Assembly (NCBI GenBank): GCA_003142955.1
Contig: PLOH01000105.1
Coordinates: 1 to 64,000, forward strand
Source of the DNA: Opitutia bacterium
GTDB taxonomy: Bacteria; Verrucomicrobiota; Verrucomicrobiia; Opitutales; Opitutaceae
Direction of reading: 5' to 3'
Length of the DNA stretch: 64,000 bases
Shown: piece by piece, positions 1-64,000 of the stretch
Layout of the letters: each line of letters starts with the position of its first letter
Position numbering within the stretch: the stretch's first letter is position 1
Made by a program: the position numbers and the translations under genes
The notes under the pieces: model-generated
Told to the model about the DNA's origin: nothing
Seen by the model: the letters and a program-made list of their open reading frames with translations, nothing else
Databases searched by the model: none

Positions 1-34
1 TCCTCGTGCGCTCGCGAACCGATTGGGGTGCGGG

Positions 35-60
35 TGTAGGAAGCCCGCTTGCGGGCGATC
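35..60. repeat. REP-like palindromic repeat, family A (TGTAGGAAGCCCGCTTGCGGGCGAT)
   Basis: Same layout as copies at 5383, 25201/25236 and 29256/29376: GTAGGA(A)GC-NN-GCTTGC-NN-GCGAT with internal hairpin CCCGCTTGCGGG. Confidence 0.7.
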
Positions 61-195
61 ATCGGCCGCAAGAGACCTTCCTGCATGATCCCGTAAGCCG
101 GAATGTGCCAGCCAGAGCGACAGGGTCATTCGATTGGCCACAGTGCCCACGCATGCGTGCGAGTGGAGGGTGATACATCTGCATCGTTCCACCGG

Positions 196-1128
196 TCAGC
201 GCGGTGCCGGTCCGCCGATCCCAGGCGCGCGGCGCAGCGCGACGACCAGCTCCTGGAAATCCCGAGGCAACGGTGCATGCAGGTCCAGAGACTGCGCCGT
301 GATGGGATGCAGGAAAGCGATCCGCTCGGCGTGCAGCATGACGCGGGAGGAGTCGGGCAGCCGGGGATTTTGTTTCCAGCCATAAGTCCGGTCGCCGAGC
401 AGCGGGTGGCCGATCGACTTGAGGTGCACCCTGATCTGATGCGTCCGGCCGCTGTGGATCCGGCACCGCACCAGCGCCGCCTGGTCTCCAAAAACCTCCA
501 CCACCTCCCAGTCGGTCCGCGCCGGGCGGCCGCCTTCCCCCACCGTCATCCGTTCGCGATGCACCGGATGGCGGCTGATGGCGCGTTCGATCACGCCGCT
601 ACGCAGCCGGGGCACGCCGGAAACCAGTGCGAGGTATTCCTTGCGCAGATGGCGTCCGGCAAATTGTTCCGACAGCCCGCGATGGGCCTGATCGTTTTTC
701 GCCACGAGCAGCACGCCCGACGTCTCCTTGTCGAGACGATGGACAATGCCCGGGCGCTCGACGCCGCCGACGCCACTAAGTCCGCCGGCACAATGCGCGA
801 GCAGCGCATGCACCAGCGTGTCCTCGCCCGTGCCCACGCCGGGATGCACGACCATGCCGGCAGTCTTGTTGACCGCCAGCAGATGTTCGTCCTCATACAA
901 AACGTCGAGGGGGATCGAGACCGGCTTCAGCTCGGCGGGCACAAGTTCGGGCAGGGAGAACTCGACCCGGTCGCCCGTCTTCACCTCGTCGCTCTTGCCG
1001 ATGGTCACGCCATTGCGCTGCACCAGGCCGGCCTCAAAGGCCCGCTGCAACGCGGCCCGGCTGTGCGCAGGAAACGCCTGTGACAGCACCTTGTCGGCGC
1101 GCGCGCGGCGGATCCCCTCGGGTACCAT
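196..1128 (-). CDS. RluA/RluD-family pseudouridine synthase
   Basis: S4-like N-terminus, HRLDKETSGVLLVAKN motif, GRTHQIRVHLKSIGHPLLGD; ORF extends to 1170 but the start is probably the internal Met. Confidence 0.93.
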   Translation of the reverse strand: MVPEGIRRARADKVLSQAFPAHSRAALQRAFEAGLVQRNGVTIGKSDEVKTGDRVEFSLPELVPAELKPVSIPLDVLYEDEHLLAVNKTAGMVVHPGVGTGEDTLVHALLAHCAGGLSGVGGVERPGIVHRLDKETSGVLLVAKNDQAHRGLSEQFAGRHLRKEYLALVSGVPRLRSGVIERAISRHPVHRERMTVGEGGRPARTDWEVVEVFGDQAALVRCRIHSGRTHQIRVHLKSIGHPLLGDRTYGWKQNPRLPDSSRVMLHAERIAFLHPITAQSLDLHAPLPRDFQELVVALRRAPGIGGPAPR

Positions 1129-1198
1129 GTAAGAACTCGGCTGCAATCGCGCCGACCCTGAACGGCCCACGCCGCCCCGGCAAGCCCGCGACGTACGG

Positions 1199-2320
1199 TC
1201 ACCCTTTGCCCAAAAGGTAGACCGGATTCAGTTTTTGCAGCGCCTTGGGCAGAAACAGGCCGTCCTGGCGAATCAGTTTGCCGTCGAACCAGATCTCGCC
1301 GCCGCCGTAGTCCGGGCGTTGAATGCACACCATGTCCCAATGGACTTGGGACTTGTTGCCGTTGCCGCAGTCATCGTAGGCCTGACCGGGGGTGAAGTGG
1401 AACGAGCCGGCGATCTTCTCGTCGAACAGGATGTCCCGCATGGGCTGCAGGATGTGCGGGTTGAAGCCGAGGGCAAACTCCCCGATGTAGCGCGCGCCTG
1501 GATCGCTATCGAGGATCTCATTCAGGCGCCGCGTATTGTTGGCGGTGGCTTCGACAATGCGGCCCTGCTTGAAGACCAGGCGGATCTGGTCGAACGATGT
1601 CCCAAGGTAGACCGTGGGGGCGTTGTACTGCAGCACCCCCTCGACGCTCTCCTTGACCGGACACGAGAAGACCTCGCCGTCGGGAATATTCCGCAGCCCG
1701 CCACATTCCTTCGCGCCAATGCCCTTGATGGAGAAACTCAGGTCCGTGCCTGGGCCCTTAAGCTGCACCCGGTCGGTGCGGCACATGAGGTCCCGCAGCG
1801 CATTCATGCCCGGCGTCATGCGACGGTAGTCCAGCGTGCAGACGCGGAAATAGAAATCCTCGAATACCTCGGTACTCATCCCCGCCTGTTGTGCCATGGC
1901 CGGGGTCGGCCAGCGCAGCACGACCCATTTGGAATGGTTCACCCGCCGGTCCTGCACGGGCTTCATCAGCTTGGAGACCAGTTGCACACTGGCGGCGGAA
2001 ATGTCGGAGGTCTCGAAAATATTGGCTGACCCGCGCAGCGCGATGTAGGCGTCCATCTTCTTCATCCGGGCCAGCTCCACCTCGGCATGTGGCGCATATT
2101 GCTCCTTGACCGCGCCCCGCATCAATTCGCGGGTGACCCGCGCCTGGTGAATCTGGGCAAACGGCAAGGCGCCCCGCCTTCGGGCCGCCCGAATCAGCGC
2201 CACGACCATGGCCTCGGGCACGTCGAATGCATCGATCAGCACGCGCTCATTTTCTTTCAGGCTGGTCGAAAAGCCGGTGAGCAATTCCGCCAGCTGGTTC
2301 AAACGGGGATCGGTGATCAT
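1199..2320 (-). CDS. M29-family aminopeptidase (thermophilic metalloprotease-like)
   Basis: Sequence reads as M29 aminopeptidase: N-terminal [31 protein letters not shown]-terminal [28 protein letters not shown]. Confidence 0.85.
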
Positions 2321-2416
2321 GATGGAACGAAAAGAGCGCGCCCGCCGCCGCGCCGCAAGCGCGAAGCAGTCCGGCGGACTGCCAAGAACGCATCTCAGAA
2401 TTGTCGGCTATTCGAT

Positions 2417-2480
2417 GTGGCATGGGCATCTTGCTTATGTCTGGATACTCCCCTGACCACGGGCGGGACGCCCGTGCCAC
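2417..2480. repeat. Inverted pair of palindromic units, family B (GTGGCATGGGCATCTTGC / inverted GTGGCACGGGCGTCCCGC)
   Basis: CACGGGCG-GGA-CGCCCGTG is a perfect hairpin at 2458-2476; GTGGCATGGGC pairs with GCCCGTGCCAC with one mismatch. Confidence 0.65.
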
Positions 2481-2526
2481 TTTCGCCCAGCCTCGCAAAC
2501 CAACCATCGGGAGATGCGCTCGGCGA

Positions 2527-3729
2527 CTAGCGCGGCACCGGGAGCGGCTGGCCCTCCTCGGGAAAACAGATGCGCGACACGGCTTCTTGAAAATCCGCCG
2601 CGCCCCGAATGATTTCAATCTCCAGTCGCAGATAATACAGGGGAAGCGGAAAGCGCAGGTCGCCGTTCAACCGCACGGCGTCTTTCTCGGTGGTGACGAG
2701 AAACTCCAGTCCGGCCCGGCGCGCCTGGTCAAACACCAGGTCCAGGTCCTCCTGCGTAAAACGATAGTGGTCGAGAAAGCGCTTGGTATAGATGAGATTC
2801 GCCCCGAGTTCCCGGAGAAAATGCTCGAAGCTCTCGGGGGTGGCGATGCCGCTGAAGGCCCCGACGCGCCGGTTCTTGAGAAAATCGAGCGGCTGCCGTT
2901 CCTCCTGGCCGACGCGCTGCAGGTGCCGCGGGCGATGCGCGCACTCGATGATGTCCACTCCCGGGTTATATTTCTGAATCAGTTCCTCCAGCTCGGGATC
3001 GCGGCGGCCCGATGATTTTGTGAGAAAGACATAAGAGGCCCGCCGGAGGTGTTTGACCGGTTCGCGCAGGATGCCGCGAGGCAGCAGATATCCGTTGCCA
3101 AAAGGATTGGTGGTATCCACCAGCAGCAGATTGAGCCGGCCTTTGAGGGGCAGGTACTGGAACCCATCGTCGAGCACCAAGGTGTCGCAGCCAAAACGGC
3201 GGATCGCGTAGGTGCCGGCCTTGACGCGGTTCTTGTCCACGAGTACCACGACGCCGGGCAGGTTGCGCGCCAGCATGAAAGGCTCGTCTCCGGCCTGCTC
3301 CGAGTCGAGCAGCACCTGGGCGCCATCGCTCACCACGCGGGGCGGTGGTTCCTCGGAATGGGTCAACGCGTTCCAGGCGCGGCGCCAAAAAGGCGGGCGT
3401 TTGCTCTTGTAGCCGCGGCTGAGGATGGCGACCTTCCGGCCGCGCTCGGCCAGCGCCCGGGCGAACTTCTCCACCACCGGGGTCTTGCCGGTGCCCCCGA
3501 CAGTGAGATTCCCGACCACGACGACGAGACAGCCCAGTGGTTGGTCATGCAGGATGCGCTCGCGGTAGAGCCAGAAGCGGAGCTGAATCAACCCATTGAA
3601 TAAAAATGAAAGGCCCTGCAAGAACGCTCCGTAGACCGCCGCACCGGTGTCCTCGCGCCGCCCCAGGATCACATCGATGGTGTATTGCTCGAAGGCGTAG
3701 GACTTCCTCTTCAGCCAAAGGGGCGACAT
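2527..3729 (-). CDS. lpxK: Tetraacyldisaccharide 4'-kinase
   Basis: [42 protein letters not shown]-loop signature; [28 protein letters not shown]. Confidence 0.93.
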
Positions 3730-3808
3730 GCGCGGGGCGGGTGATTGAAGGTTGACGAACAGGGCGGTCGTTCGCTTCGTTATGGTTTCCTAGCATCCAC
3801 GCCGCGTC

Positions 3809-4174
3809 ATGCAACTCAATCTGCTCAAATCAAAGATCCACCGGGCCGAGGTCACCGATAGCAGCCTGAACTACGAAGGTAGTCTGGCCATCGACCCCGA
3901 ATTCATGGCCGCCGTCGGACTGCGGCCGTACGAACGGATCCTGATTGGAAACCTCAACAACGGCGAACGGTTCGAGACCTATGCCATCGCCGCGCCGGCC
4001 GGATCGAAGTCGATCTGCCTGAACGGCGCCACCGCCTACCTCGGCAAACCGGGCGACCTGGTTACCATCATGTCGTTCGCGGTGGTCGACGAACGCGAGG
4101 CCGCCGACTGGCACCCGAAAGTCCTCGTTCTGGCCGACGCCAACCGCCGCATCGTCAAGCAGACGGGTGGCTGA
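3809..4174 (+). CDS. panD: Aspartate 1-decarboxylase precursor
   Basis: [59 protein letters not shown]. Confidence 0.93.
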
Positions 4175-4251
4175 GCACAGCCGTCGCGTCACCCAGCCAA
4201 TACACCCAGCCCAGGCTTTCCTTCCGGCCCGGCCCACCTTCCCTTCTTCTC

Positions 4252-5349
4252 ATGAGCTACAAACTCTTCATCCCCGGCCCGGTGGCCGTTTCGGAAAAGA
4301 CGCTGCGCGCGATGACCCAGCCCATGATCGGGCACCGCAGCTCGGACTTCGTGGCGCTCTACCAATCCATCCAACCGGACCTGCAGGCGCTGTTCTACAC
4401 GAAGGACCCCGTTTACCTGAGCACCTCCAGCGCCTGGGGCATGATGGAGGCGGCCATACGCAACGTCGTCAAACGGAAGGTGCTGAACTGCATGAATGGC
4501 GCCTTTTCCGACAAATGGAACGACGTCTCCCTGCGCTGCGGCAAGCCCGCCGGGGGGCTCAAGTTCGATTGGGGCCAGCCGGTCGATCCCGAGGCCGTGC
4601 GGCGCGAACTTTCCACCGGCCAGTACGACGCCATCACGATCATCCACAACGAGACGTCGTGCGGCTGCATGACCGACATCGCCGCCGTCATGGCGGTGGT
4701 TCGCCAGTTCCCCGAAGTGATCTCGATTGTTGACACGGTCAGCTCGTTCAGCGCGCTGCCGATCAAGAAGGACGAACTTGGGATCGACATCATGGTTACC
4801 GGCACGCAGAAGGCGCTCGCGTTGCCGCCGGGCCTGTCGCTGTGCTCGGTATCCCCGCGCGCGCGCGCGCGCGCCGCCACCGTAACGGAGCGCGGCTATT
4901 ACCTCGATTTGGTCGAGTTCCAGGCCAACCACGAAAAGGGCATGACGCCAAGCACGCCGTCGATCCCGCACATCTACGGCCTCCGCTCCAAGCTCGAGGA
5001 CATCAAGGCCGAAGGCGTGGAGCGCCGCTACGCCCGGCACGCCCGGCTGAACCAGCTCGTCCGCCAGTGGGCTTTCGCCAAAGGCTTCAAGCTCTTCCCC
5101 AGGGAGGGCTACGGCTCGGTGACGCTCAACTGTTTTTCCAACACCCTCAACGTCGACCTGCTAGTGCTCGTCAAGGTGCTCAAGTCGAAGCACGGCTTTT
5201 TGATCGACGGCGGTTACGGCAAGCTCAAGGGCAAGGCGTTCCGCATTTCCAACATGGGCGACGAGACGGACGAGACGATGGGCGTGCTGCTGCGCGCGCT
5301 CGACAGCGCCCTGGCCGAAACGCCGTTGCTCACGCCAGGAAAACCTTGA
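4252..5349 (+). CDS. Class V (alanine-glyoxylate/serine-pyruvate type) aminotransferase
   Basis: FIPGPVAVSEKTLRAMTQPMIGHRS; HNETSCG; TGTQKALALPPGLSL; contains a (CG)n tract coding RARARA. Confidence 0.9.
   Translation: MSYKLFIPGPVAVSEKTLRAMTQPMIGHRSSDFVALYQSIQPDLQALFYTKDPVYLSTSSAWGMMEAAIRNVVKRKVLNCMNGAFSDKWNDVSLRCGKPAGGLKFDWGQPVDPEAVRRELSTGQYDAITIIHNETSCGCMTDIAAVMAVVRQFPEVISIVDTVSSFSALPIKKDELGIDIMVTGTQKALALPPGLSLCSVSPRARARAATVTERGYYLDLVEFQANHEKGMTPSTPSIPHIYGLRSKLEDIKAEGVERRYARHARLNQLVRQWAFAKGFKLFPREGYGSVTLNCFSNTLNVDLLVLVKVLKSKHGFLIDGGYGKLKGKAFRISNMGDETDETMGVLLRALDSALAETPLLTPGKP
4856..4874. repeat. (CG)n dinucleotide tract inside the aminotransferase gene
   Basis: Uninterrupted CGCGCGCGCGCGCGCGCGC at the join of lines 4801/4861. 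Confidence 0.95.
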
Positions 5350-5382
5350 GCGGCCGACGTTGCCAAGCCGTCTTCAGGAGTC

Positions 5383-5410
5383 TGTAGGAAGCGAGCTTGC
5401 TCGCGATTTC
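5383..5410. repeat. REP-like palindromic repeat, family A (TGTAGGAAGCGAGCTTGCTCGCGATTTC)
   Basis: GCGAGCTTGCTCGC is a perfect palindrome preceded by TGTAGGAA; matches other family A copies. Confidence 0.8.
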
Positions 5411-5477
5411 GAGGTTGAATTCGCCTGTCTCTCGACTTCGCTCGGGACCCAATCCGTTTCCGTCCGCCTCGCCATGC

Positions 5478-6038
5478 TCAGGTGTCCGAGGCGGGGCCTC
5501 GCGGGAGTTCGCCCAGGCACTCCTCGGTCGTGACCAGCCTGATCTTCCGTCCCTTCGGCAAAAGAAAATCCCGCCAGATGTAATTGTGATGCCGGATGAT
5601 CGTCGGCGCATCCAGGTGCGGACGGTCTCTCGTTGTATGCGCATCACTTACGACAGTCACGTGGAACCCGTGCGCGGCCGCGAATCGCACCGTGGTGTCG
5701 ACGCAAAAATCCGTCGCGCAACCGGTGATCACCACCTCGTCGACGTCCCGGCCGCGCAGCAGCGACTCCAGCCCCGTCTCCAGAAAAGCATCGCACCCGG
5801 CTTTCTCCAAGCGTTCGTCGGCCGCACCGACACAGAGCATGGGGAGAATCTGCCATTCCTCCGAATCGCGCGCGAGGCCCTCAGCGGCATCAGTGTGCTG
5901 GATATACACCACCAGCTCCCGGACCCGGAACGCCTCGGCAAGCGCGTTGATCCGCTCCACGATCGTGTCGGCCTCGTACCGGGGAGGATCTCCCCTGAAA
6001 CATCCGACCTGCATATCCACGATCAAAAGCGCCCTCAT
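5478..6038 (-). CDS. Cysteine hydrolase / isochorismatase-family protein
   Basis: MRALLIVDMQVGCF; VVITGCATDFCVDTTVRFAAAHGFHVTVVSDAHTT; ORF extends upstream to 6104. Confidence 0.88.
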   Translation of the reverse strand: MRALLIVDMQVGCFRGDPPRYEADTIVERINALAEAFRVRELVVYIQHTDAAEGLARDSEEWQILPMLCVGAADERLEKAGCDAFLETGLESLLRGRDVDEVVITGCATDFCVDTTVRFAAAHGFHVTVVSDAHTTRDRPHLDAPTIIRHHNYIWRDFLLPKGRKIRLVTTEECLGELPRGPASDT

Positions 6039-6214
6039 GATGGTTGTGGGTGGCGGATGCACGTGAATCATGTCGCTGCCATCGACGGCAAGTGCAAAAG
6101 GCACGCCACCCTCGCGCGGGCAGGCGCGCGCCTGCGCGCGGCCCGATCAAACCGGTCGACGAAAACTAGAGCTTGAAATTTGCATGGCGGTGGATCACGC
6201 CTTCCGGCCCACTT

Positions 6215-9010
6215 ATGAAGTCCCTGATCATCGCCGAAAAGCCCAGCGTGGCCGCCGACCTCGCCCGCGCCCTGGGCAAGGTTCCGAAGCAGGGCGACCA
6301 TTTCGAGAATGACGAATACGTGATCTCCTCGGCCGTGGGCCACCTGGTGGAACTCGAGATGCCCGAGGACATCGACAAGAAACTTTACGGCTTCTGGCGG
6401 CTCGAAACGCTGCCGATCATTCCGAAGCAGTTCGGGCTCAAACCGATTGAGGAATCCAAGGATCGCTTCGGTCAGCTCAAGAAACTCCTCGCCCGGAAGG
6501 ACATCTCCGAGGTCATCAACGCGTGCGACGCCGGCCGGGAGGGCGAGTTGATTTTTACCTACATCTATCAGCTCGCGAAATGCAAGCTGCCGGTCAAGCG
6601 GGCCTGGATGCAGACCATGACCAACAGCGGGATCATCGAAGCGTTCAAGCACCTTCGCGACGGAGCGCGCATGGCGCCGCTGGCCGAGGCCGCCCGCTGC
6701 CGCAGCGAAAGCGACTGGCTCATCGGCATCAACGGCACGCGCGCCCTCACCAAGCGCATGTTCGGCTCGCGGGCCGGGAACGTCGCCTCGGTTGGACGCG
6801 TTCAGACGCCGACCCTCGCCATCATTTTCGGGCGCGAGCTGGAGATCCGCAGCTTTCAGCCCCGGTCGTACTGGCGGGTCACCGCCGTCTTCCAGGTCAA
6901 GCGGGGCAGCTACGAGGGCGTCTATCAGCGACCGAACTTCAAGAAGGCGGACGGCGACGAACACGACCGGGCCGACCGCATTTGGGACCAGGCGCTGGCC
7001 GAGGCCGTGGTGGCGGCGTGCCAGGGACACCCCCCCGCCCGGGTCGCGGAGAACAAGAAATCCTCCTCCCAGACCGCGCCCCGCCTCTACGATCTGACCA
7101 CGCTGCAGCGGGAGGCCAACAACCGTTTCGGCCTGTCGGCGCGCCGCACGCTCCAGATCGCGCAGGCGCTTTATGAACGGCACAAGATGATCACCTACCC
7201 GCGCACCGACTCGCGGGCCCTCCCGGAGGATTATATCCCGACCGTTTGCGAGACGCTGGCCAATCTCCCTGGCAGCCTGGCCCCGCATGCCCAGACCGTC
7301 CTGCACGCAGGATGGGTGCGGCCCAACAAGCGCATTTTCAACAACGCGCAGGTCTCCGATCACTTTGCCATCATCCCCACGACCTACGAGGCGAAGCATC
7401 TCGACGACATGGAGGCAAAGGTCTTTGACATGATCGCCCGGCGTTTTGTCGCGACGTTCTTTCCGGCAGCGGAATTCGACATCACCACCCGCACGAGCAG
7501 CGTGGCCGGACACGATTTCAAGACTGAGGGCAAGGTGCTCACGTTCCCTGGCTGGCTGACGGTCTACGGTCGGGCCACCGTTGACGAAGACTCGCCGGAC
7601 TCCACCGCCCTGCCCGCGCTCGATCCCGCCGACGGCCAGCCCCCCATGGCCCGCACGATTTCCACCGAATTGCACGGCGAGGCCACCAAGCCGCCGCCAC
7701 GCTACACGGAAGCCACCCTGCTGTCGGCCATGGAAGGCGCCGGCAAGCTCGTCGACGACGAAGATCTCGCCGAGGCGATGAAGGAGCGCGGGCTCGGCAC
7801 GCCTGCCACGCGGGCGGATACGATCGACGGCCTGGTCAATCAGAAATACATTGAGCGCCAGCAACGCGAACTCGTGCCAACGGCCAAGGCGGAGTCGTTG
7901 CTGCAATTCCTCGCTGCCGTGAAGGCCGAGGGTCTCACGAAACCCGACATGACCGGCGAATGGGAATACAAGTTGCGCCAGATCGAACACGGCAAGTTTT
8001 CCCGCGAGAAATTCATGAAGGAGATCGTGGCCGAGACCCGGGGGATCATCGAGCGCGTGAAGGGCTTCGAAGAGGACGACTCGGTCGCGCGGGTCACAGA
8101 CATTCTGTCGCCGACGGACGGTCTGCCGCTGCGCGAAACCCTGCGCGGCTACAAATCACAGGACGGCGAGTTCATGGTCTACAAGATCATCTCCAATCGG
8201 AAGATCGAGGAGGCCGAAGTGCGTGAACTTGTCACCAAAGGAGTCGTCGGACCGCTCGACGGATTCGTGTCGGCCAAGACGCGCAACCGCTTCGCGGCCT
8301 CGCTCCGGCTGGTCAAGGATGAGGAAACCGGAAAATGGAAGGCCGCGCTGGATTTCGGCGACAAGGTTGATCTGGACACCTTGACTCCGTTTTGGACCGA
8401 TCCCCGCACCGGCGCCGAGCTCTGCGAGGCCGGCAACAATTTCGTCCTGCGGGAACACGCTGGCGACGGCTGGAAACAGACGTTTCGGGTTGGGCGCATC
8501 ATGTGTCAAAAGCCGCTGGCCCGCGAGCAGGCCGTGCAGTTGATCGAGCAGGGCAAGACCGAATTGATCCAGGGGTTTATTTCCCGAAAGGGCCGCCCGT
8601 TCGACGCCTTCCTGAAACGGGAAGAAGGGCGGATCGCATGGGAGTTTCCGCCGCGCACGCCAAAACTCGATAAGGACGGCAATCCGATCGCACGAAAGGC
8701 CAAGGCCCCGCCGGACCTGTCGAAAGCCGTCAAGGTCGGGGAGAGCAAACTGCTGGCAGGGGAGATTCTCCAGACCGGCGACGCCTATTATGTCCGCAAG
8801 CCGGGCGACAACGGCGGGCGGGTCGTTTTCACGATCAAGCGCCACCTCTGCCAGAAGGAGATTCCTCTTGAGGAAATCCGCCAGCTGTTGGACACGGGCC
8901 GAACCAACCTCATCGAGGACTTCATCTCCAAGCGCATGACGCCGTTTAAGGCCTTCCTGGTGCTCGCGAAGAATAAGGCCAAGGCGCAATTTGAGTTTCC
9001 CCCCAGGTAG
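6215..9010 (+). CDS. topB: DNA topoisomerase III with C-terminal repeat domains
   Basis: MKSLIIAEKPSVAADLARALG; NACDAGREGELIF; TYPRTDSRALP; C-terminus carries repeated FxSxKxxPFxAFL modules (Toprim_Crpt-like). Confidence 0.93.
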   Translation: MKSLIIAEKPSVAADLARALGKVPKQGDHFENDEYVISSAVGHLVELEMPEDIDKKLYGFWRLETLPIIPKQFGLKPIEESKDRFGQLKKLLARKDISEVINACDAGREGELIFTYIYQLAKCKLPVKRAWMQTMTNSGIIEAFKHLRDGARMAPLAEAARCRSESDWLIGINGTRALTKRMFGSRAGNVASVGRVQTPTLAIIFGRELEIRSFQPRSYWRVTAVFQVKRGSYEGVYQRPNFKKADGDEHDRADRIWDQALAEAVVAACQGHPPARVAENKKSSSQTAPRLYDLTTLQREANNRFGLSARRTLQIAQALYERHKMITYPRTDSRALPEDYIPTVCETLANLPGSLAPHAQTVLHAGWVRPNKRIFNNAQVSDHFAIIPTTYEAKHLDDMEAKVFDMIARRFVATFFPAAEFDITTRTSSVAGHDFKTEGKVLTFPGWLTVYGRATVDEDSPDSTALPALDPADGQPPMARTISTELHGEATKPPPRYTEATLLSAMEGAGKLVDDEDLAEAMKERGLGTPATRADTIDGLVNQKYIERQQRELVPTAKAESLLQFLAAVKAEGLTKPDMTGEWEYKLRQIEHGKFSREKFMKEIVAETRGIIERVKGFEEDDSVARVTDILSPTDGLPLRETLRGYKSQDGEFMVYKIISNRKIEEAEVRELVTKGVVGPLDGFVSAKTRNRFAASLRLVKDEETGKWKAALDFGDKVDLDTLTPFWTDPRTGAELCEAGNNFVLREHAGDGWKQTFRVGRIMCQKPLAREQAVQLIEQGKTELIQGFISRKGRPFDAFLKREEGRIAWEFPPRTPKLDKDGNPIARKAKAPPDLSKAVKVGESKLLAGEILQTGDAYYVRKPGDNGGRVVFTIKRHLCQKEIPLEEIRQLLDTGRTNLIEDFISKRMTPFKAFLVLAKNKAKAQFEFPPR

Positions 9011-9064
9011 CGGACCGGGCGATTGGTAACTCTCTTCCCTCGAGAAGCGTCTTGTTGGTCAAAG

Positions 9065-10084
9065 GTGAACCCCAAACCCAGGTATTATCTGATTGTTCTG
9101 CTCGCCGCTACCAACCTGGCGGGCGCGCTGCTGGCTTGGAACGTCTACCGGGAATCGAAGCGACTGCGTGCGGTTAGCCTCCAGAGCGAAAGCGCGCGTG
9201 CGGATCTGCAGAAACAACTTTGGGCTTTGGAAAAGCGCAAACACGAGCTCGACGCCGAAGTCGCCGGCCTGCGAGCCCGGGGCAATCGCAACGACCTGGC
9301 CAATGGAGACGATCCGGGCCCGGAGGGGCAGGCGTTTGGCGGCCCCGGACGATTTGACCGGCGCGCCAGGATGAACAATCTGGCCGCCCTGCTCGAGAAT
9401 CCCGAGTTCAGCAAACTCTGGAATTCACAGCAGAAGCTGGCCCTCGATTCCCGCTACAGTTCCCTGTTCAAAGGGCTCAACCTAAGCCCTGCCGACCTGG
9501 ACAAATTCAAGAGCTTGTTGGTCGAGAAACAGGCAGCGATCACCGACGTCATGAGTTCGGCGCGGGAGCAGGGCCTGGATCCCCGTAATCCCGACGATCG
9601 GGCGCAGCTGGTTACGCTCCTGCAGACTGCGCAGGCCCAGGTGGAAGCCAATATCCAGCAGACTTTGGGTGCGGCCCAGTTTGCCCAGTACCAAAACTAC
9701 GAGCAGACACTTCCGCAACGCAACGTCGTGACGCAGTTGGCCCAGAGTCTCAGTTACACGGGCACGCCGCTGCAGGATGCGCAGGTGGCTCAGCTCGTGA
9801 ACATTCTCGCAGCGAATACGCCGGCCCAAAATCAAAATGCCAGCGGATTGGGCGGGCTGTTTGCAGGCATGGGCGGCGGTTTCGGCAACCGAACGAGTCC
9901 GATCACCGACGCCGCAATCACCCAGGCCCAATCGATCCTGACCGACCCGCAAGTCACCGCGCTGCAGCAACTCCAGGCCCAGCAGCAGGCCCAGCGCCAA
10001 ATCGCCCAGATGATGCGTCAGGGAAATGCCGGAGGCACAGCGCCTTCAAGCAGTGCCGCCACCCCTCAAGGCGGCCACAACTGA
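9065..10084 (+). CDS. Membrane-anchored, Q/A-rich coiled-coil protein of unknown function
   Basis: Probable GTG start VNPKPRYYLIVLLAATNLAGALLAW (one TM helix) then coiled-coil-like sequence; upstream in-frame start at 9023 also possible. Confidence 0.7.
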   Translation: MNPKPRYYLIVLLAATNLAGALLAWNVYRESKRLRAVSLQSESARADLQKQLWALEKRKHELDAEVAGLRARGNRNDLANGDDPGPEGQAFGGPGRFDRRARMNNLAALLENPEFSKLWNSQQKLALDSRYSSLFKGLNLSPADLDKFKSLLVEKQAAITDVMSSAREQGLDPRNPDDRAQLVTLLQTAQAQVEANIQQTLGAAQFAQYQNYEQTLPQRNVVTQLAQSLSYTGTPLQDAQVAQLVNILAANTPAQNQNASGLGGLFAGMGGGFGNRTSPITDAAITQAQSILTDPQVTALQQLQAQQQAQRQIAQMMRQGNAGGTAPSSSAATPQGGHN

Positions 10085-10160
10085 AGGCACCGGCAGAAAA
10101 CGCTTGTGCGGGGGTTCGGCCGCAGGGTAACGTGGACCTTCCTTCCAATCTGAAACGCCT

Positions 10161-11111
10161 ATGATCGTTACCACGGCCCAGCTCTTCAAACACGCCTATG
10201 GCAAGTACGCCGTCGGCGCCTACAACATCAATAACGCCGAACAGGCGATGGGACTCTTCCGCGGCTGCATCCAGTCCCAGGCGCCGTTCATCATCCAGAT
10301 TTCCAAAGGAGCGCGGAAATACACGGACAAGAAAATGCTCGAGGCCATCATCCGCGCCGCCGATGAGATCTTCCCCGACGCGATCTTTGCGGTGCACCTC
10401 GACCACGGCGACGAAGAAACCTGTTACGACTGCATCAAGTCCGGCTTCTACAGTTCCGTGATGATCGACGCTTCCCACGATCCGTTCGAAAAGAACGTGG
10501 CGATCACCAAGCGTGTCGTGGACGCCGCCCACGCGAAAGGCATCTCCGTCGAGGCCGAGCTCGGCATGCTCGGCGGCGTCGAGGAGGACATCAAGGTCGA
10601 GGAAGGCAACGCCTGCCTGACTGATCCGGCCGAGGCCGAGGCTTTTGTGAAGCAGACCGGCTGCGACTGCCTCGCCGCCGCCATCGGCACCTCGCACGGC
10701 GCCTTTAAGTTCAAAGGCAAGCAATCCCTGCATTTCGACGTGCTGCAAAAGATCAAGGCTCGCCTCCCCGGCTTCCCGCTCGTCATGCACGGATCCTCCT
10801 CCGTTCCGCAGGAGGAAGTCGCGCGCATCAATGCCGCCGGCGGCCAGATCAAGAATTCGATGGGGGTCGATATCAACGAGTACCTGCCCGCGGCCAAGCT
10901 CGGCGTGACCAAGATCAACATCGACACCGACGGCCGCCTGGTCTGGACGCGCGTGCATCGCGAGTTCTTCCGCGACAAGCCCGCCGAGTTCGACTTCCGC
11001 CCGCCGGGGAAGATCTTCATCGACGAATACGCCAAGTTCATTGCCAGCCGCAATGACAAGCTGGGCTCCACCGGCCAGATTCCCGACCTGCGGAAGAGTC
11101 TCGGCAAGTAA
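10161..11111 (+). CDS. fba: Class II fructose-bisphosphate aldolase
   Basis: GKYAVGAYNINNAEQAMGLFRGC; FAVHLDHGD; VMIDASHDPFEKN; VEAELGMLGGVEED; VMHGSSSVPQEEV. Confidence 0.93.
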   Translation: MIVTTAQLFKHAYGKYAVGAYNINNAEQAMGLFRGCIQSQAPFIIQISKGARKYTDKKMLEAIIRAADEIFPDAIFAVHLDHGDEETCYDCIKSGFYSSVMIDASHDPFEKNVAITKRVVDAAHAKGISVEAELGMLGGVEEDIKVEEGNACLTDPAEAEAFVKQTGCDCLAAAIGTSHGAFKFKGKQSLHFDVLQKIKARLPGFPLVMHGSSSVPQEEVARINAAGGQIKNSMGVDINEYLPAAKLGVTKINIDTDGRLVWTRVHREFFRDKPAEFDFRPPGKIFIDEYAKFIASRNDKLGSTGQIPDLRKSLGK

Positions 11112-11136
11112 GCCGTCCGGTCACGTTCCCCTTTCC

Positions 11137-11164
11137 AAGCCCGGTTTTCCGACCGGGCTTTTTT
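11137..11164 (+). terminator. Intrinsic terminator after the aldolase gene
   Basis: AAGCCCGGT-TTTCCG-ACCGGGCTT-TTTT perfect 9-bp stem with U tract, 26 bp after the stop. Confidence 0.9.
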
Positions 11165-11283
11165 GTGTCTCGCTGGCGGCGGCCCTTGCCGACCGCCCTT
11201 TGCGAATCGCGGCCAGTAATCCATGTTGACCTGCCGCTCGACGTATCCGAGGTAATGGGGTGCGCCTGAAAGTGACTTTCCCC

Positions 11284-12348
11284 ATGCCCTTCCTCCCCCG
11301 CCTCCGGAGATCTGCTCTTGCACTCGTTGTTCTCGTGCTGGCGCGCGCTGGCTTCTTGCCGGCCGCCGCCCACGCCGACCAAAACACGCCCATGTCCCCA
11401 CCTCCACGCTCCGTCGAACGCATCGATTATCAGAGATGGCCCGATTCCCTCCTGCTCAAGAATGGCCTGGTGGAGGCCGTCGTCGTGCCGGCCATCGGGC
11501 GCGTCATGCAATTGCGTTTTTCCGGCGAACGCGACGGACCATTCTGGGAAAACCCGCTGCTCGCGACCCGGAGCGCAGTGGCGGACCCGAACGATTGGGC
11601 CAACTTCGGCGGCGACAAGGCGTGGCCATCGCCTCAGTCGGACTGGGACAAAAATGCCGGGCGGGCGTGGCCGCCGCCGACCGGCTTCGACGGTGGGCTG
11701 ATGGAGGCAGTGATCGACGGACCCGCTGCGGTGACGTTGGTTTCGCCGATCGACGCCGGGTATGGCATCCGGGTGCGGCGGCGCATCGAGCTTTCTCCCG
11801 ACCGGCCGGTCATGACGGTCACCACCACCTACGAGAAGGTCGCCGGAGCACCGCTGGAAGTCGCCGTCTGGGTCATCACCCAGCTCAAGAATCCGGTGGC
11901 AGTGGGCGCTCCGCTCGCCGGCGCGTCCGGCAAGGGCTCCGATTATGTGTCCCAATCGGACGGATTGCCCGCCGGTCTGCACGTGGCCGACGGACTTCTG
12001 TCGCTCGCGAGGGATCCCCGGCAAAACCACAAGATCGGGATGCGCGCCGCCACGCTGGTCTGGGTGGGTGCAACCGAGTCCCTCCGGATCGATTCCGCCT
12101 TGGTGTCAGGGGCGAAATACCCGGATGACGGCTGCAGTGCGGAAGTCTATACCAACGCCGATCCTCTGGCCTATGTTGAACTCGAACTGCTCGGCCCGCT
12201 GGCCCGCCTGGAGGTGGGCGGAAGACTCGAGCGGGTCTCCTCCTACACCCTTGTCCGCCGCGCCGATCCGGATCCAAAGCTGGAGGTGAGACGGTTGCTG
12301 GCGGGCGAATCCGGCCTGCCCCGGACCGCAACGGAACGCGTACCCTAG
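11284..12348 (+). CDS. Secreted DUF4380-like / aldose-epimerase-fold-like protein
   Basis: Signal peptide; WPDSLLLKNGLVEAVVVPAIGRVMQLRFSGERDGPFWENPLL. Confidence 0.65.
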   Translation: MPFLPRLRRSALALVVLVLARAGFLPAAAHADQNTPMSPPPRSVERIDYQRWPDSLLLKNGLVEAVVVPAIGRVMQLRFSGERDGPFWENPLLATRSAVADPNDWANFGGDKAWPSPQSDWDKNAGRAWPPPTGFDGGLMEAVIDGPAAVTLVSPIDAGYGIRVRRRIELSPDRPVMTVTTTYEKVAGAPLEVAVWVITQLKNPVAVGAPLAGASGKGSDYVSQSDGLPAGLHVADGLLSLARDPRQNHKIGMRAATLVWVGATESLRIDSALVSGAKYPDDGCSAEVYTNADPLAYVELELLGPLARLEVGGRLERVSSYTLVRRADPDPKLEVRRLLAGESGLPRTATERVP

Positions 12349-12356
12349 CCGATTCC

Positions 12357-14072
12357 ATGTCACTTGGCCTTTGCTCCCGTCTCGCCGGTTCGCTTGCGCT
12401 CGGTTTGATTTTCGCTCTGGGCGTCTGTGCCCAGACCCTTGAGATCACCGGAAAGGACATCATCCCGGACTGTCCGGCCTGGGTCCACAACGCGGTGGTC
12501 TACCAGATCTACCCGCAGACGTTTTATGATTCCAACGGCGACGGCATCGGCGACCTGCCGGGCATCATCCAGAAACTCGATTACGTCAAGAGCCTCGGGA
12601 TCGATGCCATCTGGATCAACCCGTTCTTTGACTCACCGTTCAATGACGCCGGCTACGACATCCGCGACTACTACAAGATCGCGCCGCGCTATGGCACCAA
12701 TGACGACGCCCGCCGGCTTTTCGCTGAAGCGCACAAACGCGGGCTGAAGGTGCTCTTCGATTACGTCATCAGCTACACCGCCATTGACAACCCCTGGTTT
12801 GTCGCGTCGTGCGAACAAACGCCGAGCCGGACCTCCAATTGGTTCATCTGGACCGACAACATCTGGAAGTCCGAGTTCGGGGAAGGCTGGGTTCATGGCT
12901 ACGGCCATCGCAACGGCAATTTCCTGAGCAACTTTTTCTGGTCCGAGCCGGCATTGAACTACGGATACGCCCAGCCCGATCCGAAGAAGCCGTGGCAGCT
13001 GCCGACCAACCATCCCGATGTCCTGGCCCTGCGGGCAGAGATGAAGAAAGTGATGCGTTTCTGGCTGGATCTCGGTGCCGACGGTTTTCGCGCAGACATG
13101 GCCAGCGCCCTGGTCAAGGGCTTCGGCGATCATCGTGCCACAAACGAATACTGGCATGAAGTCCGCCAGATCCTGCGCACGGATTATCCGCAGGCGTTCA
13201 CCGTCGCCGAATGGTCCGACCCGAAGGGCGCACTCGATGACGCGTTCAATGCGTGTTTCATCCACTGGATCCCAAGCTTCAACGATCTCTACCAGAAAGA
13301 GAGTTGGCGCAGTGGGAACGGCCTGTCCGACGGGCACAGTTTCTTCGATCGAGAAGGCAAGGGGGATGTCGCCCGCTTCCTGCGGGATTACACGGGACCG
13401 TACGAGGCCACGCGAGCCAAGGGCTATGTCACTATCCCGCTCGGCAACCACGACATTGCGCGAATCAACAACCACCGGACCGTCGACGAGCTTGAGATGA
13501 TCATGGCGTTCGGCCTGACGATGCCAGGTGTGCCGTTCATCTATTACGGCAATGAGATCGGTATGCGCCAGCTCGGCGACAACCTGCCCCAGATCGAAGG
13601 CTGCTTCAAGCCGCGCGCCGGCGCCCGCACGCCGATGCAGTGGGCGGCGGGCCGGAACCTCGGTTTTTCCACCGCCGATCCATCGCATCTCTACCTGCCC
13701 GTCGATCCGGCGACCGACGCGCCCAATGTGGCCGCCCAAGAGGGTGATGCCGATTCGCTATTGAATCGCGTGCGCCGGCTCATCGCGCTCAAACACGCCG
13801 AACCCGCGCTGACCGCGTACGCGGAATTCGTGCCGCTCTACGCCAAGTCAAATGCCTGCCCGTTTGTCTATGCCCGCGCCAGCGGCAACCACGTGCTGCT
13901 GGTGCTGTTTAATCCTGCGGCGAAGCCTGCGGATGCGCAGTTCCGATTCCCCATCGCCTATCGCCAATTGGAACGACTCGCCGGAAAAGAGATCCACTTC
14001 ACCCAGAATGGCCCGGATCTTCAGGTTGAGCTGGCGGGCGGGGCTTATGCGATCTACCGCGTGGTGAAGTAA
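12357..14072 (+). CDS. GH13-family alpha-glucosidase/amylase, secreted
   Basis: AVVYQIYPQTFYDSNGDGIGDLPGIIQKLDYVKSLGIDAIWINPFF; DGFRADMASALV; GNHDIARINNHR; signal peptide. Confidence 0.93.
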   Translation: MSLGLCSRLAGSLALGLIFALGVCAQTLEITGKDIIPDCPAWVHNAVVYQIYPQTFYDSNGDGIGDLPGIIQKLDYVKSLGIDAIWINPFFDSPFNDAGYDIRDYYKIAPRYGTNDDARRLFAEAHKRGLKVLFDYVISYTAIDNPWFVASCEQTPSRTSNWFIWTDNIWKSEFGEGWVHGYGHRNGNFLSNFFWSEPALNYGYAQPDPKKPWQLPTNHPDVLALRAEMKKVMRFWLDLGADGFRADMASALVKGFGDHRATNEYWHEVRQILRTDYPQAFTVAEWSDPKGALDDAFNACFIHWIPSFNDLYQKESWRSGNGLSDGHSFFDREGKGDVARFLRDYTGPYEATRAKGYVTIPLGNHDIARINNHRTVDELEMIMAFGLTMPGVPFIYYGNEIGMRQLGDNLPQIEGCFKPRAGARTPMQWAAGRNLGFSTADPSHLYLPVDPATDAPNVAAQEGDADSLLNRVRRLIALKHAEPALTAYAEFVPLYAKSNACPFVYARASGNHVLLVLFNPAAKPADAQFRFPIAYRQLERLAGKEIHFTQNGPDLQVELAGGAYAIYRVVK

Positions 14073-14305
14073 CTGCCCGCTGCCAGTCAACGGGCCACCG
14101 CCGTCGGCGCCGCCTGCCGCCTTTACTCCCTGCAGTGCTCCGAGGCCACCGCGCGAGCGCGCTGCCGCCTGCGCAACGCCAATCTCCAGGGGAGTCTGTA
14201 TATCGCTGACAACACTTTCAACGTCCTCCAATCGCGCTTCGAGCCGCTCCAGCCGGACGAGCCGCACGTGTTGATCAACACCGAATCCTGAGGGTCGGTT
14301 CTCCC

Positions 14306-14457
14306 GTAGGGGCGCAGACTTGCTGCGTCCCCTTCTGCATCCCATTGGGGCGCAGTCTCGCTGCGTCCCCTGCCGCCATATTCTCGAATGGGCGCAGCAA
14401 GTCTACGCCCCTACGTTCATCAGCAATACGCCGTCCCGCGGGCGCAGCGAGACTGCG
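14306..14457. repeat. Cluster of four palindrome-related units, family C (GTAGGGGCGCAGACTTGCTGCG type)
   Basis: Two forward units followed by two inverted units; unit 1 pairs with unit 3 and unit 2 with unit 4. Confidence 0.8.
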
Positions 14458-14505
14458 CCCCTACGCTTTTCAAGCGATTTTCACGGACGCAAGTCCGCCC
14501 GACGC

Positions 14506-15339
14506 CTACGGCAGCCAGGGGAACTTCTTGGCGTCCGGTTTGCGTTTCTCGCGCTGGGCCCGGTGAAATTCCTTGGCCTCCTCGCTCATGTAATAAAGCA
14601 GCGTGGCGTTCCCGGCGAGTTCCTGCAGGCCGGCCTGGCCGTCCACGTCCGCATTGAAGGCGCTCTTCAGACAACGGATGGCCAGCGGGCTGTTCCGCAG
14701 AATCTCGCGCGCCCACTTCACGCCCTCCTTTTCCAGTTCTCCGACCGGCACGACCGCATTGACCAGGCCCATCTCCAGCGCCTGCGTCGCACTGTACTGG
14801 CGGCAGAGATACCAGATCTCCCGCGCCTTTTTCTGGCCCACGATCCGGGCGAGGTAACTCGAGCCGAATCCTCCGTCAAAGCTGCCCATCCGGGGCCCGA
14901 CTTGTCCGAAAACGGCGTTGTCCGCGGCGATCGTCAGGTCGCACACGACGTGGAGCACGTGGCCGCCGCCAATGGCGTAGCCGGCCACGAGCGCAATCAC
15001 GACCTTGGGCATCGAACGGATGAGCTTTTGCAGATCGAGCACATTGAGGCGCGGCACGCCGGCCTCGTCGACATAGCCTGCCGTGCCCCGCACGCTTTGG
15101 TCGCCGCCGGAGCAAAAGGCGTACTTGCCGTCGGTGTGCGGGCCGGCGCCCGTCAGCAGGACAACTCCGATGCCCTGGTCTTCGCGGGCATCCGCAAACG
15201 CGTCGTGCATTTCGGACACCGTTCGGGGTCGGAAGGCATTGCGTTTTGCCGGACGGTTGATGGTGACCTTCGCAACGCCATCCGCCTTGTGGTAAAGAAC
15301 GTCCTGGTACGTCTTGGCCGTGCGCCATTTGAAGCTCAT
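14506..15339 (-). CDS. menB: 1,4-dihydroxy-2-naphthoyl-CoA synthase
   Basis: Crotonase fold: [78 protein letters not shown]; start is the internal Met, not 16029. Confidence 0.92.
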
Positions 15340-15550
15340 GCCCGAGCATGGTGCGTTTTTTAGGGCGATTGTCGACAGCGCGGCGTCAGCTCGGGAGTCT
15401 CCGGTCCGAGATCCCACCGGAGTCTGGCCAGACCGGATACCATTAAAATAAATCAGCCAGTTCGGCCCACTCGACCGGACGCTTCGGCTGCTCGTCGGCC
15501 CGCAGAAACAGCTTGGCCAGCGATCAGATATCATTGAGCATTCCCCGTTC

Positions 15551-16223
15551 ATGCGTTCGCCGGAATCAACCCCTCCTCGCCGGACCGCGCAGCTGGCCCT
15601 GACGATCGGCGCTTTGGGCGTTGTCTTCGGTGATATTGGCACCAGTCCGCTGTATGCGCTTCGGGAGTGCATCGCAATCTTGCCCCCGGTCGAGCGCGCC
15701 GAAGGGGTTCTTGGCGTCCTGTCGCTGATCCTTTCTTCGCCCTGGCCCCGCCGGGGCTGCTCCGGTTGTTGCTCATCGGGCTTTCGATCGCCGCCGCGAT
15801 TATCGCGAGCCAGGCCCTGATCTCCGGCACGTTTTCGTTGACGCGACAGGCCATTCAGCTCGGCTATTTTCCCCGTCTCAAGGTCCTGCATACGAATCCG
15901 GACCAGCGCGGCCAAATCTACCTGCCGCTGGCGGTGGCCGTGGGCGTTCTGATCATCATGCACACCTGGAAGAGCGGGCGCACCGAGATCCAGGAAAAGG
16001 TCTACAGTGGTGCGATCAACGAGCTCCAACTGGCGGTGATTGCACGCAGCAAGTCGATCACGCGAGTTCCCGGCAGCGCGGTATTCATGGCGGCAATGCC
16101 CGCATGTGGGACTGGGAGAAATCCCTGTATGCGTTCCTGAGCCGGAATGCCCGCCCGGTGAAGGATTATTACAAGGTCCAGCCGATGCAGATCATCGAGA
16201 TCGGTTTGCCGGCGCAGCTCTAG
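15551..16223 (+). pseudogene. kup: Kup-family potassium transporter, degraded (multiple deletions and frameshifts)
   Basis: N-terminus [24 protein letters not shown], middle [31 protein letters not shown], later MHTWKSGR and [10 protein letters not shown], and C-terminus [34 protein letters not shown], in shifting frames within about 670 bp. Confidence 0.88.
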
Positions 16224-16364
16224 CCAGGCCGTTCCGGCGATACCGAGCGCCCCAATTCTCTGCGCTTTTCGGGAGGACGCAGCGTCCGGCAACCCGCCCG
16301 GGGTATTTCTCGGGCTTGCGTGGCCGATTGGATGTAGTTTTCATTCTTGAGTAATTTTCCCGTC

Positions 16365-17909
16365 ATGCTTGCGACCATCCATTCCGCGGCCCTGCAGGGC
16401 ATCGACGCCGAACCCGTGCTCGTCGAGGTCAACACCGGCGAGGCCGGCGCGCCCGACCTCATTCTCGTCGGCCTTCCCGACGCCGCCGTAAAGGAATCGG
16501 AGGATCGCGTTTCCTCGGCTCTGAGCAACAGCGGCTTCCATATGCCGCGCTCCCGGACCACCATCAATCTCGCACCCGGCGATCTCCGCAAGGAAGGCCC
16601 GATCTATGATCTGCCCATCGCCCTCGGGGTGCTGCAGGCCACCGGTCAGCTGACGGTTGACCATCTTGCCGACTACCTTATCGCCGGTGAGCTCAGCCTC
16701 TCGGGCGCCACCCGGCCGATGCGTGGAGCCCTGGCGATCGCCCTGCTGGCCCGGGATCTTGGGAAACGCGGGGTGCTGCTCCCGCCCTCCTCCGCCGCGG
16801 AAGCAGCTCTCGTCGATGGTCTAGCGGTCTATTCCGTGCGCTCGCTCGATGAGGCCTATCGTTTTTTCACAGGGGAGCTCCCGTTGACGCCTCAGGTCGG
16901 CGGTATTGCCGCTTATCGCGCCGGGTTCGGTTCGAACGCCGAAACCATTGGCGATTTCTCCGAGGTCAAGGGTCAGCACGGATTGCGCCGCGCCGTCGAA
17001 GTCGCGGTCGCCGGGGCTCATAACCTCCTCATGCTCGGTCCTCCGGGGGCCGGAAAATCGATGGTGGCAAAACGCATCCCAACCATCATGCCCGAACCCT
17101 CGCTCGACGAATTCTTGGAGGTGCTCAACATCCATTCCGCCGCCGGGCGGACACTCGCCGATGGCCTGCCCTTTCTCTGCCGTCCGTTTCGGTCGCCGCA
17201 CCATACGATTTCCGACGTCGGGTTGCTCGGCGGGGGCTCCATCCCCGGTCCGGGGGAGATCTCCCTCGCGCACCACGGCGTCCTTTTTTTGGACGAACTT
17301 CCGGAATTCAAGCGCTCTGCCCTCGAAGTGATGCGGCAACCGTTGGAGGACGGCCAGGTTTCGATATCCCGCAGCGCCGGCAAGGTGACCCTGCCGTGCA
17401 ATTTCATGCTGGTGGCCGCGATGAACCCCTGTAGCTGCGGCTACCTGGGCGACCCGCGCCACGAATGCCGTTGCACTCCGGCACAGATCCAGCGTTACCG
17501 CGCCCGCATCAGCGGTCCGTTGCTCGACCGCATCGACCTCCACGTCGAAGCGCCCGCCCTGACCGTCGACGAACTGCGCCGGTCCGAGCCCGGAGAATCG
17601 TCCCAGGCAATCCGCGCCCGCGTCGAGGCCGCCCGCCTGCGGCAGCGCACGCGTTTCGCCGGCACCCGGACGATCACGAACGCCCGCATGACCCATGCGC
17701 AAATCCGCCAGCACTGCGCCATCGATTCCACGCTCGGCCGCGTGCTGCAGCAGGCCATGGAAGAGCTGCATCTGTCGGCCCGCGCCTATGACCGCATCCT
17801 CAAGGTGACGCGCACGATCGCCGACCTCGCCGGCGCGGAGTCGCTCGCCGCCAATCACCTGCTCGAAGCCATCCAGTACCGCAGCCTCGACCGGAACCTG
17901 TTCTATTAG
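16365..17909 (+). CDS. comM: YifB/ComM-family Mg-chelatase-like AAA ATPase
   Basis: [80 protein letters not shown]. Confidence 0.93.
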
Positions 17910-17944
17910 CAGCGCGTCGGCCTCCGTCCTTCACGCTGCTAAAG

Positions 17945-17965
17945 GAAAATGGCTGCGCCATTTTC
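17945..17965. terminator. Hairpin downstream of comM
   Basis: GAAAATGGC-TGC-GCCATTTTC perfect 9-bp stem; no strong U tract, so terminator role is tentative. Confidence 0.4.
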
Positions 17966-18146
17966 GAAGAAATCGGTCGAGATGGTGGTTTCTTCTGTCG
18001 GGGTAATGTCGTACCCTTTCCCTTCGCAGCGCGGTAACAGGGTTGGCGCAACCTAACGACAGTGTCGCATTTCAACTGTTGGCCCCTGATTCCCGGTGGA
18101 CCGAGATTCAGCCTCCGCTCGGCCGGATTTGTGGTAGGGTTGGTGA

Positions 18147-18584
18147 ATGACACACAAGAGCGCCATCATCGCCGCACGGGTGGCACGGTTTGCGGGAGGG
18201 CGATTGGATTCGCGATATCTCGCCTATTTCGACAGCTTCAACCGTCAGCGATTCCATGAGGCCCATGACGTCCTCGAAGATCTCTGGCTGTTGGACCGCC
18301 GTGGATCCAACGGGAATTTCTTCAAGGGTCTGATCCAATTGGCCGGCGCTTTTGTGCTCCTCCAGAAAGGCCGGCTGCGCGCAGCAGATGCTGTGTTCCA
18401 GCTGGCGGAATCCAAGCTGCGCAACTATCCGCGACATCACGAATCCGCCGATCTGACCGCAATGGAAGCATTGATTGCGTCCTGGCGGCAAGCGCTCGAG
18501 CAGACGGCGTTTGCGGTCAATCCACTGACCTCCGCCGCTCCGCCGTTCGTCGCGCCGCCCAGCGAACGGACCCAGACAATGTGA
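18147..18584 (+). CDS. DUF309-family protein
   Basis: FNRQRFHEAHDVLEDLWL...FFKGLIQLAGAFVLLQKGRLRAADAVFQLA. Confidence 0.8.
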   Translation: MTHKSAIIAARVARFAGGRLDSRYLAYFDSFNRQRFHEAHDVLEDLWLLDRRGSNGNFFKGLIQLAGAFVLLQKGRLRAADAVFQLAESKLRNYPRHHESADLTAMEALIASWRQALEQTAFAVNPLTSAAPPFVAPPSERTQTM

Positions 18585-18685
18585 GCGCGGTTCGCTTTTT
18601 GCCGGACGGCGCAATTGCTGCCGCGCAACCCTGCATCGGACTCCGCACGACCTCGATCCGCACGGCCAACCCCAACCCCCCAACG

Positions 18686-18706
18686 CCCGACCCCGTTAAG
18701 ATCGTC
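18686..18706. repeat. 21-bp direct repeat copy 1 (CCCGACCCCGTTAAGATCGTC)
   Basis: Identical to 22242-22262. Confidence 0.85.
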
Positions 18707-18727
18707 CCCGACCCTGTTCGGCCGTCC

Positions 18728-19138
18728 TTAGCTTTGCCAATCCTCCACCGTGAGACCGGGAACCCGGACGAATTCAGCGATGTTGTGGGTGACAAGCACC
18801 GCACCTAGGCGCAGCGCTTGCGCGGCCAGCATCAAATCGTAGGGGCCAATTGGTTGGGCGTTCGGTTTCAGACGCGCGAGGTGGGCGCGGACGCCCCCGT
18901 AAACCGCGGCATCAGCAAACGTGTAGTCGGCCTCGGCCTCGATGATCTCGCGGAGCCGCGCCACACGCAGGCGCAGCACCGGAAGGTCGGGCCGCTTGGC
19001 CGCGCCGTATTCCAACTCGGAGAGCACGATCGACGAAAGGCGGCAAAAGCGCAGGTTCGCCTCAAGTTTCGCCTTGATCCGCCCGTCCTCCCCGCGGAGA
19101 AAACGCGAAAAAAGGTTCGTATCGGGCAGGTAGATCAC
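18728..19138 (-). CDS. vapC: PIN-domain VapC-type toxin
   Basis: [64 protein letters not shown]. Confidence 0.9.
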
Positions 19139-19362
19139 GGCTCCTTCAACGGCAAGGTTTCAACTGCAGGAAAATCCGGGCACGAGCCATAAAGCTTAGT
19201 GAGCGCTTTGAGCCGCTTCGCCTCCGCTTTCGGATCAAGAATGAGCATCCCACGGCCGGTCTTCTCAATCTGGACCGTGGTCGTAGCCAGCCGCCAGGCC
19301 TTCGGCAACCGGATCGCCTGCGAATTGCCGGACTTGAACACTCTGGTTGTGATGGTGGGCAT
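19135..19362 (-). CDS. vapB: VapB-type antitoxin
   Basis: [25 protein letters not shown] AbrB/VapB N-terminus; 4-bp overlap with vapC. Confidence 0.88.
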
Positions 19363-19369
19363 GTGATTA

Positions 19370-19383
19370 CCGTGTATATACGG
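19370..19383. promoter_or_regulatory. Candidate vapBC operator / promoter palindrome
   Basis: CCGTGTATATACGG, 6 of 7 pairs match, ends 8 bp upstream of the vapB start. Confidence 0.4.
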
Positions 19384-19515
19384 ACGCCGTTGTCAACCAG
19401 GGAAGTTCCCTGCCCAGCTACTCCCGCGCAATTGCTGGCGACAAGCGAAACCTGCAGAAGAGCCGCCACCTGCCGATCCGGAAATCGTCGCGATGGCGCC
19501 GATGATCGTGTGGGG

Positions 19516-19638
19516 TACGACCGCATCCTCAAGGTCACGCGCACGATCGCCGACCTCGCCGGCGCGGAGTCGCTCGCCGCCAATCACCTGCTCGAAGCCA
19601 TCCAGTACCGCAGCCTCGATCGGAATTTGTTCTATTAG
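19516..19638 (+). pseudogene. Duplicated 3' end of comM (41 codons including stop)
   Basis: Encodes [40 protein letters not shown], identical to the C-terminus of 16365-17909; 5 nt differences, all synonymous. Confidence 0.95.
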
Positions 19639-19694
19639 TGGGATCATCAGATCCGACGTCGACTGACAACGGCCCTTGCCGGGTTACCCTCCCC

Positions 19695-19790
19695 CTTTGT
19701 GCCTTGGTGTTTTGGTGGTGAAAGATCCGGTCATCGCCTGTTTCAGGAACCTGAACCGATGAACCACGAAGGCACCATGACACCAAGCAC
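19695..19790. repeat. Imperfect inverted repeat, family D (CTTTGTGCCTTGGTGTTTTGGTGGTG / ACCACGAAGGCACCATGACACCAAGCA)
   Basis: Arms at 19695-19720 and 19763-19790. Confidence 0.6.
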
Positions 19791-19969
19791 GGCAGAGCGC
19801 CGAAGGGGCAGGCAGCGGAAATCGATGTTCGCGTTAACCACATCAGAATCCGCAGCCTGACCCTTTTCGGATTTCCCCCTTGGCCATCGCACACCTTGTC
19901 GATTTTCTCCGCCCTATGCATCCGTTGAACGCGAACCTGCGTAGAAGTGGATATCCCCCAATTCCCATC

Positions 19970-20974
19970 GTGAAAGAATTCCTGCCCGCTCTTCTTCTCG
20001 GCTTCTTGTGCGGGTGTGTGACAACCCAGCCCAGAGGCTCCGGTGCGGGCTCGGATTCAAATCCGCTGCGGAACGCCCTTGCGGGCTACTACTCCACCAG
20101 AATCGTGCCTGATTCGACAATCCAGTGGTTCACCGTTAGAAACTGGATCGATCTAGGTGGTGACGGACGTTACGTATCGGGCCACCAGCACTACGTCAAC
20201 GGTGCCCCGACCCACGATTTCGTCGAAATGCCAAATGGGTTGACAGAAGAGGGCGGCAGCAGGGGGACTTGGCGAGTGGTCGAGAATCGCCTCATTCTAA
20301 AGAGCGATTTGCCCGTGTTTTCCTTCGGTTCCTCGGCGTTCTCAGCGGAAGGTCTCGGTGAGGCAACTGTTGTCCGCAGAGCTGGTAATTGGGTGATCAT
20401 ATGGGATCACAACGAGTTCGTGAAATCCAAACCGCCGGTGTCGGTCAACTCGACGACTCCCGCTGCCACTCCTGACAAGGGGCAACCGCCAGTCGCCACG
20501 CCGCAAGCGTACCGACAAGCAGTCAAAGTGCTGTTCCCGGTTCCAGTGGTCTTGGATCAGGTTGACCATTCCGTAACTCTGGCTCCAACGCTGGAGATCC
20601 GGAACACAAGTGACGACACCTTGGGGATCGTCTATCTTGGTGATTGGCTGGCCAATGCCAGCGTCGATTACGAGATTCTGGATTCAGCAGGGAACAAGAT
20701 CCTGCCAAACCGAACGGTTTATTTACGCTCCACTCTCGTCGGAGCCCGAATCTTCGTGCGTCTGCTAAAACCCGGAGAGTCCATCGCTTGGAACCCCGGA
20801 GTGGCGACCAGCTACTCAATCACCAAGAAAGGCAACTACCGTCTGTTTGCTCATGTGAAAGTCGCCGTGCCTGAGCCGATGTTTGAGGTCGGGATGGCAG
20901 ATCGTGACAGACTCCAAATCAGTAGCACCGTTCACAGCTTCGATTCGGATGCTGTCACTTTCTCCGTCGAATGA
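19970..20974 (+). CDS. Putative lipoprotein of unknown function
   Basis: Probable GTG start VKEFLPALLLGFLCGCVTTQ with lipobox-like LCGC; ORF open from 19880. Confidence 0.6.
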   Translation: MKEFLPALLLGFLCGCVTTQPRGSGAGSDSNPLRNALAGYYSTRIVPDSTIQWFTVRNWIDLGGDGRYVSGHQHYVNGAPTHDFVEMPNGLTEEGGSRGTWRVVENRLILKSDLPVFSFGSSAFSAEGLGEATVVRRAGNWVIIWDHNEFVKSKPPVSVNSTTPAATPDKGQPPVATPQAYRQAVKVLFPVPVVLDQVDHSVTLAPTLEIRNTSDDTLGIVYLGDWLANASVDYEILDSAGNKILPNRTVYLRSTLVGARIFVRLLKPGESIAWNPGVATSYSITKKGNYRLFAHVKVAVPEPMFEVGMADRDRLQISSTVHSFDSDAVTFSVE

Positions 20975-21156
20975 GCGATGCGACCATCCAACGCGGCCGG
21001 TTCGTCAGATGGAAATCAGGGACACGGGGGAAGTCGGACGGGGACAGGTCTCCCTGGACCGGTCGTTTTCACATCGCACTTGACGTTTGATCAACAGAAA
21101 GAATACGCACATTGCAAATGCCACATCGCCTGACCTTCGGCAACCTGAGAACTGCA

Positions 21157-21798
21157 ATGCCATATCGAATACTAGGGTTCATATTCGTCGTTTTGGCCGC
21201 AGCGTGCGTGTGTCGTGCCTACGGGTACGCGTGGCCGAGTGGGCCGCAATTCGTTGCATCGGCCGACGGCAGCGTCCTCTTGCGAATCGAGCCCGATAAT
21301 CGGTGGCTGACTCAACCAAATACGCAAAGGCTTCCGCCGACAGCCACCGTCTTCAGATTTGATGCGAAGACAGAATCCTTTCAGATGGTGTCAAAGTTTG
21401 TGCTAAGAAACCATCTGATGCCGTCCAAGGCATTCATTTCGAATGGTGCACAGTTCATTGTTACCTTGGACGATTGGGAACCCGAGGAGGGCAGCACCCC
21501 GAACGCGGTCGTTGTCTATCTGGAAACCGGGGAATTGGTGAAGTCATGGTCCCTTGAAGACATTTTTTCGAAGAAAGAGATCGGACGCTTTGGGTTTGTC
21601 GCCAGCGATGTCCCAGCGCGAAGATGGCGAGGGGACCCGGCGGGAATAGCCAATGCATATGGTCCGAACGGCGAAGACATGCTACGAATACCAAGTGCAC
21701 GGGAGCTGAAATGGCAGGTGACTCTGACCATGTATTTGTCAACAGACGCGTCAAAAATGGTTTTTGAGAAGCACCCCGAGAGGGACATTGACCGGTGA
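21157..21798 (+). CDS. Secreted protein of unknown function
   Basis: MPYRILGFIFVVLAAACVCRAYG signal peptide; ORF open from 21112. Confidence 0.6.
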   Translation: MPYRILGFIFVVLAAACVCRAYGYAWPSGPQFVASADGSVLLRIEPDNRWLTQPNTQRLPPTATVFRFDAKTESFQMVSKFVLRNHLMPSKAFISNGAQFIVTLDDWEPEEGSTPNAVVVYLETGELVKSWSLEDIFSKKEIGRFGFVASDVPARRWRGDPAGIANAYGPNGEDMLRIPSARELKWQVTLTMYLSTDASKMVFEKHPERDIDR

Positions 21799-21855
21799 TG
21801 CCGATGGCTTTCCCCGGCGGCCGTGTCCCGGCAAGGGGGACGGCGTCTCAATGCC

Positions 21856-22203
21856 CTACCGCAGAAAATTCCCCAGCCTGTCCGCCGGCAGCGATGTCAT
21901 TTCATTAACTGACTTCTGGTGCTTGCACAGCGGTCCCCGGTATTGGTAGTCGCGGCAATTGCAGGTAACGGCGTTCTGCTCCGCAATCGCCCGGTCCGCA
22001 GCCGCCTGCCTGATGGCCTCTTGTATCTCGGGCCATTTCGCCTTTGCAGCGATGCTTCCGATGAACGCAAAGAACTTCAAATCTTCCAGGCTCGGTTCTG
22101 GGTTCAAAAAGAGGTTTTGCTTCGCCGCCTCCCATCCTCCCCGAAAAAGACGTCGTCTGATCGCTCCGGGACCGGTTGCGTTCAATAAACGACCGGTTGT
22201 CAA
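21856..22203 (-). CDS. Small protein with SWIM-type zinc-finger motif
   Basis: CNCRDYQYRGPLCKH fits CxC(n)CxH; 115 aa, possibly truncated. Confidence 0.55.
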   Translation of the reverse strand: MTTGRLLNATGPGAIRRRLFRGGWEAAKQNLFLNPEPSLEDLKFFAFIGSIAAKAKWPEIQEAIRQAAADRAIAEQNAVTCNCRDYQYRGPLCKHQKSVNEMTSLPADRLGNFLR

Positions 22204-22241
22204 ACGCAGAGATCATTTTCCGCGACCTGCCCCCTTTTTGA

Positions 22242-22262
22242 CCCGACCCCGTTAAGATCGTC
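22242..22262. repeat. 21-bp direct repeat copy 2 (CCCGACCCCGTTAAGATCGTC)
   Basis: Identical to 18686-18706. Confidence 0.85.
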
Positions 22263-22329
22263 TGTTCTACTAATTGCGCGCTGGCGAGCGACTCCTCCGC
22301 CCGCCGTCACTACCGCGCCCGTCTCGATC

Positions 22330-23805
22330 TCATTCCCAGAGGTGTCGCGGGTAGTCGCGATAGAGATTCTTGAAGGCGCGGGAGTAGTGGAAGGTTCCGA
22401 GGCTGACGCGGACCAGTTCCTTGAACGGAATGCGGCGGTGCTCGATGCGCATGGGATTCTTGGACTCAGCCGCGGCGACCTGGCGGGCGTACAAGTTGCA
22501 AAACTCCCTCAACGGCAGCTTGGTGGGCGTGAGCGGGTGCATGCAGTCGTGAAGATCGTGCGGATTCTCCACCCAGATCCGGGGTTCGATGGCTTTATAG
22601 TCGTCGGTGCCGGGCGAAGGCGTACACACGGTGAAGCTGCACTGCGCCGGCGGCATCTCCTGCACATAGTCGCGCAGCCGGGCGAACTCCTCGCGAGTGG
22701 ATTCCGGCATCAACATGAACGCCGCATGAACGGCCACGCCGGCCGACCGCAGAGCGCTATGCGCCCGGGCATTCTCGGCCACGGTCGAGCCTTTCTTCAC
22801 TTTGCGCAACTGCTCATCGGTCGGGAACTCGAAGCCGAGAAATGCCGCATCGAGCCCGAGTTCGCGCCAGGTCGCGAACAGTTCCGGGCAGCGGTTGACG
22901 GTCGTGGCGCGCGTCCAGGCGAAATAGCGCTTCTGGATGCCGCGCCGCCGAATGGCTCCGGCCAGCTCCATGGCAAAGTCCGGATCGATGAAATTCTCGT
23001 CGTCGCAAAAATAGACATGATCGGTGCGCAACCCGCCGATCTCCTCCGCCACCTCGTCGGCCACCCGGGGCTGGTGCTGGCCGCCGCAAAGCTGAGGCAC
23101 GATGCAAAAGGAACATTTCATGCGGCAACCGAAGGAACTCCGCACCAGCGAAATCGCCGGGAAAAGGCTGTCTCCGGGCCGGGATCGCTCGCACGCCCAG
23201 ACGCACGTGTAGCGGCTGGGGTCCCACAAATCGCGCCGCGGCGGCGGCAGGTCGGCCACGTTGGGAAAGGGTGGCCAGGTAAGGACGGCCGCGGTGTCGA
23301 ACCGATCCCCCGTGAGCAGCACGCCTTGGATTCCCTCGATGGAATCCGCCCGGGAAAAAGCCTCGACGACGGCCCGGAACGGCAGACAGCCCTCGCCGCG
23401 GACAATTGCGTCGATGGCCTCAATGTTGTAGTCGTCGGCCGCAACCACCGCATGATGACCGCCGACGACGATCAAAGCGTGCGGCATAGCGCGCCGGGCT
23501 TCTACGGCGAGCGCTTTGACGGTGGAACTTTCGTGCGAGTAGCCGGTGAAGCCGATGATATCGGGCGACAGATTCTCGATCTTCCGGAGAAACGCCCCGA
23601 CCGGATTGCGGTAGAACCGCAGATCGAGAACAACGACGCGGTGCCGCCTGGGGACAGCGGCCGCAATGTAGCCCAGCTCAATGGGCTCGAGCATCAGGTA
23701 GCGATACAACGCACGAATGGTGCCCAGCCGCGCCATCGGTTTGACCAATAAAATGGTCAGATCACGCTCGGCGCGGATAATCCCTCCCTGGGCGGCGTTG
23801 TTCAT
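22330..23805 (-). CDS. B12-binding-domain radical SAM protein
   Basis: PHALIVVGGHHAVVAADDYN (B12-binding-like) and SFGCRMKCSFCIVPQL (CxxxCxxC). Confidence 0.87.
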   Translation of the reverse strand: MNNAAQGGIIRAERDLTILLVKPMARLGTIRALYRYLMLEPIELGYIAAAVPRRHRVVVLDLRFYRNPVGAFLRKIENLSPDIIGFTGYSHESSTVKALAVEARRAMPHALIVVGGHHAVVAADDYNIEAIDAIVRGEGCLPFRAVVEAFSRADSIEGIQGVLLTGDRFDTAAVLTWPPFPNVADLPPPRRDLWDPSRYTCVWACERSRPGDSLFPAISLVRSSFGCRMKCSFCIVPQLCGGQHQPRVADEVAEEIGGLRTDHVYFCDDENFIDPDFAMELAGAIRRRGIQKRYFAWTRATTVNRCPELFATWRELGLDAAFLGFEFPTDEQLRKVKKGSTVAENARAHSALRSAGVAVHAAFMLMPESTREEFARLRDYVQEMPPAQCSFTVCTPSPGTDDYKAIEPRIWVENPHDLHDCMHPLTPTKLPLREFCNLYARQVAAAESKNPMRIEHRRIPFKELVRVSLGTFHYSRAFKNLYRDYPRHLWE

Positions 23806-24107
23806 TACAGAAGAAATCGCTGGGCACTACCTGCCGCTTCCCGCCGAATCGGGCGGGTTCAGCCGCTTGCTTATCTGTCACGATTCGGGGCCAAAGCGAG
23901 TTTAGATCGCGCCCTGCGGACCGCAGTCATTTTTCGCGTCGCCGAGAACAGCCCCACCTCTTCGTTGCAAAGCCGCGTGACATTGGCCTGCATCAGACAC
24001 CAGCCCACATCAGCCCCGGCTTTAGTCCTGCCCGTGAGAAAAAACCGGGCTCCGGGATCGACTCGCGACCACCGGCGACTATTGTGGAGAAGAGAACTAC
24101 GCCCGTG

Positions 24108-24830
24108 ATGAACGACGCCACTGCTGACCGAAAGACGGAGCCCGGCCGCGCCGCCCCATCGGTCAGAGTTCCCGGCCGGTTGCGCCGGCTGGCCGCAACG
24201 GTCAGCGCAAACTGGTATCTGAAGCTGATCGGCATTCCGGGATTTATCGCCCTCTTCTTCGTTGCCTATTTCTGGACGCTCCGTTCGACCCCGTTCCCAG
24301 TTACGACGGTCCCGGTGACTCTTCTGGACCATTTCATCACGTTTCGCCCCGAAGCGCTGCCGCTGTATCTTTCGCTGTGGGTTTACGTCTCGCTTCCGCC
24401 GTCGCTCCTGAACGACCGCCGGGAACTTTTCTTCTACGGTCTCGCCGCGACCGCGCTTGCCGTCGCCGGTCTCGCCATCTTCCTTTTCTTCCCCACCACG
24501 ATCGCCCGACCGGACATCAATTGGTCCCTCCATCCGGCTTTTGCGTTCATGAAGGGCATTGACGCTCCCGGCAACGCCTGCCCGTCACTTCACGTGGCTT
24601 TTGCCGTCTTCTCGGCCATCTGGCTGGATCGGCTCATCCGGCGGATCGGCTATCACCCCATCCTCCGGGTTTTGAACGTGGGCTGGTGCGCCGGCATCAT
24701 GTATTCCACGCTGGCCACCAAACAACACGTCGCCCTGGATCTTCTCGCCGGCACCGTCTTCGGAATGATCGGGGCCGCTTGGAAATCGCCCGGTGCCCCA
24801 CCCGCCAGGGTTTGCCTTGGCCAGTCCTGA
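24108..24830 (+). CDS. PAP2-superfamily membrane phosphatase
   Basis: NACPSLHVAFAVFSAIW and STLATKQHVALDLLAGTVFG. Confidence 0.8.
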   Translation: MNDATADRKTEPGRAAPSVRVPGRLRRLAATVSANWYLKLIGIPGFIALFFVAYFWTLRSTPFPVTTVPVTLLDHFITFRPEALPLYLSLWVYVSLPPSLLNDRRELFFYGLAATALAVAGLAIFLFFPTTIARPDINWSLHPAFAFMKGIDAPGNACPSLHVAFAVFSAIWLDRLIRRIGYHPILRVLNVGWCAGIMYSTLATKQHVALDLLAGTVFGMIGAAWKSPGAPPARVCLGQS

Positions 24831-24896
24831 ATCGCTCACCGGCAGCGTAGCGAGACAACGATCCAGGTTTACGCGGGAAACCACCATCATGCACCT

Positions 24897-25082
24897 TTGC
24901 ACCTCAATCGGGGTCTCCGCTTTTTTCTGCGCACTTCCCTACGTTTCCGGCGCGTCGAGGAAGGCAGCTATGAGAATGGCACCTTCCAGCCTATTCGGAT
25001 CTGGAACGGGGACGAGACCGACTGCGGGCTTTCGTTCTTTTCGGCCCCGCAAATCCTCCGCGTCGTGCTGGGCACTTACTAA
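24897..25082 (+). pseudogene. C-terminal remnant resembling GH35/DUF5597 beta-galactosidase tail
   Basis: VEEGSYENGTFQPIRIWNGDETDCGLSFFSAPQILRVVLGTY followed by stop, no upstream catalytic domain. Confidence 0.5.
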
Positions 25083-25094
25083 GAATGAAGTGAA

Positions 25095-28085
25095 GTGGAC
25101 CCATCGATCCCCATGAGCCCAAATGACCTCAGCCTGAGCCGGCTTCATGCCGACGAACCCTCTCGTCGCTCGCGACCTCCAAAACTGATTGGTGCGAGCT
25201 GCAGGAGCCTGCTCGCAGGCGATTTCTCCTCGCTAATCGCGAGCAAGCTCGCTCCTGCAACCGCCTGGATCCGCTATCGCCGGAACTATGCGGTTGGATT
25301 TGTAGGGCGGGGCCGCCTGACCCCGTTATTGATCCTGTTGGTCGCGGCGCTGGTCGTGCGTCTGTCCGCGGCTCCCGGCGCCATTGCCGTGCACACGACT
25401 GACATCGTGGGCACCGAGTACAAAGTCGATCCCGTCGGCATTGACGTCGCCCAGCCCCGGTTGACGTGGCAGCTTCGATCGGAGCAACGCGGAACCGTGC
25501 AGATGGCCTATCAGGTCCAAGTCACCGCAACGTCCGACGCGTTGCTGGCAGGTCGCGATCTGATTTGGGACTCGGGCCGCGTCGACTCGGATCGATCGGT
25601 GCAGGTTGCCTACGCCGGCCCGATGTTGAAATCAGGACAACGCTATCACTGGCGCGTGCGCACGTGGGACGGTGCCGGTCACGTCTCGGCTTGGAGCCAA
25701 CCAGCCTATTGGGAAATGGGTTTGTTGCAGCCATCCGACTGGTCGCCAGCCGCGTGGATCACCCCGGCGTGGGATGAGGATACGACAAAATCGAATCCAG
25801 CGCCGATGTTCCGAAAAGCCTTCGGCGTCGACGGTGCGGTGCGGTCCGCCCGGCTTTATGTGACCAGCCTCGGACTTTACGAAGCGGAGCTCAACGGCCG
25901 GCGAGTCGGCGACCAGCTCTTCACGCCCGGGTGGACCAGTTACGACCACCGGCTCCAATATCAGACCTACGACGTCACGGCGCTGTTACAGGACGGCGGC
26001 AACGCTTTGGGTATTACCCTCGGCAACGGCTGGTATCGCGGCCCGCTGAAATGGGACCTGAAGCGCAATCAATATGGCGACCGCCTCGCCCTGCTCGCGC
26101 AATTGCAGATCGTCTATGCCGACGGTCACCTGCAGACAGTCAGCTCCGACGCCTCGTGGAAAGCATCGACCGGACCGATCTTGCTTTCGGAAATCTACCT
26201 CGGCGAACGGTACGATGCCCGGCTCGAGAAAACCGGCTGGAGCCTCGCGAACTATGACGACCGCGCCTGGGCGGGGGTAAGAGTGCTTGAGCACAGCAAG
26301 CAGATCCTCGTCGCGCCGCCCGGTCCGCCGGTGCGCAGACTGGAGGAGATCAGGCCGGTTGCCATCCTGCACACGCCCGCCGGCGAGACCGTCGTCGACT
26401 TCGGGCAGAACATGGTCGGCTGGGTGCGTCTGAACGTACGCGGAGACGCCGGCGCGACCGTGACGCTGCGCCACGCCGAGGTGCTCGACAAGGCCGGCAA
26501 TTTCTACACCGCCAATCTCCGTGGCGCGTCACAAAAGATTGAGTACACGCTCAAGGGCGATGCCGAGGAAACCTACGAGCCGCATTTCACGTTCCAGGGG
26601 TTCCGTTACGTCGCCGTGCAGGGCTATCCTGGCGGACTCACGCTCGATCGGCTGACCGGCGTCGTCATTCACTCCGACCTGGCTCGCACCGGTCATTGGG
26701 AATGCTCGAATCCGCTGCTCAACCAGCTTCAGCACAATATCGTGTGGGGCCAGAAGGGGAACTTCCTCGACGTGCCGACCGACTGCCCGCAACGCGACGA
26801 GCGCCTGGGCTGGACGGGCGACGCGCAGGCGTTTGTGCGAACGGCGACCTTCAACGCGGAGGTCGCGGGGTTTTTCACGAAGTGGTTGCGCGATCTGGCG
26901 GCCGATCAGAAAGACAACGGCGCCGTGCCCGTCGTCATTCCCGATGTCATCGTGCGGGGCGAGCCGACCGACAGTTCCTCCGGGTGGGGCGATGTCGCCA
27001 CGATCGCGCCGTGGACGATCCATCTCGTCTATGGCGATACGCGCATCCTCGAAATCCAGTATCCCAGCATGAAGGCGTGGGTGGAATTCATCCGCTCGCG
27101 CGCTCAAAATGACCTATGGAACACGGGTTTCCATTTCGGCGACTGGTTGAGCTACGCTACGACGGACCCAGGCTATCCGGGTGCGACGACCGGCAAGGAT
27201 CTGATCGCCACGGCATTCTATGCGCACTCGACCGACCTCCTCGCCCGGACCGCGGCGGTGCTCGGCCGGGAGCACGACGCCCGAGTCTATGCGGCGCTAT
27301 TTAAAAGGATTAGAACCGCCTTCAATCGCGAGTTCGTCACGCCCGCCGGCCGCGTCGGCGAGGCCACGCAAACCGCCTACGTGCTGGCGCTGCAGTTCAA
27401 CCTTCTGGCCGAGGGCAAACGCACGGAGGCGGCCCGCCGGCTTGCCGCGGATGTCAAAGCCTTCCGGAATCATCTGACAACGGGATTTATCGGCACGCCT
27501 TATCTGTGCCGCGTTCTCAGCGATAACGGCCAACTCGACACCGCTTACGCACTGCTGAATCAGGACACCTATCCCTCCTGGCTCTATCCGGTGAAGCAGG
27601 GCGCAACGACGATCTGGGAACGCTGGGACGGCATCAAGCCGGACGGGACGTTTCAGGATCCTGGCATGAACTCTTACAATCACTACGCTTACGGTGCCGT
27701 CGGCGATTGGCTCTACAGCGTCGTGGCGGGCATTGACCTCGATCCGGCGCAGCCCGGTTATAAGCACGTCTTGATCCGTCCGCAACCCGGCGGAAAACTC
27801 ACGTCGGTAAGGGCCAGCCTCGACACGCAATACGGTGAGGTGGCGTCGGCGTGGAAAGTTGCCGGCGGCCGGTTCGAACTGGCCGTGCGATTGCCGCCAA
27901 ATACGCACGCGACCGTGCGACTGCCGCATGCGACCGCGGTGGCGGCTGTCACCGAGAGCGGCCGGCCGCTGGAAGGCGCCGCTGGTATTACCCAGGTGGC
28001 CCAGGACGGCGATGCGGTGATCGTTGAAATCGGCTCGGGCGAATATCATTTCTCTTATCCCGCGGGATCCTGGGCTGGCAAGTAG
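25095..28085 (+). CDS. GH78-family alpha-L-rhamnosidase
   Basis: VDPVGIDVAQPRLTWQL; YVTSLGLYEAELNGRRVGDQLFTPGWTSYDHRLQYQTYDVT; DVPTDCPQRDERLGWTGDAQAFVRTATFN; true start probably downstream of the REP pair (near 25300). Confidence 0.92.
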   Translation: MDPSIPMSPNDLSLSRLHADEPSRRSRPPKLIGASCRSLLAGDFSSLIASKLAPATAWIRYRRNYAVGFVGRGRLTPLLILLVAALVVRLSAAPGAIAVHTTDIVGTEYKVDPVGIDVAQPRLTWQLRSEQRGTVQMAYQVQVTATSDALLAGRDLIWDSGRVDSDRSVQVAYAGPMLKSGQRYHWRVRTWDGAGHVSAWSQPAYWEMGLLQPSDWSPAAWITPAWDEDTTKSNPAPMFRKAFGVDGAVRSARLYVTSLGLYEAELNGRRVGDQLFTPGWTSYDHRLQYQTYDVTALLQDGGNALGITLGNGWYRGPLKWDLKRNQYGDRLALLAQLQIVYADGHLQTVSSDASWKASTGPILLSEIYLGERYDARLEKTGWSLANYDDRAWAGVRVLEHSKQILVAPPGPPVRRLEEIRPVAILHTPAGETVVDFGQNMVGWVRLNVRGDAGATVTLRHAEVLDKAGNFYTANLRGASQKIEYTLKGDAEETYEPHFTFQGFRYVAVQGYPGGLTLDRLTGVVIHSDLARTGHWECSNPLLNQLQHNIVWGQKGNFLDVPTDCPQRDERLGWTGDAQAFVRTATFNAEVAGFFTKWLRDLAADQKDNGAVPVVIPDVIVRGEPTDSSSGWGDVATIAPWTIHLVYGDTRILEIQYPSMKAWVEFIRSRAQNDLWNTGFHFGDWLSYATTDPGYPGATTGKDLIATAFYAHSTDLLARTAAVLGREHDARVYAALFKRIRTAFNREFVTPAGRVGEATQTAYVLALQFNLLAEGKRTEAARRLAADVKAFRNHLTTGFIGTPYLCRVLSDNGQLDTAYALLNQDTYPSWLYPVKQGATTIWERWDGIKPDGTFQDPGMNSYNHYAYGAVGDWLYSVVAGIDLDPAQPGYKHVLIRPQPGGKLTSVRASLDTQYGEVASAWKVAGGRFELAVRLPPNTHATVRLPHATAVAAVTESGRPLEGAAGITQVAQDGDAVIVEIGSGEYHFSYPAGSWAGK
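25201..25260. repeat. Inverted pair of family A REP-like units (REPIN-like)
   Basis: GCAGGAGCCTGCTCGCAGGCGAT ... ATCGCGAGCAAGCTCGCTCCTGCA. Confidence 0.85.
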
Positions 28086-28200
28086 GCCGGGGCATCCACC
28101 CGATGTAGAGAGGGCTGTTTTTTCCCTTCCCCACCAGACTTTTCCTGCTCTCGCATCCAATGCCCGAAGAGCAATCGCTTTTGAATCAATACCTCGTCCC

Positions 28201-29142
28201 TTGAATCGCAGAGAATTCATCAGATCATCTTCCGTTGCGCTGAACTGCCCGTGGCCACGCCTGCTGTGGTTGGTGGCTTGCGTGGCAATGCCTCAACCGG
28301 TCCGCGCCGGAACAACCCCGAATGATCCTCCGCCGCACGACCGCGCCAGCACGATGAATGATCCAACCCTCGCCGAATCGGACCGTGCCACCGTCGGCCA
28401 AGCGGCCACCTTCCCGGCGCTCATCCAGGACGGCGATGCAGTCTTCTTCGTCGGCAACAGTTTTTTTGGCTGGCAGGATCGCAAGCTGGCCGAGTGGGTC
28501 GCCGCGTTGGGCAGGGCCGTGACACCGCCCATCCACATCGAAGTCGGATCAGACATCGTCTTCGGTAACACACCGCTAGCCGGTTTCCTCGACCATCCCG
28601 CGACGCGGGCCGCACTCGCCTCGCGCAAATACAAGGTCTTCGTTCTGCAGGGTGAGGAATTCGAGCCCGTCGATCACAAGGCCGCCTTTCACCAGGCAGT
28701 GCGGGATTTTTATCGCGCCATCAGCGCCGCCGGAGGACGAACCGTCCTTTTTATGACCTGGGATTTTCGCTGGCGCCCATTCATCGCGGAGCTGGCCGCT
28801 TCCTACGACGAGATTGGACGGGAACTGGGTATTCCCGTGATTCCCGTCGGACTCATCTATCGGAACTGCGGCCGCTCTCCTCCCCATGGTGAAACGCCCT
28901 TCTGGCTCACCGCCGACACCGAACATCCGGATGGGAACCTGCACGAGAACGAGAAAGGCACCGCAGTGAATGCGTACGCCACCTTCGCGATGCTCACGGG
29001 GCGGAATCCCCACGGCAGGAATTTCACGGCCCCCGGCAATACCAACGACGATGCTCTCATGCTCTACTTTTCCGACATCGCCTGGGCCGAAGTTTGCCCG
29101 CGCCTCCAGGAACTGAAAGATGGCGGATTTTCAGCGCCGTAG
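28201..29142 (+). CDS. SGNH/GDSL-hydrolase-like exported protein (possible Tat signal)
   Basis: Probable TTG start LNRREFIRSSS; DAVFFVGNSFFGWQ; VFVLQGEEFEPVDH; ORF open from 28024. Confidence 0.6.
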   Translation: MNRREFIRSSSVALNCPWPRLLWLVACVAMPQPVRAGTTPNDPPPHDRASTMNDPTLAESDRATVGQAATFPALIQDGDAVFFVGNSFFGWQDRKLAEWVAALGRAVTPPIHIEVGSDIVFGNTPLAGFLDHPATRAALASRKYKVFVLQGEEFEPVDHKAAFHQAVRDFYRAISAAGGRTVLFMTWDFRWRPFIAELAASYDEIGRELGIPVIPVGLIYRNCGRSPPHGETPFWLTADTEHPDGNLHENEKGTAVNAYATFAMLTGRNPHGRNFTAPGNTNDDALMLYFSDIAWAEVCPRLQELKDGGFSAP

Positions 29143-29255
29143 GCGAAAAACTCCGGTGGGGTCATCCAGTCGGAGCGATTCTCGCACGCAACCCCGCGGA
29201 CTGTCCCCTACGAACCATCGCCTCGCTCGCAACCTCCGAAATTGTTTGGCGCCAG

Positions 29256-29399
29256 CTGTAGGAGCCTGCTTGCAGGCGATCCCTCGTCTGCAATCCTCCT
29301 CCGCAAGGCCTATGGAGCGAAGGTCGTGAGCACCTGTCCGCCGGAGGCCTTGCGTGGGAGGATTCCGAGTTAAGAGTCGCCTGCAAGCAGGCTTCCTAC
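29256..29399. repeat. Nested compound inverted repeat: outer family A pair with inner second palindrome
   Basis: CTGTAGGAGCCTGCTTGCAGGCGAT at 29256-29280 pairs with GTCGCCTGCAAGCAGGCTTCCTAC ending 29399; inside, GCAATCCTCCTCCGCAAGGCCT pairs with AGGCCTTGCGTGGGAGGATTCC. Confidence 0.85.
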
Positions 29400-31831
29400 T
29401 TTGTCCATTTAGCGGTCGGCAGCCCTGGTGCACTGGCCGTGAGGCGGACCTCCCCTGCTCCCCCGGTCCGTTGCACCGTCGCGAGGAGCCGCCCCTGATA
29501 GGCGGCGCGTTGGTCGACCTTGAAGAGTCCGCCGTAGTCGAGATCGCCGGTGTCGAGACCAATGAGGTGGCCGGCACCTTCGACCTGCACAGTCACGGCG
29601 ATTTTCGCGTCGGGCACCGTCAGGCCGGCAGCGTCGACGATGGTGATTTCGTAGACCGCAAGATCGCTGGCGATCGGGACCGGGAGCGGAGTGATCTGCA
29701 CCCGAACGGCTGCGCCGGCGGTGCGGAGTTCGTTCGTGGCGACTTTTTGGCCGGCGCGGTAGGCGACGGCGGAGAGCACGCCGGGAGCATAGGGGACGGT
29801 CCACTCGCTGGCGTAGCCATCGTGCGAGACGGGGTGGCGGCCGAGCGAGCGGTCGTTGACGAAGAGTTCGACCTCGTCGCAATTGGTCACGGCGCAAACG
29901 GTTAGCTTGGCGCCGGCAGGCCAGTTCCAGTGCAGGTATGCGGGCGCCGGACGCCAGTCGGACTCGGCTTTTTCGCCTGTGAGCACCGAGAGCTGCAACA
30001 CGGGGTCGTCGCGCCAGTAGGCAGCGCGGCGGTAGAATTCAGGCTTCTTGCCGCCAGCGAGATCGAGGAAGCCGGAACCGGAGCCGCGGCGGGGGAAGGC
30101 ATGCGATTCGCCGAGGTAGTCGATGCCGGTCCAGATAAACTCGCCGATCACGTAATCGTGGTCGCGTACGCCGAGCCAGTTGTGGACCTGGTTGCTGGTT
30201 TCGGTGCCGAGAAACAGCCGGTGCGGGAAACGTTCGTGCTCGGGGGCGTAGGTCAGCTCCTTGTAGATGCGGTCGATGTAGTTGTACCCGCCGAGGTCAA
30301 GCTGATCCATGAAGCCGTTGCGGGACGAGACGAAGGACTGGTCGCAGGCGGAAGTGGCGAGGCGCGTGGGATCCTCCTCGTGACAGATGTCGACGAGCTT
30401 TCTCGCCAGCTTCCAACCGTCGTCGTCGAACTGGTTGGGGATCTCGTTGCCGATGCTGTAGAAGACGATGCTCGGGTGGTTGCGGTCGCGGCGGAGCATG
30501 GCGCGCAGATCGGTCTCATGCCACTGGTTGAAGTAGAGGTGGTAACCGAACTTCGCCTTGCCGCGGGGATTCTCGGCGGTGTTGTGAGTCCAGTCGCGGT
30601 TCCACTCGTCGAAGGCTTCGTCAAAGACGTAAAAGCCCAGCTGGTCGCAGAGATCGTAGAACTCCGGCGCGAACGGGTGGTGGCTCGGGCGAATGGCGTT
30701 GCAGCCCATCTCCTTCAGGAGCGCGAGGCGCCCGGCCCAGACGCCGATCGGAACGGCGTTGCCGAAGGAGCCGGCGTCCTGGTGAAGACAGACACCCTTG
30801 AGTTTGGTGGGCTGGCCGTTGACGAGCAGTCCGCGGTCGGAATCAAACGTGAGCTGGCGGATGCCGAACGTCGTGGTGGATTCGTCGAGCATGCGGCCGT
30901 CGAGCGACAGCGTGCAGCGGAGTTGGTAGAGTTCCGGCGAGCGATCGGACCAAAGGCGGGGCTTCGGCACGGAGAGCCAATGCTGGGCGCGCTGGCCGGA
31001 TTGCTGGCTGGCGAGGGTGAGTGTTGACTCGGTGCTGCCGACCTCCGAGCCATCCGGGTCGAGGACGCTGCTGCGCAGGACGAGTTCGCGTTTCACCGGC
31101 TTCACTTTCCAAGGGTCCTTGAGCCAGGCCTGGCGCTCCTCCTCTGTGAAAAAATGCGCGTCGATGATCGCGTCGGTTTCGATGATCGCCTGGTCGCGCG
31201 TGATCTGCGGCGTGGAGACGCGAAGGCCGCCGTCGAGTCGGAAGTGCGTGTAGCCGGTGGCGATCAGCCGGACGTGCCGGTAAATGCCGGCTCCGGTGTA
31301 CCAGCGCGTCGAAGGCTCGGCGGAATCGTCGACGCGGACGGAGAGGACGTTGGGTGTGCCGTCGGTCTTGAGATATTCGGTGAGATCGTAGCGGAAACCG
31401 ATGAAGCCGTAGGGCCGGCGGCCAAGGAACTGGCCATTGATCCAGACGTCGCTGTTCATGTACACACCGTCGAACTCGACAACGATTTTCTTGGCGGCAG
31501 TGGCGGCGGGCAGCGTGAATGTTTTCCGGTACCAGCCGATGCCGTGGGAGAAAAAGCCGCCGTTGCTGTCGCCTTCCGGGGGCGGGTTGAGCGCCCCTTC
31601 GATGCTCCAGTCGTGCGGCACATCGAGGAGGCGCCAGTTCGTGTCGTCGAAGGCCGGTTGCGAGGCCGCCGGCAGATCGCCGAGCTGGAAGCGCCATCCG
31701 GCGTCGAAAGGAATGTACTCCCGCGGGCTGGGCGCCGGTCCAGCGGCAGTCAACGCGGCGGAGGCGAGGCAGAACAAGGCGACGAGATTGAGAACGCGCA
31801 GGAACGATACAGATCGTGAATGGTCGCGCAT
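29396..31831 (-). CDS. GH2-family beta-galactosidase, secreted
   Basis: WRLLDVPHDWSIEGA; DVWINGQFLGRRPYGFIGFRYDLTEYL; GVCLHQDAGSFGNAVP; CNAIRPSHHPFAPEFYDLCDQLGFYVFDEAFDEW. Confidence 0.92.
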   Translation of the reverse strand: MRDHSRSVSFLRVLNLVALFCLASAALTAAGPAPSPREYIPFDAGWRFQLGDLPAASQPAFDDTNWRLLDVPHDWSIEGALNPPPEGDSNGGFFSHGIGWYRKTFTLPAATAAKKIVVEFDGVYMNSDVWINGQFLGRRPYGFIGFRYDLTEYLKTDGTPNVLSVRVDDSAEPSTRWYTGAGIYRHVRLIATGYTHFRLDGGLRVSTPQITRDQAIIETDAIIDAHFFTEEERQAWLKDPWKVKPVKRELVLRSSVLDPDGSEVGSTESTLTLASQQSGQRAQHWLSVPKPRLWSDRSPELYQLRCTLSLDGRMLDESTTTFGIRQLTFDSDRGLLVNGQPTKLKGVCLHQDAGSFGNAVPIGVWAGRLALLKEMGCNAIRPSHHPFAPEFYDLCDQLGFYVFDEAFDEWNRDWTHNTAENPRGKAKFGYHLYFNQWHETDLRAMLRRDRNHPSIVFYSIGNEIPNQFDDDGWKLARKLVDICHEEDPTRLATSACDQSFVSSRNGFMDQLDLGGYNYIDRIYKELTYAPEHERFPHRLFLGTETSNQVHNWLGVRDHDYVIGEFIWTGIDYLGESHAFPRRGSGSGFLDLAGGKKPEFYRRAAYWRDDPVLQLSVLTGEKAESDWRPAPAYLHWNWPAGAKLTVCAVTNCDEVELFVNDRSLGRHPVSHDGYASEWTVPYAPGVLSAVAYRAGQKVATNELRTAGAAVRVQITPLPVPIASDLAVYEITIVDAAGLTVPDAKIAVTVQVEGAGHLIGLDTGDLDYGGLFKVDQRAAYQGRLLATVQRTGGAGEVRLTASAPGLPTAKWTK

Positions 31832-32225
31832 AAGGGGAAAGAATTGGGGTTATTGAATCGCGCAGAAAAGACGCGCACGGGTGGAGCGCGTTGCCCCAAC
31901 CCATCCGACGGTTTCTATTCTGGCGGTTGCAGGGGACTCGTGCAGGAGGCATCGAAACCACTTGCCCAAACTAATCGATCCTAAAGGAGCATCGGGAAGT
32001 GACTTGTCGCCGCGGTCGCACTCCTTCGCCGAGCCTTCGGCCCGCCCGCCGAAGCCTCGGCAAAGACGGGACCGGTCTCAACAAGGCCGCCTACAAAACC
32101 AACGCTGTTTCCCAGCGGTGAGTGGTCCCCAATGCGGAGCGTCTTGAGGACAAGCGGCCCCACCCTGCTCTGTGATCCGCAACGGACACGAAGGTCCGCC
32201 CTCCACGCAAGCGTCTCCGTGATCT

Positions 32226-32280
32226 GGAGGGCGCTGCGTCGTCAGCGCCGCTCGGGCCTCAAGCGGCGACAGCGCGCCAC
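32226..32280. repeat. Palindromic repeat, family E (GGCGCTG-CGTCGT-CAGCGCC core)
   Basis: Perfect 7-bp stem at 32230-32249. Confidence 0.5.
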
Positions 32281-32415
32281 GCGCAACTTTCCCCCGGCAC
32301 CGTCCGGGAAAAAGCGTCAGTACATTGGCAGCCGATCCAGGCCGAACACCGGCGTGCGCGTCGCGCCTTTGGTTTGCCGGGATGTGATCGGAGTCTTCAT
32401 CGCATGAATAAACGT

Positions 32416-35400
32416 TCAACCCGCATCGCACACGCTGCGGACGTTCTCCACCAGGCTTTCGATGGTGAACGGTTTCTGGATGAAATGCACCCCATCAATC
32501 AGCACGCCGTTGTCTGCGATCACATCGGCGGTATAGCCCGACATGAACAGGCATTTCAGTTGCGGATGGCTGGAGCGAAGCCGGTCGCGCAGCTCTTTCC
32601 CGTTCATCCCCGGCATCACCACGTCGGTAATCAGCAGGTGGATCGGCCCGGCATGTTGCGCCGCCAGGGTTAGCGCGGTCTGCGGCGTGGACAAGGCCAG
32701 CACGGTGTAGCCGTATTGCTGCAGAATCCGCCGGCCGAGATTTAGAATCTGTTCCTCGTCTTCCACTAACAACACCGTCTCGGTGCCGCGCAGCGAGCGG
32801 CGGGCGGATTCCTGCGCCGCCGCCACCGCTTCGGCTTTGGCGCGCGGCAGGTAAATCTTGAAGGTCGTCCCTTTGCCCGGCTCGCTATCGACGTTAATCA
32901 ACCCTTGATTCTGGATGACGGTCCCAAACACGGTGGCCAGACCAAGCCCCGTTCCTTTTCCCAGTTCTTTGGTGGTAAAGAACGGTTCGAATAGGTGGGC
33001 GCGCGTCGCCGCATCCATACCCCGACCGTTGTCGCTCACGGCCAGCAACACGTAGTCACCCGGCACACAATCTGGAGGGCTCTGGGCACCGTGGGCGGCC
33101 AGCGTCAAGTTGCCCGTCTCAATGGTGACCTTGCCGACGCCGGCGATGGCGTCACGGGCATTGACACACAAATTGGCCAGAATCTGGTCAATCTGACTGG
33201 GGTCCATTCGCACCGCCCAGAGGTCGGCGCCCGGCAGCCAGGCCAGATTAACATCCTCACCGATCAGTCGGCGGAGCATCTTGAGCATGCCGGCGACGGT
33301 GTCGTTGAGATCGAGTATCTTGGGCTGAATGGTCTGCTTCCGGGCAAACGCGAGCAACTGCCGGGTCAGTTCCGCGGAGCGCTGGGCTGATTTTTGAATC
33401 TCTTCCAGATTCTCGCGCACCGATGTTCCCGGCGGAAGATCGTCGAGCGCCAAAGCCACATTGCCCAGGATGGCCTGGAGCATGTTGTTGAAGTCGTGCG
33501 CCACACCGCCCGCCAACCGGCCCACCGATTCCATCTTCTGGGCCTGAGCGAGCTGTCCCTGCAGCTTCTCCTTCTCCTCCTGCGTCCGCTGGCGCTCGGC
33601 GATTTCCCTTTTTAGATCGGCGTTCGTGTTCGACAATTCCGCCGTGCGTTCGTTGACCCGGCTCTCGAGTTCGGCATTGAGCCGGCGATAACGTTCCTCA
33701 CTCGCGGCCAGGGCCGTGGTCTTCTCCATGGTCTCCTCGACCTGACGGCCGAGCTGCGTGTTGGTAACATTGAGCGCTGCGGTGCGTTCGGCGACCAGGC
33801 GCTCGAGGCGAACGGTTTCGCGCCGCTCCAGGAAAGCGAATAACCAGGCGACCAACAACACCAGGCCGACCGCGGCGGAGATGTAGATCACCCACGCCAG
33901 TCTCGTCCTGTACCACGGCGCCCGCACGGTGAAGGCCAGCCAGGCCTCCTCTCCCGGCTTCCCGGCGACGATCGGCCGCACATGGAAGACATAACTACCC
34001 TCCTTCAGCCGGTTGAACGATGCGGAGCCCACGTTGCCCGTCGACACCCATTGCTTGGCGGCGCCATCGAGCAGAACTTCAAAGGAAACCGGTGGATCAA
34101 ACGGACTGGAGACAGCGGCGAAGTGCACCACGAGCGAGTTGTCCGAGTAAGGCAGCGGAGGGAGGGTCAAGCCGGGGGTAAACAAGCGCTGGTTGCTCCC
34201 CGTCAGTTGCACGGAGGTGATCTGGGCGCGCAACGGAAGCTGCGGAGCACGCGGCAGGTGGGGATCAAAACGGATCAGATGCCCGCGACCTTGCATCAAG
34301 ATAACGCCGTCTGACTCCATGTTGAATTCGGTCGGTTCGAAACCAAGCGATAGGGATTCCATGGGCGGATGCTCGCCAGCTTTGGTGTCATCGACGACCA
34401 AGACACTGCCCCGACGAGCAAACCAGAGCCGGCCGGACGCGTCCCGCTCCGGTCGGCCAGTGCAGTCGGCCAGGGCCGGAATGCGGCGGATCAACTCCTG
34501 GTCCTCGACAAACCGTTGGGTGATTGCTTCGAAGCGCAGGATATGACCAGACGCAACGCACCGAGCGATTCCGTCGATGACAAAAAGTCCGGCCCAACTT
34601 CCGGCCACCCCTTCCTCTTTCCCGAAGATCCGGACAGTGGGTGCCCCGGCGCCAAATTCCACCCTTCCCACATGGTCGCCCAGCTCTAGCCAGACCGTAC
34701 CGGTGGAATCCGTCACGGCGTTGTACACGGTCCCGAGTTTTTCAACCGGTATTCGGTCGACGGCAAACCGGCCGGCCGATTCTTGGAGCCAGCCAATTTC
34801 GTTGCGTGCGGCATAAAAGATCCGCCCGTCGGATTGTGGGCGGCCAATTCCGACCCGCGCGTTGGTGATACCCGCCGCGATCTCTTGCCAGCCCGTGCCC
34901 TCACGGACGAAAATCCCGTCACGGCTGGTTGCGAATAACCTGCCCCCGGTTTCAGCAATTGCCCAGAGTAACTGCAAGGGGGGCATGTCCAGTTCAAAGC
35001 GCTCCAAGTACCCATCCGGGTTCAGCACACCGCGCAGCAGTTGGCGGTCGGCCAATACCCACAACTCGCCTTGGTGCCGCAAGGGCTTAACATAGCTCAT
35101 CGAACTCGCGAGCAGAGGTTCGAAATCGGAGATCGGCGACGGGAACTGCACCCGCACCAAGGCGTTGTCGAGCAGCGCCCACAGCACGCCATTGGGCGCA
35201 TACGCCAGACGGCGGACCTGCGACAACCGATGGTCGAGCGAGCGGGTGAGGACTTGCACCAACCGTCCGCCGCGTTCGAAAAAGACGATGCCCACCGTGT
35301 CGACGGCCGCCGCGTAAAACTCGGTTCCAATGTGGCACAGGTCATTGATGCGGCGTCCCGGTCCCAGAATTCTTGGAACGGGGACGTCACTGAAGGATCT

Positions 35401-36189
35401 TCCATCGAAAGCCAGAAGACCGCCCCGAGCCGTACCGACGATCACCTGTTCCGCCCCATAATCCACGCTGTCCGTCACCCCTCCGGTAGCGAGCGGATTC
35501 TTCAAGGGAACGGCTGTCGCGTCCCCTCCCAAATGTATCTGGTAAAGGAGACCGAGGGATTCATTGCTGGCAAACCGCTCGTTGCCAACGGCGAAAATGT
35601 GTTCGATCGCGACAGACGGGAACCGGGAGGTTCGGGTGGTCTGCCCGGGCCTCCAGGCAATGACCGTGCCACCGGCCGGCCCCCACAGCCAGGTATCGGA
35701 GAACTGGCTGACACGAAAAAACGGATCGCCAGGAGGAACCTCGGCCACCGGCACAAAACGCCAGTGCGCGTCCTCACCCAGATCGATCCGGGCAATCGCT
35801 CCGGGGATGGCCGCATAAATCCGGCCATCATCGTCTACCGCCACCTGTTCGTAGATGAATCCGGTCTGGTCAGCGGCTTCCTGGTAAGTCTCCCAGCGCA
35901 CCCCGTCGCCGATCGCGATTTCATGCTGCGAGACGACCAGGATCCTGCCGTCCGGCAGGATATGGAGATCAGACGGCGCGGTGCTGAGTCCGAGCGATTC
36001 CGGACCGAGCACGACGAACGACGGAGCGCCGGTCTCGACCACTCCGGCCGGCGGTGCCGGGATAGCGTCACTCTCGGCGCGTGCCGCCACGACGCCCACG
36101 GCCATGGCGAAGGCGAGGAAAAGAACGTACCCTATCCATCCACACCAAAGGCAGCGATTGCGCCAGGGGAAGGATCTCGATTGCGGCAT
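32416..36189 (-). CDS. Hybrid sensor histidine kinase: beta-propeller sensor, Y_Y_Y, TM, HisKA/HATPase, receiver
   Basis: SVGRLAGGVAHDFNNMLQAILGN; NLCVNARDAI; DNGRGMDAATRAHLFEPFFTTKELGKGTGLGLATVFG; TVLLVEDEEQILNLGRRIL...LLITDVVMPGMNGKELRDRL. Confidence 0.9.
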   Translation of the reverse strand: MPQSRSFPWRNRCLWCGWIGYVLFLAFAMAVGVVAARAESDAIPAPPAGVVETGAPSFVVLGPESLGLSTAPSDLHILPDGRILVVSQHEIAIGDGVRWETYQEAADQTGFIYEQVAVDDDGRIYAAIPGAIARIDLGEDAHWRFVPVAEVPPGDPFFRVSQFSDTWLWGPAGGTVIAWRPGQTTRTSRFPSVAIEHIFAVGNERFASNESLGLLYQIHLGGDATAVPLKNPLATGGVTDSVDYGAEQVIVGTARGGLLAFDGRSFSDVPVPRILGPGRRINDLCHIGTEFYAAAVDTVGIVFFERGGRLVQVLTRSLDHRLSQVRRLAYAPNGVLWALLDNALVRVQFPSPISDFEPLLASSMSYVKPLRHQGELWVLADRQLLRGVLNPDGYLERFELDMPPLQLLWAIAETGGRLFATSRDGIFVREGTGWQEIAAGITNARVGIGRPQSDGRIFYAARNEIGWLQESAGRFAVDRIPVEKLGTVYNAVTDSTGTVWLELGDHVGRVEFGAGAPTVRIFGKEEGVAGSWAGLFVIDGIARCVASGHILRFEAITQRFVEDQELIRRIPALADCTGRPERDASGRLWFARRGSVLVVDDTKAGEHPPMESLSLGFEPTEFNMESDGVILMQGRGHLIRFDPHLPRAPQLPLRAQITSVQLTGSNQRLFTPGLTLPPLPYSDNSLVVHFAAVSSPFDPPVSFEVLLDGAAKQWVSTGNVGSASFNRLKEGSYVFHVRPIVAGKPGEEAWLAFTVRAPWYRTRLAWVIYISAAVGLVLLVAWLFAFLERRETVRLERLVAERTAALNVTNTQLGRQVEETMEKTTALAASEERYRRLNAELESRVNERTAELSNTNADLKREIAERQRTQEEKEKLQGQLAQAQKMESVGRLAGGVAHDFNNMLQAILGNVALALDDLPPGTSVRENLEEIQKSAQRSAELTRQLLAFARKQTIQPKILDLNDTVAGMLKMLRRLIGEDVNLAWLPGADLWAVRMDPSQIDQILANLCVNARDAIAGVGKVTIETGNLTLAAHGAQSPPDCVPGDYVLLAVSDNGRGMDAATRAHLFEPFFTTKELGKGTGLGLATVFGTVIQNQGLINVDSEPGKGTTFKIYLPRAKAEAVAAAQESARRSLRGTETVLLVEDEEQILNLGRRILQQYGYTVLALSTPQTALTLAAQHAGPIHLLITDVVMPGMNGKELRDRLRSSHPQLKCLFMSGYTADVIADNGVLIDGVHFIQKPFTIESLVENVRSVCDAG

Positions 36190-36436
36190 GACAAAACGAT
36201 GGACGTTGCTTCGGCGGATCATACTAAAAGTCGAGCGTGGAACCCGAGGGTTAGGCGCCCTAAAATGAGTATTTCATCACCTCTGGCCGCTTGCAAATAA
36301 ACTAATTCGACTCGCGATGAGGTTGGCGCTGCCGACGTCTTCATGCGTCCGAGTTTACGACCTGTTCACAAAGAACAATCAAAGCAGAATTGAATTGCGC
36401 TTCCCGACCCCCCTAGCCTGTTCGATCTCCGCAAAC

Positions 36437-39088
36437 CATCCCGCGATGATCGCTTTTGATTCCGTTCTTTCCCGTCACATTTTGCTGGGCTGGGCTTGGT
36501 TTTCGTCGCCAGCCTTCGCGCTGACAATTCTATTCAGATCAGCGTCAATCCCGGAGCGGGACAAATTCCGATCAGCCCCTATGTTTATGGCACCAATCAG
36601 GATCTGCCGGGGGTTGCCGCTCCTGGATCCCGCCGGAGTGGCGGCAACCGGCTGACGGGGTACAATTGGGAGACCAATGCCTCGAACGCTGGCACCGATT
36701 GGTACAATAGCAGCGACAACTTCATGGTCTCGGGACTACCGGCCCAGCAGCAAAGTCTGCCGGCGATCGCGCTGACCTTGTTCCACGATCAATCGCTGAC
36801 GATGGGGACTCCGTACACCGTGCTGACTCTGCCAATGGCCGGCTACGTGGCGGCCGATGAAAGCGGCACGGTCACAGCCGCCCAGGTGGCACCGTCCTCC
36901 CGGTGGAATGCTGTTGTAAACAACAAACCCGGTGGCGTCTACCTTAGCTCGCCCAACCTGACCGATGGCGTTGTCTACACGGATGAGCTGCTCAATCTTC
37001 TACTGACTCCAGTCCGCGACTCCCGCCTACCGCTGGTTTCTTGACTACTACCTCGACCAGATGAGCAACGCATCAACGACGGCGGGTAAGCGCCTTCTCG
37101 ATGTCCTCGACCTCCACCGTTACAGCGACGAGAACATCGGCGGTCCATCCGCAGGCACGCCGATCACGAGCCAGACAGACTTCACGGACACGACGACCAA
37201 TCTGCAAAGGATTCAAGCTCCCCGCGTTCTCTGGGACCCGACCTATGTGGAGAACAGCTGGGTACAGGAGTGGTACCCCCAATTCCTGCCGTGGATTCCG
37301 AATATCCAGGCCTCCATCGCAAAATACTATCCCGGGACCAAGCTGTCGTTCACCGAATACTGCTACGGCGGCGAAAGCGATATCTCAGGGGGGATCGCCC
37401 AGGCCGACGTCCTTGGCCTCTACGGAAAATATGGGGTGCGCCTCGGATGCCTCTGGCTCCTCCACGGCACGCCCCCACCCTTGTATGTCTCCGCGACGTT
37501 CAACCTCTACCTCAACTACGATGGGAACGGTGGGAAGTTCGGCGCGACTTCCGTTGCGGAAACGGACTCCGATACGGTCAACTCCTCGGTCTACACTTCG
37601 GTTGACACCGCGAATGCCCTCCATCTGGTCGTGCTGAACAAGAGTTATACCGCGACGGCCAACCTCAGTTTTCAGATTGCGGGATCCACGATCTACCCCA
37701 GCGCCCAAGTCTACGCTTTCGACGCCAATAGCTCCGCCCTGACGCTTCGCGCGCCGGCCGCACTCACCAACAACCGGTTCAGCTACACGCTTTCGCCACT
37801 CACCGCGGCCCATTTTTTCCTACCGGCGCCCTCGCCCGACCAGGCGTTTTTGCAGCAGCTCTTCGCGGATGTCCTGGGCCGGCCGATCGATCCCGGTGCG
37901 CTCAGCAGCTTTGGCGCGGCGCTAATCGGAGGCGAATCGCAGGTAGCGGTATTAGGCGATCTGTTTGGCTCGACCGAATATCGCCTGCGGCAGATCGAGC
38001 CGGCAATCCGTCTGTACTATGCGGCCTTCGCGCGGTGTCCGGATTATGCGGGTCTCCAGAACTTGGCCAACGCGCTGCAGACCGGTGCTCTTACGTTGGC
38101 TGGCGCAGGCGACCAATTTGCCTCGAGCGCGGAGTTTCTCCTGGACTACGGCAGCTTGGACAACACGGGGTTTGTGCAGCGGCTCTACCTCAACGTGTTG
38201 GGCCGCAAAGCTGATCCTGCGGGCCTGGCCAACTGGGTGGCGTTGCTCGATGCGGGCGCTTCGCGCGGGACCGTGTTGATTGGGTTCTCGGAGTCCCCGG
38301 AGTTTCAGGCGGACATTGCCAGTCAGGTGGAGATCGTACGACTGTATTACCTGCTGCTGAAGTGGATGCCGGCGGCGGCGGAACTGCAGAGCCGCCTGGG
38401 GTTTTTGCAGGGCTACGGCCAGACGGACACGTTGTTTGCGCAAGGCTATTCCTCGGGTCTTGCTGATTCCGACTATGTGCGGCTGGTTTTTCAGGGTTTC
38501 CTGCGGCGGGCGGCCGATCCGGGGGCGCTCAGCGCCTTTAGTAGTGCTTTGACCGCCGGCACGGTTACGCACGGCAGCTTGGTGAACACGCTGCTCAGTT
38601 CGACCGAGTCTAATCTCTACGTGGCACCGGCCTCGCGGCTATATCTGGCCGCCTTGCTTCGCGTGCCCGATCAGCCGGGCTTGGACAATTGGGTAGCGTA
38701 CGTGCGCGCGGGCAATTCGCTGCAATCCGCGGCCGACGCGTTCGCCGCGAGCCAGGAGTTTATGAACCGCTACGGTGCGATGAACAACAGTGACTACGTG
38801 TCTACACTTTACGTCAACGTCCTTGGCCGGCAGGCGGATCCGACCGGTCTGGCCGATTGGGTGGCGCAGCTGAATGGCGGCGCCAGCCGCGGGCAGGTGT
38901 TGATCGGCTTCTCCGAATCGCCGGAGGCTGTCAATCGCTTCGCCCCAACCGTGCGCACATTCTTGAGTTACTTCACCTTCCTCAATTTGACTCCCGCCCA
39001 GTCGGATCTCGACACCTGGAAGAACTATCTCGCCACGCTCGACGACCAGCTGCGCAACGATCTGCTCGCGACAATTTCAACCTCCTGA
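36437..39088 (+). pseudogene. GH44-family glycosidase fused to DUF4214 repeats, interrupted by frameshift and internal deletion
   Basis: GH44 N-part YVYGTNQDLPGVAAPGSRRSGGNRLTGYNWETNASNAGTDWYNSSDNFM in ORF 36496-37044, C-part YRWFLDYYLDQMSNASTTAGKRLLDVLDLHRYSDE and SFTEYCYGGESDISGGIAQADVLGLYGKYG in ORF 37061-39088. Confidence 0.75.
37845..39085 (+). repeat. Four DUF4214-like repeats arranged as two ~208-aa super-repeats
   Basis: LGRKADPAGLANWVALLDAGASRGTVLIGFSESPEF and LGRQADPTGLADWVAQLNGGASRGQVLIGFSESPEA about 620 bp apart; two more divergent copies interleaved. Confidence 0.8.
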
Positions 39089-39267
39089 TTTTACATGCCT
39101 ACGGAAATTCTCCCGGCCGACCGCTTGCCAACGTCCACCTCAAACCAGAACCGCTCTCGGGTGAATTCCAGGAAGCAGGGGTTGGCTCTGTGCCAAGAAT
39201 CTAATCCTCCTCGCGAAAACATGCGGTGGTAGGATTGATCAGAAGATAGAACGATCCGTTCCCACAC

Positions 39268-40182
39268 CTACCTACCGACGGCTTTCCCCGACCCGGCGCT
39301 GGGCTCACTGCCGAATTGATGCGTCTCCTTTGAACCAGGAGAAAGTCGGTTTCTGACTTCGATGGAATTCTCGTCGAGGTCTTCAATGACCACCACGGCC
39401 GGTGGCGGGCGCGAGGCCACTCCGAGGATTGGCTCTGACCGGAAATAGCCGGCCGGAGCCTTCGCCATGGCGTTCCAACTGAAATCGTGTGTATTCTCTG
39501 CCGTAGCATAGGTAAACTCATGGACGGTGATAAGGTCGTCCTTGGGAAAATCGACGGCGCCAGAATTCCCCGGGGCATACTCCACTTCGACGTCAAACGC
39601 CGCATTGCCCAGAGTGCCGTTGTTGGCCGGGTCGTTCTCCTCCCGGGTCTTGGTGAACGTATAGGTGACATTACATTCCAACGCGTCATGCCAACCCCAA
39701 GCCAGCATGCTTCCCTTGCCGGCCGGGTCCGACCAGATCTCGGCTGCCTTCTGTTCTCCCACCGCCTTTTGGAGGTGGGTCTGGACCGTAGCCTCCACTT
39801 GGCTCTGAGGAATGCGCAGCCCAGGGATCAGCATCTTGAGTACTTTGCCGTCGAACGACACCACCTGGGCTTGGAGGCCTTTCTGCTCCTTTAAATCGTC
39901 TGCCGCACTCAGCATCTCCGACTGAAGATCCATCGACTCGACGCCGTTCAGATGAAAGCGACGATCGAACTCCTCGCTGGATAGATTGCGGCGGGCATCA
40001 GGCCGCAGCCCGGCCTCGTGACGGGAAGCCGGCTTCCGCGCGGAAGCCTTCGCGGGAGACACGACGACGCGGACCGAGGTCGAGGGAACAGGCGTTGATG
40101 GCCCAGCCTTTCGGCCGACGATCGCGAACCACAGCAGGCAGCATCCCGCGGCTACCACACCCGACAGTGCGATTCTTTTCAT
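39268..40182 (-). CDS. Exported protein of unknown function
   Basis: MKRIALSGVVAAGCCLLWFAIVG N-terminal TM/signal; no recognised domain. Confidence 0.6.
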   Translation of the reverse strand: MKRIALSGVVAAGCCLLWFAIVGRKAGPSTPVPSTSVRVVVSPAKASARKPASRHEAGLRPDARRNLSSEEFDRRFHLNGVESMDLQSEMLSAADDLKEQKGLQAQVVSFDGKVLKMLIPGLRIPQSQVEATVQTHLQKAVGEQKAAEIWSDPAGKGSMLAWGWHDALECNVTYTFTKTREENDPANNGTLGNAAFDVEVEYAPGNSGAVDFPKDDLITVHEFTYATAENTHDFSWNAMAKAPAGYFRSEPILGVASRPPPAVVVIEDLDENSIEVRNRLSPGSKETHQFGSEPSAGSGKAVGR

Positions 40183-40431
40183 TTTTTCATGTCAGTTCCA
40201 CCTGGTGTTTTGATGGTCGTGACCTATGGCCAGAAACCCACAATGGCCTATTCATAGTCAGGAACAATCGAAATACCAACCACGACTGTCAGTCATCCGT
40301 GGTATCTGCGTAATCCGTGGTGATTGGAGCGTCGGGGATCTTTGCAAGTATTTTCCCGTTCCCGTCGCCACCTCCTATAAAATGGTTTGGTTGCGGTATC
40401 CTCTGCATTAGGTAGTTTGCGGCCCGACCAT

Positions 40432-42309
40432 ATGACCGCAGCGCCCGACTCGAATGACGAATCTTCCCGCTGGCTGCCCACCTCGCGCGACGAGTTGGAC
40501 GCCCGGGGTTGGGACGAAGTTGACGTCATTCTCGTGTCCGGCGACGCCTACGTCGACCATCCTTCCTTCGGCACCGCGGTCGTGGGGCGGGCCATCGAAC
40601 GCGATGGCTTGCGCGTGGCGATTCTGCCGCAACCCAACTGGAGGGACGATCTGCGCGATTTCCGCAAGCTGGGGCGGCCGCGGCTGTTCTTCGGCGTCAC
40701 GGCGGGCTGCATGGATTCGATGGTGAACCACTACACCGCCGGACGGCGGCTCCGCTCGGACGACGCCTACACTCCGGGCGATCAGGCGGGTTTTCGACCC
40801 GACTACGCCGTCACGGTCTACTCACGCATCCTCAAGCAACTTTACCCCGAGGTGCCAGTGATGATTGGAGGGATCGAAGCCAGCCTCCGGCGCGTCACGC
40901 ACTTTGACTACTGGTCCGACACGATCAAACCCGGCGTTCTCGCCGAAAGCGGCGCCGACCTGCTCGTTTACGGGATGGGCGAACTGCCGTTGCTTGAGAT
41001 TCTGCGACTGCTGCGCCGCGGAGTGCCATTCTCGTCGCTGAACACCGTTGCACAAACGGCCGTGTTGCTGCCGCCGGGAGCCGAAGTTCCCTCCAACCGA
41101 CATTGGGAGGACATCACTCTGAATTCGCACGAGGAGTGCGTGCGGAATCGCGCCAGCTATGCGGCCAATTTCGGACGGATCGAAACGGAATCCAACCGGG
41201 TGCACGCCCGGCGGCTCCGGCAGGAGGTCGGAGGGCGTCTGCTGGTGGTGAACCCGCCGTTCCCCATGATGACGACGGAGCAAATCGACGCGAGTTTCGA
41301 CCTGCCGTATACGCGTCTGCCGCACCCGCGCTACCACAAGCGCGGGCCCATCCCGGCGTACGAGATGATCAAGCACTCGGTCAATCTGCACCGGGGCTGC
41401 TTCGGCGGCTGCAGCTTCTGCACGATCTCCGCGCACCAGGGGAAATTTGTAGTCAGCCGCAGCCGGGAAAGCATCCTGCGCGAGGTGCAGGCAGTGACGG
41501 CGATGCCCGATTTTCGCGGGACCATCACCGATCTCGGCGGTCCGTCGGCCAACATGTACCGAATGCAGGGGCGCGAGCAGCGCCTGTGCGACGACTGCGA
41601 GAAACCGAGCTGCATCTGGCCGCGCATTTGTCCCAACCTCGACACCGACCATCGTCCGCTGCTCGAAATCTACCGGGCGGCGCGCTCCGTGTCCGGCGTC
41701 AATCACGCCTTCGTGACGAGCGGACTCCGGTACGATCTGCTGCTGGACGGGCGCGCTCCACCCGAGGTGCGCCAGGGACATGACCGCTATATCAACGAAC
41801 TTCTCGCCCATCACGTCTCCGGCCGGCTCAAGGTCGCGCCCGAACATACCTCCGATGAAGTGTTGCGGGTCATGCGCAAGCCGTCATTCGCGCTCTTTCG
41901 CCGCTTCAAGGAGCGGTTCGATGCGGTCAAGGCCCGACTCGGGAAAACGCAGCTCCAGCTGGTGCCGTATTTCATCAGCTCGCACCCCGGATCGCGACCG
42001 CAGGACATGGCCGAACTCGCGCTACAGACCAAGGAGCTCGGATTCCGACTGGAGCAAGTGCAGGATTTCACCCCCACGCCAATGACGGTCGCCACGGAGA
42101 TTTACGCGACCGGCCTGCATCCCTGCTCGGGAAAGCCGGTTTTCGTGGCGCGCACGCCGGAGGAAAAGGAGGAACAGCGTAGCTTCTTCTTCTGGTACAA
42201 ACCCGGGCTGCGGGCTGCGCTTCGCGACACGCTGCATCGCCTCGGCATGGATGCGGCTGCCGACAGGTTGTTGGGCGGAGGCAAACGGAAGCGGCCGAAC
42301 CGACGTTAG
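40432..42309 (+). CDS. YgiQ-family radical SAM protein
   Basis: DVILVSGDAYVDHPSFGTAVVGRAIE; HRGCFGGCSFCTISAHQGKFVVSRSRESILRE; CIWPRICPNLDTDH. Confidence 0.93.
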   Translation: MTAAPDSNDESSRWLPTSRDELDARGWDEVDVILVSGDAYVDHPSFGTAVVGRAIERDGLRVAILPQPNWRDDLRDFRKLGRPRLFFGVTAGCMDSMVNHYTAGRRLRSDDAYTPGDQAGFRPDYAVTVYSRILKQLYPEVPVMIGGIEASLRRVTHFDYWSDTIKPGVLAESGADLLVYGMGELPLLEILRLLRRGVPFSSLNTVAQTAVLLPPGAEVPSNRHWEDITLNSHEECVRNRASYAANFGRIETESNRVHARRLRQEVGGRLLVVNPPFPMMTTEQIDASFDLPYTRLPHPRYHKRGPIPAYEMIKHSVNLHRGCFGGCSFCTISAHQGKFVVSRSRESILREVQAVTAMPDFRGTITDLGGPSANMYRMQGREQRLCDDCEKPSCIWPRICPNLDTDHRPLLEIYRAARSVSGVNHAFVTSGLRYDLLLDGRAPPEVRQGHDRYINELLAHHVSGRLKVAPEHTSDEVLRVMRKPSFALFRRFKERFDAVKARLGKTQLQLVPYFISSHPGSRPQDMAELALQTKELGFRLEQVQDFTPTPMTVATEIYATGLHPCSGKPVFVARTPEEKEEQRSFFFWYKPGLRAALRDTLHRLGMDAAADRLLGGGKRKRPNRR

Positions 42310-42405
42310 CTGATCGACGCGGCTTGTCCAAAAAACCCGATCCGTTCTGCTTCAACCGACTCTTCCAACCATGGATCTCTAATGCACCCAGAGTAACACT
42401 GCGCC

Positions 42406-43497
42406 CTATTTTCGCTGGAGGCTGGCCGGCCGCTTGGTTCGCACCGGAACACCGGAAGCATGGCAGTCGGCGCATTTGACGAAATGGATATTGTGGCGGC
42501 TCGCGGAAGATTTGAAGGTCGTGTCCATCCGCTCCACCTCGAGGCCGCAATTCGACAGCCGGGGATGGCAACTCGCACAGGAGGCGCGGGCATTCAGCTC
42601 ATGCCCGCCGTGACAGGCTTGGCAGCTCAGGCCCTCGTGCACCCCCACGCACGTCCGATCGTCCCCGGAACCCGCCTGGAAAGTGAAATCCGGTGCATGG
42701 CATTGGTAGCAGATCCCTTGGCGTGTGTCGGGCGACACGCTCACCGGCCGGGTGCCGTCGAACATGGCCGGCAACGGCAGCAGTTCCGTGCGGAAATGCA
42801 CCTGTTCGCGCCGATCATAAAACGCCGCCGGCGACGGTGGCGCCGCGGGAGGATTCGCCTCTGAGGCTATTGGAAGCAGGCCCAGCGGCGTTCCAGGACG
42901 GTGCACTTCATGGCAGGCCAGGCAGGGAATCGACGCCTCACTCGGCTGGACGGAGGCGGTGGCGAGATGCCAGGGCCCCTGGCGGGTGAGCGGCTGGACC
43001 AACTCCCGGATGCTCCGCTCAAAGTACATTCCGTGGCACAGCAGGCATTGGTCGTTCAGGAGCCGTTTGGTGTTGTGGTCGGAATTCAGGAAGATCCGCT
43101 CGTAGGTCGCGTGGTGCGGTCCAGCGGCCCAGGACGCAAATTCCTGCTGGTGGCATTTGCCGCAACGTTCGTTCATGCCCCGGCTGATGTCGCGCTGCTG
43201 GACCAACAGTCGCTCGGGCACCTGCCCGCGAAGATGCCGCCAGAGTTGGCGGACGTTGTTCAAATGGAACCCGACGTCCGTCGAGAAAATGCTGCCGTGG
43301 CATTCCTTGCACTGCACGGAACGGTGCGATGAGGCCGTCCAAAGATGATAGGCAGGCTCAAGTTCGTGACAGCGGATACAGGCTTTGCCGCCCGCGGCGG
43401 CGTAGTAGACGCTTCCCGCCGGCACGGCCAGAAGCAGCAGGGCGATCGGCACCGCAAGCACCAGCCAGATGATTCGATATTTTCGTCCGGTTGCCAT
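42406..43497 (-). CDS. Nine-heme c-type cytochrome with N-terminal membrane anchor
   Basis: Nine CxxCH motifs: CIRCH, CKECH, CGKCH, CLLCH, CLACH, CYQCH, CQACH, CASCH, CADCH; TM helix IIWLVLAVPIALLLLAVPAG. Confidence 0.9.
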   Translation of the reverse strand: MATGRKYRIIWLVLAVPIALLLLAVPAGSVYYAAAGGKACIRCHELEPAYHLWTASSHRSVQCKECHGSIFSTDVGFHLNNVRQLWRHLRGQVPERLLVQQRDISRGMNERCGKCHQQEFASWAAGPHHATYERIFLNSDHNTKRLLNDQCLLCHGMYFERSIRELVQPLTRQGPWHLATASVQPSEASIPCLACHEVHRPGTPLGLLPIASEANPPAAPPSPAAFYDRREQVHFRTELLPLPAMFDGTRPVSVSPDTRQGICYQCHAPDFTFQAGSGDDRTCVGVHEGLSCQACHGGHELNARASCASCHPRLSNCGLEVERMDTTFKSSASRHNIHFVKCADCHASGVPVRTKRPASLQRK

Positions 43498-43506
43498 GAC
43501 GATTGA

Positions 43507-45162
43507 TCAGCGGAGTCCCCCGCCCCGCCAGGTGCGCTTGATGAAATCCGAGGCGTAGTACGCGATCGCCATGATGGTCAGCACCGGATTAAAACCGCCG
43601 TTGTTCACGTGGACGCTCGCGTCGATCACGAACACGTTGTCCACGTCGTGGAGCTTGCAATGCGGATCGACCACCGAGGTCTTGGGATCGCGGCCCATGC
43701 GGCAGGTCCCGGCTTGGTGCTGTCCGGCGCTCAGCCACCGCTGCTCCTTCTGGCGCCGCAGCGTCTGGATCGCGCCCGCTTCCTTCAGCCAAAGCTCGGC
43801 CATGTCGGAGGCGTGCTTGCAGAGTTCGATGTTGTGCGGATGATCCAGGCCGGAGAGCCGCGCGACGGGAATACCCCAGTAATCGCGGACCCGGGAATCC
43901 ACCTGCACGCGCGAATCGAACACCGGCATTTCCTGCGACGGGCCCATGATAACGATGCTCCGCCGGAACCACGTCCGCATGAAATCCTTGTGCGCCTTGC
44001 CCCAGCGCGGCAGGCCGGGCGGACCCATGCCGGCAAATTGGTACGGCAGGCGTTGGAATTCGTTCGCCAGCATCGCCCCGCCCACCAGGCCCTTGTTTCC
44101 ATGATTGAAATCGCAAATGGCAATTTGCGCGCCCGGGCCCAGATCGTCGTAGATATCGTGGTCGAACAAGCCGAGCGCACCGCTGTAGGCGTGGCCCTGG
44201 AGATTGCGCCCCACCCAATCGAACCGGTTGCCCAGGCCCTGGGGAAAGAGCTCGTTTTTCGAATTCAGCAACAGGCGGGCGGACTCGATGGCCCCGCCGG
44301 AAACCACCACCAGGTCCGCCGTCTGGACCTGCCGACGGTTGTCTTCGTCGAAGTATTCGACCGCGCGGGCCCGGCCCTTCGCGTCCAGCAGAATGCCGGC
44401 GACGATGCTGCGCGTGCGCAGTTCACAATGTCCGGACGCGAGCGCCGTGGGGATCACCGTGTTTTGGGTGCCGCACTTGGCATTGCATTCGCAGGCGAAG
44501 CCGCAGCACCAGCGGCACCGCATACATCCCGCCCGTCCGTTGTACGGGACTGTATTGCGGAGCATCGGAATGTAGAACGGATGCCAGCCGAGGCGCTGCG
44601 CGGCGGGCATCAACAGCTGCGTCTCCACGCAATCAGGCAGGGGCGGCATGGGCAGAGGCCGGCGGCGCGGAGCCTTGAACGGATCAGCACTCTGGTCGCC
44701 GGAAACGCCGATTTCCCATTCCGCTTTCTCGTAGAACGGTTCCAGGTCGTCGTAGGCGATGGGCCAGTCCTCCAGCGTACTTCCGTCCGGCGCGCCGTAG
44801 AGGGATTTCATCCGGAAATCCTGGGCCATGTAGCGCCAGGCCATCGCCCCGTAGCTCAGCGTCCCGCCTCCGACGCAGGCTGCGTTGTTGTTATAGGACC
44901 CGTCCGCCGGCCAGACGACTTCGGCGTGCCCCTGGGCATCGACAAACACCCGCGGTTCCTTTTCCTCGTCCGGTCCATACGGAGCGCCCAACGCGGTGGT
45001 CCGCTGGTTTCTCAGGTCGTCCTTGCGCTCCTCATCGGGCGTCACCCAGCGGCCGCGTTCCAGCACGACCACATCCAGGCCCGCTTCCGCCAGTTCCTTG
45101 GCCACCACGCCGCCGCCGGCGCCCGACCCGATGACCACGGCATTGACGTGTTTGAAACTCAT
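43507..45162 (-). CDS. GMC-family FAD-dependent dehydrogenase (gluconate/glucoside dehydrogenase large-subunit-like)
   Basis: VVIGSGAGGGVVAKELAEAGLDVVVLERG; VSGGAIESARLLLNSKN; QHQAGTCRMGRDPKTSVVDPHCKLHDVDNVFVIDASVHVNNGGFNPVLTIMAIAYYASD. Confidence 0.9.
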   Translation of the reverse strand: MSFKHVNAVVIGSGAGGGVVAKELAEAGLDVVVLERGRWVTPDEERKDDLRNQRTTALGAPYGPDEEKEPRVFVDAQGHAEVVWPADGSYNNNAACVGGGTLSYGAMAWRYMAQDFRMKSLYGAPDGSTLEDWPIAYDDLEPFYEKAEWEIGVSGDQSADPFKAPRRRPLPMPPLPDCVETQLLMPAAQRLGWHPFYIPMLRNTVPYNGRAGCMRCRWCCGFACECNAKCGTQNTVIPTALASGHCELRTRSIVAGILLDAKGRARAVEYFDEDNRRQVQTADLVVVSGGAIESARLLLNSKNELFPQGLGNRFDWVGRNLQGHAYSGALGLFDHDIYDDLGPGAQIAICDFNHGNKGLVGGAMLANEFQRLPYQFAGMGPPGLPRWGKAHKDFMRTWFRRSIVIMGPSQEMPVFDSRVQVDSRVRDYWGIPVARLSGLDHPHNIELCKHASDMAELWLKEAGAIQTLRRQKEQRWLSAGQHQAGTCRMGRDPKTSVVDPHCKLHDVDNVFVIDASVHVNNGGFNPVLTIMAIAYYASDFIKRTWRGGGLR

Positions 45163-45767
45163 GGGCTTTGCGGCGCGCGGCTGGCGGTTGCAACGTTCCA
45201 GTCGGCGCTGAGCGGCCGGCGGCTGCGCACCGGCGGCGTGGGAAGGCCCAACATGCGCCAGCTGACCGCATCGCGATTGCCGCCATGACGCGGTCCGCCG
45301 TAAAAGCCCTCCAGCGTGTGTTCGACCAACCGGTTGAAGAAATCGCTGGCCGAAATCTGGCTCCAGACCGCGCCCGGGGCCTGATTCGATTCGAGTTTGC
45401 GGAGCAGTTCGTCCTGCTGCGCACTGTCCAGGTCAATGAACTCCTTGCTGAACAGGGTGAGACAGGACTCGCTCACCCCCTTGAGGCCAATCCGGTAAAG
45501 CGACTGATAGCGGCGATGATAGCCGACCAGCTTGCGGTCGATGAAGTCCACCACGCCCGCCCAGGCGGCCCCGGGATCCTTGTCCGCCGGGATGATTCGC
45601 TCGCACATGGCATTGACCGTCGCCGCCTCGGATTCGGTGAAATAACGGTGCGACGATCCCCAAAAAGAAGACGGCAACTGGATCAGAGGAGCGGCCAGCA
45701 GGGTCACCGAAGACGCGCGCAGGAAATCCCGTCGGGTCATGGGCCTGACTGAAGGCAAATTATCCAT
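45159..45767 (-). CDS. Gluconate 2-dehydrogenase subunit 3-like protein with Tat signal
   Basis: MTRRDFLRASSVTLLAAPLIQL twin-arginine; AMCERIIPADKDPGAAWAGVVDFIDRKLVGYHRRYQSLYRIGL; 4-bp overlap with the GMC gene. Confidence 0.87.
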   Translation of the reverse strand: MDNLPSVRPMTRRDFLRASSVTLLAAPLIQLPSSFWGSSHRYFTESEAATVNAMCERIIPADKDPGAAWAGVVDFIDRKLVGYHRRYQSLYRIGLKGVSESCLTLFSKEFIDLDSAQQDELLRKLESNQAPGAVWSQISASDFFNRLVEHTLEGFYGGPRHGGNRDAVSWRMLGLPTPPVRSRRPLSADWNVATASRAPQSP

Positions 45768-45878
45768 AGGGGTCCGCCTAGTTGGGGAATCAGACGAGGC
45801 AAAGGCATTGGGGGCAGAGAACCTCGTCAGCCTCGAATTCATTGATCTGCCTGCGGCATTCGTCAAGCCTGGTGGATC

Positions 45879-46988
45879 ATGAAACACCCCACCCTCGTCT
45901 TAGGCCTGATTCTACTCACCGCCATAAGTGGGCTCGCCACCGATCCTGCCCGACCTTTCCGACTGGCCATCGTGGGCCTTGATCACGGCCATGTAGACGG
46001 CACCCTCGCCGAAACGCTCAAGCGAAGCGATGTGCGACTGGTGGGCGTCGTCGAGCCCAAGCCGGCCTTAGCTGCCCAGTATGCCCAGCGCTTTCACCTC
46101 CCCGCCTCCTTGCTGTTTTCAGATCTTGAGGAGATGCTCAAGACGGCAAAGCCCGAGGGGGTAATGGTGTTCACCTCGACCTTCGAGCACGTCCGGGTGG
46201 TTGAAACCTGCGCCAGGCACGGGGTGCATGTGATGATGGAAAAGCCGCTCGCTGTCTCCATGGAGCACGCTCGCGCCATTCAGCAGGCGGCCCGGCGCTC
46301 CTCCATTCACGTTCTCGTGAACTACGAGACCACCTGGTATCCCTCCCATGAACTCGCCTACGCTCTCGTCCGCCGGCAGGGTGCCGTCGGCGAACTCCGC
46401 AAGATCGTCGTTCGCGATGGACACCAGGGTCCCAAGGAAATCGGCTGCCCAGAGTCCTTCCTCTCCTGGCTCACCGATCCCGTGCTCAACGGCGGAGGCG
46501 CCATCATGGATTTTGGCTGTTACGGGGCCGATCTGATCACCTGGCTGATGCAGGGACAGCGCCCCCTCCGCGTCACCGCGGTCACGCAGCAACTCAAACC
46601 CGAGGTTTATCCGAAGGTGGATGACGACGCCACGATCATCCTGACCTACCCCCGCGCCCAGGGAATCATTCAAGCTTCCTGGAACTGGCCCATCGGACGG
46701 AAGGACATGGATCTCTACGGCGTCACCGGCGCGATCAAAGTCGCCGACCGCAACACGCTCCAGCTGCAAAACACCGACGGCAATGTTCATGATCTTACAC
46801 CCGCTCCGCTCGATGCCAGCTACCGTGAGCCCATCGCCTATTTTATCGCGGTGGTGAGAGGCGAGATCTCCGAGCATCCCCTTTCCTCTCTCGAGACCAA
46901 CCTAATCGTAACCGAGATTCTGGACGCGGCGCGACAGTCAGCCCGGACCCTTCGGAGCATCCAGCTGCCAGAAAAGCTCGAGGAGTAA
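45879..46988 (+). CDS. Gfo/Idh/MocA-family oxidoreductase with predicted signal peptide
   Basis: MKHPTLVLGLILLTAISGLATDPARPFRLAIVGLDHGH; HGVHVMMEKPLAVSMEHARAIQQAA. Confidence 0.88.
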   Translation: MKHPTLVLGLILLTAISGLATDPARPFRLAIVGLDHGHVDGTLAETLKRSDVRLVGVVEPKPALAAQYAQRFHLPASLLFSDLEEMLKTAKPEGVMVFTSTFEHVRVVETCARHGVHVMMEKPLAVSMEHARAIQQAARRSSIHVLVNYETTWYPSHELAYALVRRQGAVGELRKIVVRDGHQGPKEIGCPESFLSWLTDPVLNGGGAIMDFGCYGADLITWLMQGQRPLRVTAVTQQLKPEVYPKVDDDATIILTYPRAQGIIQASWNWPIGRKDMDLYGVTGAIKVADRNTLQLQNTDGNVHDLTPAPLDASYREPIAYFIAVVRGEISEHPLSSLETNLIVTEILDAARQSARTLRSIQLPEKLEE

Positions 46989-47123
46989 GTCTCCGGAACC
47001 CTGGCGCACCAAGACTTTCGCCCCGGAATTAGGTTTCTTCTTCCGGCGGGGAGGGTCGCCGCTCAGCCTGTCCTCCATAGGCTGGGCGACGGAGGATGGG
47101 CGGACCGTTCAATTGTCCCCGAT

Positions 47124-48191
47124 CTACTTGTTGGTTTGCGGGTCGTCCCAGACCGGCACGAACTTTGAGCGCCCATCTCCCTTGTGCGTCACGGGGCCCA
47201 TTTTCAGCATTCGGTAATGGCCATAGGGAATCGTCGAAAGGCCGCCGGTCGGGCGCAGCTTGCCGGTCCATGATCTGCCCGGGTGTCCCCAGAGCCCCTC
47301 GGCGTAGACGGGCTGGCCCTGCGCGATGTCGACCAGAACCATGCCGTAGCGCTGGAGGGCAACGCAGATGATGCACTCCTCCCGCGTGAGTGGGAATTGC
47401 GAAAGGTCGAGCTTGGGGTCGAGCTGAATGACCGTTCCCTCGGGTATCCCGCCCTCGACGAAGCCGTCGGTCCAGGCCGCGGGGAACACAAACTCCTTGT
47501 AAGCGCAAAAGCGCGAGGCGGCGGCGATCTTGTGCCGGATTTCACCGGCCATAACTTCGTCGTAGAGGATCAGGCCCGCCACCGCCGGAACGCCCGCGGC
47601 CCGGCTGGGGCCGTGGAAATGGACGCTTTCGCCATCCACCACTCCGAGGTCCTCGGTCTTGAAGACCCCCGGGCCATCGGATGCGTAGACCATTCCGGTG
47701 TTGGATTGCCAGCTGCCGTCGGGATTTTTTGCAAGGGACCACATGTCCCAGACGAGCCTGCGATTCCAGTCGACCGCGGCGAAGTGGCTGTCCCCCCTCG
47801 GGTCGGGCGTGGCCTCCTTCGGGATCGGCACCAGGTCAAACCCCTTCCCGTGGCCGAATTGCTCGTGCTGGGTGTGCCAGATGCGACGCTCGTCCGGGGT
47901 GAGAGTGTGGAGCCCCACCTTCGCGAGCGGCGTGGACTCGTCAACCTCATACACGGGAATGGTCCACTGCACGCAGTTGATCAGAAAGTTCTCCTTGCTG
48001 GGTTCTGTCTCGAGAAGCTTGACCCAGCGCTCCGTGCGCGGCTCGGTCGCGGCATCGGACGCAATCGGCTGGTTCCAGAAGCTGTCATCGGAGAAGAACC
48101 GCCGCGGCGAATCCGAGGTGCGAGCAGCCGCGATCGGAACGCTGGCAGCGAGCATTCCTGAGAGAAGAATGGGGCAGACTTGGAGTTTCAT
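47124..48191 (-). CDS. Secreted protein of unknown function
   Basis: MKLQVCPILLSGMLAASVPIAAARTSDSPRRFFSDDSFWNQPIASDA signal peptide; 355 aa. Confidence 0.7.
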   Translation of the reverse strand: MKLQVCPILLSGMLAASVPIAAARTSDSPRRFFSDDSFWNQPIASDAATEPRTERWVKLLETEPSKENFLINCVQWTIPVYEVDESTPLAKVGLHTLTPDERRIWHTQHEQFGHGKGFDLVPIPKEATPDPRGDSHFAAVDWNRRLVWDMWSLAKNPDGSWQSNTGMVYASDGPGVFKTEDLGVVDGESVHFHGPSRAAGVPAVAGLILYDEVMAGEIRHKIAAASRFCAYKEFVFPAAWTDGFVEGGIPEGTVIQLDPKLDLSQFPLTREECIICVALQRYGMVLVDIAQGQPVYAEGLWGHPGRSWTGKLRPTGGLSTIPYGHYRMLKMGPVTHKGDGRSKFVPVWDDPQTNK

Positions 48192-48350
48192 GGGTGTTGT
48201 GGGTGGGTCGTAAAGCGTCCTGGCGAAATGACTGGTTGACTCATTTAAGGGCAAGCGTCGCCTCACCGGTCTGCACGTCCAAGCTCAATTTCCTCGGTTT
48301 GGGCAGCGCCAGCATCCCGTGAGATCGTAGTTTCATGGGCAAACAAGCGG

Positions 48351-48648
48351 TCAAGGGAGACGAGTGATGAGGAATTGACGCTGTTTGGGAGCCGTCGCGT
48401 GGGAGCGGACATTCTGCTCGGATTCCTCCCACTCGCCCAAGTGGTCCGTCGCGGCAGACAGCCTGGGATCGCCGGCCGAGGCCACCAGAATTGTCGGCTG
48501 CCCTTGCCACTCGAAATAGCAGGGATTCTCGGACAGGAGGCAGATGGGTCGACCGGCAGATTCAGCTGCGGAACGGACCCCGGCCAGGTTGCCGATCAGC
48601 CACAGCAGAACCAGATTTGGCCAGGTGGAGAATAGACCGCGCTTTTTC
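48351..48648 (-). pseudogene. N-terminal remnant of a DUF4038-like glycoside-hydrolase-type secreted protein
   Basis: Signal peptide MKKRGLFSTWPNLVLLWLIGNLAGVRS then LLSENPCYFEWQGQPTILVASAG; remainder unrelated and short. Confidence 0.4.
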
Positions 48649-48861
48649 ATGGGGTGGGATGAGGTGAGGACCGGCAGGCGATGACGGTCAAGATCAAGTA
48701 TAGCGGCGCAATCGGTCTGAGGCCATATCTGAACGGGCAAAAACCTGTCCAACGGCGCATGATGGCCCGGGTCAGAATGATCGCACCAGAGGTCGGTGGC
48801 GAGCCGGTGCCAGCGGTGTCCATGATGGGATTGCCAGGAGCGCGCTGGACTGTTCAAAAGC

Positions 48862-50841
48862 TTGCAGTGCGCGGTTCAACATGCGCCGATCACCACGATG
48901 CCCCTCTGCCCTACCGCCAGGCTCCAGCGGAAAATCGGAACGCCGTTATTCCCGACTCGTTTCAAACCAACCACGCGTTGGGTCGCCGCCCTTGTTTTCC
49001 CGCTGGCGGTTGCGGCCCAGGCGCCGCGCTCTCTCGAGTATGACGCCGTGCAGCAGAGCCTGGCCCAAGGCTGGAATACCTGGGACGTGTATAGCGTCGG
49101 AGCGCAGGTCCTGCTCCCCGAAGGATTCACCATTCGCGTCGGACTCAAGAACAACACCGCCTTGAACGGCGACGCATTTCTGACCGACCTCCTGATCGGA
49201 CGCCGGGGCCAGGGTGAAGAGGACATCGTCCCGGGGCCGCACACCTGGAACGGGAGCTACACGGAGCTCCGCCTGTCGTGGCAGAAGCACGAACTGCTGC
49301 TGCAGACTGCCCACGACGGCGTGGATCTGGTCATGTTGGCGACGCCGGTGGCGTCGAAAACCAGCCTTCCGCCCACCGTGGTCTTCTCGACTGGCGTCCT
49401 GTGGAACTCCCCCGGAGCCGCGATGAAATCCGGGGATCATATTGAATTCAACAATGGCTCCCGCAAAATCTCCGTTTACTGGACGGGACAGGAACAGCCG
49501 CGCGCCGCGCTCCCCATCGCCACGCCCTATTTCGCGGCCCTTTTTCAAACCCCGATCGGACTCAGCACTGGTCACCCAAGATCGGTTGAGCAAATCCGCG
49601 CGATCCTCCAGCGCCAGCGTCCGGCGAGCAGCAACGTCGCGCAGGCCATTGAAAGCGTCATGGGGTGGGACACGTTTTTCGATCCGTCAAAGTCGCGGGT
49701 CATCTCCCCCGTCAGCCGCCTGTGGTCGACGGGTTGGGGCGGCTACGTTCTGTTTGACTGGGACACGTTCTTCGCGGCCTCCCTGGCGGCGGTCGGCGAC
49801 CGCAATCTGGCCTATGCCGACGCCATCGAGACCTTGCAGGAATCCACGCCGGCGGCCTTTGTCCCAAATTACGCCCGCGCCGGCGGCTGGAAGAGTTTTG
49901 ACCGTTCTGAACCGCCGGTCGGCGCGATGACCGTTCTCGCTCTCTACCAGAAATTCCACGACGTCTGGTTTCTGCGCGACACGTTTGCACCGCTGCTCCG
50001 TTGGAACCGCTGGTGGAACGAGCACCGCGAACATGGCGGATATCTCGTTCTGGGTACCGACGCGGGAAACCGGCCGTTGAACCCCGACGACAACTCAATC
50101 GGCACTCAGCAGGGTGCGATGTACGAATCGGGCCTCGATAACAGTCCCATGTATGACGGGGCCCCGTTCCATCCCGAAACCAACCGGATTCATTTGGCCG
50201 ATGTCGGCTTGATTAGCCTGTACGTCGCCGACTGCAACGCCCTGGCCGAGATCGCGGCCCGGTTGGGAAAACCGGGCGAGGAGCAGGAACTGCGTACGCG
50301 CGGTGCCCGATACGGCGCCATGCTCCAAACCCTGTGGGATGAGAAGACGGGGATGTTTCTGAACAAGAATCTGGATACGGGCGCCCTCAGCGCGCGCCTC
50401 TCGCCCACGAATTTCTATCCCCTGCTGGCCCGGACCGCCACGCCTGCGCAAGCCGCCCGCATGGTCAATGAACATCTGCTCAACCCCAAGGAGTTCTGGG
50501 GTGAATGGGTGATCCCTTCCATTGCCCGGTCCGACCCGGCATTCCGTGACCAGAACTACTGGCGCGGTCGCATTTGGGGCCCGATGAACTATTTGGTGTA
50601 CCTGGGGCTGCGGAACTACGACCAGCCCTCGGCGCGCAAACAGCTCGCCCAAAAATCCCTCGCTCTGTTCAACCAAGAGTGGACGCTCAACGGGCACGTG
50701 CACGAAAACTACAACGCGATTACCGGGATGGGCGACGATGTGAGTTCGAGCGACCGATTCTACCATTGGGGAGCCCTGCTCGGCCTGATCGACCACCTCG
50801 AGAATGGCGCACGAGCAGATCAACCTGCCCCGGCAAAATGA
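48862..50841 (+). CDS. GH63/trehalase-like (alpha/alpha)6-barrel glycosidase, secreted
   Basis: LFDWDTFFAASLAAVGDRNLAYADAIETL; DNSPMYDG; WRGRIWGPMNYLVYLGLRNYD. Confidence 0.85.
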   Translation: MQCAVQHAPITTMPLCPTARLQRKIGTPLFPTRFKPTTRWVAALVFPLAVAAQAPRSLEYDAVQQSLAQGWNTWDVYSVGAQVLLPEGFTIRVGLKNNTALNGDAFLTDLLIGRRGQGEEDIVPGPHTWNGSYTELRLSWQKHELLLQTAHDGVDLVMLATPVASKTSLPPTVVFSTGVLWNSPGAAMKSGDHIEFNNGSRKISVYWTGQEQPRAALPIATPYFAALFQTPIGLSTGHPRSVEQIRAILQRQRPASSNVAQAIESVMGWDTFFDPSKSRVISPVSRLWSTGWGGYVLFDWDTFFAASLAAVGDRNLAYADAIETLQESTPAAFVPNYARAGGWKSFDRSEPPVGAMTVLALYQKFHDVWFLRDTFAPLLRWNRWWNEHREHGGYLVLGTDAGNRPLNPDDNSIGTQQGAMYESGLDNSPMYDGAPFHPETNRIHLADVGLISLYVADCNALAEIAARLGKPGEEQELRTRGARYGAMLQTLWDEKTGMFLNKNLDTGALSARLSPTNFYPLLARTATPAQAARMVNEHLLNPKEFWGEWVIPSIARSDPAFRDQNYWRGRIWGPMNYLVYLGLRNYDQPSARKQLAQKSLALFNQEWTLNGHVHENYNAITGMGDDVSSSDRFYHWGALLGLIDHLENGARADQPAPAK

Positions 50842-53165
50842 GCCTCCGCCCAAAACCCGTTTTCGTCATGGCCTGCATCGCACTGCTGAGCGCCGCCATC
50901 ATCCCCGCCGGTGCAACCTCCGGGATTTCGCCGATCGGCCCCAAGGTTTCCAACCGCCTCTCAGATGTGGTCCAGGCCTCGTCGCCCGCAGCGGTCCACC
51001 TGGACGGCTGGCTGGGAAACCGGATCGCGCTCAGTGAAAAGAACCGGCTCCTTACGATTGAAATCGAGCCGATGCTCGCCGGCTTCCGCCAGAAGCCGGG
51101 AAACCATCCCTGGATCGGCGAACATGTGGGCAAATGGATCCATGCCGCCACCCTGGCCTGGGCCAATACGGGCGACCCGGCGCTCCGGGCAAAACTCGAT
51201 CTGGTCGTCAAGGAACTGATTGCCGCCCAGGAGCCCGACGGCTACCTTGGGACCTATGCGCCCGCGCAGCGATTCGGACTTTATCCCGGCGCCGACTGGG
51301 ACGTGTGGTCCCACAAGTACTGCCTCATCGGCCTTCTGACCTACTACCAATACACCGGCGATGAACCGGCGCTGGCCGCCGCCCGTCGCGCCGCCGACCT
51401 GCTGCTGCGGACGTTTCCCGCGCAGAAGAGCATTCTCGCCGCCGGAACCCATGTCGGGATGGCCGCCACGAGTGTTTTGGAACCGGTTGTGCTGCTTTAC
51501 CGCCTGACGGCCGATGACCGTTACCTCGCGTTCGCCCGCTATCTGGTGAAGGCGTGGGACGAGCCCGGCGGCCCCGCCATCCTCCATTCCCTGCTCACGG
51601 TCGGGCGCGTCGACCAGACGGCCAACGGGAAAGCCTATGAGCTGCTGTCGAACCTGGTCGGCCTGTGCGACCTTGCCCGGGTCACCGGCGAGCGCTCGTA
51701 CATCGAAGCCTCCCTCAAGGCCTGGCAGGACATTGTGGAAAATCGCCTGTACCTCACCGGGACCTCCAGCGCAGGGGAACACTTCCAGGACGACCATGTG
51801 CTGCCGAACGACGCGGCGGCGGACCTCGGCGAGACCTGCGTCACCGTAACATGGATACAATTCAACCTGTCCCTGCTCCAGCTCACCGGCGAGGCGAAAT
51901 TCGGCGACGAAATCGAGCGCTCCTATTACAACCAGCTGACCGCCGCCCAGCATCCGCGGGGCGAGGACTGGTGCTACTATACGCCGCTCGAGGGCCGCAA
52001 GCATTACGACCACGGAATCACCTGCTGCCACTCGAGCGGACCGCGGGCGCTGGCCCTCGCGCCCGAGGCCGCCTATCTGCGCGGGAGTGACGCCGGCGGA
52101 GATACGGTTTTCGTGAACACTTTGGAGGATTCCTCCGCGCGATTGGTTCTGGGTGGCGAGCCGGTTACGATTGAGCAGCGCAGCGAGTTTCCGCGCTTGG
52201 GGACAACAACTCTCACTCTGAAGTTGAAACGGCCGGCGCGTTTTGCGGTGAAGGTCCGGATTCCGCTCTGGGCAGTGCCGGCCACCCTCGCGGGCCGGGA
52301 AATCCGCGCCGCCGGATGGGCCGCGGTGCCCGCCCGGCTCTGGCGAGAGGGCGACCGCATCCCGCTGACCTTCTCGCTCCAGGCCCGCATGGTCGCCGGG
52401 GACCATGGCAATCTCGGGCGCGCCGCTCTTGCCTGGGGTCCCTTTGTCCTTGCCTACCCAGGCAGTGACAACCCGGGCTCGCCCGCGCCGCAGACCATCG
52501 GCCTGACTGACGTCCAGCCGGCAGCGGTGCTTCAAGACGGGCCGGGCGTGGCCTTCAAGGCGCGCCTCCTCGGTCCCGGCAGCGTGCCGCTTTCGGCGAC
52601 GCTGGTCACCTTTGCCGACGCCGGAGCCGACGGCGGGGTCTATCGGATCTGGCTGCGCGCACCCGGCGTGTCCGTCCCGCCAGACGATTCAGTGCTGCTC
52701 GCCGGCCGGGAGAGCCGGTCGCGCGGCGGAAACCAGCCGGGCTCCATCATCGACGACGACTTTGACAGCATCGTCACGACGTCGGACGGCAAGCCCGCCA
52801 TCGAGGATTGGTTTGCGGTCACCCTGCCGGCCGCGGCGCAAGCGCGGCGCTTTACGTTTGCCCACGGACAAACCTTCCCGGATGGCGGATGGTTCGACAC
52901 GAGCGAGGGAAAGCCGCGCATCCAGATTCGGCGCAGCGTTGACGGAGGCTGGGAAACCATCGGCGAGTTGTCCGACTACCCTGCCACCACCTCGACCGCC
53001 GGGCCGAAGGAGTCCTGGGCCCTGCGACCCGGCCGTCAATTCACCCTGAAGTTGCCGGAAGCCGTTCAGTTCGTGGCCCTTCGCATCATCGGCAAGCCGG
53101 CGTGCGGCAACAATCCGAGCCAGGCCTACGTCTCGTGCGCGGAATTCCAGGCTTTTGCCCAATAG
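50838..53165 (+). CDS. GH127-family (beta-L-arabinofuranosidase-like) protein, secreted
   Basis: WIGEHVGKWIHAATLAWANTGDPALRAKLDLVVKELIAAQEPDGYLGTY; GETCVTVTWIQFNLSLLQLTGEAKFGDEIERSYYNQL; CCHSSGPRALAL; ATGA overlap with the preceding gene. Confidence 0.9.
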   Translation: MSLRPKPVFVMACIALLSAAIIPAGATSGISPIGPKVSNRLSDVVQASSPAAVHLDGWLGNRIALSEKNRLLTIEIEPMLAGFRQKPGNHPWIGEHVGKWIHAATLAWANTGDPALRAKLDLVVKELIAAQEPDGYLGTYAPAQRFGLYPGADWDVWSHKYCLIGLLTYYQYTGDEPALAAARRAADLLLRTFPAQKSILAAGTHVGMAATSVLEPVVLLYRLTADDRYLAFARYLVKAWDEPGGPAILHSLLTVGRVDQTANGKAYELLSNLVGLCDLARVTGERSYIEASLKAWQDIVENRLYLTGTSSAGEHFQDDHVLPNDAAADLGETCVTVTWIQFNLSLLQLTGEAKFGDEIERSYYNQLTAAQHPRGEDWCYYTPLEGRKHYDHGITCCHSSGPRALALAPEAAYLRGSDAGGDTVFVNTLEDSSARLVLGGEPVTIEQRSEFPRLGTTTLTLKLKRPARFAVKVRIPLWAVPATLAGREIRAAGWAAVPARLWREGDRIPLTFSLQARMVAGDHGNLGRAALAWGPFVLAYPGSDNPGSPAPQTIGLTDVQPAAVLQDGPGVAFKARLLGPGSVPLSATLVTFADAGADGGVYRIWLRAPGVSVPPDDSVLLAGRESRSRGGNQPGSIIDDDFDSIVTTSDGKPAIEDWFAVTLPAAAQARRFTFAHGQTFPDGGWFDTSEGKPRIQIRRSVDGGWETIGELSDYPATTSTAGPKESWALRPGRQFTLKLPEAVQFVALRIIGKPACGNNPSQAYVSCAEFQAFAQ

Positions 53166-53335
53166 ACCATCATGGTCTCTTCCCCGCCGCCCCCTCGAAG
53201 GAGTGCCCCCGAAAGAGCGTTTGGAAAAGGTCTCGCGGGGGCCAGTGGTAACATTGAGTATACCGTTATGAAAACCCGCAGGCCAGGACGGACCGTTTCT
53301 GGCGACCGCAAAGAACAGAAATCAGAAATTCAAAA

Positions 53336-54067
53336 ATGAAATCGCTCAAAGACAGATGGTCACTGGTCACCGGCGCGAGCCGGGGCGTCGGCTCCCAGGT
53401 CAGCGAGGGCCTCGCGCAATTGGGATCCAACCTCGTGCTGCACAGCCGCGAACTGGCCCATACCCAAGCGCTCGCCGCCAAACTCGCTGCGCTGGGCGTC
53501 AGGGTGGTCACGGTTTCCGGAGAACTCTCCGACGAGGCCCAGGTCGACGCCATGCTCGACGCGGCGCTGCGGCAGGCGGGACGGGTCGATATTCTGTATA
53601 ACAACGCCGCCATCATGACCCCTTGGCGGGAAAATCCCTGGGACACCCCGGCGGAGGACTTCCGGAAAAGTTTTGAGGTGAATGTCATCAGCCTCGCCCG
53701 CATTTGCCACCGGCTGGTGCCGCTCATGCTTGCCCGCAAATGGGGTCGCGTGATCAACCTGACCTCCGGGATCATGAACCAACCCAATCTGACCGCCTAT
53801 GCGATTTCCAAGGCGGCCGTGGACAAGTTTGTCCGCGACTTTGTCCCGCTCCTCGCCGGCTCCGGTGTACAGATGAACCTGCTTGATCCCGGGTGGCTGC
53901 GCACCGATCTGGGTGGGCCCAAGGCGCCCAACGACCCGACGTCGGTGCTGCCCGGGGCCCTCGTCCCGGCGCTGCTCGACAACGGTGAAAGCGGCCGCTT
54001 CTTCCGGGCTCAGGATTATGCCGGCTTGACGCTGCCGCAGGCCCTCGAGAAGGCCTTGCTCAAATAG
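53336..54067 (+). CDS. Short-chain dehydrogenase/reductase (SDR)
   Basis: WSLVTGASRGVGSQVSEGLAQLGSNLVLHSR; DILYNNAAIMTPW; YAISKAAVDKFVRDFVPLL. Confidence 0.92.
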   Translation: MKSLKDRWSLVTGASRGVGSQVSEGLAQLGSNLVLHSRELAHTQALAAKLAALGVRVVTVSGELSDEAQVDAMLDAALRQAGRVDILYNNAAIMTPWRENPWDTPAEDFRKSFEVNVISLARICHRLVPLMLARKWGRVINLTSGIMNQPNLTAYAISKAAVDKFVRDFVPLLAGSGVQMNLLDPGWLRTDLGGPKAPNDPTSVLPGALVPALLDNGESGRFFRAQDYAGLTLPQALEKALLK

Positions 54068-54095
54068 GTCGGCCTCTTCGTTCAACAGGTTTCGC

Positions 54096-56456
54096 ATGAG
54101 CGCGTTCAAATCTTATATCCCGTTCTTCACGCTCCTGGCGGCGGCAGCGATCTGCCACGCCGCCGGAAAGGCGGCCACCCACAGTCTCGTCGCCTGGGAT
54201 GGCGAGCAGGCGGCCATCGGCTCAGGCTGGACTCATGTCGACGCACAGGGCGAGGTCAGCCTGCGGCCGCAGAGCGCCGTCGCGCACAGTGGCAATACGG
54301 CACTGGAATTGCGCTGCAAGGGCACCGATTGGCTCGGGGCCGGATGGAACTGGGTGGCCTTCGTCAAAGGCACGGGCACCGACGTCCGGTCGATGAAGCG
54401 CCTGATCCTCTGGGTCAAGTGCTCGGGCCGGGGTGGCGACCTGCAGATCAACCTGCTCTGCGGCGGCCAGGAGTTCGACACTCCGGAACACCACACAGAA
54501 AAGGTGCACCTGCTCAGCTACTGCCCCACCCTGCTAGACGGCGCCTGGCATCGGGTCGCCATCCCGCTGGCCGATTTGCGCACGGTCGCCGGGTACGATC
54601 CGACCAAAGTGGCCGAATTGCAGATGGGCCTGCTGGCCACGCAACCGGTGGATTGCAGCTTCTTGATCGACGACATCGGGTTCGACGACGGCGCGGCCAA
54701 GGGGATCTTCCCCGGGCGGGTGGTTTGGGTCTACAACCCCAATGCGGCCAAATGGACGGGAACGGGAAACTACTGGGACGCCGCCGTCAATCCGCAGGCG
54801 GAATACGACAAGTCGTTCACGGCCGGGATCGCGGCGCTTTCCGGAGGCAAGGGCGATGCCGATTCATGGGACAAGCTGTTCCGCTGGTTCAATGAGGCCC
54901 ATGGCCGCGCGGGCACCGGGTATCGCGCGGGTGACATGATCGCCATCAAGATCAACCAGAATAACTCGGCCGAACCGGGCGCCGACCATGGCAATGCGAT
55001 GAACGCCAACCCGCAAACCTGCGTTGCCATCGTCGCGAGCCTGGTGAAGGCAGGCGTTCCCCAGGCAGACATCTGGATCGGCGACCCGAGCCGCGCCGTC
55101 ACCGACAACATTTTCCAGGCGATCCACCGGGCATTCCCCGAAGTCAAAGTGGTCGACCATTTCGGCAATGACGGACGCGTCACCACCACCACGGTGGACG
55201 GCGCATTCCCGAATCATGACGTCAAGAACGCGGAATCGGCGTGTTTCTACCATGCCCGGTACCTCATTAACCAACCCCTGCTCAAAGGGCACGAAGGCCA
55301 GGTCATCACGTTCGGGGCGAAGAATTTTTACGGCATCTGCGGCATTCTTCCCGACTGGAGAATGAACAAAAGGCATCCTGGCGACAGCACCCTCACCGCC
55401 TTTCTGACCAACCCGAATTTCGGCGGCAAAGTCATCTTGTGGGCCATGGATGCGATGTATCCGAGTCCGGCGTTGGATGGCGCCCCGTTCAACGGCGCGG
55501 CCCTGACGCACTTTGACGGCAAACCAATGTCCAGCTTCATCCTGTCGCTCGACGGCTGCGCGGAGGAATGTGTCTCCTACGACTTCTGGAGCGCCATTTC
55601 CGGCCAGTCCGGCGGGATCGACTACGCCGACCGCGCCGCCGCAGCCGGCGCCGGTATAGCCGGCCATTGGAACAATCCCACGGCAAAACAATACGCGAAA
55701 AACCTCGATCCAAACGCGGATGGCATCGAGCTGGTCGCGATCCGCGTTGCCGAGCGAACGGCCGCGAGCACAACCCCGGCCGTCAAGCCCTATTTAGGGG
55801 TTCCCTTTCATGATTCGGCCTACCAAGGCGGACCGCAGTTGATCCCGGGGAAACTGCAGAACGAATACTACGATACGATGGATATTCCCGACGACCAAAA
55901 GGCCGCCGGAGCCGAAGAAGGGATCACCTACCACGATAGCGATAATCGCAACAGCGGCAGCGGCACCTTCAACGGCAAGGGGACCTACCTGAAGGAATTC
56001 CGCATGGCTGAGAGCCCCGATATCTCGTACACGAAATTCAACAACCCGGAGACCCCCATTGACGATAGTCCCTATAACCTCGTGAAGCCCGAACCGGACT
56101 CGTTGTACCTTGGCTGGATCGCCCCCGGAGAATGGGTGAACTACACCGTGAAGGTCGGGGCCGAGGGATTCTATTCCCTCAACATCATGTACACCTCGAA
56201 ATTCGGCGGACACATTTCATTCGATAGCGATGGGGTGGATGTCAGCGGACCGCTCGCAATTCCGTCGACTTTCAATGCGGCCGACCCGGTTGAATGGCGC
56301 CAGGCCCACCATTGGAACAAGATCTTTCACATCGGGAAACTCTACCTGAAAAAGGGGCTTCAGGTCCTGACCCTTCATTTCATCGACCAGCCGGTGATGA
56401 ACTTTGACTATATGGAATTCGTCCCAGCGGGAGCATCCGCCGACGCCAGGCCCTGA
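54096..56456 (+). CDS. Secreted DUF362 protein with N-terminal and C-terminal carbohydrate-binding-like domains
   Basis: DUF362-type MIAIKINQNNS...IVASLVKAGVPQADIWIGDPSRAVTDN; C-term WIAPGEWVNYTVKVGAEGFYSLNIMYTSKFGGHISFDSDG (CBM6-like). Confidence 0.78.
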   Translation: MSAFKSYIPFFTLLAAAAICHAAGKAATHSLVAWDGEQAAIGSGWTHVDAQGEVSLRPQSAVAHSGNTALELRCKGTDWLGAGWNWVAFVKGTGTDVRSMKRLILWVKCSGRGGDLQINLLCGGQEFDTPEHHTEKVHLLSYCPTLLDGAWHRVAIPLADLRTVAGYDPTKVAELQMGLLATQPVDCSFLIDDIGFDDGAAKGIFPGRVVWVYNPNAAKWTGTGNYWDAAVNPQAEYDKSFTAGIAALSGGKGDADSWDKLFRWFNEAHGRAGTGYRAGDMIAIKINQNNSAEPGADHGNAMNANPQTCVAIVASLVKAGVPQADIWIGDPSRAVTDNIFQAIHRAFPEVKVVDHFGNDGRVTTTTVDGAFPNHDVKNAESACFYHARYLINQPLLKGHEGQVITFGAKNFYGICGILPDWRMNKRHPGDSTLTAFLTNPNFGGKVILWAMDAMYPSPALDGAPFNGAALTHFDGKPMSSFILSLDGCAEECVSYDFWSAISGQSGGIDYADRAAAAGAGIAGHWNNPTAKQYAKNLDPNADGIELVAIRVAERTAASTTPAVKPYLGVPFHDSAYQGGPQLIPGKLQNEYYDTMDIPDDQKAAGAEEGITYHDSDNRNSGSGTFNGKGTYLKEFRMAESPDISYTKFNNPETPIDDSPYNLVKPEPDSLYLGWIAPGEWVNYTVKVGAEGFYSLNIMYTSKFGGHISFDSDGVDVSGPLAIPSTFNAADPVEWRQAHHWNKIFHIGKLYLKKGLQVLTLHFIDQPVMNFDYMEFVPAGASADARP

Positions 56457-56593
56457 CTCTCGAGCGCGACGGAAACGTGCAGTCGAAGACTTGACCTCAG
56501 CCCACCATCTATCGCGATCCAATGGCTCGGACAGCCTCTCGGGTTTCGCGCCCTCCACACCCAACAGCTAGACCGTCCCTCACCTACCCATCC

Positions 56594-57043
56594 ATGTCTT
56601 CATCCATTTCCGAGCAACTGATCGCGGAGGTCATCCGCCTCTATCCGTCCTATGTCCTGGATCCCCTGGATGTTCAATGGAACCACGGGAACGCCGCGGC
56701 CGTGATCATCGAACCCGACGGCGATTTTCACGGCCATCTCTTTGGCACCGACAAGGATCTCGGGCAGAAATGCTACCAAATCGCGACGAGAAAAGTCCTG
56801 CAGGTCTGGCGAACCGGCTACCCGACGGGACGGTTTGAAGAGCTGGTCTACACGGGGAAACTCAACGAGGGTAGCTTCGGCGTTCAGCGGCCGGATCTCA
56901 TCGGATGGGAAGGGGGAGTTCCGATTCTTGCGACCGATGGCCGGCTCATCGCAGCGGCGTTCTCGGGGTTCCGCGGAGTGAAGGACGTGGAGATTCTGGA
57001 ACGCGCTGCCGAAGCCATCGGCCTCCACGTCAAACGCGAGTGA
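56594..57043 (+). CDS. GlcG/HbpS-like protein
   Basis: YQIATRKVLQVWRTGYPTG...RPDLIGWEGGVPILATDGRLIAAAFSGFRGVKDVEILERAAEAIGL. Confidence 0.65.
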   Translation: MSSSISEQLIAEVIRLYPSYVLDPLDVQWNHGNAAAVIIEPDGDFHGHLFGTDKDLGQKCYQIATRKVLQVWRTGYPTGRFEELVYTGKLNEGSFGVQRPDLIGWEGGVPILATDGRLIAAAFSGFRGVKDVEILERAAEAIGLHVKRE

Positions 57044-57249
57044 GCGGAACGGCGAGGTCTGTTTATGCCGCAATAATCTCCTCAAGCGCGCTGCTGATGC
57101 TCATCCGCCGCGGAGGATCCGGTGCGACATGGATTGCCGGCCCGGTCCGATCAAACCAATCTGACGAAACGGCCGGTGTTTGATTCCAGGGCCAATTCAA
57201 TTATTCTAGGAAAGAGCCCAAGATCCGGCCGCCAACAACTACCTCTCCC

Positions 57250-58668
57250 ATGTCCGCACGCACCCTTCCTTATCGTTTATTCACCGGGCTGGCCCTGGCC
57301 GGTTTGGTCGCAATCGGCGCAGGTCGGCTGCCAGGAGCCGAGGCAGCCGCCGGAGCGCCGTCTGTTCCCGCAAATGCGCCGGCCGAGCCGGATACGCTGC
57401 AATGGTTCCGTGACGCCCGCCTGGGCATCTTCATCCATTGGGGCATTTATTCGGAGGACAAAAACAGCGAATCGTGGGCCTTCCATGATGGCGCGATGTC
57501 CCATGACGAGTATTTCGCCCAGGCGAAGACTTTTACCGCCGCCAATTATCATCCCGAACAATGGGCGGCGCTCTTCAAGGAGGCCGGCGCCCGTTACGCC
57601 GTGCTGACAAGCAAACATCACGACGGCTTTGCCCTCTGGGACACGAAGCTCTCCAAGTTGAACGCCGTGGACGGATCGCCCGCTGGCCGGGATCTCGTGG
57701 GGCCTTTTTGCGAAGCGCTGCGTCAGGCAGGACTCAAGGTGGGCCTCTATTTTTCGCACCTCGATTGGTCCCATCCCGATTATGCGAGCATCTTGCCCCC
57801 GGGAGCAAAGGCGCAACGCCGGCCGGAGTATTCCAACCCATGGGGCTATCCCCAGGGGCCCGAGAATCCAGAGGCGTGGGAACGTTTCCTGGCGTTCCAT
57901 CGCGGGCAACTCCGCGAGTTGGGCACCCGCTACCATCCGGATCTCTTCTGGTTTGACGGAGACTGGGAGCGCTCAGCCGAGCAATGGCGCTTCAAGGAAC
58001 TCAGGGAACTTCTCAAGGCGATGAATCCCAAGGTGGTGCTGAACAGCCGCATGGGCGGCTATGGCGATTATGAGACGCCCGAGCAGTACATTCCGCTGGT
58101 AGCGCCCAAGGGACCTTGGGAGTTCTGCGTCACCATCAATGATTCGTGGGGCTATCAGCAGAAGGATCATGATTACAAGTCCGTGCGCCAGGTCGTGCGC
58201 CTGCTGGCCGAGTGCGCGAACATGGGGGGCAACATGCTTCTCGATATCGGGCCCAAGAACGACGGCAGCCTTCAGCCCGAGCAGGTGGCGGTCCTGAAGG
58301 GATTGGGACGATGGACGCACCAACAGGCCCGGGCGCTTTATGGCACCACCGCGGGGCTTCCCCCCGGGTATTTCTTTGGAACTTCGACTCTCTCCAAGGA
58401 CCGCCAAACGTTGTATCTATTTTATTTCGACAAGCCCATGGGGCCGATCGCCCTGAAGGGCATTCGCAACCAGGTTCGCCAGATGAGCGTGCTGGGCGGC
58501 CCCTCTCTCACCTGGAAAGTCAATGGCGGCGCTGCCTGGGTCAAAATGCCGGGAGTGATCTGGATCGATCTGCCGGAGACCGCGGTCGATCCCGATGCCA
58601 CCGTCATCAAGGTGGAACTCGAAGGGCCGCTTGATCTCGCGACCGCCCCCAAGGTCGAGCTTCCCTGA
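57250..58668 (+). CDS. GH29-family alpha-L-fucosidase, secreted
   Basis: WFRDARLGIFIHWGIYS; YAVLTSKHHDGFALWDTK; LFWFDGDWE; NMGGNMLLDIGPKNDGSL. Confidence 0.93.
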   Translation: MSARTLPYRLFTGLALAGLVAIGAGRLPGAEAAAGAPSVPANAPAEPDTLQWFRDARLGIFIHWGIYSEDKNSESWAFHDGAMSHDEYFAQAKTFTAANYHPEQWAALFKEAGARYAVLTSKHHDGFALWDTKLSKLNAVDGSPAGRDLVGPFCEALRQAGLKVGLYFSHLDWSHPDYASILPPGAKAQRRPEYSNPWGYPQGPENPEAWERFLAFHRGQLRELGTRYHPDLFWFDGDWERSAEQWRFKELRELLKAMNPKVVLNSRMGGYGDYETPEQYIPLVAPKGPWEFCVTINDSWGYQQKDHDYKSVRQVVRLLAECANMGGNMLLDIGPKNDGSLQPEQVAVLKGLGRWTHQQARALYGTTAGLPPGYFFGTSTLSKDRQTLYLFYFDKPMGPIALKGIRNQVRQMSVLGGPSLTWKVNGGAAWVKMPGVIWIDLPETAVDPDATVIKVELEGPLDLATAPKVELP

Positions 58669-58822
58669 GGCGGATCCACATAGTCGGAAACCACCAATGA
58701 AGTCCTGATGATTACCCTTCGCGACCTCTGCGCCCGGTGCGTGAGGAAAGCCAGGTCGCGAAACCGGCTCCAACCTCGGGCCGCTTCGTGTCGTTTCGCC
58801 CTTCCACAGCCCGGACGCTGCA

Positions 58823-60061
58823 TCAACGGCCAGCGGCTGCGTCGTTGAGACCGAGGGCCTCGAGATAGTACTTCGAGGGCGTGCACTGCTGAAAGTGGCA
58901 ATTGGCGAGATACTGCTTGAGCGCGGCTGAAACGACCGCGTAGGCGGGCGCGGCTTTCACTTTATCCTCGAGGCTGGAGAAACTTACATCGAGGAATTTC
59001 TGGATCTTGGCAAAGTCCTCCGGCGGGGTGATCTGGAGAAGCGTGTGATTATCGTCCATCTTCTTGATCGACCAGAGGCACCATCCGATGTGGTTGTCCT
59101 CGCAAGCGCGCCGCATCTGGCCAACCCAAACTGCCTCCGTCTCCCCGAACTCCCCCAACCATACCGGTACGTTGTACTTCTTCCCGAAGGCGAGGTAATA
59201 CTCAAACGACGTGTATTGATCGGTGGAATTGTACAGGTGGGTCGTGTAAGCAAGTTTCGGATCGAAGGGCGGTCCGAAGACATCGAAATTGCGGGCCCAA
59301 AATGCGCCCTCAAGGAAGATGATATGCTGCGGGTCCACTTCGCGAATGGCGGCGACCAGACGCTTGTAGAAAGGCTCGAGCCGGGCGTTGAAGCGGGCGG
59401 TGTCGCAGTATTGGTGGATCGGCTCCCCCATGAGGTCGTAGCCGAGCACGGTGGGCTCGTTCGCGTAGTGCTTCGCGATCGACACCCAAATATCGATCAT
59501 CTGCCGACGGCTCTCCTCGGAATTGTCCGCAAAGAGCCAAGGCTGCAGGTATCCGTCGTCTGTCGACCAGCCGGCCTGCGTGCCGGGCGCACAGTGCATG
59601 TCGAGCACGACATAGAGCCCCGCCTCCCGGCACCAGGCAATCGCCCGGTCCAGGAGTTCGAAGCCCCGCTGCTGGCGACTACCCAGATAGTATTCGTCGG
59701 CGAACAGGCGGTAGTTAAATGGCAATCGCACCGAGTTGAGTCCGAGTTTTTTAGTGTACTGGATGTCGTCTCGGGTGATGAAACTGTCCTGGTAGTCTTT
59801 CCAAAATCTCCGCGCCTCATCGGGTCCGACCAGATTGGCGAAGAGATCGAAAAACTGGGACGGGCGATAGTCCGGCTTGATCCCCATCGGGTAAGCCTCC
59901 GGCTCGAGCCAAAAGCCAAGATTCACGCCGCGCAGCTTAAGAACTTGGCCATCGGGGGCGATGAAGTCGCGCCCCCTTACGCCAACGAAGTCACCTTGGG
60001 CTCCGCGGCCGATTGGGACAGATAACAGGAGGGCGAAGAGGACGATTGTGGAGCGGTACAT
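58823..60061 (-). CDS. GH5-family glycoside hydrolase, secreted
   Basis: LRGVNLGFWLEPEAYPM; LGLNSVRLPFNYRLF; VVLDMHCAPGTQAGWSTDDGY; LGYDLMGEPIHQ; WLGEFGE. Confidence 0.92.
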   Translation of the reverse strand: MYRSTIVLFALLLSVPIGRGAQGDFVGVRGRDFIAPDGQVLKLRGVNLGFWLEPEAYPMGIKPDYRPSQFFDLFANLVGPDEARRFWKDYQDSFITRDDIQYTKKLGLNSVRLPFNYRLFADEYYLGSRQQRGFELLDRAIAWCREAGLYVVLDMHCAPGTQAGWSTDDGYLQPWLFADNSEESRRQMIDIWVSIAKHYANEPTVLGYDLMGEPIHQYCDTARFNARLEPFYKRLVAAIREVDPQHIIFLEGAFWARNFDVFGPPFDPKLAYTTHLYNSTDQYTSFEYYLAFGKKYNVPVWLGEFGETEAVWVGQMRRACEDNHIGWCLWSIKKMDDNHTLLQITPPEDFAKIQKFLDVSFSSLEDKVKAAPAYAVVSAALKQYLANCHFQQCTPSKYYLEALGLNDAAAGR

Positions 60062-60142
60062 TGGAAAGACGCGGTAGGGTTGAAAAGATGCCAACAGAAA
60101 CCTCGGATTGAAAGGACCGACGGCGCGGATACTCTTCGCCTG

Positions 60143-61930
60143 ATGCCTCCGAGCCACCTCGCCCATTGCCAGCTTGGCTATCGCCCCGCCTCGCCGAAAA
60201 GCCTCACGCTCGTGCCGGATCCCGTGGCCGCAACCGGGCTGCCGGAGAGAATTCCGTTCTACCTGCGGGCGTTGCTGGACCGCATCCCGCGCGATCAGGC
60301 GCCGCCGCCAGCGTGGAATACCCGCTTCTTCAACTGGCCGTTTGACCTCGCCCGCGGCGCGCTCCAGCCGGAGCGGGGGCGCATCGCATTCACGGGCGAA
60401 CTCCGGCGGACGGAGACGCGCTGGGGCTTATTCTGGCAGGGCGAATTCACAACGTTCGCCCGCGAGGGCAACTGGCAGATCGAGACCGACCACGGCAGCA
60501 CCTATCCGATCACGATCAAGGCGGACCTCTACGACCGCATCCAACGCGGGTATGTGCATTACTTGTCCTGCCAGCGCTCCGGTTGCGACGTGCCGGGTCT
60601 CCGCCGCGCGGAGCATCTCGACGACGGCGTCCTCGACACCACGGGACAGCAAATCGCCGCCACCGGCGGCTGGTATGATGCCGGCGACCTGCGGAAATGG
60701 CTTTTCCTGACGCTGCCCAATCTCGCCGCGCTGGCCGCGCTCGCCCGGCAGGGGCATCCCGGATTGCGGACCGCCGCGAGCCAGGAGATCCGGTGGGGCA
60801 ACCGCTACTTCCACGCGATGATGGCGTCCGACGGCCAGCTGTGGGAGGACCTCGCCGGCGGCACGTTCAAGGCGGGCCTTGAGATGAAGAAGGACTGGTG
60901 GTTCGAGAATCACCCCGGCTGCAACGCCGACAACGCCGGCGGCCGCTATACCGACAACATCCCGGCCTCCGGCGACGAGCGCATCATTCGAACCACCTAC
61001 AATCCGGCGGTACAGTTTCTGTTTGTGCGTACGCAATGCGTGGTGGCCGGCCTGCTCGACCCCGCCGAAGCAGCCCGATGTCGCGAGCTGGCGGCGAAAG
61101 CCTGGCGCCACGGGAGGGCCCGCGGGCACGATCGTCGCACCTTGTTCGTCGCGGAAGAACTTTGGGCCGCGCTCGAGGCCCATGCCATCGGACTCGACGG
61201 GGTTGCGACGGACGACCTCCGCGCCCTCGCGGCGGAATTGCTCGACCGACAGGATCCGGGCGGCGACGGGTTGCAGGGCTACTTCATGGAGCGCGACGGA
61301 GCGGACGCCTTCCGCTGCATTGCGCTCTCCTGTGAACCGGCGCTTGCACTCGCCCGCCTGATCGAGCTCGCGCCGGCCGGCCTCGCCGAGGTCGTCGCCC
61401 GCGCGCGAACCGCGATCATCCGCTACATCGACGGTTACCTGCTCGCGGACGCCGCCAGCAATCCCTTCGGCATTGGTCCCTATGGCGTCTACCTCCACCG
61501 ACCGTCGCCGGAACTGCAGCTCTTCCGCGATGCCGGCCGCGGTCGCGGCGTGCGCACGTTTATCCATCCATTCAACCCGCAGCAGATCGTGCACGGAACG
61601 GGCGGTGTCGTCATGCACCAGGCCTCGCTCTGCGCGAAGGCCGGCCGCTTGCTGCAGCGCCCCGACTGGCTCGCGGCCGCCGAGTGCATGCTCCAGTGGA
61701 CGCTCGGGCACAACCCCGAGGGGCTGTGTCTGCATACGGGTGTCGGCTACCGGCATCCGACTCCGTATTCCGCCTACGTGACGCAGATGCCGGACGCGAT
61801 CTGCGTCGGCCACATCGGGCGGCCGGACGACACGCCGTATCAGGAGACGTCGCCGTTGATCGAGTGGAGCACCCAGGAGATCTGGGACATCCCGCACGCC
61901 CACCTGACCGAGGCCGTGCTGTGGCTTTGA
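60143..61930 (+). CDS. GH9-family glycoside hydrolase
   Basis: CQLGYRPASPKSLTLV; GGWYDAGDLRKWLFLTLPNLAAL; WTLGHNPEGLCLHTGVG. Confidence 0.87.
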   Translation: MPPSHLAHCQLGYRPASPKSLTLVPDPVAATGLPERIPFYLRALLDRIPRDQAPPPAWNTRFFNWPFDLARGALQPERGRIAFTGELRRTETRWGLFWQGEFTTFAREGNWQIETDHGSTYPITIKADLYDRIQRGYVHYLSCQRSGCDVPGLRRAEHLDDGVLDTTGQQIAATGGWYDAGDLRKWLFLTLPNLAALAALARQGHPGLRTAASQEIRWGNRYFHAMMASDGQLWEDLAGGTFKAGLEMKKDWWFENHPGCNADNAGGRYTDNIPASGDERIIRTTYNPAVQFLFVRTQCVVAGLLDPAEAARCRELAAKAWRHGRARGHDRRTLFVAEELWAALEAHAIGLDGVATDDLRALAAELLDRQDPGGDGLQGYFMERDGADAFRCIALSCEPALALARLIELAPAGLAEVVARARTAIIRYIDGYLLADAASNPFGIGPYGVYLHRPSPELQLFRDAGRGRGVRTFIHPFNPQQIVHGTGGVVMHQASLCAKAGRLLQRPDWLAAAECMLQWTLGHNPEGLCLHTGVGYRHPTPYSAYVTQMPDAICVGHIGRPDDTPYQETSPLIEWSTQEIWDIPHAHLTEAVLWL

Positions 61931-61969
61931 TCCTCCGTCCCGCCCGCCGGTTCTTGCCTTCACCTTCCG

Positions 61970-64000
61970 ATGCAACCCAACGCCAAACTGCCCGCCCTGC
62001 TCGCCTGCCTTGCTCTCGCCATCCTCGGTGGCCGCGCGGCGGACGCGCCCATTGCGATGAACGCTTCCCCGCAAAACGAGATTCTCCCCCCTTCAGGTCC
62101 GGCGACGTCGCGGATCAACGGACCCGGTCCGGCCAATTTCACCGGCTTTAATCTGGGGTGGCGTTTCCACTTGGGAGATTCCCCTGGAGCCGAGCAACCC
62201 GGCTTCGACGACGGCGCCTGGCGCCGGGTGGACTTGCCGCATGACTGGAGTATCGGGGACCCGGCGGGCTCAGCCGCGGGCACGGATCCCCACGACAGGA
62301 ACACGCCGGCCGGAGACAGCGTGGGCTACTTTCGCGGCGGGACCGGCTGGTACCGGAACAACTTCGAACTCTCCCCGCACGATGCCGGCAAATCCGTCGA
62401 TCTCGTCTTCGACGGCGTCCAGCAGGAATCCGATGTCTGGATCAACGGCCGGCACCTGGGCTTCCAACCCCATGGGTATATTCCCTTCCACTACGATCTC
62501 ACCCCCTATCTCAACGCGCCCGGACAGAAAAACCTGGTCGCCGTTCGCGCGATCAATCCGGAGCGCAACAGCCGCTGGTACCCTGGCTCCGGCATCTATC
62601 GGTCGGTCTCGTTGCGCCTCCACGATCCGCTGCACGTCCCCATCTGGGGCCTGCGCATCGACACCCTCTGGCTGGGTCCGGCCCAGGCCAACCTGCAGGT
62701 GAGGATCGAGGTGTGCAACGCGCGCCCAGCTCCGGAGCAGGTCAGCCTGATGCTCAAACTGACCGGTCCCGCCGGCGAGACGCAGGACTTCGACCTGGGC
62801 CAGCTCAACCTGAATGCAGGGAGCAGCGAGCAGGTCAGCCAGACCATCATCGTGCCGACTCCCCGGGCGTGGTCCCCGGACACGCCGGCTCTTTATCAAG
62901 CCGAAATTCAGGTGCGGCAAGGCGGCCAATTGGTGGATCGCCTTCGCCAGAGTTTTGGCATTCGCACGATTTCCGTTTCGGCCGAGCGGGGTTTCCTGCT
63001 CAACGGGCAGGCCGTGAAACTGAAGGGCGGCTGCCTGCACCATGACAACGGTCTGCTCGGGGCGGCCGCCTTTACGCCGGCAGAATACCGCCGCGTCGCG
63101 CTCATGAAACGCAACGGCTTCAACGCCATTCGCACCAGCCATAATCCGCCCTCCAGCGCCTTCCTCGACGCCTGCGATCGCCTCGGCCTGCTCGTGATCG
63201 ACGAGTTTGCGGATAGCTGGGAAGTGCCAAAGAAACCCAATGGTTATACCCGCTATTTCGCCCGGCACTGGGAAAAGGACCTGCGCGCGATGCTCGCGCG
63301 CGACTTCAATCACCCCTCCGTCGTGATCTGGAGCATTGGCAACGAAATTCCGGAACGGGCCAAACCAGCGGGCCTGGAAATCGGGCGGAATCTGGTCGCC
63401 TGCGTTCGAAGCGTGGACAGCCGGCGGCCGGTGACCAACGCCATCTGCAGCTTTTGGGACAATCCGGAGTGGGACGGGCAGTGGGACCCCTCGGCCCCGG
63501 CCTTCGCGCTCCTCGATGTCGGCGGCTACAATTACGGCAAGGACCATTATGAAAGCGACCACGCCAAATTTCCTTCCCGGGTCATGGCCGGCACGGAGTC
63601 GTTTCCAAAGGAGGCCTACGAATACTGGACGCCCGTGGAAAAGCATCCCTACGTGATCGGCGACTTCGTGTGGACGGGCATGGATCACCTCGGCGAGTCC
63701 GGGATTGGGCACACCACCTACGTTGATGACGCATCCGCTGGGCCCGGGCCGCAGCCGTGGGGGCTCATGCCCTGGCCGACCTCGATCAACTGGAGCGGTG
63801 ACATCGACATCACGGGAAACAAGAAACCGCAATCCTACTACCGCGACGTGGTCTGGGACCAGAGCAAGATCGAGCTCGCCGTCCATGCGCCGGTTCCGGA
63901 GGGCAAACACGAGCTCACCAGCCTCTGGGGCTGGCCGGATGAACTGCAATCCTGGAACTGGGCGGGCCGCGAGGGCCAGACGCTGCTGGTCCACGTGTAT
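61970..64000 (+). CDS. GH2-family beta-galactosidase, secreted, runs off the window end
   Basis: Signal peptide MQPNAKLPALLACLALAILGGRA; WRRVDLPHDWSIGDP; SDVWINGRHLGFQPHGYIPFHYDLTPYL; NAIRTSHNPPSSAFLDACDRLGLLVIDEFADSWE; not in the ORF track because no stop is reached. Confidence 0.92.
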   Translation, partial: MQPNAKLPALLACLALAILGGRAADAPIAMNASPQNEILPPSGPATSRINGPGPANFTGFNLGWRFHLGDSPGAEQPGFDDGAWRRVDLPHDWSIGDPAGSAAGTDPHDRNTPAGDSVGYFRGGTGWYRNNFELSPHDAGKSVDLVFDGVQQESDVWINGRHLGFQPHGYIPFHYDLTPYLNAPGQKNLVAVRAINPERNSRWYPGSGIYRSVSLRLHDPLHVPIWGLRIDTLWLGPAQANLQVRIEVCNARPAPEQVSLMLKLTGPAGETQDFDLGQLNLNAGSSEQVSQTIIVPTPRAWSPDTPALYQAEIQVRQGGQLVDRLRQSFGIRTISVSAERGFLLNGQAVKLKGGCLHHDNGLLGAAAFTPAEYRRVALMKRNGFNAIRTSHNPPSSAFLDACDRLGLLVIDEFADSWEVPKKPNGYTRYFARHWEKDLRAMLARDFNHPSVVIWSIGNEIPERAKPAGLEIGRNLVACVRSVDSRRPVTNAICSFWDNPEWDGQWDPSAPAFALLDVGGYNYGKDHYESDHAKFPSRVMAGTESFPKEAYEYWTPVEKHPYVIGDFVWTGMDHLGESGIGHTTYVDDASAGPGPQPWGLMPWPTSINWSGDIDITGNKKPQSYYRDVVWDQSKIELAVHAPVPEGKHELTSLWGWPDELQSWNWAGREGQTLLVHVY

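Follow-up and report, generated by a model that had tools for sequence, protein, structure and literature searches.

A nine-heme cytochrome forms a conserved gene unit with a GMC flavoprotein and its small subunit: a putative periplasmic sugar dehydrogenase of Verrucomicrobiota and Acidobacteriota

We analysed a 64,000-nucleotide stretch of an Opitutia bacterium genome (the window). Three minus-strand genes within it, here called SML, GMC and CYT, form a tight operon transcribed away from a divergent gene, GFO, for an exported Gfo/Idh/MocA oxidoreductase (Table 1). The reading frames of SML and GMC share 4 bp, CYT starts 9 bp past the end of GMC, and GFO lies 111 bp from the start of SML. The GFO signal is about 25 residues long and contains no RR. 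Glycoside hydrolases are found around the operon: two GH2 enzymes, a GH44-like and an MGH1/GH63-like protein, and members of GH127, GH29, GH5, GH9 and GH13. A preliminary description of this DNA had proposed a twin-arginine gluconate-2-dehydrogenase-subunit-3-like protein overlapping a signal-less GMC protein, and the coordinates and domains agreed with it on re-check. All nine CxxCH motifs and the transmembrane helix of the cytochrome it placed downstream were found, and each detail of the divergent, signal-bearing Gfo/Idh/MocA gene among glycosidases matched.

Table 1. Positions of the operon, its features and the divergent gene in the window
Feature	Position	Strand	Details
Small subunit (SML), gluconate 2-dehydrogenase subunit 3 family PF13618	45159..45767	-	202 aa, E 2.7e-32
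GMC flavoprotein, catalytic subunit (GMC)	43507..45162	-	551 aa, PF05199 3.9e-24, PF00732 2e-12
Cysteine-rich motif CMRCRWCCGFAC, GMC residues 213-224, probable Fe-S site	44491..44526	-	alignment to 6a2u; invariant columns
Nine-heme c-type cytochrome, membrane-anchored (CYT)	42406..43497	-	363 aa; NrfH/NapC-like N-terminal part and C7-like hemes
CYT N-terminal transmembrane anchor, residues ~1-36	43390..43497	-	sequence and predicted helix 3-34
Gfo/Idh/MocA oxidoreductase (GFO), Sec-like signal	45879..46988	+	369 aa, PF01408 3.6e-20; not conserved with the unit

The twin-arginine signal of SML reads TRRDFLRASS, and an RR motif is present in 45 of its 48 relatives; the remaining three start late or are truncated. 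A search with the SML profile for solved small subunits by sequence returned nothing significant. SML is the probable Tat escort of GMC, which has no signal peptide and opens straight with a Rossmann fold. The predicted model of GMC is nearest to the catalytic subunits of Gluconobacter fructose dehydrogenase (FDH; 7w2j) and the FAD glucose dehydrogenase (GDH) of Burkholderia cepacia (BcGDH; 6a2u/8grj), with a TM score of about 0.8 at an identity of roughly 22-26%, and pyranose oxidases trail at 0.64. The likeness extends to the Fe-S cysteines and the catalytic His/Asn. C213, C219 and C224 are invariant in 48/48 relatives and align with the BcGDH cysteines (6a2u); judged by sequence, they are probable Fe-S ligands, in the cysteine arrangement of a [3Fe-4S]-type cluster. 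H482 and N525 are likewise invariant among relatives and are the probable catalytic pair.

GMC relatives at 46-50% identity occur fused to the small subunit (Paenibacillus, Deinococcus). In these proteins, and in that of a Lichenicola plasmid, one polypeptide holds the two domains that the window encodes in separate genes. The Fe-S cysteines are kept, as in GMC, but no Tat motif was seen where the fused proteins start and no adjoining cytochrome is annotated. Distant GMC paralogues in the same genomes (<42% identity) lack a multiheme neighbour, which indicates that the nine-heme cytochrome goes with the GMC clade of the window.

The heme motifs of CYT are CIRCH, CKECH, CGKCH, CLLCH, CLACH, CYQCH, CQACH, CASCH and CADCH, and nine such motifs are present in 73 of 77 relatives. 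Exactly nine other histidines are conserved in at least 90% of the relatives, which suggests bis-His ligation of the hemes. The best PDB match of the CYT profile is NrfH (2j7a, E 5.3e-8). NrfH is also the top fold match (probability 0.99), although this match is partial (Foldseek E 0.17, TM 0.54 over 120 columns). CYT combines an N-terminal transmembrane anchor with a heme cluster of the NapC/NrfH type; its alignment with NrfH covers the anchor and the first hemes. However, CYT scores 46 bits against the NCBIfam NrfH cut-off of 134.2, and its Pfam NapC/NirT match falls under the cut-off. It also differs from the four-heme NrfH/NapC/CymA quinol dehydrogenases in having nine hemes with a C-terminal multiheme part, and in its partner, a GMC dehydrogenase, with an electron direction that is presumably reversed. 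At the NrfH-type CxxCHxM position of heme 1, relatives carry Met (27/65), Ile (35/65) or Leu (3/65; the residue of the window). Since this Met is poorly kept, the quinone site of CYT may differ from that of NrfH. The hemes of the C-terminal part are C7-like, with a solved protein of the c7-type cytochrome family as a match (PDB 3oue, E 6.5e-9).

We assembled 80 named relatives, mostly from Acidobacteriota, and counted linkage in the loci where it could be tested. GMC lies directly upstream of CYT in 75/76 testable named loci, and the small-subunit gene is linked in 67/68. The sole exception is a Hinthialibacteria genome that has all three genes, with CYT on a separate contig. Junctions within the unit are mostly -4 to +10 bp. 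Many soil Acidobacteria have the unit, as do a small number of Verrucomicrobia: all seven Verrucomicrobiota carriers (of 388 genomes) have it. The unit stands far beyond chance, since different phyla keep the nine heme motifs, the gene order and both of the close junctions. A Tat-escorted GMC dehydrogenase whose cytochrome has nine hemes in place of the usual one or three is thus supported as a conserved unit, and the first condition that the preliminary description had named as refuting, a lack of conserved linkage in other genomes, did not come true. A single operon lineage in Verrucomicrobiota was ruled out by the AU test (p 1.3e-7), a result to be read with caution given the long branches of two loci (L016 and L163). 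The copy in the window was probably acquired from Acidobacteria.

The linkage also bears on whether CYT is an NrfH homologue that serves nitrite or nitrate respiration, or another respiratory route, and lies beside the dehydrogenase by chance, an outcome that the preliminary description had named as refuting its own proposal. The N-terminus of CYT is similar to NrfH. We nevertheless reject this reading as extremely improbable, given the association with GMC, the NrfH score beneath the cut-off, and a search of the 94%-complete source genome that found no NrfA over the family cut-off.

GDH and FDH resemble the window in pairing the catalytic subunit with a Tat-linked small subunit and a membrane cytochrome subunit. 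In BcGDH, a 3Fe-4S cluster takes electrons from FAD and hands them to the cytochrome, with the small subunit as the Tat hitch-hiker (PMC5979317, PMC9727119); related complexes reduce ubiquinone (PMC9171043). GDH and FDH carry three hemes in their cytochrome, and Met serves as a ligand in that of Burkholderia (PMC5979317, PMC6472588), whereas the window encodes nine, probably bis-His, in a non-homologous NrfH-like protein. CYT is unrelated to the triheme subunit, with a quinone-type anchor like that of NrfH and further hemes. A search for class-I cytochrome c domains, three of which (His/Met) characterise the triheme group, found none in CYT. The system is hence set apart as a variant of the three-subunit FAD (GMC) sugar dehydrogenases (GDH, FDH and gluconate 2-DH type) rather than a member of the triheme group.

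In our view the operon likely specifies a three-subunit FAD dehydrogenase, attached to the membrane and lying in the periplasm, that passes electrons from a sugar or glycoside to the quinone pool. The small Tat subunit would carry the folded GMC subunit over the membrane, and GMC would oxidise a sugar or glycoside hydroxyl using FAD and His482/Asn525. Electrons would leave GMC through an Fe-S cluster at Cys213/219/224, and the periplasmic heme part of CYT would accept them and relay them along a bis-His heme chain. This chain would end at the NrfH-like heme cluster by the membrane anchor and deliver to the quinone pool, probably menaquinone, which would feed terminal oxidases; CYT would thus act as NrfH in reverse. 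Heme-copper oxidases are encoded in the source genome. We infer, in this scheme, the formation of an SML-GMC-CYT complex, the type of cluster and the ligation of the hemes, as well as quinone as acceptor and a sugar or glycoside as substrate.

Nine hemes far exceed what quinone reduction needs. Together with the c7-like C-terminal hemes and the peat and fen MAGs among the carriers, this could point to a wire that leads electrons outward through the periplasm, with other cytochromes or acceptors outside the cell as their destination instead of the quinone pool. We find such a role quite improbable: the anchor is NrfH-like, the source genome has its heme-copper oxidases, and no second many-heme gene recurs beside the operon in the loci examined.

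The genes around the unit are far less constant than the unit itself. The preliminary description had treated the Gfo/Idh/MocA gene as a fourth member, and a survey of the four families upheld only the linkage of SML, GMC and CYT. A close relative of GFO was found in 0/35 long named loci, and the operon of genome G003, from the same genus, has unrelated genes around it and no GFO. A conserved four-gene module is therefore rejected, and the glycosidase setting is not conserved even within the genus. In the source genome, GFO, the glycosidases and the operon could still make up one functional island, as the divergent arrangement within a stretch rich in glycoside hydrolases would allow; against the same-genus and long-locus comparisons we think this unlikely. 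Gfo/Idh/MocA was the commonest neighbour family among the 109 neighbouring genes scanned (5/109, two of these added by hand). Accessory neighbours that recurred included a probable PQQ dehydrogenase family (10 loci), a Tat protein family (9) and a GH3-like family (5), and no accessory family was common to more than about 10 loci. Neighbours differ between loci, and the substrate could not be named from them.

A substrate-specific version of the three-subunit dehydrogenase would place the complex at the head of a 3-keto-glycoside pathway. The complex would work in the periplasm, as LacABC does, oxidising a disaccharide or aryl-glycoside at C3, and an exported Gfo/Idh/MocA enzyme, isomerase or 3-keto-hydrolase would act next. 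LacABC with DUF1080 is a known pathway of this kind (PMC9007349). LacABC of Caulobacter and the glucoside 3-dehydrogenase of Rhizobium/Agrobacterium, likened here by description, are also three-component, membrane-bound systems of periplasmic sugar oxidation (PMC9007349), but the acceptor CYTc of Rhizobium is mono-heme (PMC9915066). Three sets of neighbours are consistent with the pathway: (i) a Deinococcus aetherius small-subunit/GMC fusion sits with GH3, Gfo/Idh/MocA and two sugar isomerases; (ii) a Verrucomicrobiota locus (L161) reads Tat Gfo/Idh/MocA-SML-GMC-CYT-Tat isomerase; and (iii) locus L016 has ThuA and a Tat Gfo/Idh/MocA nearby. The source genome also encodes six 3-keto-disaccharide-hydrolase domains (PF06439). 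However, none of the six is on the contig of the window, and no DUF1080 hydrolase lies near the operon, whereas one lies near the lac genes. Gfo/Idh/MocA, isomerase and hydrolase neighbours are conserved in no majority of operons, GFO scores far below the cut-offs of 3-dehydrogenase models, and none of the comparisons run places GMC nearer to known 3-dehydrogenases than to GDH or FDH. For the 3-keto chemistry of the deglycosylation module proposed earlier, the fused relatives, the flanks of L161 and the hydrolase domains elsewhere in the genome give indirect support; GFO did not stand as a conserved part of that module. We regard the pathway as possible but rather doubtful.

The unit of GMC dehydrogenase and nine-heme cytochrome is widespread and apparently undescribed: searches of open-access literature on GMC proteins with multiheme cytochromes, and on nine-heme cytochromes, turned up no account of it. 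We suggest, tentatively and at somewhat short of even confidence, that it represents a distinct family of carbohydrate:menaquinone oxidoreductases, in which a reversed NrfH-like nonaheme cytochrome replaced the triheme His/Met one of the ubiquinone-linked sugar dehydrogenases, which would suit Acidobacteria and Verrucomicrobia with their menaquinone chains of low potential. Three-subunit FAD sugar dehydrogenases drive acetic-acid-bacteria fermentation and direct-electron-transfer glucose sensors, and to our knowledge all those in such use have mono- or triheme cytochromes. If our reading is true, the electron-exit module of these enzymes would be exchangeable, and electrode-coupled enzymes would gain a new scaffold. 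The reading would also hint at how soil Acidobacteria link periplasmic sugar oxidation with respiration.

The preliminary description placed a minus-strand operon for a small Tat subunit (SML, PF13618), a GMC flavoprotein (GMC) and a nine-CxxCH cytochrome (CYT) beside a divergent Gfo/Idh/MocA gene (GFO), and every coordinate and feature was confirmed on the window sequence. SML and GMC overlap by 4 bp, and 9 bp separate GMC from CYT. An in-frame GTG at 45887 (ORF 45159-45887) would extend SML and overlap the GFO start; starting SML at the ATG at 45767 agrees better with its Tat signal. The host (a 4.29 Mb, 94% complete Verrucomicrobiota assembly, with Opitutae MAGs as its relatives in the named collection) encodes no other PF13618 gene. 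Many glycoside hydrolases surround the operon in the window. A hybrid sensor kinase of 1268 aa (32416-36222), in which a large N-terminal region precedes HisKA, HATPase and response regulator domains, adjoins the glycosidase cluster. At 36496-39088, a GH44-like sequence stops at 37044; 16 bp further on starts a 675-aa ORF carrying DUF4214 repeats, and the two may be a single gene interrupted by a frameshift or a stop codon.

Coordinates of the operon, its divergent neighbour and fused relatives (L, compared loci)
Feature	Position	Strand
SML, 202 residues, twin-arginine signal	45159-45767	minus
GMC flavoprotein, 551 residues, no signal	43507-45162	minus
CYT, membrane-anchored, 363 residues, nine CxxCH	42406-43497	minus
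GFO, Gfo/Idh/MocA, Sec-like signal	starts 111 bp from SML	plus
Fused small-subunit/GMC polypeptides, Paenibacillus, Deinococcus and Lichenicola plasmids	L196:5449-7581, L198:5464-7623, L200:4347-6614	

An alignment search of GTDB species genomes with CYT gave 229 relatives, of which we retained the best 80. These are chiefly from Acidobacteriota (Bryobacterales, Solibacter, Acidobacteriaceae), with a minority comprising a few Verrucomicrobiota, one genome labelled Ignavibacteriae and one Hinthialibacteria. Conserved linkage in other genomes, central to the proposed module, was found for SML, GMC and CYT: among the best 80 of 229, GMC lies directly upstream of CYT on the same strand in 75/76 loci with enough sequence, and SML keeps the same upstream arrangement in 67/68. 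Nine CxxCH motifs are present in 73/77 of these cytochromes and eight in 4/77, and a 4-bp overlap is the most frequent spacing at both junctions. All three genes are also present in the lone exception, the Hinthialibacteria genome, but with CYT on a separate contig, so the partnership can outlive linkage; its SML/GMC pair and eight-motif cytochrome are on different contigs (L095, L149). At least 7/388 genomes were positive in an even sample of Verrucomicrobiota (three-gene order in all 7), at least 5/396 in an Acidobacteriota sample and at least 27/250 in the class to which a Solibacteraceae genome belongs, all lower bounds because few candidates were scored per genome.

GFO did not hold as a fourth member. 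The operon of a same-genus genome (G003), whose CYT is 86% identical to that of the window, lies among unrelated genes lacking a Gfo/Idh/MocA, and no close relative of GFO is encoded in 35 long named loci. Other Gfo/Idh/MocA genes lie near a minority of operons: one locus (L161) reads Tat Gfo/Idh/MocA-SML-GMC-CYT-Tat xylose-isomerase-like barrel, and another (L016) has ThuA and a Tat Gfo/Idh/MocA nearby. Probable PQQ-type dehydrogenases of one family lie near the operon in 10 loci (L024:10663-12522 and nine others).

The window operon was likely gained laterally from Acidobacteria. In GMC trees its clade, with two Verrucomicrobia MAGs, is nested among Acidobacteriota, and a second Verrucomicrobiota lineage, including the Opitutus-like G008, is separate from it. 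A single Verrucomicrobiota grouping was rejected (AU p 1.3e-7).

Sequence comparison and the predicted fold (pLDDT 85) both place GMC nearest, among solved proteins, to the catalytic subunits of two sugar dehydrogenases, Gluconobacter fructose dehydrogenase and Burkholderia glucose dehydrogenase (22-26% identity, TM about 0.8); pyranose and choline oxidases are clearly further away. H482 and N525 are invariant at the expected catalytic positions. C213, C219 and C224, invariant in 48/48 sequences, match the Burkholderia enzyme's cysteine motif in the alignment; their loop (C213-C224) is modelled with low confidence. In that enzyme electrons pass from FAD through a 3Fe-4S cluster to the cytochrome, with the small subunit acting as a Tat hitch-hiker (PMC5979317, PMC9727119). 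The same Acidobacteria also carry more distant GMC paralogues, mostly paired with a small subunit and none with a multiheme neighbour; the nine-heme partner thus marks the window's GMC clade.

The best PDB profile match of CYT is the quinol dehydrogenase NrfH (E 5e-8, spanning the anchor and first hemes), which is also the top fold match of its model (pLDDT 83); the C-terminal part resembles C7-type cytochromes, and a domain search found no class-I cytochrome domain. Across 65 sequences, exactly nine histidines outside CxxCH (H58, H88, H128, H141, H199, H287, H299, H335, H338) are kept at a level of 90% or more, the count required to bis-His-ligate all nine hemes. The NrfH-type Met after heme 1 is not conserved (27/65). 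Bis-His hemes usually have low potential, which in CYT would suit menaquinone. Cytochromes of the known complexes, in contrast, are triheme, with His/Met ligation in that of Burkholderia (PMC5979317, PMC6472588), or monoheme, as in Rhizobium glucoside 3-dehydrogenase (PMC9915066). SML, GMC and CYT are each of known kinds; their combination appears to be new among three-subunit FAD dehydrogenases, of which it is a variant; we found no description of it in the open-access literature.

Plasmid-borne GMC proteins of Paenibacillus and Deinococcus (46-50% identity to GMC) are fused to a small-subunit domain, and the Deinococcus gene has a GH3 on one side and, on the other, a Gfo/Idh/MocA together with two sugar isomerases. 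Because of these fusions and neighbours, together with six 3-keto-disaccharide-hydrolase domains encoded outside the operon region of the host genome, 3-keto-glycoside chemistry is plausible; the lactose 3-dehydrogenase LacABC of Caulobacter, with DUF1080, provides a precedent (PMC9007349). A Mesorhizobium locus (L199:4277-6566) has a sugar ABC transporter, then a small subunit and a GMC without any Fe-S cysteines, then a Gfo/Idh/MocA, with no cytochrome annotated nearby.

The host genome encodes three heme-copper oxidases and, at 94% completeness, no NrfA above cut-off. A weak, sub-cut-off NrfA-family match on another of its contigs (C119; L190, L192) may represent a further multiheme cytochrome of respiration; a heme-copper oxidase gene lies about 9 kb away. 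Triheme complexes related to SML-GMC-CYT act as ubiquinone oxidoreductases (PMC9171043). We consider SML-GMC-CYT most likely to be a Tat-exported sugar or glycoside dehydrogenase that reduces quinone: SML would export the folded flavoprotein, GMC would oxidise the sugar or glycoside, and electrons would pass from its Fe-S cluster through the periplasmic CYT hemes to the membrane-proximal NrfH-like heme cluster, where quinone would be reduced.
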